DNA of 64,000 nucleotides from an uncultured Pelagibacteraceae bacterium (GTDB lineage: Bacteria; Pseudomonadota; Alphaproteobacteria; Pelagibacterales; Pelagibacteraceae). The translations under genes were made by a program, and so were the position numbers. This document shows, piece after piece, positions 1 through 64,000 of this stretch. The stretch spans positions 124,001 through 188,000 of the forward strand of contig CACBYG010000001.1 of NCBI GenBank assembly GCA_902543535.1. Direction: 5' to 3'. How positions within the stretch are numbered: position 1 is the first letter of the stretch; every line of letters starts with the position of its first letter. A model generated the notes under the pieces. That model made no database searches and was not told where the DNA came from. It saw only the letters and a list, made by a program, of their open reading frames with translations.

Positions 1-167
1 CTTTTTTTATAACTGATGGTATAAAATTATTACCATCTAAATTATTTCCTTTGATTGCAAAAAAAATATAATTTTTTTTAATTTCTCTATGATCAAAACA
101 AATCCCAGAAAAAAAAAGTGTTATGATATTTTTTTTTTATTTGTTGGAAGTGATCGCCTAAACGCAT
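1..167 (-). CDS. murE: UDP-N-acetylmuramoyl-tripeptide synthetase (MurE) N-terminal fragment, truncated by window edge, with apparent frameshift
   Basis: Minus strand from ATG at 167 reads MRLGDHFQQIKKKYHNTFF. After removing one base from the A9 run (109-117) it continues SGICFDHREIKKNYIFFAIKGNNLDGNNFI, which is MurE-like. It sits directly downstream of ftsI, as in dcw clusters. Confidence 0.75.
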
Positions 168-169
168 GA

Positions 170-1858
170 TTAATTAATTTCTATATATTTTGTGGCTAAA
201 ATGGGCCCAACTTTATCTATAATCTTTCCTGCTACTTCCACAGAAGTCCAACCAGCAGTATTATATAAAGTCCCTTTCCATCCACCTTTTCTATGTCTGT
301 ATTTATAATAATAATCTTTTGCTTTTTGTGGAGTATCTAACATCACTATAAATACATATTGAGGATTTGAAGTAGGGAATATAGATGCAAAAGTATTTAT
401 TTTAGCTTCTGAGTATGCTCCATCTTTAGGTTGATCTGCTGTTCCAGTTTTTCCACCTATTTCAAAATATTCTACATCTGCAAATTTTGCGGTGCCCTCT
501 TCTGTACTAACTATTTTTCTAAGAGCATTTACAACCTGTTCTGAAACACCTTCATTTAATAATTTTTTTTTCTTGGTTTTTTTTTCAAGATTATTATCAA
601 TAAGAGTTGGATTTATGTCGTAACCGCCATTCGATAAAATTGCATAACCTTTTGCAAGTTGGAGAATTGTAGTAGCTACACCATGACCAAAAGATGCGGT
701 TGCTAGTTTACATTTTCCAAAATTATAATTTTTTTGAGGTGCCACCTCCTCTATGTCAAACCGAATATCGCTAAGAACACCTATTTTTTCTAAAAATGAC
801 TTAAATTTTTCCGGACCAACTTTTTGAGCAATTCTTACTGAACCTATATTTCCAGATCTTACAAAGATTTGTTCTGCAGTTAAATCAGATGGAATTTCAT
901 TATCATACTCTCTGATAGGAAAACCATAACAGTTGATTGATTTTGGTAAATTTAAAAATTCAGTTTCTGGTTTAATTAGTTTTTCATTTAATGCACTAGC
1001 AAACGTAAATGCTTTAAAAACTGAACCAAGCTCATAAGTTCCTTTTGTTACTCTATTTATATAATTTACATCAGTTAGATTTTGTCTTTCATTAGGATCA
1101 AAGTCGGGTAAGGAAACAAGTGATAAAATATTTCCATTATGAATGTCCATTAAAATTGAAGCACTTCCTTTGCTTTTAAAAATTTCTTGATATTTAATTA
1201 ATTCTTCACGAATTAGAAATTGCAAATCTTTGTCTACTGTCAACCTAATAGGTTTTCTAGATTTAATTAAAATTTCATTTAAAGATTTTTCTAATCCTGA
1301 AATTCCAATATTATCATTATCTATTTGTCCAATAATATGGCTAAAAAGATTCTTTTGAGGATAAATCCTCAAAACTTTTTCTTCTGGCTTTAAAGACTTA
1401 TCCCCTAGTTTCATCAATTTTTCGTAATTTTCTTCAGAGACTTTTTTTTCAAGATAAAAAAACTTTTTAGTATTGAATTTTTTTTCTATTTCAACAAAGT
1501 CTTTGTCTGGAAAAATTAAATTTAAACTGAGTAATAATTTTTTTTGATTTATAACATCCGATGTTTTTAAGCCAATATCAATTGAATTAACTGTTTTTGC
1601 TAAATAATTACCATTAATATCTGTAATATCAGCTCTATAAAGCTGATCCTTAATTAGAGGGGTATTAATTTTTTCTCCCTTAGAATAAAGTGAACCAAGT
1701 TTGATTAAATGAATAGAGTAAATTGTATAAATTATAAAAAAAATGAAAAAAATAAAAGCAACTCTGTTAAACTTAATATTTAATCCAGTTTTTTTCTTTT
1801 GATAAATAAAATCATTTTCTAGGTCTACTATCGTCAAATTTGATCTAGATTTGTTCAT
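170..1858 (-). CDS. ftsI: Peptidoglycan D,D-transpeptidase FtsI (PBP3)
   Basis: 562 aa; N-terminal TM, SVFKAF (SxxK), SGN and KTGT motifs; dcw context. Confidence 0.95.
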   Translation of the reverse strand: MNKSRSNLTIVDLENDFIYQKKKTGLNIKFNRVAFIFFIFFIIYTIYSIHLIKLGSLYSKGEKINTPLIKDQLYRADITDINGNYLAKTVNSIDIGLKTSDVINQKKLLLSLNLIFPDKDFVEIEKKFNTKKFFYLEKKVSEENYEKLMKLGDKSLKPEEKVLRIYPQKNLFSHIIGQIDNDNIGISGLEKSLNEILIKSRKPIRLTVDKDLQFLIREELIKYQEIFKSKGSASILMDIHNGNILSLVSLPDFDPNERQNLTDVNYINRVTKGTYELGSVFKAFTFASALNEKLIKPETEFLNLPKSINCYGFPIREYDNEIPSDLTAEQIFVRSGNIGSVRIAQKVGPEKFKSFLEKIGVLSDIRFDIEEVAPQKNYNFGKCKLATASFGHGVATTILQLAKGYAILSNGGYDINPTLIDNNLEKKTKKKKLLNEGVSEQVVNALRKIVSTEEGTAKFADVEYFEIGGKTGTADQPKDGAYSEAKINTFASIFPTSNPQYVFIVMLDTPQKAKDYYYKYRHRKGGWKGTLYNTAGWTSVEVAGKIIDKVGPILATKYIEIN

Positions 1859-2163
1859 TATTCTTTTATTATTTTTAGATCTTTGATATTTCTTTCGTTT
1901 TTTGAAATATTGTAAATTTTAATATTTTTTATATTTTTTTGAATTAATTGATCTTCAAAATATAAAGACTGAAACTCTTGTAGTTTCTCTGCTGAACTTA
2001 AATAATCATTCTCTAACAATATATTTTCGTATTCAGCTTCTAACACTCTTATACTTTCCTTCATTGTAAATAATTCGTCTTCCATTTGTTTTGCTGTATT
2101 TTTTATTACTGCTGTGAATAAAATTAATGAAAAAATAAGGAATATTAGAACAATTTTTTTCAT
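1858..2163 (-). CDS. ftsL: FtsL-like cell division protein
   Basis: 101 aa single-TM coiled coil between rsmH and ftsI; ATGA overlap with rsmH. Confidence 0.75.
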
Positions 2164-3170
2164 AATTTTTCTCCAAAATTTTCGATGTCAATTAAATTTT
2201 TAAATTGATTGTCAATATCAGTATGAAAATCAAAAAAATCAGTTTTTTTTATAGCGTATCTTAATTTAGCGGACCTAGAGGAAGGGTTTTCATTTAATTC
2301 CTGATCATTAGGTGTAATTGGTTTTTTTTTAATTAAATCAAAAAGTGTTTCACTTTGTTCAGTTAAAGGAGCATATCTTGAAACACTTTTACTTTCTGAA
2401 AGACTTTTTAAAAAATATTTAACTATTTTGTCCTCTAAAGAATGAAATGTAACTACGGCTAGAACTCCATCTTTTTTTAAAATTTTTGTAGCATTGATCA
2501 AGCCATAAATTAATTCACTAATCTCTTTATTAACAAAAATTCTTAAAGCTTGAAAAGTTTTAGTAGAATTATTAATTCTAAAATTTTTTCTTCTTTTTGA
2601 ATTGTCAATTATTTTAACAAGACCCTGGGTATCAATTTTCTTTTTAATTCTTTCTTTGATAATATTTCTTGCTATATATTTTCCATCTTTTTCATCCCCA
2701 AAAAATTTAAAAATTTTCTCTAATTCTTTTTGATCTAGTTTATTTATTGCATCCTCTGCTGAAAAGGAATTTAACCCTAATTGCATATTTAATTTTCCAA
2801 TTGACTCAAATGATAACCCCTTATTTGGGTCTTTTATTTGAGCATAAGAATATCCTAAATCAAATATAACACCTCTAACATTTTCGTTTTTTAGTTTTAG
2901 GTTTTTTAATTGGCTAAATTTTGTATTTTTAAACTTGAATCTATCTTCAAACTTTTTTTCAAGTTTAAATGCAACTTTTTCACTTTCAGGATCTCTATCT
3001 AAAGCAATTACTTTAGTTTTATCAAATTCTAAGATTTTTTTTGTGTAACCACCTTGGCCAAAAGTACAATCAATAAATGTGCCGCCATATTGAGGGGAAA
3101 TAATGCTAATAATTTCTTTTAGCAACACCGGGTAATGCTTTTGCATAATCGGTGTTATGGCGGCGTCCAT
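2160..3170 (-). CDS. rsmH: 16S rRNA (cytosine1402-N4)-methyltransferase RsmH (MraW)
   Basis: [35 protein letters not shown] motifs. Confidence 0.95.
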
Positions 3171-3188
3171 TTATTTCTTTGAAGACCA

Positions 3189-4670
3189 TTAATTTTTTTG
3201 TCTTCTCAGGAATGCTGGTATTTCAAGATCATCTTCTTCTTCATCGTCAGAGGATAATAAATCTTCTGGACTTGAATTTTCGGATTCTGAACTAAATAAA
3301 TCTGGAGAGTCTGAATCCACTCCAAACTCTTTTAAATCGTTTGAAACATCTTCCTCTACAATGTCTTGTGCATTAGTATCATGCTGTATCTCTATAGCTT
3401 CTTGTGTGAAGGATTTCTCCATCTCATTTACTGTTGCGTCTTCGACAACACTTTCTGTCTCAGGATTTGCACTTTCTAAAACCTCTTCATTTGTAACATT
3501 TGTATGAGTAGCTTCACTCTGTTGCTCTTGAACTATTTCATTCTCAAGCTTTAAAGCATTAGCACCGTTCGTAATTGGACTTGTAGCTGTGGCGGTCGAG
3601 AAATTAAAAGAAGCAGATGATCCAATATTTGAAAAATCTGAATAACCAGGATTACGATTGTGAATTCTGTGAACCATATTCACAACTGATTTTGACTCTG
3701 GTTGTTGGCCATCCAATGATGTTGCAACAATTGAAACTCTAATTTTGCCATCTAATTCGGAGTCTGTTATAGCTCCAATTATAACTTCTGCTTCAGAATC
3801 TACTTCAGATCTAATTTTATTAACTACCTCGTCAACTTCGAAAAGTTTAAGGTCCTTTCCACCTGTTATGTTAACTAATAAACCTCTAGCTCCCTTCAAA
3901 GTATAATCATCTATTAATGGATTATTAATTGCCATTTCTGTAGCTTGCATTGCACGACCTTCTCCTTCAGCCTCACCTGTTCCCATCATGGCTTTACCCA
4001 TTGAAGCCATTACAGTTTCAACATCTGCAAAATCTAAGTTAATTATTCCAGGCCTTACCATAAGATCTGTCACACTTTGAACTCCATGCATTAAAACATT
4101 ATTTGACAGATTAAATGACTCCTCAAATGTTGTTTGTTCATTAGCTATTTTAAATAAGTTTTGATTTGGAATAACAATTATTGTATCGACATGTTTTCTT
4201 AATTCTTCTAAACCTTGTTGTGCTCTTCTCATTCTTGAGGGGCCTTCGTATAAAAATGGAAGTGTTACAACTCCCACAGTTAAAATATTTAATTCTTTAG
4301 CAGCTCTTGCAATGACATGAGCTGCACCAGTGCCCGTTCCACCGCCCATGCCTGCTGCAATAAAAACCATGTTTGCACCTTGTAAGGTATTTACAATTTC
4401 ATTTAATGACTCATCAGCTGCAGCTTGGCCAATATCAATTTTTGCTCCTGCACCTAAACCTTTAGTTAAATTTAAGCCTATTTGGATTCTTGATTTTGCT
4501 TTGCTTAACTTTAAATCTTGAGCATCAGTATTCACTGCAATAAACTCCACTCCTTGCATATTATTTTCAATCATCTCGTTAATTGCATTACCACCTGCTC
4601 CTCCAACTCCTAATACTAGTAGTCGTGGTTGTAGCTCTTTAATTTCTGGTGCTTTAAAGTTAATTGTCAT
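3189..4670 (-). CDS. ftsZ: Cell division protein FtsZ
   Basis: GVGGAGGNAINEM, GGGTGTGAAHVIA tubulin-like motifs; acidic linker; conserved C-terminal peptide DLEIPAFLRRQ. Confidence 0.98.
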   Translation of the reverse strand: MTINFKAPEIKELQPRLLVLGVGGAGGNAINEMIENNMQGVEFIAVNTDAQDLKLSKAKSRIQIGLNLTKGLGAGAKIDIGQAAADESLNEIVNTLQGANMVFIAAGMGGGTGTGAAHVIARAAKELNILTVGVVTLPFLYEGPSRMRRAQQGLEELRKHVDTIIVIPNQNLFKIANEQTTFEESFNLSNNVLMHGVQSVTDLMVRPGIINLDFADVETVMASMGKAMMGTGEAEGEGRAMQATEMAINNPLIDDYTLKGARGLLVNITGGKDLKLFEVDEVVNKIRSEVDSEAEVIIGAITDSELDGKIRVSIVATSLDGQQPESKSVVNMVHRIHNRNPGYSDFSNIGSSASFNFSTATATSPITNGANALKLENEIVQEQQSEATHTNVTNEEVLESANPETESVVEDATVNEMEKSFTQEAIEIQHDTNAQDIVEEDVSNDLKEFGVDSDSPDLFSSESENSSPEDLLSSDDEEEDDLEIPAFLRRQKN

Positions 4671-4671
4671 C

Positions 4672-5139
4672 TTAGTTCCCCTTATAGTTGTTTAAATGTT
4701 TTTCCCATTTAAGGTTCGCTCGATTTAAATTTGCTTTTTTCCTTGCATTTACCTTAAATTTTTCAAAAGCTGTTGGTTCCCATATTTGAAAGGTTTGACC
4801 TTGACCAACAAACAACATGCTATTTTTTATTTTAGCATGTTTTAATAATTTTAATGAAATTGAAATTCTTCCTTCACTATCAAATTGTAAATTAGTACTA
4901 TCTGATAGAATTGAGGTTGCAAAAAAATCTCTTTTTTCCTCAAAAGGATTTAAAGTATCTATTGCTGAGGAAATTTTTTCAATTCGATCTTGCGAACATG
5001 CCTCTATAGCTGAATTATTAAATGAAGGGTAACAGATAACACTGTTGTATCCTAAATTTGACAAGTAAGATCTGAAACTAGCAGGCACTGAAACTCGTCC
5101 CTTTTTGTCTAATTTGTTCTCGTAAGTACTTAAAAACAT
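4672..5139 (-). CDS. mraZ: Division/cell wall cluster transcriptional repressor MraZ
   Basis: N-terminus MFLSTYENKLDKKGRVSVPASFR; 155 aa double AbrB-like fold; head of the dcw segment. Confidence 0.95.
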   Translation of the reverse strand: MFLSTYENKLDKKGRVSVPASFRSYLSNLGYNSVICYPSFNNSAIEACSQDRIEKISSAIDTLNPFEEKRDFFATSILSDSTNLQFDSEGRISISLKLLKHAKIKNSMLFVGQGQTFQIWEPTAFEKFKVNARKKANLNRANLKWEKHLNNYKGN

Positions 5140-5167
5140 AAATTTTATAATATTTAAATTCCATAAT

Positions 5168-5192
5168 TGGGAATATATGGGAATATATGGGT
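5168..5192 (+). promoter_or_regulatory. Triple MraZ-type box: TGGGA-ATATA-TGGGA-ATATA-TGGGT
   Basis: Three TGGGN direct repeats with exact 5-nt spacers (10-bp period) overlapping the -10 of the predicted mraZ promoter. Confidence 0.85.
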
Positions 5193-5210
5193 ATTTATAT
5201 TCTCTGTCAA
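5182..5210 (-). promoter_or_regulatory. Predicted sigma70-type promoter of mraZ
   Basis: Minus strand TTGACA (5205-5210), 17 bp spacer, TATATT (5182-5187), 40-70 bp upstream of the mraZ ATG. Confidence 0.75.
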
Positions 5211-5387
5211 ACCTAGAATCATTAATATTCTAAAGCAAATTTGATAGTTTTTCTTAAGTTCTTATAAAAAATTTAAATAAATCTGTTTATAATTTTGTAA
5301 TTTGACTACCAAAAAGGAGAACATTTAAAGCTAGTTCACTAGGTCTAAAGAGAACATTTACCTTATTTTAGTAAATGATAAGTAGCT

Positions 5388-5742
5388 TGCCAGATAAACT
5401 ATAAGCCGGTTTCTGTCGTTTAAACTTATCATTTGTCTAGGCTTAAGATCACTCTTAAGCTCAAGCAACTAACCCTGATGACTAGCCAAGGAAGGCTTTT
5501 AGTTTTTCAACAATGTCATCTCTACTTAGTCTTGCTCCCAGTGGGGTTTTCCAGCGTTCATTGTTACCAATAGAACCGGTGTGCTCTTACCACACCTTTT
5601 CACCCTTGCCATGTTATGGCGGTTTATTTTCTGTGGCACTATCCCTAGGGTTGCCCCCGCCAGGTATTACCTGGCACTGTTTCCTTGTAGAGTCCGGACT
5701 TTCCTCTTTAACAAGTTAAAGCGATAAGTCGTTTATCTGGCC
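5388..5742 (-). ncRNA. rnpB: RNase P RNA
   Basis: Minus strand contains GAGGAAAGTCCGGACTC, GGGGGCAACCCTAGGGATAGTGCCACAGAAA and terminal GGCTTATAGTTTATCTGGC pairing with 5' GCCAGATAAAC; bacterial type A hallmarks. Confidence 0.93.
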
Positions 5743-5771
5743 AAAAGAATTTATAACTTAACTATAAAATA

Positions 5772-6518
5772 TCAAGCAAATTTATGTAAGTTTTTTATTA
5801 AGTTTTTGGTTATAAACAAACATTCTTGATCGATAATGCCATTTACAAGATCTTGCCTAAATCTTCTCTGAAATGCTGCTGTTAAAATCTTCATGTATTT
5901 AGTTTTATTTAAATTTAAATTCTGAGGATATCCAATTTTGTAAAGATTTTTGATAAAAATATCTTTCTCCAAATAACTTACTTTTTTATTTCTATTAATT
6001 AAAAGTGTTTTAGGTTCTACTCTATGCCAGTAACTAATTTTATTTCTTGACAAATACATCCATGGGAATTTTTCACCTGGATCTGTTTTTCGATCAGGAG
6101 CAATGTCAGAATGACCTAAAATCAAATTAGATTTTATTTTATATTTTTTAATTAAAAATCTACATAATTTTATAATTGAGTTTATTTGTTTTTTTGTAAA
6201 CTTTTCATTTTTATAATCGTGGCCTGAATTACTAATCTCTATTCCTATGGAATATTTATTAATCGATTTATATTTTTTCCAAGAAGAGATGCCTGCATGC
6301 CAAGAAATATACAAATCAGGAACTAAAGATAATATTTCTCCATTTTTTTTAATGAAATAGTGAGAACTAACTTTTGATTTCTCATTTGTTAATAGTTTGA
6401 TTGCATCAATTTCTTTCTTCATCCCAGTATAATGAAAAATAATAAATTTAATATTATTTGGTTTTCTTTTTTTGGTGTCAAAATTTGGAGAGTAATTCAG
6501 AGTTGTATTCATTCTCAA
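5772..6518 (-). CDS. ampD: N-acetylmuramoyl-L-alanine amidase (AmpD-like)
   Basis: FIIFHYTGM, SSHYFIKKNG, GHSDIAPDRKTDPG motifs of the amidase_2 family. Confidence 0.85.
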   Translation of the reverse strand: MRMNTTLNYSPNFDTKKRKPNNIKFIIFHYTGMKKEIDAIKLLTNEKSKVSSHYFIKKNGEILSLVPDLYISWHAGISSWKKYKSINKYSIGIEISNSGHDYKNEKFTKKQINSIIKLCRFLIKKYKIKSNLILGHSDIAPDRKTDPGEKFPWMYLSRNKISYWHRVEPKTLLINRNKKVSYLEKDIFIKNLYKIGYPQNLNLNKTKYMKILTAAFQRRFRQDLVNGIIDQECLFITKNLIKNLHKFA

Positions 6519-6616
6519 TTTAAGTATTAATTTTGGCTATTTATAAACACTTTATAGACACCTTTTAAAATTAAATACTATTTTATAATTGATAATTATA
6601 TAATATAAAATTGATC

Positions 6617-7414
6617 ATGTTTAGAAAATTAGTAATAGCTGTAATATCTGTATTTCTATTTACGTTTAGTGCAAATGCAGGCTCCGATGGTGAATTAGTA
6701 TTAAAAGAAAATCAAACAAAAGAAATAAAAGATTGTTTTGAAAAATTAAATAGAGCAACATTTTCATTCAACCAAGGTTTAGATAAAGCAATTATTAAAC
6801 CAATAGCCAAGGGCTACAGAAATTTACCAGATCCAATCCAAAAAGGTACCAAGAACGCTGTCACTAACTTGTCTAACCTTGTAACTATACCTAACAATGT
6901 TTTGCAGGGTGATGTTAAATCAGCAATGATAAATACTGGTAGATTAGTTGTTAATACAACAGTTGGACTATTGGGTACTATCGATGTAGCAAATAAAATT
7001 GGTTTTCCAAAATATATAAAAGAGGACTATGGACAAACATTAGGAAAATGGGGTATCGGTCCAGGTTGTTATGTAGTCCTTCCAGTTTTGGGTCCTTCAA
7101 CACTTAGAGATACAGCTGGTTCTTTTGCAAACGTAATGGGAGGCGACCCTTGGTACAACGCTTCAGTTCACGGAAATAACGAATTTTTAAGTGAAGGTCT
7201 CTTTATTGCTTCTAAAGCTATAAGTGGTGTTGAATTCAGAGCAAATAATCTCGAGTCTTTTGATAACCTTGAGCAAAACTCTATAGACTTCTATGCATCA
7301 GTAAGAAGTTTGTACGTACAAGATAGAGAAAATAAAATTGAGAACAATCAAAGAGGAAATGTAGAAATTATTTATAAGAATGAAGAGGACTGGGAAGAAA
7401 TAGATAGTAATTAG
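6617..7414 (+). CDS. mlaA: MlaA/VacJ family phospholipid transport protein
   Basis: FNRATFSFNQGLDKAIIKPIAKGYRNLPDPI and GKWGIGPGCYVVLPVLGPSTLRDTAG, typical of VacJ. The ORF track begins at TTG 6611; ATG 6617 is the likelier start. Confidence 0.9.
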   Translation: MFRKLVIAVISVFLFTFSANAGSDGELVLKENQTKEIKDCFEKLNRATFSFNQGLDKAIIKPIAKGYRNLPDPIQKGTKNAVTNLSNLVTIPNNVLQGDVKSAMINTGRLVVNTTVGLLGTIDVANKIGFPKYIKEDYGQTLGKWGIGPGCYVVLPVLGPSTLRDTAGSFANVMGGDPWYNASVHGNNEFLSEGLFIASKAISGVEFRANNLESFDNLEQNSIDFYASVRSLYVQDRENKIENNQRGNVEIIYKNEEDWEEIDSN

Positions 7415-7434
7415 CTTTAAAGAGCAAAGCAAAC

Positions 7435-8019
7435 ATGAAAAAAATTCTTATAATTTTGTTACTCTTTAATCTAAATTTTGAACAGGTAGCTTCTATTGAG
7501 CCTGAGATATTTGTTCAGTCTACTGTTAATAGAGCATCTCAAATTTTATCTAAAAGTATTTCAAAAGAAGAGAAGATGAATCAATTAAAATCTATTGCTA
7601 AAGATACAGTTGATATAAGAGGTGTAGGTTTTTATTCTTTAGGATCAGTTAGAAAAAATTTAAATAATAATCAAAAAAAAAAATATTTAGAGTTATTTGA
7701 AAATTATTTTTTAAAAAGTTTTTCTAGTAGATTATCTGAATATACTAACCCAAAAATTGAAGTACAGGGGAAAGAAATTTTGAATGAAAACTATACAATC
7801 GTAAATAGTTTATTGGTTGGAACATCAGAAAGACCTGAAATAAAAATTGATTGGAGAGTTTATACTAAAAATCCAGATAACCCACTGATAAGAGATTTAA
7901 TTATTGAAGGATTAAGTTTAGCAAGAACTCAAAAAGAGGAATTCTCATCAATATTAAATTCTAATGATGGAGATATAAATGCTTTATTCAAAACGTTAGA
8001 GGAATTTTCTAAAAATTAA
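7435..8019 (+). CDS. mlaC: MlaC/Ttg2D family phospholipid-binding protein
   Basis: Secreted ~194 aa protein with MlaC-like sequence, directly following mlaA. Confidence 0.8.
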   Translation: MKKILIILLLFNLNFEQVASIEPEIFVQSTVNRASQILSKSISKEEKMNQLKSIAKDTVDIRGVGFYSLGSVRKNLNNNQKKKYLELFENYFLKSFSSRLSEYTNPKIEVQGKEILNENYTIVNSLLVGTSERPEIKIDWRVYTKNPDNPLIRDLIIEGLSLARTQKEEFSSILNSNDGDINALFKTLEEFSKN

Positions 8020-8025
8020 TTTATT

Positions 8026-8102
8026 TGGTGGGCCCGCCAGGACTCGAACCTGGGACCAATACATTATGAGTGTACTGCTCTAACCAACTGAGCTACAGGC
8101 CC
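8026..8102 (-). tRNA. tRNA with CAT anticodon (tRNA-Ile2 precursor or elongator tRNA-Met)
   Basis: GGGCCTGTAGCTCAGTTGGTTAGAGCAGTACACTCATAATGTATTGGTCCCAGGTTCGAGTCCTGGCGGGCCCACCA; full cloverleaf, CCA encoded. Confidence 0.95.
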
Positions 8103-8160
8103 AAACAATAATTTAGTTATAACATTTTATTAAAGTTAGCAATTAAAGATATATTAAATA

Positions 8161-8235
8161 TGGTGGGCCGTGTTGGTTACGCTCCAACTACCCCTGCAAT
8201 GTCAATGCAGTACTCTACTATTGAGCTAACGGCCC
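8161..8235 (-). tRNA. tRNA-Val(GAC) with atypical T- and D-loops
   Basis: GGGCCGT TA GCTC AATAGTA GAGT A CTGCA TTGACAT TGCAG GGGTA GTTGG AGCGTAA CCAAC ACGGCCC ACCA; all four stems pair, anticodon GAC. Confidence 0.88.
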
Positions 8236-8299
8236 TAATTTAAAAAATCTTAGGTTTTTATTTATCAAATAATAGTTTTTCTCAAGAATTAAATTAATT

Positions 8300-9520
8300 T
8301 TATTTTAAAAAACGTAAATCCTTAAAATTATCAATAAAATTAGGAATTTTTTCAAAAGTTCTGTAGTGCGGAATAGATCCCAAGTCTTCATGATATACTG
8401 CCTTGGGAGTCCAGCTCAGAGAAATAATAAAAAAAAGAATGAAAAAATAATAATTTTGTTTAATTAAAAAATTTTGCTCTAATTTTTTGATTCTTTCATA
8501 GTCAATTACTATAAAATCAAGATAATTTAATCCAAAAAATAAAATAAATAAATTTGTGTAACACAAATGAAAGTATCTACCAGTATCGACTGATATAAAA
8601 AATATTAATAAGTTTATTATTGATAAAATTAATAAAATATAAATTATAGGTATATTTGCAATAATTGGGTTACATTTATTTTTGTTAAATTTTGTGAAAT
8701 ATGAAAAAATAAATAATGGACCAAATCCAAATACAAATATGAATGTGTTTCTTGCAAAATGTTGAGGTGACCAGCCTATCTCACCAATATATGTTTTAAT
8801 TTCATTAACGACATAATGTGCTTGAAATCCACAAACTATATTAAATTCTCTTAATAAAGATTCACACATAATTTCTTTATCAATATTCGTAAACTTATTT
8901 AAAAAAAGAAATATAGAAAAAATAAATAATAAAAAAATAGATCCTAATAAAATAAAATTATAATTTTTTTTATTTTTTTTATTCATTACAAACAAAAAAA
9001 ATAAAAAATTTAAAAAGTAAAATACTAATATTTCGTGAGTAAGTAATACAAATATTGATCCGATAAAAAAAATTGTAATTTTTTCTATTAAATTCCTAGC
9101 TAAAAAGATAACGGAGATTAAAAGTAAATTTACTAGAATTTCTTTCCTGCCAATTGCTTCTAATTCCGATAATGGAAAAAATAAAAATAATGGAGAAAAA
9201 ACTACAAGCAAACTTAATTTAGAATATTTAATATTTTTAATTAAATGATAAATCATATAATAAAAGGTCCCATATAAAACTATCTGTAAAATTAATAAAC
9301 TAAATTTGAAATTTATTTCTAAGAGATTGCTTAATCTATAAAAAATTTCACCCAATAATCCTCTTCTTACAAAACCACCTTGATATGTAATTATCCACTC
9401 AGACATAGCATTATATGATTGAACACTATTTAGACTTGATAAGTAAAATGTAATTAATAAGAAAAGAATTATTAGATATAATTTGAAAATTTTATGGAAA
9501 TTTAAGGTATGGCTGTCCAT
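8300..9520 (-). CDS. Polytopic membrane protein, possibly polysaccharide polymerase-like
   Basis: 406 aa, many predicted TM segments, motif QGGFVRRGLLGEIFYRL. Confidence 0.6.
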   Translation of the reverse strand: MDSHTLNFHKIFKLYLIILFLLITFYLSSLNSVQSYNAMSEWIITYQGGFVRRGLLGEIFYRLSNLLEINFKFSLLILQIVLYGTFYYMIYHLIKNIKYSKLSLLVVFSPLFLFFPLSELEAIGRKEILVNLLLISVIFLARNLIEKITIFFIGSIFVLLTHEILVFYFLNFLFFLFVMNKKNKKNYNFILLGSIFLLFIFSIFLFLNKFTNIDKEIMCESLLREFNIVCGFQAHYVVNEIKTYIGEIGWSPQHFARNTFIFVFGFGPLFIFSYFTKFNKNKCNPIIANIPIIYILLILSIINLLIFFISVDTGRYFHLCYTNLFILFFGLNYLDFIVIDYERIKKLEQNFLIKQNYYFFILFFIISLSWTPKAVYHEDLGSIPHYRTFEKIPNFIDNFKDLRFLK

Positions 9521-9536
9521 TTACCTATTAGAGTCT

Positions 9537-11360
9537 TTAACTCTCTAAAAAGCTTTTTAATTGTTTAGATCTGCTTGGATGTTTAAGCTTTCTTAAAGCT
9601 TTAGCTTCTATCTGACGAATTCTTTCTCTAGTCACTGAAAATTGTAAACCAACCTCTTCCAAAGTATGATCGGTATTCATGCCTACTCCGAACCTCATTC
9701 TTAATACTCTTTCTTCTCTTGGAGTTAAAGTAGATAGAATTTTTGTAGTTGCTTCCCCTAAATTTGATTTAATTGCTTGTTCTAGTGGTGCCAATGCTTT
9801 TGTATCCTCAATAAAATCTCCTAAGCTACTATCTTCTTCATCACCAACTGGTTTTTCTAAAGAGACTGGCTCTTTTGAAATTTTTAAAACTTTTCTCACT
9901 TTGTCCAATGGCATTCTTAATTTTTGGGCCAATTCTTCAGGTGTAGCTTCTCGACCAAATTCACTCAAAATTAATCTTTGAGTTCTTACAATTTTATTAA
10001 TTGTTTCTATCATGTGAACTGGAATTCGAATTGTTCTAGCTTGATCTGCAATTGATCTGGTTATAGCTTGTCTAATCCACCAAGTGGCATAGGTTGAAAA
10101 TTTGTACCCTCTTCTATATTCGAATTTATCTACTGCTTTCATTAAACCTATATTACCCTCCTGAATTAAATCTAAAAACTGAAGTCCTCTATTTGTGTAT
10201 TTTTTAGCGATTGAAATAACTAATCTTAAATTAGCTTCAACCATCTCCTTTTTTGCAATTCTCGACTCTTTTTCACCTTTTTGGACTCTGCTAACAAGTT
10301 TTTTAAAATCTGTCACTGAAATCCCAAGCTTATGACTAATCTCAATTAATCTTTCTCTAATATTTTTAAATTCCTCTTTGTTTTTTGAAAAAAACTGTTT
10401 CCATATATTGTTGGTATCTAAAAATTTTTTTAGGTTTGGATTAATTTCATTTCCAATATAAAATTTAATAAATTCATTCCTTGGAATTTTATGATCCATT
10501 GCAAGCCTCAAAAGATTTCCTTCAAGTGAAACAATTTTTTTATTTTCAATATAATGTTTCTGGACAAGTTCTTCTAAAACTGATGGAGATAATTGAAGTG
10601 ATTTAATATTTTCCAAAATATCATTAACAATTTTATCGTGGCCTTTTTCCTTTGCTGGCGAAAAGTTTTGTGAATTTAAAATACAGTCTAATTTTTCTTT
10701 TTGGTATTTTATTAATTTTGTGTACTCTTTAGTTAGTGTATTGACAGTTTTTAAAACTTTAGGCTTAATTTCAGTTTCCATTGCAGCAAGAGTGGGATTA
10801 AAGTCTTCATCCTCATCAGATGATCCTTCTTCCTTATCGGTTTCTCCAGCATTTTTTTGTTTTGCACTTGGCCCAGTTGACTCATCTTCCATATAATTTG
10901 TGTCAATATCTATAATTTCTCTTACTAAGATTTCATCTTTTTGTAATTTCTCATTCCATTCAAAAAATTGTTGGGCTGTAATTGGACTTTGAGAAAGTGC
11001 AATTAACATCACATCTTTTCCTGCCTCAATTCTTTTTGCGATTGCAATCTCACCTTCTCTAGAAAGAAGTTCCACTCCACCCATCTCACGTAAATACATT
11101 CTGATAGGGTCATCACTTTTTTCAATTGTTTTGCCTTCCTCCTTATTTGAATTTTCTTTTTTTCTTAAGACTTTAAAATCAGATTTTTTTTCAACTAAGG
11201 AAACATTTTCATCTAAAATATGTATGAACGCTTGAGCCAAGTTATCGTCAGATAAATTTCTTTTTCCAAGAGACTTGCTCAATTCCTCATAGGTTATAAA
11301 ACCTCTATGAGTTCCACGACCCATTAATCTAGCAAATGATTTTGTTATAATTCTTTCCAC
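9537..11360 (-). CDS. rpoD: RNA polymerase sigma factor RpoD (sigma70)
   Basis: Regions 2-4: [58 protein letters not shown]-terminal HTH. Confidence 0.98.
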
Positions 11361-11427
11361 GGCATTAAAAGTTTGGAAGTCTTATATAATGTCAAATCTG
11401 TAAAAATCCACGATTAAATTAGTAGTA

Positions 11428-13203
11428 TTAATTGAGATTCTGCTTTTTTTTCAGCTCTTTTAGCTCATTAAATGTGGTCTCACTCATATCGACTGAGAAC
11501 TTCGATTCTAATTCTTGAATTCTAAACTCAAGATCGTAATTCATCAAATCTCTTGAAATATCCTCTAACAATTCGATCGTTTTTTGATCATCATCTGCTT
11601 GATTTTTAAGAATATGTTTGATGGGTGCAAATTTATTTATCTTTTCTAACAATTGGTTGTCTAACTTTAAATCCTCAATTGTAATTTGATCTCCAGATTT
11701 TAGTTTTTTAATTACTAGCTCAAATATTTTTTTATTAATCTCAGTAAAAAACTTAATATTTTCAATTAAATGAACATTTGCTTGTAACAAATTTAAATTA
11801 TTCATCACTAAATATAATAAAGAAAACTCTTTAAGCTCAACCCCTGTCAATGATTGACTTGCATTGAAATGTTTCTTGGTTGTGTCTAATGATTTAGTTC
11901 TTTTAACAAAAAATTTTTTGTTATTTTGATTGGAATGTGGTGTTAATTCAGCAATTTTTTCTAAAAAATATTCTAGTACATATTTTTTTATAAAGTCATC
12001 TTTAATTGTACTTGCAATACTTCTCAATTTTTTTTCAAAAATTGCTAATGAGGAGGGATTGTTTTCTGTTTGCTTTTTATAATGACTAAAAATAAATTGA
12101 TGGATAGAAAGTTTACTTTGTTTTGTAAAATCAATGAAATTAGCTTTACCATTTTTATTCACATAACTGTCAGGGTCCTCCTTATCTGGTAAAAATAAAA
12201 ATGAAATATTTTTTTCTGGTTTTAATTCTTTGATAGAGTTCTCTGCTGCTCTTAATGCAGCCTTATAGCCACTTTCATCACCATCGAAACATATAATAAT
12301 ATCATCAAAAAATTGGTTAAGAGTTAAAATTTGTTTGTCTGTCAAAGAAGTTCCAAGATTGGCAACTACATTATCAATCCCATTTTTACTTAAACCGATA
12401 ACATCCATATATCCCTCAACTAAATAGATGTGATTTATTTTATTAGAAAGTTTTCGAGCTAAATCTAAATTATACAAATTAGATCCTTTTTTAAAAAAAT
12501 TTGTTTCAGGGGAATTTATATATTTAGCCAAGTAATCTACTTTTTCAATTATTCTCCCCCCCAAAGCTATTGGTTGACCCGAGATGTTATTGATTGGAAA
12601 AATTAGTCGTCCTCTAAATCTTTCAACATATGTTTTATTTTTTTCATCTAAGTAAAATATACCCGTTTCAAGTAAAGTTTGCTCACTATAATTATATTTT
12701 AATTTCTCAAAGAAATTTGGATTTTTTTCTATGTATCCAATTTTAAATTTTTTAACCTCTTCTTTAGTTAAAGATCTATTTTTTAAATAATTCCTTGCAA
12801 TAGAATAGCCCTCGTTTTTTAATAATTCACCGTGATAAAAATTTACGTACTGGCTAAAGATTGATTGGTATTCTTTCCATTTTTTTTCTCTTTCTTCATC
12901 CTGTTTTGAAAACATATAAGGCTGCATTCCAGCTAATTGAGCCAAATGCTTTACTGCCTCTCCAAATTTAAGATTTTGAATTTTCATAATAAAATCAAAA
13001 ATATTTCCGTGCTCTGATGTTGCAAAACAATGATAAAATTCTTTTTCATCATTTACCGTAAATGAAGGTGTTTTTTCGTTTTTAAATGGAGACAAGCCAA
13101 CAAACTCTTTACCCCTTTTTTTTAAGGAAACAGTTTTTGAGACAACTGTTGATACTTTTAATCTTGTCTTTATTTCATCAAGGTATTCTTTTGGATACTT
13201 CAT
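11428..13203 (-). CDS. dnaG: DNA primase DnaG (degenerate zinc-binding motif)
   Basis: SPFKNEKTPSF, TOPRIM-region VEGYMDVI and CFDGDESGYKAA motifs; adjacent to rpoD. Confidence 0.95.
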   Translation of the reverse strand: MKYPKEYLDEIKTRLKVSTVVSKTVSLKKRGKEFVGLSPFKNEKTPSFTVNDEKEFYHCFATSEHGNIFDFIMKIQNLKFGEAVKHLAQLAGMQPYMFSKQDEEREKKWKEYQSIFSQYVNFYHGELLKNEGYSIARNYLKNRSLTKEEVKKFKIGYIEKNPNFFEKLKYNYSEQTLLETGIFYLDEKNKTYVERFRGRLIFPINNISGQPIALGGRIIEKVDYLAKYINSPETNFFKKGSNLYNLDLARKLSNKINHIYLVEGYMDVIGLSKNGIDNVVANLGTSLTDKQILTLNQFFDDIIICFDGDESGYKAALRAAENSIKELKPEKNISFLFLPDKEDPDSYVNKNGKANFIDFTKQSKLSIHQFIFSHYKKQTENNPSSLAIFEKKLRSIASTIKDDFIKKYVLEYFLEKIAELTPHSNQNNKKFFVKRTKSLDTTKKHFNASQSLTGVELKEFSLLYLVMNNLNLLQANVHLIENIKFFTEINKKIFELVIKKLKSGDQITIEDLKLDNQLLEKINKFAPIKHILKNQADDDQKTIELLEDISRDLMNYDLEFRIQELESKFSVDMSETTFNELKELKKKQNLN

Positions 13204-13685
13204 TATTTATTCAATAAGTCTTTGATCATCGGGCCTGCTTTAGCAAAATCAATTTCATCCGAATGAGTTTTCTTTAACTCACCCATTACTTTACCCATAT
13301 CTTTTATTGAATTAGCACCCACTTTAGCAATTAAATCTGCACAGATTTTTTTGGTTTCCTCTTCTCCAAGTTGCTTTGGAAGAAATCCAGTCAAAATATC
13401 ATATTCATTTTGTTCAACCTCTAGCAAATCATTACGGTTATTTTTTTTATATATATCAATCGATTCGGCTCGTTGTTTAACCATTTTTTTCAAAAGCTTC
13501 TTAATGTCTTCATCGTCTGTATCTTTTTTATTAGGTCCAGATCGGTTAATTATGTCTAGATCCTTAATGGATGATAATATTAACCTATAGGTTGATATCT
13601 TATTTTTATCTTTTAATTTAAGAGCAGTTTTATATTCGTTTTCGATAGTATCTTTTAAAGACATGATTTTTTTAATGTACTTCAA
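13203..13685 (-). CDS. GatB/YqeY domain-containing protein
   Basis: SLKDTIENEYKTALKLKDKNKISTYRLILSSIKD and GKVMGEL motifs; next to dnaG. Confidence 0.88.
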   Translation of the reverse strand: MKYIKKIMSLKDTIENEYKTALKLKDKNKISTYRLILSSIKDLDIINRSGPNKKDTDDEDIKKLLKKMVKQRAESIDIYKKNNRNDLLEVEQNEYDILTGFLPKQLGEEETKKICADLIAKVGANSIKDMGKVMGELKKTHSDEIDFAKAGPMIKDLLNK

Positions 13686-13791
13686 AGAAATAATTCTTCA
13701 AAAGAAAAATTGTTTTTTTACAATTTTATAATACATCTCTGTTGCGATAATAGAGCAATTATTGTATTAACCTTTAACTTATGAGTTGTAA

Positions 13792-14985
13792 TTGATCAAA
13801 AAAGCAAAAAAAACAAACTCAAAAAATTCACAAATTAATACAGGCGTTTTAGTTCTTGAAAATAAGAGGGTTTTTAAGGGGATTGGGATTGGCTATCAAG
13901 GAGAAGCAACTGGAGAAGTTTGCTTTAATACCTCATTAACTGGTTACCAAGAAATTATTTCAGATCCTTCCTATGCAGGACAGATTATAAATTTTACATT
14001 CCCACATATTGGAAATGTTGGAACAAATAGAGAGGATGTTGAGTCTGATAAAATCTGGACAAGAGGAGTCATCTTTAATTCAGAAATAACCTCTCCTTCA
14101 AATTATAGAGCACTTTTACATTTAGATGCTTGGCTTAAAAAAAACAAAATTGTAGGGATTACAGGGCTAGATACTAGAAGTTTAACAAACTTTATTAGGG
14201 ATAAGGGTGCACCAAAGGGAACGATTGCTTACTCAAAAAACGGAAAGTTCAATGTTAGTAAATTAACAAATTCAACAATTAAATGGAGTGGTTTGAAAAA
14301 TCTTGATCTTGCAGAAACTGTTACAACTCAAAAGAACTATATTTGGAAAGGACTTCAAACTTGGAAAAAAGAAATAGGATTTAAAAAGAATACAAAAAAC
14401 CTTTTTCATGTAGTTGCAATTGATTATGGAATAAAAAAAAATATTTTGAGATATTTCTCAGATTTCAAATGTAAAGTAACAGTAGTTTCTTGCAAAACTA
14501 CTGCAGAAAAAATATTAGACCTTAATCCAAATGGGATATTTTTATCCAATGGTCCTGGTGATCCATCGGCGACAGGAAAATATGCAACAGAAATACTAAA
14601 TAAATTAATCAAAAAAAATTTACCTATATTTGGGATTTGTTTAGGTCATCAAATTTTAGCTTTAGCTTTGGGTGGTAAAACAAAAAAAATGAAGTTGGGC
14701 CATAGAGGGGCCAATCATCCTGTTAAAAATTTAGTCCATGATAAAGTTGAAATCACCAGTCAAAATCATGGTTTTGTAGTAGTTGAAGAAACTTTACCTA
14801 AAAAAATTGAAGTTACTCATAAGTCTCTTTTTGATAACACCATTGAAGGAATAAGACTTAAAAACAAACCAATATTTTCAGTACAATATCATCCAGAGTC
14901 TAACCCTGGACCGCAAGATAGTGTCTACCTATTTAAAGAATTTATTAACAATATGAAAAAAGATGCCAAAAAGAAAAGATATTAA
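13792..14985 (+). CDS. carA: Carbamoyl-phosphate synthase small subunit
   Basis: Glutaminase motif [18 protein letters not shown] start, no in-frame ATG until deep in the protein. Confidence 0.96.
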
Positions 14986-17900
14986 AAAAATATTAGTTGT
15001 AGGTGCTGGACCTATTATTATCGGTCAAGCATGTGAGTTTGATTACTCAGGTACACAAGCTTGTAAGGCGTTAAAAGATGAGGGTTTTAAGGTAATATTA
15101 ATTAACTCAAATCCTGCAACCATTATGACTGATCCAGATGTTGCGCACAAAACTTATATCGAGCCCATAACATTAGAGGTTTTAGAAAAAATACTTATCA
15201 AAGAAAAACCTGATGCAATTCTTCCAACAATGGGTGGTCAAACTGCGCTCAATCTTGCAATGGAAGCGGAAAAAAAAGGAATTTTAAGAAAATATAAAAT
15301 TGAACTAATAGGCGCAAATTCTAAAGCAATTGCCAATGCAGAGGATAGGAAAAAATTTAGAAAAAATATGATTGATATTGGTTTAGATTTACCTAAATCT
15401 GAGATTGTTAACAATATCAACCAAGCCTCTAAAGTTTTAAAAAAAATTGGTTTACCCGCAATCATAAGACCTGCATTTACACTTGGAGGGCTTGGTGGTG
15501 GTATTGCTAAAAATAAAAAAGATTATTTAAAAATAATTAAAAGTGGGCTTCACGAATCTCCTGTTAGCCAAGTATTAGTCGAAGAATGTTTGGAAGGCTG
15601 GAAAGAATTTGAAATGGAAGTGGTAAGAGATAAAAAAGACAACTGTATTATTATCTGTTCTATTGAGAATGTTGATCCTATGGGAATTCATACTGGAGAC
15701 TCAGTAACTGTCGCCCCTGCACTAACCCTTACTGATAAAGAATATCAAGTGATGAGAAATGCTTCCATTGCTTGCTTAAGAAAAATTGGAGTAGAGACAG
15801 GTGGATCCAATGTTCAATTTGCAATCAATCCAAAAAATGGACGAATGGTTGTTATAGAAATGAACCCAAGAGTTTCAAGATCATCAGCACTCGCATCAAA
15901 AGCAACTGGTTTTCCAATTGCAAAAGTTGCAGCAAAACTTGCTGTTGGTTACACTCTGGATGAATTAAAAAACGAAATTACAAAAGTTACCCCAGCATCC
16001 TTTGAGCCTAGCATTGATTATGTGGTAACAAAAATTCCAAGATTTACTTTTGAAAAATTTTCAACCTCTCCAGCAATATTAGGTACTTCAATGAAATCTG
16101 TTGGAGAAGCAATGGCAATTGGTAGAAATTTCAAAGAGTCGCTTCAAAAAGCATTGGTTTCTCTTGAAACAGGTTTTTCAGGATTAGATAGAGTGTTTGA
16201 TCTAAATAAAAAGCAAATTAAAAAAAAACTTAAAGAAAATATTCCAAATAAACTTCTTGTGGTTGCTGAAGCATTAAGAAAGAAAATTAACTTAAAAAGA
16301 ATATTTAAATTATCTAAAATTGATCCATGGTTTTTAGAGCAAATTAAAGAAATCGTAGACTCAGAGAATATGATCAAAAAGAAAGGATTACCAAAAGATT
16401 TCGCTGAATTTAATAGAGTAAAATCAATTGGCTTTTCTGACAAAAAACTTTCTGAATTAACTAAAACTTCAGAAGATATTGTTAGAAGAAAAAGAACAGC
16501 ACTTAAAATTTTACCAGTTTTTAAAAAAGTTGATACTTGTGCTGCCGAATTTAAATCTTTTACACCTTATATGTATTCAACATACCAAAGAAATTTTTCA
16601 ATCAATTCAGAGTGTGAAGCAGATCCATCAACTAAGAAAAAAATTATTATTTTAGGAGGTGGTCCCAACAGAATAGGACAGGGCATAGAATTTGATTATT
16701 GTTGCTGTCAGGCAAGTTTTTCTCTAAAAGAAGCTGGTTTTGAAACAATCATGATTAATTGTAATCCTGAAACTGTCTCAACCGATTATGACACCAGTGA
16801 CAGACTTTATTTTGAACCCCTAAAGGAAGAATACGTCTTTAACATAATTAAAAAAGAGCAAGAAAAAGGAAATCTTGTTGGAATAATTGCACAGTTTGGT
16901 GGGCAAACACCAATAAAACTTGCAAAATTCTTACACGATCACAAACTTCCAATTCTTGGAACACAGTACACTTCTATAGATTTGGCTGAGGACAGAGATC
17001 GATTTAGAAATTTATTAAATAAACTTAAATTAAAACAAGCTGAAAGTGGTATTGCAAAAACATTTAAACAAGCAATACAAATTTCTGAAAAAATTGGTTT
17101 ACCTTTAATGGTAAGACCTTCTTATGTTTTGGGGGGAAGAGCAATGGAAATTGTTCATGAAAAAAGCCAACTTAAAAATTTTGTAGAGGAGGCCTTTAAA
17201 GCTGCTGAGGAAAATCCAATTTTAATAGATAAATTTATTGATCATGCAATGGAAGTTGATGTTGATGCCATCTCAGATGGAAAACAAGTTCATGTTGCAG
17301 GGATTATGCAACATATCGAGGAAGCTGGTATTCACTCTGGGGACTCTGCATGTAGTTTGCCCCCTGTATCTATAAAACCATTCTTGATAAAAGAAATTGA
17401 AAGCCAAACTAAGAAATTGGCATTAGCTTTAAAAGTTAAAGGTTTCATGAATATTCAATATGCAATTAAAAAAGATGAAATTTACGTAATTGAAGTTAAT
17501 CCTAGAGCAAGCAGAACTGTACCATTTGTATCTAAAGCAAAAGGATTACCCCTTGCAAAAATTGCATCACGTGTCATGGCCGGTGAAAAATTATCTAAAT
17601 TTAATTTAAAAGATAAGTCTAAAGGAATGTATGCAGTTAAAGAAGCTGTGTTCCCTTTTAATAAATTTCCGAACAGCGATCTGCTTCTAGGTCCTGAAAT
17701 GAAATCAACAGGTGAAGTAATGGGATTTGATAAAAACTTTGGAATGGCTTTTGCAAAAAGCCAAATAGCCTCTTCTAACTCTTTACCTAAAGATGGATTG
17801 GCGTTTATCTCTTTAAAAGATAGTCACAAAAATGAAGGAATAGGTCTAGCTAAAGAATTGATTAAATTACAATTTACACTTTGTGCAACTAGAGGAACAG

Positions 17901-18187
17901 CAGAATACATAAGAAAACATGGGATGAAATGTAGAATTATTAATAAAGTCAGTAGTGGCTCCCCTCATATTGTTGATGTGTTAGACTCTAAAAAAATTGC
18001 TCTTGTTATTAATACTGGTGGCGGAAATACTGAACATAGATTAAATGATGCAATAGCACTAAGAAGAGGAACACTTAAAAATAAAGTTCCCTATTGTACT
18101 AATATGTCAACAGCGCTGGCATGTTTAGAGGCAATTAAATCACTTAAAACAAAAAAATTAGAGGTCACCTCTCTACAGGATATTTAA
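14963..18187 (+). CDS. carB: Carbamoyl-phosphate synthase large subunit
   Basis: 1074 aa; duplicated ATP-grasp domains; [19 protein letters not shown] and [17 protein letters not shown]. Confidence 0.98.
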
Positions 18188-18190
18188 ATT

Positions 18191-19636
18191 TTATACATCG
18201 ACAATTAACGTGTCTTTGGATCCTCCACCTTGAGAACTATTGACTATTGTACTTCCTTTTCTGAGTGCAACTCTTGTTAATCCACCCGTGCTCACATAAG
18301 TAGTTTTTCCACTTAGAACAAACGGCCTTAAATCAAGATGTCTAGGCTCAATATCATTTTCGGTAATTGTTGGTGCTGTTGAAAGAGTTTCAAGTGGTTG
18401 TGCAATATACTCTCTTGGGTTTTTTTTAATTTTGGCAATTACTTCATCTCTTTCTTTTTTATCTGCTTTAGGGCCTATCATTATTCCATAACCACCTGAA
18501 GCATTGGCAGGTTTCACAACTAATTTAGAGATATTTTCAATTACATAGTTTCTTTCATTTTTATTATGACATAAGTAGGTTTCTACCTGGTTCAAGATTG
18601 GTTGTTCACCAAGGTAATAAACAATCATTTTATTAACATAAGAGTAAACTACTTTGTCATCAGCTACTCCAGTGCCTATCGCATTAATTATACCAACATT
18701 TCCTTTACGCCAGCTCTTAAATAATCCTGGTACTCCTATCAGTGAACCTTTGAAAAATACCTTGGGATCTAAAAAATTATCATCAAGACGTCTGTATATA
18801 CAATCAACCTTAAGGGGGCCTTTGACGGTTTTCATGTAAACAATATCGTTCTCAACAAATAAATCTTTTCCTTCAACTAATGCAATTCCCATTTGATCAG
18901 CCAAGAAAGAGTGCTCAAAATAAGCTGAGTTATAAATACCAGGTGTTAAAACTACCATATGAGGGTTTACAGTTTTTTTGGGGATACATTCAACCATACA
19001 GTTGAATAATTTGTTTGTGTATTGATGAATTGATGCAACTTTGTATCTTGTAAATAATTCAGGAAACACATCTCTCATTACCATCCTGTTTTCGAGCATA
19101 TAAGATACACCTGAAGGTACTCTTAGATTGTCCTCTAAAACTAAATAATCACCATTAGTATTTCTTATCAAATCAACTCCAGAAATATTTGACCACGCTT
19201 TGTGTTTAGGGGAAAACCCCTCACATTCTTTTACATAAAAGGGAGAATTAAAAATAATTTCTCTTGGAATGATTCTATCTTTAAATATTTTTTTTTGATT
19301 ATAAACATCGTCAATAAATAAATTTAAAGCTTTTACGCGTTGCTTTAAACCTTTTGAGACCTTGTTCCATTGTGTTTTTGGGATTATTCTTGGAATAATA
19401 TCAAGAGGCCATTTTTTTTCTTCTGCTCTATTATTAGCGGCATATACTCTAAAATTTATTCCTCTTGCACTTATTGTGCTCTGACAATTTTTTTCAATTT
19501 CTTGAAGTTTTTTTTTACCATATCTCTCTAAAATTGATGAAATTATTGTAGCATGCTTTCGAAGTTTATTATCTTTGGTAAAATAACCATCATAAGCATG
19601 TGTTGAATTATAATTTTTCCAGAGCTTTGAGACCAT
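18191..19636 (-). CDS. Circularly permuted ATP-grasp family protein (COG2308-like)
   Basis: FRVYAANNRAEEKKWPLDIIPRIIP, VLEDNLRVPSGVSYMLENR, VVKPANASGGYGIMIGP. Confidence 0.88.
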   Translation of the reverse strand: MVSKLWKNYNSTHAYDGYFTKDNKLRKHATIISSILERYGKKKLQEIEKNCQSTISARGINFRVYAANNRAEEKKWPLDIIPRIIPKTQWNKVSKGLKQRVKALNLFIDDVYNQKKIFKDRIIPREIIFNSPFYVKECEGFSPKHKAWSNISGVDLIRNTNGDYLVLEDNLRVPSGVSYMLENRMVMRDVFPELFTRYKVASIHQYTNKLFNCMVECIPKKTVNPHMVVLTPGIYNSAYFEHSFLADQMGIALVEGKDLFVENDIVYMKTVKGPLKVDCIYRRLDDNFLDPKVFFKGSLIGVPGLFKSWRKGNVGIINAIGTGVADDKVVYSYVNKMIVYYLGEQPILNQVETYLCHNKNERNYVIENISKLVVKPANASGGYGIMIGPKADKKERDEVIAKIKKNPREYIAQPLETLSTAPTITENDIEPRHLDLRPFVLSGKTTYVSTGGLTRVALRKGSTIVNSSQGGGSKDTLIVDV

Positions 19637-19720
19637 AATAATTTAGTGTTTAATACTTGAATAAAATAAGCAAATGCATATTGGATATATCTGTTATGCT
19701 TTTAATTGATTATGAAAAAA

Positions 19721-19729
19721 TGCTATAAT
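19721..19729 (+). promoter_or_regulatory. Predicted extended -10 element (TGCTATAAT) upstream of the Anbu-like protease gene
   Basis: TGN-TATAAT 20 bp upstream of ATG 19750. Confidence 0.5.
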
Positions 19730-19749
19730 TAACTAATTATTAAGATGAG

Positions 19750-20475
19750 ATGACTTACTGTATAGGTATTAAAACAAATGAGGGTCTTGTTTTTGCTTCA
19801 GACTCAAGAACAAATGCTGGTTTAGATAATGTAAATATTTATTCTAAAATGATGACTCACGACGTAGGTGATCGAACTATTGTAATTGTAACATCAGGAA
19901 ATTTAGGAACATCTCAAGCAGTTTTTAAATCAATTGAAAAAGATCTAAAAAGTTCATCGGGTATAATGAATTTAAATACTTGTAGTGATTTTGAACAAAT
20001 AGCATCGTATGTTGGTTCACTAAATATTGAACACTCAGCGCCCCAAGGAATAAATACTGATAATGTTTTGTTAGGTTCTACTTTTATTGTTGGAGGACAG
20101 ATAAAAGGCCAACAACATGAATTATATTTAGTTTATCCTCAAGGTAATTATATAAGACCAGCAGATAGTAAGCCTTACCTTGTAATCGGAGAGGTAAAAT
20201 ATGGAAAACCAATTCTTGATAGAGTTATAAAGCCAACTGTTTCAATTGGTGATGCATCACGCTGTGCACTGATTTCGATGGACTCTACATTAAAAAGTGA
20301 TCTTACTGTTGGACCTCCAATTGATTTTGCGGTTCTTAAAAAAGACGCTGATAATCTATCTACACTTGAATGTTTAAATGTTACAGATGAGAATTATTCA
20401 AAGGTCTGTAATCAATGGTCAGAGGGAATTTTTAAAGTTTTTGACTCTTTTCCAAGATTTGATTGGGAAAAATAA
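19750..20475 (+). CDS. Proteasome-type protease, Anbu family
   Basis: MTYCIGIKTNEGLVFASDSRTNAGLDNVNIYSKM, characteristic of Anbu (COG3484) with Thr at position 2. Confidence 0.88.
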   Translation: MTYCIGIKTNEGLVFASDSRTNAGLDNVNIYSKMMTHDVGDRTIVIVTSGNLGTSQAVFKSIEKDLKSSSGIMNLNTCSDFEQIASYVGSLNIEHSAPQGINTDNVLLGSTFIVGGQIKGQQHELYLVYPQGNYIRPADSKPYLVIGEVKYGKPILDRVIKPTVSIGDASRCALISMDSTLKSDLTVGPPIDFAVLKKDADNLSTLECLNVTDENYSKVCNQWSEGIFKVFDSFPRFDWEK

Positions 20476-20478
20476 AAA

Positions 20479-21141
20479 TTATTCAACTTTCCAATCAGTT
20501 TCGAAAGTAACATAATTTACTTGCAAGCATCTTCTCTCTTTAAGAATTTTCTTTTTTTCCATTCCATGCCAAGTGTTTGGACCACTGGTAAAAAGATACC
20601 CATAATTATTTCTATAAGGCAAAGTTTTAACTTTCTCTAACTTTTCGTTATAAAAATCTGTACCTAAATCCTCAGACTCATTGGTATTATTGACAAATAT
20701 TAAACCTGACATTAATTTTTCTTTAATATCGCAATGAGGTTTTAACCAAAATCCCTCTCGGTCACAAATAACCTCAACTCTTACATATGAATTTGATAAG
20801 TTCCTCCCAATCATTTCAGAAATTGTTTTATGTGTCTCTTTAGATTGCAATTCGTTAATAAATTTAACTAGATGTGGAAACTGTGTAGCATTCTCTTTAG
20901 ATACAAAACATCTAAATTTTATTGCCTTACCTCCTGAAGCGATCCCTTCCCGAAATTCTGCACTGCCTCCATCAATTGCCCTTGTTCCATCATATGAAAG
21001 ATTAAGTTCACTCAAATCTGGAATATCTGCTTTGATTATTTCTTCAATTGAGCCTTCACTTAGCGCATCACTGTACTCCCAATGATCAAAGGGTATTTTA
21101 TGTTTTGTTGAATTATTTTTTATAGAATTTAAAAATGACAT
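20479..21141 (-). CDS. Putative 2OG-Fe(II) oxygenase-like protein
   Basis: Candidate HxD (KPHCDI) and distal H...R (TWHGMEKK...ERRCLQVNYV) arrangement. Confidence 0.5.
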   Translation of the reverse strand: MSFLNSIKNNSTKHKIPFDHWEYSDALSEGSIEEIIKADIPDLSELNLSYDGTRAIDGGSAEFREGIASGGKAIKFRCFVSKENATQFPHLVKFINELQSKETHKTISEMIGRNLSNSYVRVEVICDREGFWLKPHCDIKEKLMSGLIFVNNTNESEDLGTDFYNEKLEKVKTLPYRNNYGYLFTSGPNTWHGMEKKKILKERRCLQVNYVTFETDWKVE

Positions 21142-22085
21142 TAAAATTGTATTTTCTGTTTTATAAGTTTTGCCACTCTATTAGTTTCATCTAGTTTTTC
21201 ATAGTTCCAATTTTCAACTTCCTCCCCTAGGTTTCTTGTAATATTCAATTCTCTAAATAAGTTTCGAAATCTTTGAAATCTTTTATCATTTTTTTTTGGA
21301 AGAATATTTGCAACGTATATGGGCTTACCAGTCAAAGCAGCTTCAGAAATCATTGAACTTGAGTCACATGTAACTACTATATTTTCTGACATTGCAAGGG
21401 CAGATAAGTATGCTTTTTTATCTACATCCATTATTATTGTATGATTTTCTCCAAAAAATTCCTTAGCATAATGAATTGTATTAAGTGGTGTTCTCATTGA
21501 TGGAATAACTACAAGTTGGAAATCATGTTTTTTTAATAATTTATAAAACATTGAAAAAATATGTTTCATATTTTTTGTTGAATAATCATAATATTTTGTC
21601 GGTCCTCCCAAAATTAAGGCCCATACTTTTCTGTTATCTTTTTTAATAAAAGAGTTTAAATATTCTTTATTTTCTGAAATCTCTTCCTCTGTTAAGTAAT
21701 GAATTGCTCCTTTTGTGCTTATAACATTATCTCCTTCTATTGTATCGTGTTCTGGCGCAACAATAAAATCAAAATGCTTAAAGTCAACTTTTGGATCTTG
21801 AATATGAATATTGAAAATTTTTTTATTAGAAATACTTTTTAAGTGAATTGAAGGAATAACACTTTTTCTTCCACAAGAAATTATTAAATCAAAATCTGTT
21901 TGATCTATTTTTTTATAAACTATTTGTGAAATTGGAGAGAATCTTGGTGGGATAATTTTCCAAATATTACTTGTTTCAACCTCGCAGTGCATGAAATCAA
22001 TATCAAGGGCTTTAGCCAAACCTTCTACTTGACTAATCATTCCGTGCATACCTTGTGTTAATAATAAACCTTTTAATTTAGACAT
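21141..22085 (-). CDS. ELM1 (mitochondrial fission)-like / GT-B-like family protein
   Basis: LLLTQGMHGMISQVEGLAKAL, ALILGGPTKYYDYS, VTCDSSSMISEAALTGKPIYV. Confidence 0.75.
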   Translation of the reverse strand: MSKLKGLLLTQGMHGMISQVEGLAKALDIDFMHCEVETSNIWKIIPPRFSPISQIVYKKIDQTDFDLIISCGRKSVIPSIHLKSISNKKIFNIHIQDPKVDFKHFDFIVAPEHDTIEGDNVISTKGAIHYLTEEEISENKEYLNSFIKKDNRKVWALILGGPTKYYDYSTKNMKHIFSMFYKLLKKHDFQLVVIPSMRTPLNTIHYAKEFFGENHTIIMDVDKKAYLSALAMSENIVVTCDSSSMISEAALTGKPIYVANILPKKNDKRFQRFRNLFRELNITRNLGEEVENWNYEKLDETNRVAKLIKQKIQF

Positions 22086-22106
22086 TTATCACTATATAGC
22101 TTTCAT

Positions 22107-23051
22107 ATGAGTCAAAATCCAACTAAACACACAAAAGTGTTAATAATTGGATCCGGTCCCGCTGGATACACTGCAGCAGTTTATGCTGCTCGTGCAATGT
22201 TAAGTCCTATTCTAGTTTATGGAGCAGAGCCTGGTGGACAATTAACAACTACAACTGATGTTGAGAATTATCCAGGATTTGCGGATGTAATCCAAGGTCC
22301 TTGGTTAATGGATCAAATGAAAGATCAAGCTAAAGCGGTTGGAACAGAAATGATTGAAGATCACATTGCATCTGTGAATTTAAAATCACAACCTTTTGAA
22401 GCAATTGGGGACAGTGGACAAAAATATACTGCAGACAGTATTATAATTTCAACAGGTGCTCAAGCCAGATGGTTAAACATCAAATCAGAGCAAGAATTTA
22501 GAGGCTTTGGAGTTTCAGCTTGTGCAACATGTGATGGTTTTTTTTTCAAAGACAAAGAAGTTGCAGTAGTTGGTGGTGGAAATGCTGCTGTTGAAGAAGC
22601 AATGTTTCTTACAAAATTTGCATCAAAAGTTAAATTGATCCACAGACGTGATAGTTTGCGAGCTGAAAAAATGCTTCAAAAAAAATTGATGGAAAACAAG
22701 AAGATAGAAATTATTTGGGACTCCGTTGTTGAAGATGTAATCGGAGACAATGACCCTAAAAATGTAAAAGGAATAAAAATTAAAAACGTTAAAACAAATA
22801 ATATTGAAGAAATAAAACTTGATGGAGTATTTATTGCGATTGGTCACGATCCTGCAACATCTTTATTTAAAAAACAATTAGATATGGATAATGAAGGTTA
22901 TTTAATTACTAAACCAGACTCGACTGAAACCAATGTTCCTGGTGTTTACGCAGCTGGAGATGTAAAAGACAAAACTTTTAGACAAGCTGTAACTGCTGCA
23001 GGAATGGGATGTATGGCTGCTCTTGAAGCTGAAAAATTTTTATCTCACTAA
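22107..23051 (+). CDS. trxB: Thioredoxin-disulfide reductase
   Basis: GSGPAGYTAAVYAARA, CATCDGFFF (CxxC), GDVKDKTFRQAVTAAGMG. Confidence 0.97.
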   Translation: MSQNPTKHTKVLIIGSGPAGYTAAVYAARAMLSPILVYGAEPGGQLTTTTDVENYPGFADVIQGPWLMDQMKDQAKAVGTEMIEDHIASVNLKSQPFEAIGDSGQKYTADSIIISTGAQARWLNIKSEQEFRGFGVSACATCDGFFFKDKEVAVVGGGNAAVEEAMFLTKFASKVKLIHRRDSLRAEKMLQKKLMENKKIEIIWDSVVEDVIGDNDPKNVKGIKIKNVKTNNIEEIKLDGVFIAIGHDPATSLFKKQLDMDNEGYLITKPDSTETNVPGVYAAGDVKDKTFRQAVTAAGMGCMAALEAEKFLSH

Positions 23052-23054
23052 AAA

Positions 23055-23468
23055 ATGAAAATAAATTGGATTATTTTTGTGACTGGATGGATGTCATTCA
23101 GAGCAGTTGGATCTGGCTTATTTCTGTTTTGGATTTTTTCTGGTAATGAGCGTTCGGCACCATCTGAATGGATAATTCCTTTTATAGGTGACTTTTTTAT
23201 TGGGATAACAGCTATATTTTTAGTTTACTTTATTATAAAAAAACCAAGCACTGTAATATGGGTTCTGTTGCTGTCATGGAATGTCGTTGGTTTACTTGAT
23301 TTAATTGGAGCAATAAATGTAAGTTTTGCTGCTCCTTATGGACCTATCCCAGAAATAGGATTTAATGAATTAACAGTAAGATCAATTTTAATTTTAAATA
23401 CTTTATTACAGATTTCTTGTATTTACCTATTATTTCAAAAAGATATAAAAGATTATTTTAAATTTTAA
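23055..23468 (+). CDS. Small multi-TM membrane protein
   Basis: 137 aa with about four hydrophobic segments; no family recognised. Confidence 0.6.
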   Translation: MKINWIIFVTGWMSFRAVGSGLFLFWIFSGNERSAPSEWIIPFIGDFFIGITAIFLVYFIIKKPSTVIWVLLLSWNVVGLLDLIGAINVSFAAPYGPIPEIGFNELTVRSILILNTLLQISCIYLLFQKDIKDYFKF

Positions 23469-23475
23469 GAATTAG

Positions 23476-24498
23476 ATGTCAGAAAAAGTATTGCTTACCG
23501 GTATTAGTGGGTTTGTTGCAAAACATGTTGCTATCGAATTACTAAATTCAGATTACGAAGTTTTAGGTACTGTTAGGAATTCAAATTCAATTGAACAAAC
23601 AAAAAAAACATTAGAGGAAAACAACGTTTCAACAGATAAGTTATCATTTGTAGAGTTAGATTTATTAAAGGATGAAGGCTGGAATGAAGCTGCTATGGGC
23701 TGCAAATATATCATACATGTAGCTTCTCCATTTCCTTTAAAAGTTTCAAATGATAGGGAGTCACTCACCCCAGCAGCAAAAGATGGAACTTTAAGAGTTT
23801 TAAATGCAGGAATAAATGCAGGAGTTGAACATTTTGTTAAAACTTCTTCCATAGTATGCATGTTCAGAAAACCAAACAGATCTAACCCTTATACATTTGG
23901 TGAAAATGATTGGACTGACTTAGAGTGGGATAAAACTACAGACTATTTTGTATCAAAAACAAGAGCTGAAAAAGCTGCTTGGGATCTTATGGAAAGTAAA
24001 GGTCTTAAAAATAGTTTGACGTGTATCAATCCTGGCTTTGTTTTAGGAGATTTTTTAAATGAAAAAACGTGTACTTCAATGGAATATGCAAAACAATTAC
24101 TTCAAGGAAAATATCCAGCTGCCCCAAAATTTTCAGTAATGATATCTCACGTAAAAGATGTTGCTAAAGCCCATGTTCTATCTTTAACTAATAAAAGAGC
24201 TGGAGGAAGAAGATTGATTGTTGGATCTGAAGTAAGAAGTATTCTTGAATTATCACAAATAATGGCAAAAAATATTCCAAGCCATGCAAAAAAACTTCCT
24301 AAAAGAGAATTGCCTAATTTTATGGTTAAACTTCTAAGTTATATAGACACAAGTGCAAAGACTATGGTTCCTGATCTTGGACTAGAAATGCAAACAGACC
24401 AAACATACGCAGAGGACATTCTTCAAATGAAATTCATAGCATCTGAAATTGCAGTTGTTGATGCGGCAAAATCAGTAATAAGACTAAATTTAGCGTGA
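23476..24498 (+). CDS. NAD-dependent epimerase / dihydroflavonol-4-reductase-like protein
   Basis: LLTGISGFVAKHVAIELL Rossmann motif; extended SDR pattern. Confidence 0.85.
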   Translation: MSEKVLLTGISGFVAKHVAIELLNSDYEVLGTVRNSNSIEQTKKTLEENNVSTDKLSFVELDLLKDEGWNEAAMGCKYIIHVASPFPLKVSNDRESLTPAAKDGTLRVLNAGINAGVEHFVKTSSIVCMFRKPNRSNPYTFGENDWTDLEWDKTTDYFVSKTRAEKAAWDLMESKGLKNSLTCINPGFVLGDFLNEKTCTSMEYAKQLLQGKYPAAPKFSVMISHVKDVAKAHVLSLTNKRAGGRRLIVGSEVRSILELSQIMAKNIPSHAKKLPKRELPNFMVKLLSYIDTSAKTMVPDLGLEMQTDQTYAEDILQMKFIASEIAVVDAAKSVIRLNLA

Positions 24499-25145
24499 AG
24501 TTATTTCAACTATTTCGTCAGACTCAAAAATAGTTTTTCCTAAATTTTCGTTTGCAATTTTAATCATAGCTTTTGCAACTTTTTCTGAATTAATTGGTTT
24601 CATTTTTTTAAGTGGTCCAAGTAATAAAGGCGACAATAATCTAAAAGTCAAAATACCTATTTTTTCACCTACCCTATTCTCTTTTCTATCTCCCATTAAA
24701 AAAGAAGGTCTTAATATTCCTAAATTTGAGAAGTTTAATTTTTTTAATTCTTCTTCAACTAAACCTTTGAATTTTACATAATCTCCTGAACTTTTTGGAT
24801 TAGCATATATTGATGAGATAAAAATAAAAGAGATTACTGAATTGTTTCTTGCAATTTGAGCTATTTTTTTTGGTATATCAAGCTCTACTTTTTGGTACTC
24901 ATTTTTATCAGGAGAGTTTTGTTTTGTAGTTCCAATACAAAAGAAACAATCATCTCCTTTAACATCTTCTTTATGATTTTCTAAATCACTGAAATCAGTT
25001 TTAATAATTTCAATTTTAGGTTCATTAATAACTATTTCTGAACGTACAAATAATTTTATTTTATTGTAGTTATCATTTTTTATTAATTGATCAAGAAGAT
25101 GCCCACCAATTAATCCTGATGAACCAAAAACAAGGGCCGTTTTCA

Positions 25146-25146
<1 letters not shown>
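24490..25146 (-). CDS. NAD(P)-binding oxidoreductase (atypical SDR, HTATIP2-like)
   Basis: ALVFGSSGLIGGHLLDQLI, DDCFFCIGTTKQ, FIFISSIYANP. Confidence 0.75.
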
Positions 25147-28538
<3,392 letters not shown>

Positions 28539-28557
<19 letters not shown>

Positions 28558-29291
28558 TTATTACTGGTGGTGCAACAAGAATTGGGGCAGCAATAGCTAG
28601 AAAATTATCTGGCAATAACAAAGAAATATTAATTCATTTCAATAAATCAAAATCAAAAGCTGAAAAACTCAAAAAAGAATTAGTGTTAAATGGCACTAAA
28701 GTTTATCTCGTAAAAGGTGATTTGAGCAAAGAAAATGATGTAAGTAAAATTGTTAAATATGCAAAATCAAAATTAAAATATTTTGATTGTTTAATAAATA
28801 ATGCGTCCCTATTTGAAAACGATAAAATTGAAAGTTTTACAACCGATAGCTGGGATAAGCATTTAAAAACAAATTTAAGAACTCCTGCTCTACTATCAAA
28901 AGAGTTTTCTAAAAATACCAAAGGAAAAAATAACAATATAATTAATATAATTGATCAGAGAGTTTTTAAACTTACTCCCTACTTTTTTTCATACACAATA
29001 AGTAAAACTGGCCTTTATACTCTCACTAAAACAAGTGCTATGAGCTTAGCACCCAATACAAGAGTTAACGGAATTGCCCCAGGTCCAACGATCAAAAATC
29101 AAAGACAATCTGAAAAACATTTTAGAAAACAATATTTAGCAACACCATTAAAAAGACAAGTTGATGTTGAACAAATATGTAATGCTGTTGACTTTTTTAT
29201 CAAAAATATATCTATTACAGGTCAAGTTTTAGCGATTGATAGTGGTCAAAATCTGAACTGGCAAACACCTGATATAATGAGCAAAGAATGA
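28539..29291 (+). CDS. Short-chain dehydrogenase, FolM/pteridine reductase-like
   Basis: [52 protein letters not shown]; next to folB. Confidence 0.75.
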
Positions 29292-29713
29292 AAAAAAATA
29301 ATTTAAACATTGTTAAAATAGATAAAAATAAATCTTTATTTAATTATGAGAAGAAAATTTTAATTAAAGAATTAATTTTAGATTTGAAACTTGGTTACTA
29401 CGATTTTGAAAAAAAAAAACCACAAAAAGTTAAGTTTAATCTAGAAGTTGATTATGAAGATAAGAAACCAACAAGTGATGATGACATTAAATCAATAGTA
29501 AACTATGGAAAATTAGTAAAACTCATAAAAAAACTTACAAAAAACAAACATTACAATTTTCTTGAAACACTGGCTGAAGATGTTTTTGATGTTCTATTTA
29601 AAGACAGACGTATTGGAAAAATAATGCTTCAAATTGAAAAATTAGAAATTTTAAAAGACTGCACATCTGTTGGTATTCAAGTTACCAAAAAAAGAAGTCA
29701 TGATAAGCTCTGA
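29288..29713 (+). CDS. folB: Dihydroneopterin aldolase-like protein
   Basis: [49 protein letters not shown]. Confidence 0.78.
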
Positions 29714-31535
29714 TCTAGGTAAAGAAGTAATTAAGAAAGAACTCCCATTAGTTCCTAAACTTCCTGGTGTATATAGGATGCTGAACTCTAAAGATGAAAT
29801 TCTTTATGTGGGAAAAGCAAAAAATTTACCCAATAGACTAAAAAGTTATGTATCTGAAAAAAATCATATTATCAGAACTGAAAGAATGTTATCTCAGACA
29901 AGAAAATTAGAGATAACAACCACCTCTAACGAAAGTGAAGCGTTGCTGCTTGAGGCAAATTTAATTAAGAAATTTAAACCAAAATTTAATATTCTTCTTA
30001 GAGACGATAAATCGTTCCCTTTCATATTTATTGGCAACCAGGATCAATGGCCTCAGATAAAAAGACATAGAGGAAAAAAAACTAAAGAAGGCTTTTATTT
30101 TGGCCCGTTTGCCTCAGCTGGATCCGCCAACTGGACAATAAAAATGATTCAGAAAATTTTTCACTTAAGAGTTTGCGATGATACGGTATTTAAAAACAGA
30201 GAAAGGCCTTGTATTTTATATCAGATCAAACGTTGTTCAGGTCCATGTGTTGGTTATGTAACAAAGGATGACTATCAACAAACAGTTGAAGATGCCATTG
30301 AATTTGTTTCAGGAAAATCAAGAAGAATTCAAAAAAATCTTTCTAATCAAATGGAAAAAGCAAGTGAAGAACTTGATTTTGAAAAAGCAGTAATCTTAAG
30401 AGATAGAATAAAAGCATTAAATATAATTCAGTCATCTCAAAGAATAAATGAAGCAAATTTAGTCGAAGCAGATGTTATTGCAGGGTACAAAGAATCTGGT
30501 AAAGCCTGTATTCAAGTTTTTTTTTACAGGTCAAAACAAAATTGGGGAAATCAAGCCTTCTTTCCGAAACATGATCCAGATGAAAAACTTGGTGAAATTA
30601 TTAATTCATTCGTTTCTCAATTTTATGAAAATAAAAGTGTACCCTCATCAATAATTTTATCTGAAGAAATTAAAGAAAAAGTTCTAATTGAAAAAACTCT
30701 TTCAAATAAGGAAGGTAAACAAATTACTATTTCTGTTGCCAAAAAGGGTTCAAAATTAAAAGTAATAAATCAGGCAATTAAAAACGCAAAAGATAGTTTG
30801 AATAGAAAGCTTTATGAAAGTCAAAATAATAGAGAGTTATTTGATGCTGTCGCTAGTAAATTCAATTTAGAAACAAACATCAATTTAATTGAGGTTTATG
30901 ACAATAGTCACATACAGGGAAGTAATAGTGTTGGAGCTCTGATTGCTTATGGCGATGAGGGTTTTATCAAAAAAAGATATAGAAAATTTAATATTAAACA
31001 TAAAAAAAATGAACAAGACGATTATGGCATGATGAGAGAGGTTTTAAATAGAAGATTTAAAAGAGCTGTCCAAGAAAAAGACAACTATTTAACCTTTCCT
31101 GATTTAGTTTTAGTTGATGGTGGAAAGGGACAATATTCAGTTGCAAGAGAAAGCTTAAATGAACTTGGTCTTCATGACATTCCTATTGTAGCAATTGCCA
31201 AAGGTAAATTGAGAAATAGTGGCAATGAAACCTTTTTTCATAATGGTAAAGAGTTTAAGTTTTTAAGAAATGATCCAACTCTATTTTTTCTTCAGAGAAT
31301 TATAGATGAGTCACATCGATTTGCAATAAGCGCCCATAGAGCCAAACGAAAGAAAGGAATAAGTAAATCACTACTTGACCAAATTGATGGGATCGGATCA
31401 ATAAGAAAAAGGGCGTTATTGAACCATTTTGGATCAGCCAGATCAGTTGAGTCCGCAAGTTTAGATGAAATTAAGTCAGTTGAAGGTGTTGAAGAAAAAG
31501 TGGCAAAAAAGATATATAACTTCTTTCACGAATAA
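29700..31535 (+). CDS. uvrC: Excinuclease ABC subunit C
   Basis: GIY-YIG region [31 protein letters not shown]-terminal HhH. Likely start ATG 29700 inside the folB end. Confidence 0.97.
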
Positions 31536-31537
31536 TT

Positions 31538-32122
31538 ATGCTTAAAAAAATTCCAAATATATTAACGATTGGACGAATAATTATTGTTCCTTTTTTCGTT
31601 TTAGCGTTTTATCTGCCTGGATTTTATGGAGATTTAACTGCTTTAATATTATTTGTCGTAGCGTCATTTACTGATTTTCTTGATGGAATGTTAGCAAGAA
31701 TGATGGGTGAAGAGTCAAAGTTGGGAGAGTTGTTAGATCCAATAGCTGATAAAATTATCGTTGCTACGGCTTTAATTCTTTTAGTAATGGATGGTACTAT
31801 TAGGAATTATGAAGTAATTGCTGCAATTATTATTCTTACCAGAGAAATATTGATTTCTGGGCTGAGAGAATTTTTGGCGAAAGGTAAAGTTAAACTTCCT
31901 GTTTCTAGTCTTGCTAAATTAAAAACAGTTTTACAGATGGTTTCAATTGCTCTTCTTTTATCAGGAGATACAGGAAATAAAATTATTAACTTCCAAGATT
32001 ATAATGCACAAACTATTGGCATTATTCTTTTGTGGCTATCTGCAGCCTTAACACTTTTTACTGGATATGATTATATGCGTAAAGGAATTGACCACGCTAT
32101 GTCTGAAGATAATAAAGATTAA
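31538..32122 (+). CDS. pgsA: CDP-diacylglycerol--glycerol-3-phosphate 3-phosphatidyltransferase
   Basis: CDP-alcohol transferase motif TDFLDGMLARMMGEESKLGELLDPIADK. Confidence 0.95.
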   Translation: MLKKIPNILTIGRIIIVPFFVLAFYLPGFYGDLTALILFVVASFTDFLDGMLARMMGEESKLGELLDPIADKIIVATALILLVMDGTIRNYEVIAAIIILTREILISGLREFLAKGKVKLPVSSLAKLKTVLQMVSIALLLSGDTGNKIINFQDYNAQTIGIILLWLSAALTLFTGYDYMRKGIDHAMSEDNKD

Positions 32123-33000
32123 GCTGCTTTTTTCTTTCTAACTAAAGTTTGATAACTTTCATTTAAATCAATTATAGTATCGCAAACTTTAAACTGATTT
32201 TCTGCAATGCATGAAACTGGGGTTACTTCTGCAGCAGTACCTGTTAAAAAACATCCAACAAAGTTTGATAACTCTTCTGGTTTGATTTTTCTCTCATGAA
32301 CTTTAATATTTTTTGATTTTGCAATTCCAATTACTGTTCTTCTTGTAATCCCATCTAAAAAAGAGTCTGGAATTGGAGTATGAAGTTCTCCATTTTTATC
32401 TTTAAAAAAAATATTAGCACCAGTTGCTTCAGCTACATTTCCTTCATGATCTAACATTAAAGAATCCGTATAACCTTGTTTTTCTGCTTCATGTTTTGAC
32501 AGTGTACAAATCATATAAAGGCCAGATGCTTTAGTATCCCAAGGGATTGTATTAGGTGCAGGTCTTCTCCAGTTTGAAATATTTAATTTTATGCCTTCAA
32601 CTTTTAATTTTGGATCGAAATATGAGCCCCACTCCCAGGTTGCAATTGCAACATGAATTTTTGTTTTCTGAGCAGAAATAGCCATCATCTCGCTACCTCT
32701 CCATGCAACTGGTCTTACGTATCCATTTTCAACATTTTGTGTAGCAATAATTTTATTTGAGGCAATATTAATTTGTTCTTCTGAATACGGTATATCAAAA
32801 CCCATCCTCTTAGCAGAATGAAAAAATCTTGAGGTGTGTTCTTCTAATTTAAAAATTGATCCGTCATAAACTCTTTCTCCCTCAAAAACACAACTCGCAT
32901 AATGTAAACCATGGCTTAAAACATGAAGTTTAACATCTCCCCAGTCTACAAGCTCATCGTTATACCATATTTTTCCAGATCTTTTATCGTAAGGTATCAT
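32119..33000 (-). CDS. ilvE: Branched-chain amino acid aminotransferase
   Basis: Class IV aminotransferase: YASCVFEGERVYDG, EATGANIFF, TGTAAEVTPV. Confidence 0.93.
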   Translation of the reverse strand: MIPYDKRSGKIWYNDELVDWGDVKLHVLSHGLHYASCVFEGERVYDGSIFKLEEHTSRFFHSAKRMGFDIPYSEEQINIASNKIIATQNVENGYVRPVAWRGSEMMAISAQKTKIHVAIATWEWGSYFDPKLKVEGIKLNISNWRRPAPNTIPWDTKASGLYMICTLSKHEAEKQGYTDSLMLDHEGNVAEATGANIFFKDKNGELHTPIPDSFLDGITRRTVIGIAKSKNIKVHERKIKPEELSNFVGCFLTGTAAEVTPVSCIAENQFKVCDTIIDLNESYQTLVRKKKAA

Positions 33001-33070
33001 GATTGAAATTATTTAAATATATCTGAAAAATAACTTTGTATCTTTAATATGTCAATATAACTTACCCATA

Positions 33071-33508
33071 ATGAAAGAACTATTATATTTAAAAGATGAT
33101 CAGCTTAAAGATTTGATAGAAAAACTTTTTGTGAGCTATAGAGAAACTTTTTCCGATTCTAAAAAGGTATTAGACAAATATTCAATTGGTTTAGCCCACC
33201 ATAAAGTAATCCATTTATTGTCAATGTATCAGGGTATTTCGATATCTGAGCTATTGAAAAGACTAAAAGTCACAAAGCAAAGTCTTAATAGGGTTCTGAA
33301 AGATTTGATAAAATTAGACATAATATTCTTTAAAAAAGATGAGCAAGATACCAGAATAAAACACGTATTTTTAAATGATAAAGGAGAAAAGATTTTTAGA
33401 GATATTTTTTCTATACAAAAAAAAAGGATTTACAACGCATTACTGAACTCAAGTTCAGAGGAAGTGATAAATTTTGATAATGTTTTGAGTAAAATTATAA
33501 ATGGATAA
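33071..33508 (+). CDS. MarR-family transcriptional regulator
   Basis: wHTH pattern: ISELLKRLKVTKQSLNRVLKDLIKLDII, DTRIKHVFLNDKG. Confidence 0.8.
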   Translation: MKELLYLKDDQLKDLIEKLFVSYRETFSDSKKVLDKYSIGLAHHKVIHLLSMYQGISISELLKRLKVTKQSLNRVLKDLIKLDIIFFKKDEQDTRIKHVFLNDKGEKIFRDIFSIQKKRIYNALLNSSSEEVINFDNVLSKIING

Positions 33509-34178
33509 ATTTCAAGCTCATATTTTGCTAGTTGATGACGACGAAGGAATTAGATCTTTAGTAAAAAAATATTTAAATGAAAATAATTTTTTAGTCACAA
33601 CAGCAGATAGTGCTGAAAATGCATCAGAGAAAATAAAAATTATCAAATTTGATTTAATTATCCTAGATATAATGATGTCAGGTAAAAGTGGTTTAGATTT
33701 TATAAATGACCATAAAAAAGATTTGGAAGCACCAATTATACTTTTAACAGCTAAAGGTGAAGCAAATGAAAGGGTTGAAGGACTTGAATTGGGAGCTGAC
33801 GATTATTTAGCTAAGCCTTTTGAACCAAAAGAACTAATTTTAAGAATTAAAAATATTTTAACCAAGACTATTAAAGCTGATCAAAAAAGAATTATTGAAT
33901 TTGAAAATGTAATAATTGATTTAAATAAATTGCTAATTATTAAAAACAAAAAAGAATTCAAAATCAATAATACAGAAAAGATAATTTTAGAAAAAATGAT
34001 TAATAATCCAGGAAATATATTTTCAAGAGAAAGTATTGGTCAATTGATTAATTTAGAAAAAGAAAGGTCAATTGATGTGATCATAACTCGTTTAAGAAAG
34101 AAAATAGAAATTGATCCAAAAAATCCAAAATTTTTACAAACCATAAGAGGAGCAGGATATGTTCTCTGGATTGAATAA
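33501..34178 (+). CDS. ompR: OmpR-family response regulator
   Basis: Receiver domain ILLVDDDEGIR, LIILDIMMSGKSG; C-terminal winged helix. Confidence 0.88.
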   Translation: MDKFQAHILLVDDDEGIRSLVKKYLNENNFLVTTADSAENASEKIKIIKFDLIILDIMMSGKSGLDFINDHKKDLEAPIILLTAKGEANERVEGLELGADDYLAKPFEPKELILRIKNILTKTIKADQKRIIEFENVIIDLNKLLIIKNKKEFKINNTEKIILEKMINNPGNIFSRESIGQLINLEKERSIDVIITRLRKKIEIDPKNPKFLQTIRGAGYVLWIE

Positions 34179-35478
34179 TTTATTAAGAAAAGTTTTACCC
34201 AAAAGGCTTTTCTACAGAGCACTTTTAATTGTTGCAGTCCCAGTTATTGTTCTTCAACTAATTATCACAATTGTATTTTTTGATAGCTTATGGATTAAAA
34301 CTAATAAAGGGATGACAAGAACGTTAGTAAACGAAATAAGTGCATTTATTGAAGCATATGAAAGTGAGGAAGAAAACAAGCAAGAAATAAATAACCTTTT
34401 TTCATTATTTCTAGATTTAAATATTGAACTTAAACTTAACGAGGATTTACAAAAGCAGCAAAATGAAAGATGGTTTAGTCCAATTGATCGAACATTAAGA
34501 AGAGAATTAAAATCAAGATTTTCAGTGGAAGACTATTGGTTTGATTCAATAAACTATAAAGAGTTAATTGATTTAAGAATTAAATATAAAGATGGATATT
34601 TTAAATTTTTAGTACCTAAAGATCGTGTTGCCAGCTCTTCTGCAAGAATTTTTGCACTTTGGATAACTGTACCTGCAATAATTATGGTAATCATATCTCT
34701 AATATTTTTAAAAAATCAAACAAGACCTATTACCAATCTTGCACGTGCTGCAGAAAGATTTGGTAAAGGTGAGGAAATTGATGAATATAAGCCGTCCGGA
34801 GCGCTTGAAATAAGACAGGCCGGTCATGAATTTGACAAAATGAGAAAAAGAATAGTGAGACATCTAAATCAAAGAACTGAAATGTTATCAGGTATAAGTC
34901 ATGATTTAAGAACACCTTTAACAAGAATGAAGTTACAGCTTACGTTTATTAAAGACAAAGATTCAATGAAAAAATTATCTGAAGATATTAACGAAATGGA
35001 AAAAATGCTTAATGAGTATCTTCAATTTACAAGCTCATCATATGTTGAAAAAGACGAAATGTTTAACCTATCTGAACTAATTGATGAAGTAATCAAAAAA
35101 TATAATAATAAAAATATTTCAAAGAATTTGTTACCTAGAATCTATATAAACGGTAGAAAAAATTTAATCAGCAGATGTCTAAATAATCTTATTGATAACG
35201 CCTTAAAGTATGCAAATAAAGTTGAAGTAAATCTTAGTAAAAAAAATACAAATCTATTTATTATGATTGATGATGATGGTCCTGGTATCGCAAAAAGTGA
35301 ATACGATAATGTATTTAAACCATTCTATAAAATAGATAAAGGAAGAGCAGACGCCAAATCAAGTGTTGGTCTTGGTTTGTCAATTGCATCAGATATCATC
35401 AAATCCCATGGAGGAAATATAAAACTTGAGAAATCTAAACTGGATGGTTTAAGAGTTAAGATTTTTTTACCTGTTTAG
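34159..35478 (+). CDS. envZ: Sensor histidine kinase (EnvZ-like)
   Basis: HAMP, GISHDLRTPLTRMKLQ H-box, IDDDGPGI, SVGLGLSIA. Confidence 0.88.
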   Translation: MFSGLNNLLRKVLPKRLFYRALLIVAVPVIVLQLIITIVFFDSLWIKTNKGMTRTLVNEISAFIEAYESEEENKQEINNLFSLFLDLNIELKLNEDLQKQQNERWFSPIDRTLRRELKSRFSVEDYWFDSINYKELIDLRIKYKDGYFKFLVPKDRVASSSARIFALWITVPAIIMVIISLIFLKNQTRPITNLARAAERFGKGEEIDEYKPSGALEIRQAGHEFDKMRKRIVRHLNQRTEMLSGISHDLRTPLTRMKLQLTFIKDKDSMKKLSEDINEMEKMLNEYLQFTSSSYVEKDEMFNLSELIDEVIKKYNNKNISKNLLPRIYINGRKNLISRCLNNLIDNALKYANKVEVNLSKKNTNLFIMIDDDGPGIAKSEYDNVFKPFYKIDKGRADAKSSVGLGLSIASDIIKSHGGNIKLEKSKLDGLRVKIFLPV

Positions 35479-35707
35479 TTTTTGTTTTTTTTTTACTTTC
35501 AAGCTTTTTAATTTTGATTTCTAGGTTCTCAACTCGTTTTGAAAGAACATCAAATTCATCCTTGCTTGTTAATTTCATTTTAAAAACAAATTCGTCTCTT
35601 TTAGATTTGAAAATATTTAGAATTTCGGCAGATAAATCTTTTGAGGAAACCAACCCTTGCTCAATCAATTTTGCAAACTTATCAATTATAAATTTAGAAT
35701 TTTTCAT
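35456..35707 (-). CDS. UbiK/BMFP accessory-factor-like protein
   Basis: 83 aa; KLIEQGL...SKDEFDVLSKRVENLEIKIKKLE, typical of the BMFP family. Confidence 0.75.
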   Translation of the reverse strand: MKNSKFIIDKFAKLIEQGLVSSKDLSAEILNIFKSKRDEFVFKMKLTSKDEFDVLSKRVENLEIKIKKLESKKKTKTKQVKKS

Positions 35708-35739
35708 ATTTAAGATATATATTATAAGTATAAATTAAA

Positions 35740-36522
35740 ATGTTCATCAATAATTTTGACCCAGTTGCAATTGAAATTTTTTCGTTAGAAATCAGATGGT
35801 ATTCGTTAGCTTATATTGTTGGTATTTTGTTTGGATGGTTTATTGCAAAAAAAATATTTATTAAAAATGAGGATATCAACAAAAAATTTGACGACTACAT
35901 TACTTATTTAATAATTGGAATTATTTTAGGTGGAAGAATTGGTTACATACTATTCTACAATCTAGAATATTATTTAATTAATTTGTTGGATATTTTTAAA
36001 ATTTGGGAAGGCGGTATGTCTTTTCATGGTGGATTATTCGGAATAATAATTGCGAGTATAATTTTTGGAAAAAAAAATAATCAAAACCCTTTTTTATATA
36101 TGGATATTGTAGCTTTAGTTGCTCCAATTGGAATTTTTTTTGGAAGGCTGTCAAATTTTATAAATTCAGAGCTTTATGGAAAAATAACTAATTTACCATG
36201 GTCAGTAACTTTTGTTCAAATAGATAACTTGCCAAGACACCCTACGCAAATATACGAAGCATTGCTAGAAGGAATAATTTTATTTATTATTTTAATGAAT
36301 TTTAAAAATAAAAATTTTTTGCTTAAGCCTGGCTTAATATCAAGTCTATTTTTAATTTTCTACTCAATATTTAGATTTTCTGTTGAATTTTTAAGAGTTC
36401 CAGACGAGCAGTTAGGTTATTTATTATTTAATTTAACTATGGGACAAATTTTAAGTGTAATCCTAATATTAATTGGGTTGGTTCTATTTTATTTTAAAAA
36501 TGAAGATAAACAAATCAACTAA
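35740..36522 (+). CDS. lgt: Prolipoprotein diacylglyceryl transferase
   Basis: IRWYSLAYIVGILFGW, GGRIGYILFYN, GRLSNFINSELYGK, RHPTQIYEALLEG. Confidence 0.96.
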   Translation: MFINNFDPVAIEIFSLEIRWYSLAYIVGILFGWFIAKKIFIKNEDINKKFDDYITYLIIGIILGGRIGYILFYNLEYYLINLLDIFKIWEGGMSFHGGLFGIIIASIIFGKKNNQNPFLYMDIVALVAPIGIFFGRLSNFINSELYGKITNLPWSVTFVQIDNLPRHPTQIYEALLEGIILFIILMNFKNKNFLLKPGLISSLFLIFYSIFRFSVEFLRVPDEQLGYLLFNLTMGQILSVILILIGLVLFYFKNEDKQIN

Positions 36523-37555
36523 CTTATCTTTAGACCAATTTATTAATTGGGCACTTTACGATAAAGTCTCTGGTTATTATATGAAGCAAAATCCTTTTGG
36601 TAAGGAAGGTGATTTCATTACAGCTCCAAATATCACAAGGCTTTTTTCTGAAATTATTACTATTTGGTTAATTACTTTTCTTAAGAGCTTAGGTTCTCCC
36701 AAAAAATTTAATTTAATTGAATTGGGAGCTGGAAATGGCGAAATGATGAAAGTGATTTATGAAACATTAAAAAATTTTCCTGAACACTTTAGTTCTTGTA
36801 ATTTTATGATACACGAAAAAAGCCGATATCTAATAGAACAACAGAAAGTAAATCTTAAAACTGAAAAAATCACTTGGACTGAAGATTTAAAGAAAAATTA
36901 TAAAGATCCAACTATTTTTCTGGCAAATGAATTTTTTGATGCTCTGCCAATAAAACAGTTTTTTAAAAGACAAAATGACTGGTATGAAAGATTTGTAGAT
37001 CTTAAAGATCCTAAAGAGGCTAAATTTTACGAAATTAAATCAAACATAAAATTAGTTGAAAAGAAATTAAATTTTGAAATTTCAAAAGAGCAAAATATAA
37101 TTGAGTATTCTCCTGATGCCTTCAAATATTTAAAAATTATAAGTGATACAATTGAAAAAAATAAAGGCGGTATACTAATCATAGATTATGGTTACTTAAA
37201 TCAAAAAATGCAGGATACTCTTCAAGCAGTCAATAATCATAAATATTCAAATATATTAGAAAATATTGGTGAGTCTGATATTACTTACAATGTTAATTTT
37301 AATTTGTTTCAAAATTTTATAAACCAATATAAAAACTTAGATACACTTTTAACAACTCAAAAAAAATTCTTAACTAGCATGGGAATTCTTCAAAGAGCTG
37401 AGATTGTGAGTAAGGATATAGCTTTTTCAAAAAAAACTGACTTATTTTATAGAATAAAACGACTGATAGATGAAAAGCAGATGGGTGAATTGTTTAAAGT
37501 TATGCTTATAAAAACTAAAAATAATAAATTCCATACAGGATTTCAGAATGATTAA
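36500..37555 (+). CDS. SAM-dependent methyltransferase, NDUFAF7/MidA family (COG1565)
   Basis: DKVSGYYMKQNPFGKEGDFITAPNITRLFSE, LIELGAGNGEMM, LANEFFDALPIKQF. Likely start ATG 36500. Confidence 0.87.
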   Translation: MKINKSTNLSLDQFINWALYDKVSGYYMKQNPFGKEGDFITAPNITRLFSEIITIWLITFLKSLGSPKKFNLIELGAGNGEMMKVIYETLKNFPEHFSSCNFMIHEKSRYLIEQQKVNLKTEKITWTEDLKKNYKDPTIFLANEFFDALPIKQFFKRQNDWYERFVDLKDPKEAKFYEIKSNIKLVEKKLNFEISKEQNIIEYSPDAFKYLKIISDTIEKNKGGILIIDYGYLNQKMQDTLQAVNNHKYSNILENIGESDITYNVNFNLFQNFINQYKNLDTLLTTQKKFLTSMGILQRAEIVSKDIAFSKKTDLFYRIKRLIDEKQMGELFKVMLIKTKNNKFHTGFQND

Positions 37556-38306
37556 ATCCAAAAAACTTTCAAAGATAAAAAAATTAAAACATGGTTTTTT
37601 TAATAGCAAAGGTGGCATTTCAAAAGATATTTATAAAAGTCTTAATTGTGGACCAGGGTCAAAAGATAAACCAGGTAATGTTAGAAAAAATTTAGAACTG
37701 GTAAGAAAAAAAATAAAAAACTCTGCTAGAGATATTTTTTTACTTAACCAAATTCATAGTAATAAATTTATTTATATTGATGAAAAATATCAATTTAAAT
37801 CAAAACCAAAAGTAGATGCAGTAATCACTAATCAAAAAAACTTACCAATTGCTATTCTAACTGCAGACTGTGTGCCAATTCTGATTTGTGATAACCAAAA
37901 AAAAATAATTGCAGCAATTCATGCTGGCTGGAAAGGAGCATACAAAGGAATAGTTGATAAGGTTATCAAATTTATGGTAAAAAAAGGATCTAAGCCAAAA
38001 AATATTACTGCAGTAATAGGCCCTGCTATTTCAATTGATAACTATGAAGTCCAAAATGACTTAAAAAATAAATTTTTAAAAAAAGATAGAAGAAATAAAA
38101 TTTTTTTTAGAATAAAGCGTAAAAAGTTATATTTTGATTTATCAAACTACGTAAAATCTATGCTTTTAAAGAATAAGATAAAGAAAATAGAAAAAATTAA
38201 AATCGATACATTTAATTTTAGGAATGAATTCTTCAGTGCTAGAAGAGCTTTAAGTTTAAAACATGCTGATTATGGTAGAAATATTTCAATAATTATGCTT
38301 AATTAA
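37548..38306 (+). CDS. Laccase-domain purine nucleoside phosphorylase (YfiH/PgeF-like)
   Basis: [11 protein letters not shown] and [13 protein letters not shown] motifs. Confidence 0.88.
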
Positions 38307-38317
38307 GTTTTTTTCAA

Positions 38318-39250
38318 ATGAAATTATTATCAGGAACTAGCAACAAGCCTTTAAGTAAAGATATTGCTAAATTCTTAAAGTCTAAACTAGTTAATTCAAG
38401 CATTAGAAATTTTGCGGATGGTGAAATTTATATTGAATTAAATGAAAATATTAGAGGTAACAGTATTTTTATCATTCAGTCTATTTCATCTCCTGCAAAC
38501 GACAACTTAATGGAACTTTTGTTGTGTATAGATGCTTTAAAAAGATCATCTGCTAAAAATATAACAGCTGTTATTCCATACTTTGGTTATGCCAGACAAG
38601 ATAGAAAAGTGGTTCCTAGAACATCTATTTCAGCAAAACTTGTTTCAAATTTAATTACAAAAGCTGGAGCAGACAGAGTTGTGACAGTTGATTTGCATGC
38701 AGGCCAAATTCAAGGTTTTTTTGATATTCCAGTCGACAACCTATTTTCAACACCAATTTTTGCAAGACATGTAAAAAAAAATATTAAAAGTAAAAATATT
38801 GTATGTATTGCACCTGATGTAGGTGGTACCGAAAGAGCAAGAGCACTTGGAAAAATTTTAAATGTTGGTCTTGCAATTGTTGATAAAAGAAGGCCAAAAC
38901 CTGGCCAATCTCAAGTAATGAATATCATTGGAGAAGTCAAAGGTAAAACTTGTATTATAGTAGATGATATCATTGACTCAGGCGGAACTATAGTTAATGC
39001 AGCTAAAGCTTTAAAGAACCGTGGAGCGAAAGAAGTTTATGTTTATATCACTCACGGTGTTTTAAGTGGAGAAGCTATAAAAAAAATAAAAAATTCAGTA
39101 ATTAAAAATTTAGTAATCACAGATACAATTGATAATAAAAACAAAACCAAGAGTGCTAAAAACATTGAAGTTCTATCAATTTCAGCCTTGATGGGAGAGG
39201 CTATTAAAAGAATATCAAACTCAACGTCTGTTTCTGATTTATTTAAATAA
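38318..39250 (+). CDS. prs: Ribose-phosphate pyrophosphokinase
   Basis: [35 protein letters not shown]. Confidence 0.97.
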
Positions 39251-39296
39251 TTACCTTGAGTTATTAAGGATCTTGAGCTAAAAACCCCCTGATTTT

Positions 39297-40010
39297 ATGA
39301 ATACATTAGATGCCAATATTAGAAATACTAAAACTAAAGGTGAACTAAGCTCCCTAAGACACAACGGGAATGTGCCTGCTATAATTTATGGTGGTGAGGC
39401 TCAAAATGAAAAAGTAACAATTTCAAAAAAATTATTAAAATCATTAATTGAAAAAGAAAATTTTTTGTCAAATATTATTGCTTTAAATGTTGACGGCAAA
39501 ACACAAAATGTTCTTCCCAAAGAAATAAAATATGACATCATTACAGATGAACCTATTCATGTAGATTTTTTAAGAGTGGTCCCAGGTGTAAAAATTAAAA
39601 TTGAGGTTCCGGTAAAATTTATTAATCACGAAAGTTCCCCAGGATTAAAGAGGGGTGGGGTATTAAACATAGTAAGAAGAAAAGTTGAATTGAAATGTCC
39701 AAGTGAGAAAATTCCTGAAAATCTTGTGATAGATTTGGATGGAATTGATATTGGTGAGAGTTTCAAAATTTCATCGATAAGCTTAGATCAAGAAGTAACG
39801 CCTACTATTCAAGGAAGAGACTTTGTAATTGCAACTTTAGCGGCGCCAACTGTAATGAAAGAACCTGAAAAACCAGCAGAAGCAGAAGCAGCTGAGGGTG
39901 AAGAAGGAGCAGCAGGAGCAGAAGCTGCCCCTGCAGATGGTGATAAGCCTGCAGCCGAAGGTGACAAAAAAGAAGGTGAAGATAAAAAACCTGCAGAAGA
40001 AAAAAAATAA
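39297..40010 (+). CDS. rplY: Large ribosomal subunit protein bL25 (Ctc) with acidic low-complexity tail
   Basis: L25/CTC domain; ~50-residue A/E/K/G-rich C-terminal tail; followed by pth and ychF. Confidence 0.94.
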   Translation: MNTLDANIRNTKTKGELSSLRHNGNVPAIIYGGEAQNEKVTISKKLLKSLIEKENFLSNIIALNVDGKTQNVLPKEIKYDIITDEPIHVDFLRVVPGVKIKIEVPVKFINHESSPGLKRGGVLNIVRRKVELKCPSEKIPENLVIDLDGIDIGESFKISSISLDQEVTPTIQGRDFVIATLAAPTVMKEPEKPAEAEAAEGEEGAAGAEAAPADGDKPAAEGDKKEGEDKKPAEEKK

Positions 40011-40051
40011 GTTATTAAAATTGAAATTTACTTCCCACTAAAATCCATTAT

Positions 40052-40612
40052 ATGCTTTTATTTGTAGGTTTAGGTAACCCAACTCCAGATAGTGAAAATA
40101 ACAGACATAATGTTGGTTTCAAAATAATTGACTCTATTAATAAAAAATTTGGCTTATCAAAACAAAAACCAAAATTTAAAGGATTACTTACCACTGGTAA
40201 CATTGCTGAACAGAAGGTTTATGCGATCAAGCCATTAACTTTTATGAATAATTCCGGAATATGTATTAGAGAACTCATTGAATATTTTAAAATTGATGCT
40301 GAAGATGTAATTGTTTTCCACGATGATTTAGATATTGAATTTGGAAAAATTAAAGCAAAGTTTGGGGGATCAAGTGCAGGACATAACGGTATAGCATCTA
40401 TTGATAAATTTATTGGTAAAGATTATTCAAGAGTAAGAGTGGGAATTGGTAAACCAAAAGAAAATATGGAAGTAAGCGATTATGTTTTACAAAATTTTGA
40501 TGAGGATGAAATGATGGGTTTAGAAAAAATTACAAAAGATATTACAGACTCCATTTTGATATTAGTGAATAAAAAATTAGATTTATTTTCAAGTACAGTA
40601 AATAATAAATAA
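40052..40612 (+). CDS. pth: Peptidyl-tRNA hydrolase
   Basis: FVGLGNPTPDSENNRHNVGF, PLTFMNNSG, FHDDLDIEFGKIKAKFGGSSAGHNG. Confidence 0.97.
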   Translation: MLLFVGLGNPTPDSENNRHNVGFKIIDSINKKFGLSKQKPKFKGLLTTGNIAEQKVYAIKPLTFMNNSGICIRELIEYFKIDAEDVIVFHDDLDIEFGKIKAKFGGSSAGHNGIASIDKFIGKDYSRVRVGIGKPKENMEVSDYVLQNFDEDEMMGLEKITKDITDSILILVNKKLDLFSSTVNNK

Positions 40613-41685
40613 TGAGTTTTAAATGTGGAATTGTTGGTTTGCCCAATGTTGGTAAATCTACGTTATTCAATGCACTCACAAATTCTAGTAAAGCTCAGGC
40701 TGCGAATTTTCCCTTCTGTACTATAGACCCTAATATAGGGGTAGTTCCTGTTCCAGACGAGCGACTTGAAAAATTATCCAAAGTTTCTAATTCAAAAAAA
40801 ATAATTAATACGACAATTTCTTTCGTTGATATAGCAGGCCTTGTGAAGGGTGCCTCAAAAGGTGAGGGTTTGGGAAATAAATTTCTTTCACATATAAGAG
40901 AGGTGGATGCTGTAATTCATATGATTAGATGCTTTGACTCTGATGATATTCAAAATGTTAACCCAACTGTTGATCCCATTAGAGATTTAGAGATTATCGA
41001 AACAGAAATGATGCTTGCAGATTTAGAGTCTATACAAAAAAGATTGGAAAAAAATAACAAAAAAAATGTAGAGGAAGAGCAACTCAAAATTTTAGAAATT
41101 GCATTAGATTGTATAAATAATGATAAAGATATATCTGTTCTCAAATCTCAATTTGAAACAAAACAACTAAATCAAAGTGGATTATTATCCATTAAACCTA
41201 AGATATTTGTATGTAATGTTGATGAACAAAGTGTGAAGGAAGGTAACAATTATACAAATGCTTTCATTGAGAAATATGGAACAGAAAATACTTTAATAGT
41301 TTCAGCTGATATTGAAAATCAAATAAATGAATTAGAAAACGAAGAGAAAAAAAATTATATGGATATGATAGGCTTAAAAGATACTGGATTAAGCATGCTA
41401 ATCCAAAAAGGGTATAAAATTTTAGAACTTGATACTTATTTTACATCTGGTCCAGAGGAAACCAGAGCTTGGACAATTCAAAAGAATTGTACTGCCCCAA
41501 AGGCTGCTGGTGAGATTCACACAGATTTTGAAAAAGGATTTATAAGAGCTGAAACGATTTCCTATGACGATTTTGTTTCTAATGATGGTTGGGTAAATTC
41601 TAAAACTAACGGAAAAATGAGACTTGAAGGTAAGGACTATATTGTAAAAGATGGAGATGTGTTAAACTTCCGATTTAACACGTGA
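40612..41685 (+). CDS. ychF: Redox-regulated ATPase YchF/OLA1
   Basis: GIVGLPNVGKSTLFNALT, IAGLVKGASKGEGLGNKFLSHIREVDA. Confidence 0.98.
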   Translation: MSFKCGIVGLPNVGKSTLFNALTNSSKAQAANFPFCTIDPNIGVVPVPDERLEKLSKVSNSKKIINTTISFVDIAGLVKGASKGEGLGNKFLSHIREVDAVIHMIRCFDSDDIQNVNPTVDPIRDLEIIETEMMLADLESIQKRLEKNNKKNVEEEQLKILEIALDCINNDKDISVLKSQFETKQLNQSGLLSIKPKIFVCNVDEQSVKEGNNYTNAFIEKYGTENTLIVSADIENQINELENEEKKNYMDMIGLKDTGLSMLIQKGYKILELDTYFTSGPEETRAWTIQKNCTAPKAAGEIHTDFEKGFIRAETISYDDFVSNDGWVNSKTNGKMRLEGKDYIVKDGDVLNFRFNT

Positions 41686-42441
41686 CCAAATTCTCTTCAT
41701 GCTAAAATAAACAAGTATTGTTAAAATTATAAGATAAACTATTGCCTTAAAGCCCATTTGATGTCTTGCTTCTAAACTTGGTTCCGCCGCCCACATTAAG
41801 AAAGTAGTTACATCTTTAGACATTTGTTCAACACTTGGATTCGTTCCGTCTGAATATTCAATAATTCCATCTGAGAGAGGTGCTGACATTTTAATTTTGT
41901 TACCGTACATATATTTATTGTAATGAACTCCATCATCTAAAATCATTCCACTTGGAGCTTCTTCATAGCCTTGTAATAAAGAATATATGTAATCTACTCC
42001 TCCTCCTCTAGCTTTTACTAATACCGACATATCTGGAGGATATGCACCACCATTAGCTGCTTCAGCTGCCTTAACATTTTCATAAGGCATCACAAATTTA
42101 TCAGACAGTTTTCCTGGTCGTTGAAACATTTCACCATCTGCATTTGGTCCATCTGTCACCTCAAATGATGCAGCAATTGCTTTTGCTTGAGCTACTGAAA
42201 ACTCTGGCCCACCTTTTTCAGATAGATTTCTATAACTTAAATATTTCATTGAATGGCAAGCTGCACAGACTTCTGTATAGACTTGATATCCTCTTTGAAG
42301 TGAAGCTCTATCGAATTTTCCAAATAGACCCTTGAAAGTCCAGTCAGTTTTTAAATACTCAACCTTTTCTGCAGAAATTACGCTAGCGCTAGATGCACAA
42401 AACAATATTATTATTGATAATAGTTTAAAGATTTTTTTCAC
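41662..42441 (-). CDS. petC: Cytochrome c1 of the bc1 complex
   Basis: CAACHSMKYLSYRNLS haem-binding motif; C-terminal TM. Confidence 0.95.
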   Translation of the reverse strand: MKKIFKLLSIIILFCASSASVISAEKVEYLKTDWTFKGLFGKFDRASLQRGYQVYTEVCAACHSMKYLSYRNLSEKGGPEFSVAQAKAIAASFEVTDGPNADGEMFQRPGKLSDKFVMPYENVKAAEAANGGAYPPDMSVLVKARGGGVDYIYSLLQGYEEAPSGMILDDGVHYNKYMYGNKIKMSAPLSDGIIEYSDGTNPSVEQMSKDVTTFLMWAAEPSLEARHQMGFKAIVYLIILTILVYFSMKRIWSRVKSEV

Positions 42442-43703
42442 TATTCTATTTTACTTTCCTTTTTTTTAGCCATAGCCATATTGGGCGATCCTCCCAGCAC
42501 TGGTTCCGTAATACTTAATGGTAAAGGTATAGTCCTCTCCTTTAATCCCAGCACTGGTAAAATAACTAAAAAATGAAGGAAATAATAAGCTGTAGCAACT
42601 CTTGCAATCAATAAGTAAAGCCCTTCAGCAGGCATTGCACCCATGTAACCTAATATTAAAACGTCAGCTACTAGTATCCAATAAAATTGCTTATAGAGTG
42701 GTCTAAATACTGCTGATCTTATTTTTGAAGTATCTAGCCAAGGTAAAACAGCTAAAATTAAAATCGCAGATAACATTGCTACAACTCCAAGCAATTTATC
42801 AGGAACTGATCTTAAAATTGCATAAAAAGGTAAGAGATACCATTCAGGGACAATGTGTGCTGGTGTTACTAATGGATTGGCTTCTATATAATTATCAGCG
42901 TGACCTAAAATATTAGGGGCGTAAAATACAAAAAAAGCAAATACAATCATGAACATCAATAATGCAAATCCATCTTTAATCACTATGTAAGGATGAAATG
43001 GAACTGTATCTTTTGATGGTTTTTTGATATCTATTCCAACAGGATTATTGTTACCAGGAACATGCAATGCCCAAATGTGTAAAACTACTAAACCTAAAAT
43101 TAAAAAAGGTATTAGGTAATGTAGAGTAAAAAATCTAGTTAAAGTCGGATTATCCACAGAATATCCTCCCCACAACCATGTTACTATACCTTCTCCAACA
43201 AGCGGTATTGCACTAAATAAATTTGTTATTACTGTTGCTCCCCAGAAGCTCATTTGTCCCCATGGTAAAACATAACCCATGAAAGCAGCTGCCATCATCA
43301 GCAAGTAAATAATTATTCCAATAATCCAAATGATTTCTCTTGGAGATTTATATGATCCATAAAATAATGATCTAAAAATATGAATGTAAACTGCTAAGAA
43401 AAACATAGAGGCACCATTTGCGTGAATATATCTAATTAACCAACCATAATTAACATCTCTCATAATGTGCTCAACACTTTCAAATGCCATATCAGCGTGA
43501 GCAATATAATGCATCGCTAAAGTTAAACCTGTAACAATTTGAGTAATTAAACAAAATGTTAAAATTCCACCAAATGTCCACCAGTAGTTTAGATTTTTTG
43601 GAGTTGGATAATCAGTTAAGTGATTTGCCAAAGTAAGTAATGGCAATCTATCATTAAACCATTTACCTGCTTTTGATGTTGGTGTGTATTCGTGTTCACT
43701 CAT
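42441..43703 (-). CDS. petB: Cytochrome b of the bc1 complex
   Basis: [42 protein letters not shown]. Confidence 0.98.
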
Positions 43704-43708
43704 ATATT

Positions 43709-44218
43709 TTATCCAATTTTAATTGTTTTAGCGTTAACAAATTCATACTTTGGAACTTCCATGTTCCATGGCGCTGGGCCTTTTCTAATTCTTCCAGAGG
43801 TATCATAATGTGAACCATGACAAGGACAAAACCATCCATCATAATCTCCTTTATCATTTAAAGGCACGCATCCCAGATGAGTGCATACACCAAGCATCAC
43901 TAACCATTCAGGATTTTTTGCTCTGTCTTCATCTTTTTCTGGGTGTATCAAATCTTCCATTTTAACAGACCTTGCTTCGGCAATTTCTTCCTGGGTTCGT
44001 CTTCTTATAAAAACTGGTTTTCCTCTCCAAAGCACTGTAATTGTGTTGCCTGGCTTTAAAGAACTAACGTCGACTTCAGTACTAGCTAATGCTTTTACAG
44101 AAGCATCAGGATTCATTTGGTCCACTAACGGCCAAACAACTGCTGCAACACCGACTGCCCCAACAGCATAAGAGGCTGTAAATAAGAAATCTCTTCTTTC
44201 TGGTTTTTTATCTGACAC
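43709..44218 (-). CDS. petA: Ubiquinol-cytochrome c reductase Rieske subunit
   Basis: CTHLGCVPL and CPCHGSHYD 2Fe-2S ligands; N-terminal TM. Confidence 0.98.
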
Positions 44219-44309
44219 GATTAGTAACTGTTTATATTGTCTGTTTTGATTTAAATTACTTAATATACGAATTCATATAATATAAAATATTAATTTTACT
44301 ACTGATAGA

Positions 44310-44783
44310 ATGACACAGAATTCAACCATTTCAGGGCCAAAAATTGCATTATATGAGCCGGATATTCCACAAAATACTGCAGCAATAATAAGAACTTGTG
44401 CTTGTTTGGGTGCAAAACTGGAAATTATTGAGCCATGTGGTTTTCTACTGTCAGATAAAAGGTTTAAAAGAGTTGTCATGGACTACATGGACCTTGAACA
44501 GATCGAATTTTATCAAAGCTCTGAGAAATTTTTTGAGAAAAAGCAGAATCAAAGAATTGTTTTAATGACAACCAAGGGATCCATATCTTATACTGAATTT
44601 AAGTTTAAATCAGATGATACAATTTTATTTGGTCGTGAAAGTGCAGGTGTTCCTGAAAAGGTTCACAAACTAATCAAAGATAGATTAAAGATCCCAATGA
44701 ATGATAAAGTAAGATCACTAAATATTGCCTCATCTGTTGCTATAGTGTTGGCAGAAAGTTTAAGACAAATTAAATTAATTTAA
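44310..44783 (+). CDS. trmL: tRNA (cytidine34-2'-O)-methyltransferase
   Basis: SPOUT motifs: ALYEPDIPQNTAAIIRTCACLGAKLEIIEPCGF, LFGRESAGVPE, LNIASSVAIVLAE. Confidence 0.93.
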   Translation: MTQNSTISGPKIALYEPDIPQNTAAIIRTCACLGAKLEIIEPCGFLLSDKRFKRVVMDYMDLEQIEFYQSSEKFFEKKQNQRIVLMTTKGSISYTEFKFKSDDTILFGRESAGVPEKVHKLIKDRLKIPMNDKVRSLNIASSVAIVLAESLRQIKLI

Positions 44784-45611
44784 ATGGACATAGATATTAA
44801 AAAAGATCTAACAAGTAATTGGTTTAAACTATTACAAAATGCGATTTGTGATGACATCGTCAAGTTTGAGAGGAACAAATTTAAATTTAAATCTACTTCT
44901 TGGAAAAGAAATAATAAAAAAGATGAGGGAGGTGGAGAATACAGAATTTTAAGTAATGGAAAAATATTTGAAAAAGTTGGTGTAAATTACTCAAAAGTAT
45001 ATGGAAAATTTCCAAAAAAATTTCAGAAAAATATTCTAGGTGCTGAAAAAGATCCAAGTTTTTGGGCATCAGGGATATCTATTGTAATGCATATGCAAAA
45101 TCCTCATATTCCTGCAATGCATTTTAATACAAGGTTCATTTGTACAAAAAAAAATTGGTTCGGGGGTGGCATGGATGTTACTCCAGCTATTAGAGATATA
45201 AGTGAAAAAAATAATTTTCACAAAAAATTAAAACTTATGTGTGACCAACATAATAAAAAATATTATACCAAATACAAAAAATGGTGTGACGAATATTTTT
45301 ATTTACAACATAGAGATGAGGCAAGAGGAATAGGTGGTATTTTTTTTGATTATAAAAAAGATAACTTTGAAAAAGATTTTAAATTTGTAAGAGATGTGGG
45401 TGTAACATTTCAAATGTTATTTAATAATATTATAAGAAAAAAAATATCGAAAAAATGGACTTTAAAAGATAAAGAGAAACAATATATTAAAAGAGGTCGT
45501 TATGCAGAATTTAACTTACTGTATGATAGAGGAACAAAATTTGGACTTCAAACTGGTGGTAATGTAGAGGGAATCCTAATGTCCTTACCTCCAATTGCAA
45601 AATGGAAATAA
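44784..45611 (+). CDS. hemF: Oxygen-dependent coproporphyrinogen-III oxidase
   Basis: GEYRILSNGKIFEKVGVNYS, WFGGGMDVTPA, EARGIGGIFFD, GRYAEFNLLYDRGTKFGLQTGGNVE. Confidence 0.97.
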   Translation: MDIDIKKDLTSNWFKLLQNAICDDIVKFERNKFKFKSTSWKRNNKKDEGGGEYRILSNGKIFEKVGVNYSKVYGKFPKKFQKNILGAEKDPSFWASGISIVMHMQNPHIPAMHFNTRFICTKKNWFGGGMDVTPAIRDISEKNNFHKKLKLMCDQHNKKYYTKYKKWCDEYFYLQHRDEARGIGGIFFDYKKDNFEKDFKFVRDVGVTFQMLFNNIIRKKISKKWTLKDKEKQYIKRGRYAEFNLLYDRGTKFGLQTGGNVEGILMSLPPIAKWK

Positions 45612-45615
45612 GAAA

Positions 45616-46092
45616 ATGGATAAAGAACCAATAACACTAAATGGTCTCAATAAATTAAAAGAAGAATTAATTTATTTAAAGGAAAAAAAAAGACCTCAAA
45701 TAGTAGCTGCAATTGCTGAAGCTAGATCTCACGGAGATTTAAAAGAAAATGCTGAGTATCATGCTGCAAAAGAGGAACAATCACATAGTGAAGGAAGAAT
45801 AACAGAAATTAATGACATAATTGCACGAGCAAACGTAATTGATGTAACTAAATTAAATAATGATGGTAAAGTAATTTTTGGTTCTACTGTTTATCTTGAA
45901 GATTTAGATACTGGGGAAAAAATAAATTATAAAATTGTTGGTAAAGATGAGGCTGATTTAAAACAAAAATTAATTTTTTTTCAATCTCCTATCAGTAAGG
46001 GTTTAATTGGTAAAAATAAAAACGATTTAGTTGAAATTACTACTCCATCAGGAGTGAAAAATTTTGAGATTAAAGACGTAAAATATATTTAA
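45616..46092 (+). CDS. greA: Transcription elongation factor GreA
   Basis: EARSHGDLKENAEYHAAKEEQ. Likely start ATG 45616; the ORF track extends upstream into hemF. Confidence 0.96.
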   Translation: MDKEPITLNGLNKLKEELIYLKEKKRPQIVAAIAEARSHGDLKENAEYHAAKEEQSHSEGRITEINDIIARANVIDVTKLNNDGKVIFGSTVYLEDLDTGEKINYKIVGKDEADLKQKLIFFQSPISKGLIGKNKNDLVEITTPSGVKNFEIKDVKYI

Positions 46093-47363
46093 CCTTTAGC
46101 AATTTTTTGAACTTGTTTATCTGAGATTTGAAAACCGTTTTGAACCCAAATTTCTTCTATCATCTTCAATTTATTTCCTAAAACTTTGCCTTCAGGAATA
46201 TTGTACTTTGACATAAGAATATTTGCCCCAACAGGTAAGGTTGGCAAAGTTTTGTTGTTATAAAAATCAAGTAATTTAACCAGTTTTTTTTCTAATTTTT
46301 TTGAAATAAATAACTTAAAACTAATAATATCAGTTACAGCTTGCCTGCCATTAAAATAAAAAATTTTATTCAAATTTTTTTCAGTAAAACAATTGATATT
46401 TACTTTTTGCTTATAAAAATTATCAACAAATTTTATTCTTTTTTGATCTTTATTAGAAATTTTAAATTTATATAAAAAATAATCTGCGTTATCAGTTCCA
46501 TCAATAATTAATAATGAAATCAATAAAATAAAATCAATTTTAGATAAATTTGTCTGTGCATATGGATTTAACTTTTTAAAACTTTGAAGATTTTTTAATT
46601 GAGGGAAAATTATCTCTATTAACTGAAGGCTTTCTTTATCCTTAAATAATTTAATAAAACCATCTGATTTTGTTAATTTTTTAAATTCCTCTACTAGTCT
46701 TTCAGAAGAAAGTTTTGAAATTCCTCCAATATTTCTTTTAATAGTTTTAAAAATTTCTAGCTCATGTTTGTTATTAGAATAATTTAGAAAAAAACGTAGG
46801 TATCTTAATATCCTTAAGTAATCCTCTTGAATTCTTTCCTCTGGATTTCCTATAAATTTTACAGTTCCGCTTTCTAGATCTTTTTTACCATAATGTGGAT
46901 CAAACAAATTTCCGTCTTTATCAGAATAAATAGCATTAATAGAAAAATCTCTACGATTCGAGTCATCCTTCCAGTCTAACGAAAATTCAACTTTAGCATG
47001 CCTTCCATCTGTTAAAACATCTTTTCTAAGAGTGGTGATTTCAAATTTTTGATTACCAATAATTGCAGTAATTGTTCCATGGTCTATTCCTGTTTCATAG
47101 AAGTTAATATTATTTTTTTTGAGTGCATTACAAACTTCTGTGGGTATTAAGTTTGTAGCTAAGTCAATATCATCAACTTCTTCCTTTTTTATAATCTTTC
47201 GAATACATCCACCAACATATCTAACTTCACTAGTTTCTTTAAAATTATTTATTGCCTCAAATACTTTGTAGGCTGAAGTTTCCTGGGTAATCTTTTTTAT
47301 GTTTTGACTTATGTAATCAAGATTTCTTGATCTGAAAAATATTTTATCTAATAATTTATCCAT
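46089..47363 (-). CDS. cca: CCA-adding enzyme / poly(A) polymerase family nucleotidyltransferase
   Basis: RYVGGCIRKIIKKEEVDDIDLATNLIP, NRRDFSINAIYSD. Confidence 0.92.
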   Translation of the reverse strand: MDKLLDKIFFRSRNLDYISQNIKKITQETSAYKVFEAINNFKETSEVRYVGGCIRKIIKKEEVDDIDLATNLIPTEVCNALKKNNINFYETGIDHGTITAIIGNQKFEITTLRKDVLTDGRHAKVEFSLDWKDDSNRRDFSINAIYSDKDGNLFDPHYGKKDLESGTVKFIGNPEERIQEDYLRILRYLRFFLNYSNNKHELEIFKTIKRNIGGISKLSSERLVEEFKKLTKSDGFIKLFKDKESLQLIEIIFPQLKNLQSFKKLNPYAQTNLSKIDFILLISLLIIDGTDNADYFLYKFKISNKDQKRIKFVDNFYKQKVNINCFTEKNLNKIFYFNGRQAVTDIISFKLFISKKLEKKLVKLLDFYNNKTLPTLPVGANILMSKYNIPEGKVLGNKLKMIEEIWVQNGFQISDKQVQKIAKG

Positions 47364-47366
47364 ATA

Positions 47367-47440
47367 TGGCTGGGGCGCTAGGATTCGAACCTAGGATGCC
47401 GGTACCAAAAACCAGTGCCTTACCGCTTGGCTACGCCCCA
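47367..47440 (-). tRNA. tRNA-Gln(TTG)
   Basis: TGGGGCGTAGCCAAGCGGTAAGGCACTGGTTTTTGGTACCGGCATCCTAGGTTCGAATCCTAGCGCCCCAGCCA; canonical cloverleaf. Confidence 0.97.
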
Positions 47441-47473
47441 ATATTGTTTTCATATAGCACAAAAAATTAAAAT

Positions 47474-48319
47474 TTATATAGTTTTTGATACATTGCACCA
47501 ATAATTTTTAAATTTTCTTTTAAACTGTATCTTTGCCAACTTACAATCTTTTGAGTATTGATAATAAGCACAAATAGCCGATCCTGAACCAGTCATCCTA
47601 ACAAATAAAGGGCTATTAAGGTTTTTCAAAAATAACTTTATGTTTTTTAGTCGCGGGTATTTTAAAAAAGCTATTTTCTCAAGAGCATTAACTTGCTGAA
47701 TTAAATAGTTTGAACTGAACATTTGTTTTTTTGGAGAATTGAGGTTTGGTTTAGTGAACTTTCTAACTCCAGAGTATATTTTTTTTGTAGAACATCCAAA
47801 GTTAGGTTTAACCAACAAAGTATTATATTTAGGACACATAGTGAATTTTTTAATTTGGTTATTTGATTTCAAGATAGAACTAGAAAAATTTATTCCTAAT
47901 ATCACATCAGATCCAATTGAATTACATAGTTTTTCTATCTTTATTTTTGTGAGTTTTATAATTTTTTTTTTTATAAAAAAATTTAATATTGCTGCTGCAT
48001 TCATGGACCCACCACCAAGTCCAGCCTCTTGTGGGATATTTTTTTTAATACTTATTTTAAATTTTTTATTTTTTAATAAATTGGATCTATCAAGTAAATT
48101 TAGTAACTTTTGAACTGTGTTTTCTCTTTTTATATTCTTTGAAAATTTTCCATAAAAAGAAATTTTGTGATTATTGGACTTTATATTTTGAATAGAGATC
48201 AAATCGTGTAAGTCGATAAATGAAACAATGCTCTCAATTTTATGCATTGAGTTTCTTTTTCCTGTTACATTTAGTGCTAAATTGATTTTAGCGTAAGATT
48301 TAAGATAATTATTCCTCAT
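47474..48319 (-). CDS. ispE: 4-diphosphocytidyl-2-C-methyl-D-erythritol kinase
   Basis: YAKINLALNVTGKR, IPQEAGLGGGSMNAAA, MTGSGSAICAYY. Confidence 0.95.
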   Translation of the reverse strand: MRNNYLKSYAKINLALNVTGKRNSMHKIESIVSFIDLHDLISIQNIKSNNHKISFYGKFSKNIKRENTVQKLLNLLDRSNLLKNKKFKISIKKNIPQEAGLGGGSMNAAAILNFFIKKKIIKLTKIKIEKLCNSIGSDVILGINFSSSILKSNNQIKKFTMCPKYNTLLVKPNFGCSTKKIYSGVRKFTKPNLNSPKKQMFSSNYLIQQVNALEKIAFLKYPRLKNIKLFLKNLNSPLFVRMTGSGSAICAYYQYSKDCKLAKIQFKRKFKNYWCNVSKTI

Positions 48320-50005
48320 TTAGGAATTTTTAAGGCCTTCAATAACTTTAATATTTATTTTATTCCTCATACTGTCTTCAGTATCTTCAAAGTTTAAAAC
48401 ATTATTCCAAAAATATCGTGCTTGTATTTTTCGATTTAATTTCCACAAAATATCTCCATAATGATCGTTCACTATCGGATCTTCAGGCATTAATTCCACT
48501 GCCCTTTTAAGGTATTTTTCAGCCTCAATGTAATCGTCTATAAGATAATAAGCCCATCCAATTGAGTCGATGATATAAGGATCATTACTTTTTGACTCGT
48601 ATGCCCTTTTCAACATTTCCATTGCTTCATCAATTTTATAATCACGTTCTAGCCACGAATATGCCAAATAATTAAGAACATATGCATCATCAGGATTTAT
48701 TTTTAAAGAATTAAGTAAATCTTCGTCTGCTTTTTTATAATCTCCTAACCTCTCGTGGCTACCCCCTCTTCGGTAAAATAAATCTGCTCTAAGCTCAGAT
48801 TGATCGTCTAATGTTGTAATAATTTGAGAGTAATATTCGATTGCTTTTTCATAATTTTTTGAATTTTTATAAAAATTTGCAACATCGAATATCATTTTTA
48901 AATTTGGATTTTCTATTTGATTAAATTTTACTTTGATGAATTTAATTGCATTTTCATAACCCTTTTCTTCTACAATTATTTGTGCCTCTTTCTTTAACCT
49001 AAACCAATAATAAAACTCATCTTTTTTATTAAATTTTGTAATAATTTTTTTAACTTTATTAAATTCTTCGTTTAAATAAAAATTTTCTGCAACCAAAGAT
49101 AAATTAAACTCAAATTTTGGATTTAAATAACTAGACAAATTTAAATAAAAATTAGATTTTTCAAAATTATCTTGGGATGAATAGAGATTGGACACTAAAA
49201 ATAAAAATTCAGACACAACATCTTTATGATTTTGACAAGAAAAAATTTTATTAAATTCGTTAAATTTTTTATTTTCTACCCAACTTTTACTTTGGGATAG
49301 TAAAATAGTTGAGTTCATATAATCAAATTGACTTACTACATTTTCCGCTGCATTTATTTTATTTTCATCAATTAAATAATTAAGGTAAAAAAAGATATAT
49401 CTAGAATAATCTCCTTGTTGACTATTAATTAAATTAAGAAAATAAGCTCCAGTCTTTTCATCGTTTAAATAACATCTTTGAAAAGTTTCCGCTATTAAAG
49501 ACAAATTTCCAAAATTTTTTTTATTATTTAAAATTTTTTTATTTTTAAAAGTATAGATATATTGTTTTAAAGTCTCAAAAATTATCAAGTTTATTCTATT
49601 TTGATCTTGAAATTTTAAACTTTGAGTTAAATAGTCATCAGCCTCATCAAAATTATTTTTTTTTAAACTATCAATAATTAAAATTAAGTAACCGTCATAA
49701 AAATCTGTATTGTCTTTATTGTTATTGTTTTTAATTACATTAATTGCTTGTGGAATTTTATTGTCTAAAACTAATGAATTTACATACCTTTTTAAATATG
49801 AGTCATGTTTGTTAAGTAAAACTTTTGAAAGATTGAAAAATTTTAATGCTTTAGAATTATTTTGATTTTCATATGCGATAATTCCTGAAAAATAATTTGA
49901 TAAATCCCTAGAATTAAATTCATCAAAACTAGTACTTTTAGAATATATGGGTGTCTGATAGAATAACCCAAAAATAAATATTAGTTTTATTAATTTTTTT
50001 AACAT
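48320..50005 (-). CDS. TPR-repeat protein
   Basis: Tandem TPRs, e.g. ADLFYRRGGSHERLGDYKKADEDLLNSLKINPDDAYVLNYLAYSW; signal peptide. Confidence 0.88.
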   Translation of the reverse strand: MLKKLIKLIFIFGLFYQTPIYSKSTSFDEFNSRDLSNYFSGIIAYENQNNSKALKFFNLSKVLLNKHDSYLKRYVNSLVLDNKIPQAINVIKNNNNKDNTDFYDGYLILIIDSLKKNNFDEADDYLTQSLKFQDQNRINLIIFETLKQYIYTFKNKKILNNKKNFGNLSLIAETFQRCYLNDEKTGAYFLNLINSQQGDYSRYIFFYLNYLIDENKINAAENVVSQFDYMNSTILLSQSKSWVENKKFNEFNKIFSCQNHKDVVSEFLFLVSNLYSSQDNFEKSNFYLNLSSYLNPKFEFNLSLVAENFYLNEEFNKVKKIITKFNKKDEFYYWFRLKKEAQIIVEEKGYENAIKFIKVKFNQIENPNLKMIFDVANFYKNSKNYEKAIEYYSQIITTLDDQSELRADLFYRRGGSHERLGDYKKADEDLLNSLKINPDDAYVLNYLAYSWLERDYKIDEAMEMLKRAYESKSNDPYIIDSIGWAYYLIDDYIEAEKYLKRAVELMPEDPIVNDHYGDILWKLNRKIQARYFWNNVLNFEDTEDSMRNKINIKVIEGLKNS

Positions 50006-50016
50006 TTAGACATTGT

Positions 50017-50739
50017 ATGACTAAAAAAGTAATAAATCAAAATGACAAATTTAGGGAAGAATTGATAAATACAATTGAACCAAACTTTGTTTTTAATGAT
50101 AAGCCTATAAACAGATTTATTAACAATGATACAAAACTTGATGATAATCGGTCTAAAAATAAGAGTGAGTTACTGTTAAAACTAAAAAAACAAATCAATT
50201 CAATTGAAAATTGTAAATTGAAAGAAAATTCAAGAAATTTAATTCTAGGGGATGGAAATATTAAGAGTCCTATAATGTTAATTGGTGAAGCTCCAGGTTT
50301 AGAAGAAGACAGTAATGCTTATACTTTTATGGGCGAAGTTGGAGAGCTCCTTGATAAAATGCTGCTGGCTATCGAGATAAAACGAAAAAATATTTATTGT
50401 AGTTATTCAATAAATTTTAGACCTCCAGAGGACAGAAAACCAACTTCAGTAGAGATCAAAAGATATTCTGTGTTTTTAAAAGAACATATATCAATAATCG
50501 AGCCAAAAATTGTTATTTTAATGGGAAGTACAGCTATGGAGGCTGTTACAGGAATTAACGGTAAAATTTCGAGTGAAAGAGGAAAATGGAAAGAGGTCAT
50601 ACTAAATGGTCGAACCTATCCTTTGATGATAACTTTCAATCCTTCATATTTGATAAGGTTTCCAGAGAATAAGAAATACTCATGGGAAGATCTAAAAAAA
50701 ATAAGACAGAAGATAAAAGACTTAAATTTAAAAGTTTAA
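50017..50739 (+). CDS. Uracil-DNA glycosylase superfamily protein (family 4/5-like)
   Basis: LIGEAPGLEEDSNAYTFMGEVGELLDKML; FRPPEDRKPT. Confidence 0.87.
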   Translation: MTKKVINQNDKFREELINTIEPNFVFNDKPINRFINNDTKLDDNRSKNKSELLLKLKKQINSIENCKLKENSRNLILGDGNIKSPIMLIGEAPGLEEDSNAYTFMGEVGELLDKMLLAIEIKRKNIYCSYSINFRPPEDRKPTSVEIKRYSVFLKEHISIIEPKIVILMGSTAMEAVTGINGKISSERGKWKEVILNGRTYPLMITFNPSYLIRFPENKKYSWEDLKKIRQKIKDLNLKV

Positions 50740-51311
50740 TGAAAATAATCGCAGGTGTTGACGAAGTTGGTAGAGGAAGTTTAATTGGACCGGTTTATGC
50801 GGCAGCTGTTATTTTGAATAAATCAGTTAATTATAAAATAATCAAAGACTCTAAAACCCTGACTAAAGAAAAAAGGGAAAATTTATTTAATTATATTAAA
50901 AAAAATTCAATTTGGGCTATTGGTAAAGCCTCTGTTAAAGAAATAGATAAAATAAATATTCTTCAGGCGAGTTTGCTTGCCATGAAAAGAGCAATAAAAA
51001 AACTCAAAAAAAAACCTTCACAAGTTTTAATAGATGGAAATAAAATACCAGATTTAAAAAATTACAACTTAAGAGCAATAGTAAAAGGTGACCAAAAAAT
51101 ACCATCTATTTCAGCTGCATCCATTATTGCTAAAGTAACTAGAGATAATTTCATAAAAACATTGGCAAAAAAGAATAAAGGATATCATTGGGATCAAAAT
51201 TTTGGATATGGAACTAAGCAGCATTTAAAGGCAATAAGAAAGCTTGGTGTTAACAAACATCATAGAAAAACATTCTCACCAACATCTAAACTTACGAAAC
51301 ACAATATCTAG
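50739..51311 (+). CDS. rnhB: Ribonuclease HII
   Basis: IIAGVDEVGRGSLIGPVYAAAVIL; AASIIAKVTRDNFI. ORF track extends further upstream. Confidence 0.96.
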   Translation: MKIIAGVDEVGRGSLIGPVYAAAVILNKSVNYKIIKDSKTLTKEKRENLFNYIKKNSIWAIGKASVKEIDKINILQASLLAMKRAIKKLKKKPSQVLIDGNKIPDLKNYNLRAIVKGDQKIPSISAASIIAKVTRDNFIKTLAKKNKGYHWDQNFGYGTKQHLKAIRKLGVNKHHRKTFSPTSKLTKHNI

Positions 51312-51338
51312 TTATCTTAAATTTTAGCCACACAAATT

Positions 51339-51391
51339 GAGTCTAAATATTTCAATCTCAGGTTGACCGTGGAATCCATTTGGAGTCTAAT
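51339..51391 (+). promoter_or_regulatory. Putative ccrM promoter with three GANTC sites
   Basis: TTGACC (51363-51368), 17 bp, TCTAAT (51386-51391). GANTC at 51339-51343, 51372-51376 and 51383-51387, the last overlapping the -10. Confidence 0.65.
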
Positions 51392-51403
51392 TATTTTATA
51401 AAA

Positions 51404-52474
51404 ATGAAAACTGATTTCAAAAATAAAATTATTAATGGAGATAGCCTAGAAGAATTAAAAAAAATTCCACGTGAAACTTTTGATTTAATTTTTGCAGACC
51501 CTCCATACAATCTACAATTAAAAAGGGAATTAGTCAGACCAGACAGATCTAAAGTAGAAGCTGTAAATGACAAATGGGATCAGTTCGAAAATTTTAAAAA
51601 ATACGATGAGTTTTCATATGCGTGGTTATCAGAGTGTAAAAGAATTTTAAAAAAAGATGGAGCGATATGGGTTATTGGAAGTTATCACAATATTTTTAGA
51701 ATAGGAACTGCAATTCAAAATTTAGGATTTTGGATTTTAAACGATGTTATTTGGAATAAAAATAATCCTATGCCTAATTTTAGAGGAACACGATTTACCA
51801 ACGCTCATGAAACTTTAATCTGGGCATCTAAAAGTGAAAAATCAAAATACACTTTTAATTATCAATCATTAAAATGTTTGAATGATGATTTGCAAATGAG
51901 ATCAAACTGGGATCTTCCAATTTGCAGTGGTGCAGAAAGATTGAAGAAAAACGGCAAAAAAGTGCATTCAACTCAAAAACCAGAGGCTTTGCTTCATAGA
52001 GTTTTATTAGCATCTACGATTAAAGATGACCTGATTTTAGATCCTTTTTTAGGTTCAGGAACAACAGCAACAGTTGCGAAAAAACTTGGAAGAAATTATT
52101 TTGGTATAGAAAAAGAAAAAAATTATTTCAAAGCTGCAGAAAAAAGAATTAAAAATGCAAAACCTATTGAAGATGATTTACTTGATACTCTTAAAAATAA
52201 TAGATCAAAACCTAGAATACCATTTGGATCGTTAGTAGAGCTTGGAATAATTAAGCCAGGTACTAACATTTTTGATAATAAGAAAAAAATTAATGCAAAA
52301 ATTTTAGCAGATGGTAGTATTAAGCATAACCAAGCTGAAGGCTCTATTCATAAAGTTGCAGCTACTATTTTAGGTGCTGAAAGTTGCAATGGATGGACAT
52401 ATTGGCATTGTGATATTAATGGCAGAATATATCCAATAGACTACTTGAGACAAAGATTAATCTCAAAAAATTAA
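51404..52474 (+). CDS. ccrM: CcrM-like adenine-specific DNA methyltransferase (GANTC)
   Basis: FADPPYNLQL catalytic motif, DPFLGSGTTATVAKKLGRNYFGIE, C-terminal CcrM-type domain (ADGSIKHNQAEGSIHKVAATILGAESCNGWTYWH). Confidence 0.94.
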   Translation: MKTDFKNKIINGDSLEELKKIPRETFDLIFADPPYNLQLKRELVRPDRSKVEAVNDKWDQFENFKKYDEFSYAWLSECKRILKKDGAIWVIGSYHNIFRIGTAIQNLGFWILNDVIWNKNNPMPNFRGTRFTNAHETLIWASKSEKSKYTFNYQSLKCLNDDLQMRSNWDLPICSGAERLKKNGKKVHSTQKPEALLHRVLLASTIKDDLILDPFLGSGTTATVAKKLGRNYFGIEKEKNYFKAAEKRIKNAKPIEDDLLDTLKNNRSKPRIPFGSLVELGIIKPGTNIFDNKKKINAKILADGSIKHNQAEGSIHKVAATILGAESCNGWTYWHCDINGRIYPIDYLRQRLISKN

Positions 52475-53622
52475 TTATTGTAAATTTTTCCTAAATAATT
52501 TTCTAAGAATGTTTTATTCTTAGTTAATACTTTTAATCCCATATTTCTAAAGAACACTATAATTGGATTTGATACATGGAAAGCAAATTGATTTAGTTTT
52601 GATCTATTATTAATCATTTTTACTCTTAAAACTCTATTCCTATGATAATCGGTTTTGTTATTTGTGATACTTTCATATAGTTCTGATGCACCCTCAATAG
52701 ATTGTGAGGCTCCTTGTGCAAAAGAAGGTGGAAAGGCAAAAAAAGCGTCTCCAATAAGATGAATATTTTCAACTGATTTATGAAAATCTTTACTAACAAA
52801 AACTGGGAAGCACTTGATATTTTTTATGTTAGTTAAAATTGAAGAAGAAATTTTATTTTGTAATTTATTTTTAATTCCCTCAATAAAAGCTTTTTCTTCA
52901 AAAAGACTATAGTTTTTAAGCTCATTTGAAGTTAATTGATGCTTTAAAACACCAATAAAATTGAATTCTCCAGTACTGTTATCAATTGGGTAAATAACAT
53001 AATGAAAATCAGGACCTACAAATAAAGAAATATTCATTTCATTTAAATTATTTAACATGAGCTGTGGGAATTTACCTCTAATTGCAATACAATTATTATA
53101 AGTTGGCTGAATTTGATTATTAGAAATTAAGGATTTTGCTTTAGAAAAAATACCATCAGAAATAATTAGATGGTCACAAATAAAATTTTGATTGCTATTA
53201 AAAGTTAAATTTATTTGATCATTTTTTTTTTCGATTTTCTCAATGCTATGTTCATATTTTACAGCCTGGTCATCTAATCTATTTTTTAAAAATTCAACTA
53301 ATATAGATCTTTTCATTGTGGTGTATTTGCAATCTTTAGAATTGTATTCAGAAATATTTAAATCAGATATTTTTTTTTGATTTTTAATCTCATAAAAATC
53401 AATTTTTTCAGGATTGAACTTTTTTTTATTTTCTATTTCATTAAATCCAATTTTGTTTAAAAGCTTAATACTATTGGTTGAAAGTTGGATCCCATACCCC
53501 TCCTCTAACTCTATTGAGTGCTTTTTTTCAAATATTGTAACTTTATAATTGGGATTTTCCTTAAATAAATTAGCAATAAATAAACCTGAAATTCCTGCTC
53601 CTATAATTCCAATCTTTTTCAT
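52471..53622 (-). CDS. FAD-dependent monooxygenase (UbiH/salicylate hydroxylase-like)
   Basis: IGIIGAGISGLFIANLF, HLIGDAFFAFPPSFAQGASQSIEGASEL. Confidence 0.85.
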   Translation of the reverse strand: MKKIGIIGAGISGLFIANLFKENPNYKVTIFEKKHSIELEEGYGIQLSTNSIKLLNKIGFNEIENKKKFNPEKIDFYEIKNQKKISDLNISEYNSKDCKYTTMKRSILVEFLKNRLDDQAVKYEHSIEKIEKKNDQINLTFNSNQNFICDHLIISDGIFSKAKSLISNNQIQPTYNNCIAIRGKFPQLMLNNLNEMNISLFVGPDFHYVIYPIDNSTGEFNFIGVLKHQLTSNELKNYSLFEEKAFIEGIKNKLQNKISSSILTNIKNIKCFPVFVSKDFHKSVENIHLIGDAFFAFPPSFAQGASQSIEGASELYESITNNKTDYHRNRVLRVKMINNRSKLNQFAFHVSNPIIVFFRNMGLKVLTKNKTFLENYLGKIYNN

Positions 53623-54602
53623 TTATTACTTTCTAGGTATCTAACAATTCTTTTTGTAAAAGTTGGCAATGTATAGTTTTTTAACTTCTTGGGATCTATC
53701 CAATGGGAAGTTGGCAATGGACCTGGTTTATTCTTATGCTCAATTTTTATATTCATATTCATATTAGACATCTTAAAATTAACTATATCAGTTGATCTTA
53801 TGGGCTTTGATAGTTCTTGCATAGGAAAAATACTAAAATTTTTCAAAAAATTAAATTTAGTATTTTTAATCAAAAGATATTTACTTTTATCTTTATAAAC
53901 TTTTAATAAATAATATTTATCATTATTCTTTTTTTTTATTTTATTAAGTAAGAAATCTTTTTTTTTTAAAGCAACACACTTATTTGAAATTGGACATTTT
54001 TCACAATGAGGATTATTCGGTTTGCAAATTAAAGCTCCTAGCTCCATTAAGGCCTGAGCATAATCACTTGCTCTATTTGAATAACCAAAAATTTTTTTTT
54101 TCTCAATTAAGTTCTCTTTATTAATTTCATTTTTTTTTTTTAAATATAAGTATCTTTTAAGAACTCTTTCAATGTTTCCATCTAAAGGTATAATGGGTCT
54201 GTTAAAAGCTATAGCTGATATTGCACTAGCAGTGTAATCACCAATACCTGGAAGAGATTTTAATTCTAAATAATTTCTTGGAAGTTTTTTATCAAATTTT
54301 TTAACTACTATTTTTGCAGTTTTTTTTAAATTTCTTACCCTGGAATAATAGCCAAGCCCCTCCCAAAGCTTAATCAGTTTACGATTTTCAAAATTCGCTA
54401 AAGTCTCTAAGTCAGGAATATTTTTTATAAATCTATTAAAGTAAGGGATAACTGTTGCAACCTGAGTTTGCTGTAACATAAATTCACTAACTAATGTGTA
54501 ATATTGCTTTTTTTTATGAGAGACGTTTTTTCTCCAGGGTAAAACTCGACTATTAATGTCATACCAATTAAGAATTTTATTTGTTATTATTGGTTCTTTC
54601 AT
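53619..54602 (-). CDS. mutY: A/G-specific adenine glycosylase MutY
   Basis: LPWRKNVS, EFMLQQTQVATVIPYFNRF, HhH LPGIGDYTASAI, Fe-S cluster C-x6-C-x2-C-x5-C. Likely start ATG at 54602. Confidence 0.95.
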   Translation of the reverse strand: MKEPIITNKILNWYDINSRVLPWRKNVSHKKKQYYTLVSEFMLQQTQVATVIPYFNRFIKNIPDLETLANFENRKLIKLWEGLGYYSRVRNLKKTAKIVVKKFDKKLPRNYLELKSLPGIGDYTASAISAIAFNRPIIPLDGNIERVLKRYLYLKKKNEINKENLIEKKKIFGYSNRASDYAQALMELGALICKPNNPHCEKCPISNKCVALKKKDFLLNKIKKKNNDKYYLLKVYKDKSKYLLIKNTKFNFLKNFSIFPMQELSKPIRSTDIVNFKMSNMNMNIKIEHKNKPGPLPTSHWIDPKKLKNYTLPTFTKRIVRYLESNK

Positions 54603-55091
54603 ATGCAATTTAAAAATAATACTAAGCAGAGAAATGTCTCCATTCAAGGCCTAAGATCTTTTAAAGACACTTTGCCAAAAAATATAAAAAGAATTATTAA
54701 TAAAAAAGGTCACATTTATTCAGAAACTCTTAGTAATTGGAAATACCTTGTGGGTGATGAGTTGTTCAAGTGCTGTTATCCAAAAAAATTTAAAAGTTCA
54801 AATAAATTTGGTGCAAGCACATTGGTGATAATGGTCAAAAGAGGTCACGAAGTTGACATGGAATATTCAAGAAAAGATATTTTAAATAAGATGAATGCCT
54901 ATTTTGGTTATTCAGTTGTTGAGAAACTTAAGTTCATTAGTTTTGATGATGAACAAAAAGTTTCTTCTAAACTAAAAATTAATGAGAAAAATGTGACAAT
55001 AAACAAATATAAAGATAAAATTAGTAATGTTAAAAATGAAAAAATTAAACAATCATTATTAGAGCTAACTAAAGTGTTTAAACAAAAATGA
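54603..55091 (+). CDS. DUF721/DciA-like protein
   Basis: RSFKDTLPKNIKRIINKKGHIYSETLSNWKYLVGDELFKCCYPKKFK, typical of DUF721. Confidence 0.7.
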   Translation: MQFKNNTKQRNVSIQGLRSFKDTLPKNIKRIINKKGHIYSETLSNWKYLVGDELFKCCYPKKFKSSNKFGASTLVIMVKRGHEVDMEYSRKDILNKMNAYFGYSVVEKLKFISFDDEQKVSSKLKINEKNVTINKYKDKISNVKNEKIKQSLLELTKVFKQK

Positions 55092-55666
55092 AAAAAATTT
55101 TAATAATTTCCATATTTTTTTTCTTTAATGTTTTAAGTACTCAAGCTGAAGAAATAAAAAGAATTCTTGTTGGAAATAAGAGTGCAAAAATATCTATTAT
55201 TGCTTTTGAATCTTTGACTTGTAGCCACTGTGCTACCTTTCATAAAGATGTTTATCCTTTATTAAAAAAAGAATATTTAGATACAGGTTTAGCAAAGATT
55301 GAATTTAGACATTTTCCCCTAGATATTGCTGCTTTTAATGCCTCAAAAGTTGCTCAATGTAAAAATGATGGGAACGCAGAGATATTAGAAAGTTTGTACG
55401 TTAATCAACAAAAGTGGGTAAAAGGAAGTTCAGTTGAGGAAGCAAATATTAATCTTAAAAAATTTTTATCAGAAGAAGGTTTCAATATTGATTTTGAAAG
55501 CTGTATTAACGACAAGCAAATTGAGGATTTTGTATTAAATGACCGAATCGATGGAGCCAAAAACTTCAAAATTAATGCTACCCCTACGATAATAATTAAT
55601 AACGAAAAGTTTGATAAAACCTTAAATTACAAAAATTTAAAAAAAGCTCTTGAAAAACTGATATAA
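55088..55666 (+). CDS. DsbA-family thiol-disulfide interchange protein
   Basis: Signal peptide; ESLTCSHCATFHKDVYPLL (CxxC); INATPTIIINNEKFD. Confidence 0.88.
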   Translation: MKKILIISIFFFFNVLSTQAEEIKRILVGNKSAKISIIAFESLTCSHCATFHKDVYPLLKKEYLDTGLAKIEFRHFPLDIAAFNASKVAQCKNDGNAEILESLYVNQQKWVKGSSVEEANINLKKFLSEEGFNIDFESCINDKQIEDFVLNDRIDGAKNFKINATPTIIINNEKFDKTLNYKNLKKALEKLI

Positions 55667-55674
55667 GTTTATGC

Positions 55675-58248
55675 ATGGAGTTTAAAAAAATCCAGTTAAA
55701 TGGATTTAAATCTTTTGCAGAAAAAGCTGACTTTTTAATAGAAGGTGGCTTAACTGGTATTGTTGGGCCTAACGGGTGTGGAAAATCTAATATAGTTGAA
55801 TCTCTAAGATGGGCAATGGGTGAAACATCTGCAAAAAGTATGCGTGGATCTGGAATGGAGGATGTAATTTTTTCAGGTACCTCAAATAAAGCGTCTAAGA
55901 ATATTGCTGAGGTTACGATAGAAGTTGAAAATAAAGATAAAGAAGGTCCAGTTCAATATCGAGAGCATGATCAAATTCAAATTAGAAGAAAAATAGAAAA
56001 AGATAAAGGCTCTAAATTTTATATTAACGGTAAAGAAGTACGAGCTAGAGATACTCAAATGTTTTTTGCTGATCTATCTACTGGTGCACATTCTCCATCA
56101 ATGATTAGTCAGGGAAGAATTGGAGCTTTAGTCACTGCAAAACCTACAGATCGAAGAGCAATTTTGGAGGAAGCTGCAGGTATTTCTGGGCTGCATGTGA
56201 GAAGACATGAGGCTGAATTAAGATTAGGTGCTGCAGAAAACAATCTAAAAAGAGCTGATGAGCTTAGAAGGCAACAAGAAAAGCAATTAGCAAATCTTCA
56301 AAAACAAGCAGAGGAAGCTACAAAATATAAACTTATCTCTGAAGAAATAAAAAAAATAGAAGCTGGTTTATATTATTTAAAATTAATTGAGATAGACAAA
56401 GAAATCAGGATAGAAAATGAAATAAATAACGAAGCTGAAGGTGAAGTTGATGGATTTAATACTAAAATATCAGAGCTAGAAAGCTTAATTAAACTTTCAA
56501 CTGATAAGGTTTTGCCACTTAGAGAAAAAAATATAGAAAATTTATCGAAAATTCAGAGACTTAATCTAGAGCTTCAAAGTTTAGATGAAGAAAACACAAG
56601 AACTCAAGATGAAATTGAAACTATTAAAAAGTCAATTCAAACTCTTGACGATGATATCGCTAGAGAAAAAGGAATAGTTATCGATGCTAATTCGAACGAA
56701 AAACGACTCAAAGAGGAGAAATCAGATTTGATAGAGACGGACTCCAAGTATTTTGAAACAGAAAAACTTTCTAATAAAGAGCTGGAGGTTGCAAAAGATA
56801 GATTAAAAGAAGAGCAAAAATCTGTTGATGATATTGTTAATAGCTTTGCTGACCAGGAAATTAATATTAGCTTAGGCCCAATCAAAAATGTCCAAAATTC
56901 GATCCTAAGGGTTAAAGAATTAATTGATAGTAATGAAATAAATCAGGCGATTACTTTACTAGACAGATGCAACATGGAGCTTAATAATTTTTTAAGTGAC
57001 TTAAAAGATAACAAATCTAGAAACGAATTATTAAGTGTTAACGAAAAATCTCAAAGTATAAAATTACTTCAAGAAAAATATGCTGATGCTTATAGTAAAA
57101 ATCAATCTATCAAAAATGAGTCTATAAAAAGGAATGAAAGAATCAAAACTATTGAAACTGAAATTGAAAGTTGGAAAAATTTATTATCAAATTCAGAAAA
57201 AATGGTTTCAGAGCTAACTGAAAGAAAAAATAAATTGTCATCTCAATTGAGTGATTTAGAAAATCAACCAAGAGTTCAGGCTGAACGAAAAGGTCAAATT
57301 TCAGAAAATTTGAGAATCTCTGATAAAGAAAAAATTAATAACGAACTAATCATTGATGAAACTGATAAAAAAATTGAAACTTTAAGGAGTGAATTAAATG
57401 AAATTCAAGAGCAATCAATTCAAATCAGGGAAAGAAAAGCTAGTTCTGGAGCAACTATTGATGGTCTTCAAAAAAGAAAAGGTGATTTATTAGACCGTAT
57501 AAGTTCTGAACTAAACCTTAATGAAGAAAGTATTTTAGAGAATTCAAATTTAAATGGTGTTGATGAACTCCCTAACGCTGTTGATCAAGAAGATGCTTTG
57601 GATAAAAAAAAGCAAGAAAGAGATAAATTTGGCTCCGTAAACTTAAAAGCAGACGAAGATACTAATAAATATAAAGAAGAGATCAAGAAAATGGAGCAAG
57701 ATCGAGCGGATTTAGTAACAGCTATTGTAAAATTAAAAAATAGTATAAATGAACTTAATCAAAAAGGACGTGAAAGATTAATAGAGGCTTTCGAGAAAGT
57801 TAATAGAAAGTTTAATGAGGTCTATACAAAATTGTTTAATGGAGGAAATGCAAAATTAGAATTAGTTGACTCTGATGATCCTTTGGAAGCTGGATTAGAG
57901 ATGTTGGTAAGCCCTCCTGGAAAAAGATTACAATCGATAACCTTATTATCTGGAGGAGAACAAGCACTAACCGCTCTTTCATTGATCTTTGCAGTTTTTT
58001 TAACTAACCCATCTCCAATTTGTGTTTTGGATGAGGTTGATGCTCCGCTGGATGACGCAAATGTAACAAGATTTTGCAGTCTACTTGAAGAGTTGACTAA
58101 AATAACAAATACTAAATTTATCATTGTAACTCATCATGCCTTAACCATGTCTAAAATGAATAGATTATATGGGGTAACTATGCCTCAAAAAGGTATTAGT
58201 CAGTTAGTTGCAGTTGATTTACAAAAAGCAGAGAGTATGGTTGCATAA
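55675..58248 (+). CDS. smc: Chromosome segregation protein SMC, short form without recognisable hinge
   Basis: Walker A GPNGCGKSN, signature LLSGGEQALTALSL, Walker B ICVLDEVDAPLDDAN; 857 aa. Confidence 0.93.
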   Translation: MEFKKIQLNGFKSFAEKADFLIEGGLTGIVGPNGCGKSNIVESLRWAMGETSAKSMRGSGMEDVIFSGTSNKASKNIAEVTIEVENKDKEGPVQYREHDQIQIRRKIEKDKGSKFYINGKEVRARDTQMFFADLSTGAHSPSMISQGRIGALVTAKPTDRRAILEEAAGISGLHVRRHEAELRLGAAENNLKRADELRRQQEKQLANLQKQAEEATKYKLISEEIKKIEAGLYYLKLIEIDKEIRIENEINNEAEGEVDGFNTKISELESLIKLSTDKVLPLREKNIENLSKIQRLNLELQSLDEENTRTQDEIETIKKSIQTLDDDIAREKGIVIDANSNEKRLKEEKSDLIETDSKYFETEKLSNKELEVAKDRLKEEQKSVDDIVNSFADQEINISLGPIKNVQNSILRVKELIDSNEINQAITLLDRCNMELNNFLSDLKDNKSRNELLSVNEKSQSIKLLQEKYADAYSKNQSIKNESIKRNERIKTIETEIESWKNLLSNSEKMVSELTERKNKLSSQLSDLENQPRVQAERKGQISENLRISDKEKINNELIIDETDKKIETLRSELNEIQEQSIQIRERKASSGATIDGLQKRKGDLLDRISSELNLNEESILENSNLNGVDELPNAVDQEDALDKKKQERDKFGSVNLKADEDTNKYKEEIKKMEQDRADLVTAIVKLKNSINELNQKGRERLIEAFEKVNRKFNEVYTKLFNGGNAKLELVDSDDPLEAGLEMLVSPPGKRLQSITLLSGGEQALTALSLIFAVFLTNPSPICVLDEVDAPLDDANVTRFCSLLEELTKITNTKFIIVTHHALTMSKMNRLYGVTMPQKGISQLVAVDLQKAESMVA

Positions 58249-58257
58249 ACTATACAA

Positions 58258-58533
58258 ATGCCAAAAGATCCGTTAAAAACTCGCCTAGAGATTGCAAAAA
58301 ACAAGGTTTCGAAGAGAAATCTTTTTGATAAAAAAAATAATCCCTCACCTATTGGAACAGCCTTTAAATTAAGCACTGAACTGGTCGCTGCAGTTGCTGT
58401 AGGGACAATTATTGGGTTTATTTTTGATAAGACCTTTGGTACTAAACCTTGGTTTATATTAATTTTTTTTTTTGTGGGAGTGGTTGCTGGAATAACGAAT
58501 GTAATTAGATCTGCAAAAAATATGCAAAAATAA
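58258..58533 (+). CDS. atpI: ATP synthase protein I (AtpI-like)
   Basis: Two-TM protein upstream of atpB; GTIIGFIFDKTFGTKPWFILIFFFVGVVAGITNVIR. Confidence 0.85.
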   Translation: MPKDPLKTRLEIAKNKVSKRNLFDKKNNPSPIGTAFKLSTELVAAVAVGTIIGFIFDKTFGTKPWFILIFFFVGVVAGITNVIRSAKNMQK

Positions 58534-58539
58534 ATACTT

Positions 58540-59274
58540 ATGGCAGCAAATCCTATGTCTCAATTCGATGTTTATCGAATTGGACCTGAAATAAAAGTTG
58601 GAGAATTTGATATATCATTTACTAACGCCAGTTTGTTTATGATTATTAGTACAGTTTCGATTTTACTTGTATTTAACTTGGGCTCAAAAAGAAATTCGGT
58701 ATTACCAAATAAAATGCAACTACTAGCAGAGCTTAGTTATACATTTGTTGCAAAAATGATAAGTGATACAGCTGGATCAAAAGCAAAACCCTATTTTGCA
58801 TTTATATTTTCTTTATTCATGTTTGTTCTATTTTGTAACATGTTTGGTATGATCCCTTACACATTTACTGTAACGAGTCATATAATCGTTACATTTATTT
58901 TGGCGTCATTTATTTTTATTGGAGTGACAATTATTGGCTTTATCAAACATGGATTTGGTTATCTAAAATTATTTGTACCTAGTGGGGTACCAGCTGTGCT
59001 TCTGCCCTTGATAGTAGTAATAGAAATTATATCTTACTTAAGTAGACCAATAAGTTTGTCAGTTCGATTATTTGCGAATATGATGGCCGGTCACACAATG
59101 ATGAAAGTTTTCGGAGGCTTTGTGATAAGTCTTGGATTAGTCGGTGGTTGGCTTCCACTGAGTTTTTCGGTTGCATTAACAGGTTTAGAGATCTTAGTTG
59201 CTTTTCTTCAAGCTTATGTTTTTGCAATCTTAACCTGCATCTATTTAAATGATGCATTAAATTTACACCATTAA
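58540..59274 (+). CDS. atpB: F0F1 ATP synthase subunit a
   Basis: SLSVRLFANMMAGHTMMKVF; C-terminal TM pair. Confidence 0.98.
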   Translation: MAANPMSQFDVYRIGPEIKVGEFDISFTNASLFMIISTVSILLVFNLGSKRNSVLPNKMQLLAELSYTFVAKMISDTAGSKAKPYFAFIFSLFMFVLFCNMFGMIPYTFTVTSHIIVTFILASFIFIGVTIIGFIKHGFGYLKLFVPSGVPAVLLPLIVVIEIISYLSRPISLSVRLFANMMAGHTMMKVFGGFVISLGLVGGWLPLSFSVALTGLEILVAFLQAYVFAILTCIYLNDALNLHH

Positions 59275-59292
59275 TTAACCAAGGAGGAAATA

Positions 59293-59520
59293 ATGGAATT
59301 AGAAGCAGCAAAAATGATCGGAGCTGGTTTAGCAGCAATTGCTTTAGCAGGTGCCGGTGTAGGTATCGGAATAATTTTTGGAAATTATTTGTCTGGAGCG
59401 ATGAGAAATCCGTCTGCAGCACAAAAACAGTTTCCTAATTTGCTTTTAGGTTTCGCTCTAGCGGAAGCTACAGGATTATTTGGATTAGTAGTTGCATTAA
59501 TCATTTTATTTGCGTTTTAA
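59293..59520 (+). CDS. atpE: F0F1 ATP synthase subunit c
   Basis: 75 aa; GAGVGIGIIFG and LLLGFALAEATGLFGLVVALIILFAF; AAGGAGG Shine-Dalgarno at 59281-59287. Confidence 0.98.
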   Translation: MELEAAKMIGAGLAAIALAGAGVGIGIIFGNYLSGAMRNPSAAQKQFPNLLLGFALAEATGLFGLVVALIILFAF

Positions 59521-59523
59521 ATT

Positions 59524-60115
59524 AATGATTAAAAAAATATATTTTCAGTCGATATTTTTTAGCTTCTTATTTTTTAAAGAAGCTTTTGCAGCTGAAAGCG
59601 GAGGTATGCCTCAATTAAATCCTGAGTTTTGGATTTCTCAAATTTTTTGGTTAATACTTACTTTTGGAACTATGTATGTTGTTTTGTCAAAATTCATACT
59701 GCCAAAAATTAGTAACAATTTAGAGTCGAGAAAATCTCAAATTTTAGAAAATATTGAGGCCGCAGAAAAACAAAGAGAAGATAGTGATGCTAAGCTTAAG
59801 GAATATGATGAAGTTATATTAAAGAGCAAGAGTGAGGCTAAAACTATATTTAATCAAACAAGAGAAAAAGCGCTAAAAGATATAATGGCTAAAAAGGAAG
59901 TTTTAGATCAGCAAATTGATGATGAAATTAATAAAGCTGAAAAAGAAATAGAAGCTTTGAGAGTTAGCGCTCCAGATAAAATAAACAAAATAGCAATTGA
60001 AACTTCTTCAGAACTTTTAGAAAAGTTAATTGGTTCCGGCGTAAACAGTAGTAGCATATCTGCAATTGTTGATGATCTATCAAAAAGAAATGGAGATAAA
60101 TACTATGGCAATTGA
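59524..60115 (+). CDS. F0F1 ATP synthase subunit b'
   Basis: PEFWISQIFWLILTFGTMYVVLSKFILPKI; long coiled coil; between atpE and atpF. Approximate start. Confidence 0.9.
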
Positions 60116-60602
60116 TGCAACATTTTGGGTAGCAGTATCATTTGTAATCTTTTTTGGTGCTTTAATTTATTTAAAAATTCCACAAAAAGTTTCTCAAATC
60201 TTAGATAAGATGATCTCTGATATTAAAAATGAAATTAATGAGAGTGAAAAATTAAGAACTGAAGCAAAAAATTTGCTAGATAATGCGCAAAAAAAATTAG
60301 ATACCGCTCAAACGGTTAGTAATGACATTTTAGATCAAGCAAAAAAAGACTCCGATAGATTGGTAATAGAATTGAACGATAAATTCCATAAATCTTCTGA
60401 GATCAAAAAAAATCTTGCTGAAAATAAAATAAGTCAAATGAAAGAAGCAGCTATAAAAGAGATAAAAGATGCTTCAATTAAAATAGCAGTGGACTCAGTT
60501 AAAAAAATTATATCCACATCAGTAGATAAATCAAAACTTGATGCGGTATTTCAAAAAAATTTGGATGAGACTAAAGAGCAGCTAAAAAAAATTAGCTCAT
60601 AA
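60105..60602 (+). CDS. atpF: F0F1 ATP synthase subunit b
   Basis: ATFWVAVSFVIFFGALIYLKIPQKV; C-terminal coiled coil; follows b' gene. Confidence 0.93.
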   Translation: MAIDATFWVAVSFVIFFGALIYLKIPQKVSQILDKMISDIKNEINESEKLRTEAKNLLDNAQKKLDTAQTVSNDILDQAKKDSDRLVIELNDKFHKSSEIKKNLAENKISQMKEAAIKEIKDASIKIAVDSVKKIISTSVDKSKLDAVFQKNLDETKEQLKKISS

Positions 60603-60641
60603 TACACTTACATTTTCTTAAAAAAACTATAAATTATTAAT

Positions 60642-62102
60642 ATGAATTCTATAGTGATTGGATCTGGGTTTGGAGGAATTGCTGCAGCTTTGCGTCTGAA
60701 GGCAAAAGGACATGAGGTCAAATTAATTGAAAAACATCCTGATCTAGGTGGTAGAGCCAGAGTTTTTAAAAAAAAAGGTTTTATATTTGATGGTGGCCCG
60801 ACTGTAATTACTGCACCCTACTTAATTAATGAGTTGTTTGAATTATTTAAAAAGGATCCAAAAAACTACATTGAGTTATCTCCACTTAAAATTTGGTACC
60901 AATTTATTTTTGAGGATAAATCTAAATTTAATTATTCTGGTGATGAAGCTAATATGGTTAAACAAATAAAGGATATAAGCAAAGATGATGTTGAAGGATA
61001 TCAAAAATTAGTAAGTTTTACCAAAAAGATTTTTGATAAAGGGTTTACAGAGTTAGCAGATGTTCCTTTTGATAAACCTTTTGTAATGATGCAACAACTT
61101 CCAGCGCTACTTAAACTTAAAAGCTATAAATCAGTTTACTCATTAGTATCATCATTTATAAAAAATGAAAAATTAAGAAGAATGCTCAGTATGCATCCAC
61201 TATTGGTAGGAGGTAATCCATTCACCACTACTTCAATTTATGGACTAATACTCTACTTAGAGAAAAAATGGGGAATCCATTATTCTATGGGGGGCACAGG
61301 AAATATTATTAAAGGTCTAGAAAAACTTATGCTTGAAGAGGGAATTGATATAATCAAAAATAGTGAAGTTACTGAGATCATTTCAAAAAGTAATAAAATT
61401 ACTAGTATTAAATTAAATAACCAAAAAATCATTGAGGCTGAAAATGTTGTTTGTAATGCAGATCCACCAGCTTTTTACGAAAAAATGTTAAAAAAAAATG
61501 GTCAAGGCTCTTTTATTTTTAATTGGAAAAAGAAAAGAATGGAATATTCAATGGGTCTTTTCGTTTACTATTTTGGAACAAAAAAGGTTTATGAAGATGT
61601 TGAGCATCATACAATTAAGTTTGGAAATAAATACAAAGAACATCTGGAAGATATATTTAATAATAAGAAATTAAATAACGATATTAGCTATTATCTCCAC
61701 AGACCCTCAGCAACTGACAAATCAATGGCACCGGAGGGAAATGACTGTTTTTATGTTCTAGTCCCGGTTCCAAATAATCAATCTAAAATCGATTGGCGAA
61801 CTGAAGGTGAAAACATGAAAAATTTAGTAATTGATAAAATGGAAAAAGATTTAATGCCAAATCTTAGAGAAAATATTGTGGCTGATTTTTATTTAACCCC
61901 AGATTATTTTGAAAAAGAGTTAAACACAAAATTTGGATCTGGATTTTCAATTCAGCCTAAATTCACTCAATCTGCATATTTTAGATTTCATAATAAATCT
62001 GAAATTTATGATGGACTTTATTTTGTTGGAGCTGGAACGCACCCAGGAGCTGGTATACCCGGGGTTTTATCCTCAGCAAAAGTCTTGGATAAACTGCTTT
62101 AA
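60642..62102 (+). CDS. crtI: Phytoene desaturase
   Basis: IGSGFGGIAAALRLKAKGHEVKLIEKHPDLGGRARVF; GLYFVGAGTHPGAGIPGVLSSAKV. Confidence 0.96.
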   Translation: MNSIVIGSGFGGIAAALRLKAKGHEVKLIEKHPDLGGRARVFKKKGFIFDGGPTVITAPYLINELFELFKKDPKNYIELSPLKIWYQFIFEDKSKFNYSGDEANMVKQIKDISKDDVEGYQKLVSFTKKIFDKGFTELADVPFDKPFVMMQQLPALLKLKSYKSVYSLVSSFIKNEKLRRMLSMHPLLVGGNPFTTTSIYGLILYLEKKWGIHYSMGGTGNIIKGLEKLMLEEGIDIIKNSEVTEIISKSNKITSIKLNNQKIIEAENVVCNADPPAFYEKMLKKNGQGSFIFNWKKKRMEYSMGLFVYYFGTKKVYEDVEHHTIKFGNKYKEHLEDIFNNKKLNNDISYYLHRPSATDKSMAPEGNDCFYVLVPVPNNQSKIDWRTEGENMKNLVIDKMEKDLMPNLRENIVADFYLTPDYFEKELNTKFGSGFSIQPKFTQSAYFRFHNKSEIYDGLYFVGAGTHPGAGIPGVLSSAKVLDKLL

Positions 62103-62953
62103 TGTCTGCTAAAAATTATCTAGCAACATATGCAAAATCTTTTAACTGGGCTGGTTTTTTTTTACCAAAAAATACTTATAAAAAGTGTTCAGCCCTTTAC
62201 GATTTTTGCAGGGTAGCTGATAATATTGCAGATGATGAAAATACTATTACAGACAAAAAAGAGAAATTTAAAAAATTTAAAGATAATTTTGATAATAGAA
62301 ATTTCAACGATCCAATAATTAAAAATATTTGGGATCTAATTTCTGAATATAATATTTCAATTACAATTATTCATGACTTATTTGACGGTATCAATTCAGA
62401 TATCAAAGAACAGGTAAAGTTAACTACAGAAAAAGAGTTATTAATTTATTCTTATCGAGTAGCAGGTACTGTAGGACTAATGATGGCAAAAATACTAAAA
62501 GTAAATAAAAAAAATTCTTTAAAATCTGCAATTGATCTTGGTATCGCTATGCAACTAACAAATATTTCAAGAGATGTAATTGAAGATTTTAATAATAACA
62601 GGGTCTACATTGATCAAAATTTTGAAAATATAAAATCTACAATTGAATTATCAGAAAAATTTTATGAAAATTCTTTTTACTCAATTAAAGAAATACCCTT
62701 AAGTTTTAGATTTTCTATTTTAGTTGCAAGAAGAGTTTATAGAAAAATTGGTTATAAAATTTTAAACAAAAAAAACTTTGAAAATTATAAAAAATCAGGA
62801 AAAATTTATGTTTCAAATGCTGAAAAAATAATTGAAACATTTTTATGTATTTTTGACTTAATGAAGTTATCACTTATAAATAAGAACGATGATAATATTA
62901 AACATGATCATGATTTAATTAACGAAGAAATAAATTTAAATGAGAGAATTTGA
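62102..62953 (+). CDS. crtB: Phytoene synthase
   Basis: YDFCRVADNIADDE (DxxxD), LGIAMQLTNISRDVIEDFNNNRVYI. Confidence 0.96.
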   Translation: MSAKNYLATYAKSFNWAGFFLPKNTYKKCSALYDFCRVADNIADDENTITDKKEKFKKFKDNFDNRNFNDPIIKNIWDLISEYNISITIIHDLFDGINSDIKEQVKLTTEKELLIYSYRVAGTVGLMMAKILKVNKKNSLKSAIDLGIAMQLTNISRDVIEDFNNNRVYIDQNFENIKSTIELSEKFYENSFYSIKEIPLSFRFSILVARRVYRKIGYKILNKKNFENYKKSGKIYVSNAEKIIETFLCIFDLMKLSLINKNDDNIKHDHDLINEEINLNERI

Positions 62954-64000
62954 CTACATAATTATTGGTGGAGGTTGTGCGGGTCTTTCATTAGCATATG
63001 AGCTAGAAATTAATAATAAATTAAAAAATAAAACTTTAGCAATCATTGAACCAAGAGATGATTATAAAAGAGATAAAACCTGGTCTTTTTGGAAGGTTTT
63101 TTCACATAACTTTGATGATTGTGTAAAAAAAAGTTGGAATAATTTTTCAATAAATACAACATATGAAACAAAATATGTAGATTGCCAATCTACCCCGTAT
63201 CAGACGATTGATAGTGGTATATTTTATGAAAAAATACTTTCAAAACTTAAATTAAATAAAAATATTTATTTTTTTAAAAGTGTTAATCAAGTAGATAAAT
63301 CAAATTCAATTGTATTTAATAGTGTGCCTAATTTTGAAAATAAAAAAAGCGAGTTGTGGCAACATTTTTGTGGTGTGGAGATAGAAACTCGAAAAGATTT
63401 TTTTGATGAAGAAATTTTTAATTTAATGGATTTTAAATGTGATCAAAGAAATAGAGTGCATTTTTTTTACACACTCCCCTTTACAAAAAAGACAGCACTT
63501 GTTGAAACTACTTGGATATCAGAACTCAATAACAGTTCACTAAATGATTATGATGAACAAATTGATGACTACCTAAGTAATCATTTAAACTTAAGACAAT
63601 GTAAAATACATTTTAGAGAACAAGGAGCCATTCCCCTTTTTAGACAAAAAATTGTTAATAAATCAAATGAAATTAACATAGGATCAGCAGGAGGCATGAC
63701 TAGATTAAGTACCGGTTATACTTTCCTAAATATTCAAGAGCAAAGCAGATACATAAGAAAAAACATAGAAAATATAAAAAATGTAAATCTATTTAAAATT
63801 AATTTAAAATATGATTTTTTAGATAAAATATTATTAAGGGTTCTTAAAAATAATCCTAACGAAATGGGTAATATTTTTTTCAAAGTTTTTAGTTCAAAAT
63901 CTGAGACAGCCATTAATTTTTTATCAAATAAAAGCAGTTTTTTTGAAGATTTAGAAATTATTCTTAAAATGCCTAAGTGGAAATTTATCAAAGAATTAAT
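62940..64000 (+). CDS. crtY: Lycopene beta-cyclase, truncated by window edge
   Basis: My translation from ATG 62940: MREFDYIIIGGGCAGLSLAYELEINNKLKNKTLAIIEPRDDYKRDKTWSFWKVF...; open to the window end. Not in the supplied ORF track. Confidence 0.93.
   Translation, partial: MREFDYIIIGGGCAGLSLAYELEINNKLKNKTLAIIEPRDDYKRDKTWSFWKVFSHNFDDCVKKSWNNFSINTTYETKYVDCQSTPYQTIDSGIFYEKILSKLKLNKNIYFFKSVNQVDKSNSIVFNSVPNFENKKSELWQHFCGVEIETRKDFFDEEIFNLMDFKCDQRNRVHFFYTLPFTKKTALVETTWISELNNSSLNDYDEQIDDYLSNHLNLRQCKIHFREQGAIPLFRQKIVNKSNEINIGSAGGMTRLSTGYTFLNIQEQSRYIRKNIENIKNVNLFKINLKYDFLDKILLRVLKNNPNEMGNIFFKVFSSKSETAINFLSNKSSFFEDLEIILKMPKWKFIKEL

Follow-up and report, generated by a model that had tools for sequence, protein, structure and literature searches.

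A valine tRNA gene with altered loops

The window, i.e. the whole 64,000-nucleotide stretch of DNA analysed here, carries a gene for tRNA-Val(GAC) located between rpoD and a tRNA gene with the anticodon CAT, the latter lying beside mlaC/mlaA. The features of this locus are the following:

8161..8235, minus strand: tRNA-Val(GAC) gene with a rewritten elbow, CCA encoded (ARAGORN, Rfam)
8216..8222, minus strand: D-loop AATAGTA (A14 A15 U16 A18 G19 U20 A21), with A18, always accompanied by G55, in place of the near-universal G18
8177..8183, minus strand: T-loop AGCGTAA (A54 G55 C56 G57 U58 A59 A60), replacing TTCRANN; C56 is kept, and U54, U55 and A58 are replaced
8201..8203, minus strand: anticodon GAC, decoding GUU and GUC (ARAGORN)
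8026..8102, minus strand: canonical tRNA (CAT), a tRNA-Met adjoining tRNA-Val and serving as conservation control (ARAGORN, Rfam)
9537..11360, minus strand: rpoD, the locus-defining conserved neighbour in Pelagibacter and source of the species tree (Pfam sigma-70 domains, synteny)
7435..8019, plus strand: mlaC, the neighbour beyond the two tRNAs (Pfam MlaC, synteny)

The gap between tRNA-Val and rpoD, which differs among relatives, contains an ORF for a 406-residue membrane-protein-like product devoid of Pfam matches (8300-9520, minus strand).

ARAGORN called tRNA-Val(gac) at 8161-8235 on the minus strand, and Rfam RF00005 aligned with it from end to end with a score of 53.6 bits, compared with a gathering cut-off of 29. 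Both programs thus agree with a preliminary description of this DNA, which had proposed a tRNA-Val(GAC) with intact stems, an encoded CCA and those two loops. From 5' to 3', the RNA consists of the acceptor strand GGGCCGT, TA, the D-arm GCTC/GAGT enclosing AATAGTA, a single A, the anticodon arm CTGCA/TGCAG with GAC in the 7-base loop TTGACAT, the variable loop GGGTA, the T-arm GTTGG/CCAAC enclosing AGCGTAA, the second acceptor strand ACGGCCC, the discriminator A73 and CCA. Its arm lengths are standard (7-4-5-5, with loops of 7), and no arm is odd or missing.

The contacts G18-Psi55, U54-A58 and G19-C56 of the tRNA elbow are taught as near-universal. Here, G19-C56 is present, A18/G55 is found instead of G18-U55(Psi), and A54/U58 is found instead of the reverse-Hoogsteen pair U54-A58. 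The tRNA shares the cloverleaf, arm lengths, anticodon, A73, CCA, G19-C56 and U8-A14 with canonical tRNA-Val (GAC). In contrast, the canonical form has G18/U55 and U54/A58, and the Pelagibacter tRNA has A18/G55, A54/U58, A60 and complementary bases at 16 and 59. The initial mapping of the elbow (A18/G55, G19-C56 kept, A54/T58, A15/A48) holds, except that A48 should not be counted as part of the loop change, since A48 is also the usual base in orthologs that occupy this locus with a canonical elbow.

The rewritten elbow is limited to this tRNA. In the source assembly, which is ~80% complete and in which 22 tRNAs were found, all 21 others have TTCRANN T-loops, which extends to the genome the earlier remark that the other tRNAs of the window have canonical loops. 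The only other valine tRNA found, a search also suggested at the outset along with the covariance score, is tRNA-Val(TAC). It adjoins tRNA-Asp without a GAC gene, in contrast with a locus of genus g3 (L089) that groups Val(TAC), Val(GAC) and Asp. The 44 long ORFs of the window contain 471 GUU, 65 GUC, 285 GUA and 71 GUG codons; those cognate to the GAC anticodon, GUU and GUC, represent 536 of the 892 valine codons (60%).

Conservation and selection

BLAST searches retrieved the exact 75-mer in 39 of the 61 Pelagibacter (SAR11) species genomes of the genus. A 29-base tRNA-Val pattern was present in 170 of 297 genomes of the order (103 of the 150 good-quality ones), all of them from the window's genus bar one of genus g4, and it also matched numerous records under the names Pelagibacteraceae and Candidatus Pelagibacter, which places the genome in SAR11. 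Given these occurrences of the exact gene and of the pattern, the rewritten elbow is not a chance finding. One g4 genome has a g1-type rewritten tRNA-Val with an initiator-like tRNA-Met alongside, near the end of a contig (G155:C26 418-446, L059), which points to transfer or contamination. Another genome harbours the rewritten gene twice (G077:C1 141265-141293 and 397221-397249). Matches of the pattern outside Pelagibacteraceae (Saprospiraceae, Flammeovirgaceae, Dehalococcoidia, Brasilonema, Mucilaginibacter and Paludibacteraceae) were taken as chance, as ARAGORN found no tRNA at the six loci checked, and two of five class-level matches (L275, L279) are not tRNAs either.

Among 108 loci holding both tRNAs, one identical tRNA-Val sequence occurs in 95 and one identical tRNA-Met in 104, for a median rpoD nucleotide identity of 82%; the Val loci were retrieved partly by pattern, so that these identity counts are biased upward and the BLAST figure of 39/61 is less biased. 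The forms that share the rewritten loops differ from one another in their acceptor, anticodon and T-stems, with acceptor strands including GGGCCGT, GGGACTG, GGGAGCT, GGACCGT, GGGGGTT and GGAACTG, and these stems are always paired. Across 18 distinct rewritten sequences and 24 pairs, all 432 stem and proposed interloop cells (100%) hold standard pairs, and 13 of the 24 pairs show two-sided changes. The near-invariance of the gene and its compensated stems indicate that tRNA-Val(GAC) with its rewritten elbow is a conserved RNA under selection and not a decaying one.

The gene was not found in five genomes that are 92-99% complete, three of genus g1 (G117, G185 and G190) and two of genus g4 (G091 and G166). 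In G185, the position after rpoD where tRNA-Val would be expected is taken by a glycosyltransferase-like gene. The loss is possibly real in these genomes and covered by tRNA-Val(TAC), in which case some lineages may be able to do without the GAC gene. No canonical GAC pattern was found in G012 and G073, both complete genomes, and the rewritten tRNA is apparently the working and only tRNA-Val(GAC) of Pelagibacter.

Two elbow types at the same locus

Canonical elbows also occur at the rpoD-Val-Met-mlaC locus, with nine confirmed cases among 399 genomes and others from further searches; a tenth match in that set (L220) is not a tRNA. On a tree of rpoD sequences (132 rows), the elbow state changes nine times on the best topology, and well-supported branches force at least five independent switches. 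The states cluster no more than shuffled labels do, which fits with frequent recombination, and the D-loop and T-loop states agree in all 132 rows. Two copies are near-isogenic, one rewritten (L222) and one canonical (L263). They have the acceptor strand GGGCCTT and the anticodon stem TTCGC in common, and the elbow is their main difference.

In genera g5 and g7 and for the g1 intermediate described below, tRNA-Val usually lies among genes for glycosyltransferases, O-antigen ligases, epimerases and sugar-nucleotidyltransferases. Rewritten or intermediate genes were observed inside variable surface-polysaccharide regions at L264, L267, L268, L270, L273 and L274. This setting may help tRNA-Val genes to move between strains. 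The canonical g5 GAC gene had no match in the g5 genomes with the rewritten gene and was readily matched in 10 other g5 genomes, indicating that the rewritten gene replaces the canonical one in g5.

Coupled changes in the D- and T-loops

We assembled 40 distinct tRNA-Val(GAC) sequences without using the letters of the D-loop for their retrieval; an unbiased search with a covariance model contributed three of them (L221, L222 and L231). Twenty-one have A18/G55, 19 have G18/U55 and none is mixed, and G19 and C56 are invariant in all 40. In two loci of genus g1 (L231/L267) and one of g7 (L264), A18/G55 coexists with the usual U54/A58, in the form of the T-loop TGCAATC combined with the D-loop ATTAGTA or AGTAGTA. 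These intermediates imply that 18/55 is able to change without 54/58, and the comparison of loop types indicates that the elbow was altered in steps, 18/55 before 54/58 and 16/59.

Complementarity between positions 16 and 59 extends to all forms with an AGCRTWA T-loop; of the 18 distinct rewritten sequences, 12 have UA and 6 have AU. The full form has U16/A59 in genus g1 and A16/U59 in g4, g5 and g7; this swap might reflect one or two events and is therefore weak evidence by itself. A54 and U58 are constant throughout the rewritten class, which leaves a 54/58 pairing unproven. The combinations 16-59, 18-58 and 19-56 are all complementary in 18/18 rewritten sequences, with variation at 16-59 only. 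Overall, the alignments show positions 18 and 55 to switch together, and likewise 16 and 59 within the full form.

Two other contacts were considered and abandoned. A GNR(N)A-type fold of G55-C56-G57-U58-A59 was ruled out because genera g4, g5 and g7 have U at position 59, and a U20-G55 wobble as the key contact is disfavoured by the A20 of L057/L073.

The same 18/55 switch in phage tRNAs

Scanning of IMG/VR with the D-arm led to phage tRNA arrays. Among the distinct tRNAs of the contigs retrieved, 74 combine GG in the D-loop with TTC in the T-loop, 13 combine AG with TGC and one combines AG with AGC; three further entries of apparent type AG/TTC were parsing errors, the GG being located further along. 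The AG/AGC case is a tRNA-Ile (L306) with the D-loop AAAAGTA and the T-loop AGCGTTA, the only phage tRNA seen with this full form. A two-by-two test was performed on IMG/VR with matched patterns for positions 18 and 55. A18+G55 was found in at least 120 contigs, G18+U55 in at least 120, A18+U55 in three and G18+G55 in none. As a sequence-based test of the 18/55 combination in phages, we regard this result as decisive, and the switch appears to be common in phage tRNAs. The A18+G55 set comprises at least 58 distinct cores. At least 49 distinct tRNAs of this type were called by ARAGORN, with 13 anticodons, including those for Gly, Met, Phe, Thr, Asn, Val, Ala, Ile, Pro and Gln.

The phage A18/G55 tRNAs, whose T-loops are of the TGCRANN type, thus share A18 with G55 and the conserved G19-C56 with tRNA-Val(GAC), and their D-arm TAGCTCANNAGTAGAGY is very similar. 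In contrast with the A54/U58 of the Pelagibacter tRNA, they keep U54-A58, and no general 16-59 complementarity was found in this class among the matches listed. One 275-kb phage contig (L313, 14531-16414) has many array tRNAs with A18/G55, as if most of its set had switched. The annotated phage Rctr197k is similar to L313, but its own tRNAs are canonical. Four contigs (L308, L309, L310 and L318) harbour a third class of T-loop, GGCAGTA or GGCAGAA (G54 G55 C56 A57 G58), found in phage tRNA-Thr and tRNA-His together with AATAGTA or AAAAGTA as the D-loop; these tRNAs form clean cloverleafs and are missed by ARAGORN. Although phages contain the A18/G55 class, no match for a direct donor of the Pelagibacter valine gene was obtained in IMG/VR or INPHARED.

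Interpretation of the altered elbow

We propose, with a probability of about 0.7, that the gene codes for a working Pelagibacter tRNA-Val(GAC) in which other contacts than usual between the D-loop and the T-loop hold the elbow together. This corresponds to the first of two possibilities raised in the preliminary description, that of a real tRNA with non-standard elbow contacts, and conservation, compensated stems, coupled loop changes and the lack of a detected second GAC gene all speak in its favour. In the proposed arrangement, the outer G19-C56 pair would be kept. The ribosome and RNase P recognise the flat surface formed by this pair (PMC4810234), and its fixation fits well with that role. 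The inner G18-Psi55 contact would be replaced by A18-G55, the T-loop pair U54-A58 would be inverted to A54/U58, and bases 16 and 59, now complementary, would probably pair across the loops. The covariation suggests that bases 18 and 55, and also 16 and 59, touch, and a pairing geometry can be proposed for them on that basis; A18 could also pair with U58 instead of G55. The tRNA is presumed to be charged and to translate normally, and the T54 and Psi55 modifications are most likely absent, as the target uridines are missing. Fast translocation has been cited as dependent on the 18-55 pair (Pan et al. 2006, in PMC4810234).

Many phage tRNAs appear to use the same substitute contact as the Pelagibacter tRNA-Val, so that a second natural solution to the near-universal elbow seems to exist. 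We give a somewhat better than even chance to the broader view that A18-G55 is this solution, present in many phage tRNAs of varied amino-acid specificity and fixed in the principal tRNA for valine of Pelagibacter, where it would have been elaborated with an inverted 54/58 and an added 16-59 pair and would be passed from strain to strain by recombination, the two loops moving as one indivisible unit.

Related arrangements are known. Suppressor tRNAs with a D-loop/T-loop double helix have been selected in the laboratory (Kotlova et al. 2007, cited in PMC4191394). Going by the title of that work, the likeness lies in loops capable of several Watson-Crick interloop pairs, but those tRNAs were selected from randomised libraries and the Pelagibacter tRNA-Val is natural, chromosomal and fixed. 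An additional 16:59 interloop contact is described for tRNA-Sec (PMC7609411), which, unlike tRNA-Val(GAC), keeps the canonical elbow, to which C16:C59 or U16:U59 is added, and whose D-stem and variable arm are long. The absence of G18G19 or of the TPsiC sequence is shared with tRNA-Pyl and metazoan mitochondrial tRNAs, in which, however, arms are altered in length or missing; the arms of tRNA-Val(GAC) are standard, and both G19 and C56 are retained. Keyword searches of reviews on T-loops and unusual tRNAs (PMC7912444, PMC7609411) gave no A18-G55 elbow, and neither 'A18-G55' nor 'A18 G55' was found in a search of 5.39 million openly available papers. In a study of SAR11 tRNAs (PMC3937112), sequences with unusual secondary structures were removed, and valine goes unmentioned.

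A possible but more doubtful reading is a short double helix of Watson-Crick pairs between the loops (16-59, 18-58 and 19-56, with purine 57 stacked between), the T-loop having given up its classical fold. The three pairs can form in 18/18 rewritten sequences, with 16-59 swapping from UA to AU, the phage tRNA-Ile of L306 fits as well, and 16-59 complementarity is specific to the rewritten class, since it is not general in the phage tRNAs with A18/G55 and U54/A58. However, such a helix leaves unexplained both the G at position 55 and the TGCRANN intermediate and phage forms, in which A18 goes with G55 and position 58 is still A, and a single informative pair is its sole basis. The A18-G55 contact and the interloop helix may be successive stages.

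Far less probable is a real tRNA specialised outside ordinary translation, like the amino-acid donors to cell-wall or lipid enzymes. An altered elbow could shift binding to the elongation factor or the ribosome, and the gene lies among surface-polysaccharide genes in g5 and g7, but no other GAC tRNA was detected in complete genomes, its product matches 60% of the valine codons, and canonical copies take its place at the same locus in relatives. Still less credible is the second possibility raised initially, a tRNA in early decay with tRNA-Val(TAC) reading its codons. The latter tRNA is present and some genomes have no detected GAC tRNA, yet the gene varies hardly more than that of the adjacent tRNA-Met, against a diverging rpoD, and near-invariance, compensated stems and coupled loops extend over hundreds of genomes. 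Finally, most genomes are single-cell or metagenome assemblies, but an assembly or sequencing artefact, for which all relatives should have been canonical, can be practically discounted given its presence in hundreds of independent assemblies, identical copies in 39 genus genomes and 150 loci, including single-contig complete genomes, systematic variants in other genera and a syntenic comparison in which canonical copies are a small minority.

Implications for Pelagibacter and tRNA biology

A rewritten tRNA called by ARAGORN (L273 1484-1558) was not reported by the default Rfam search, implying that annotation can miss such genes; default searches with ARAGORN as well as Rfam can overlook altered-elbow tRNAs. 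Our reading predicts a bacterial elongator tRNA without a T54 or Psi55 site. Covariation and stepwise intermediates make the true requirements of the elbow directly testable with natural isogenic pairs such as L222/L263. Pelagibacter are among the most abundant bacteria of the ocean. In this very abundant group, the commonest valine codon, GUU, would be read by a tRNA with an altered elbow, and two of the three near-universal elbow contacts would have been replaced in a heavily used chromosomal tRNA.
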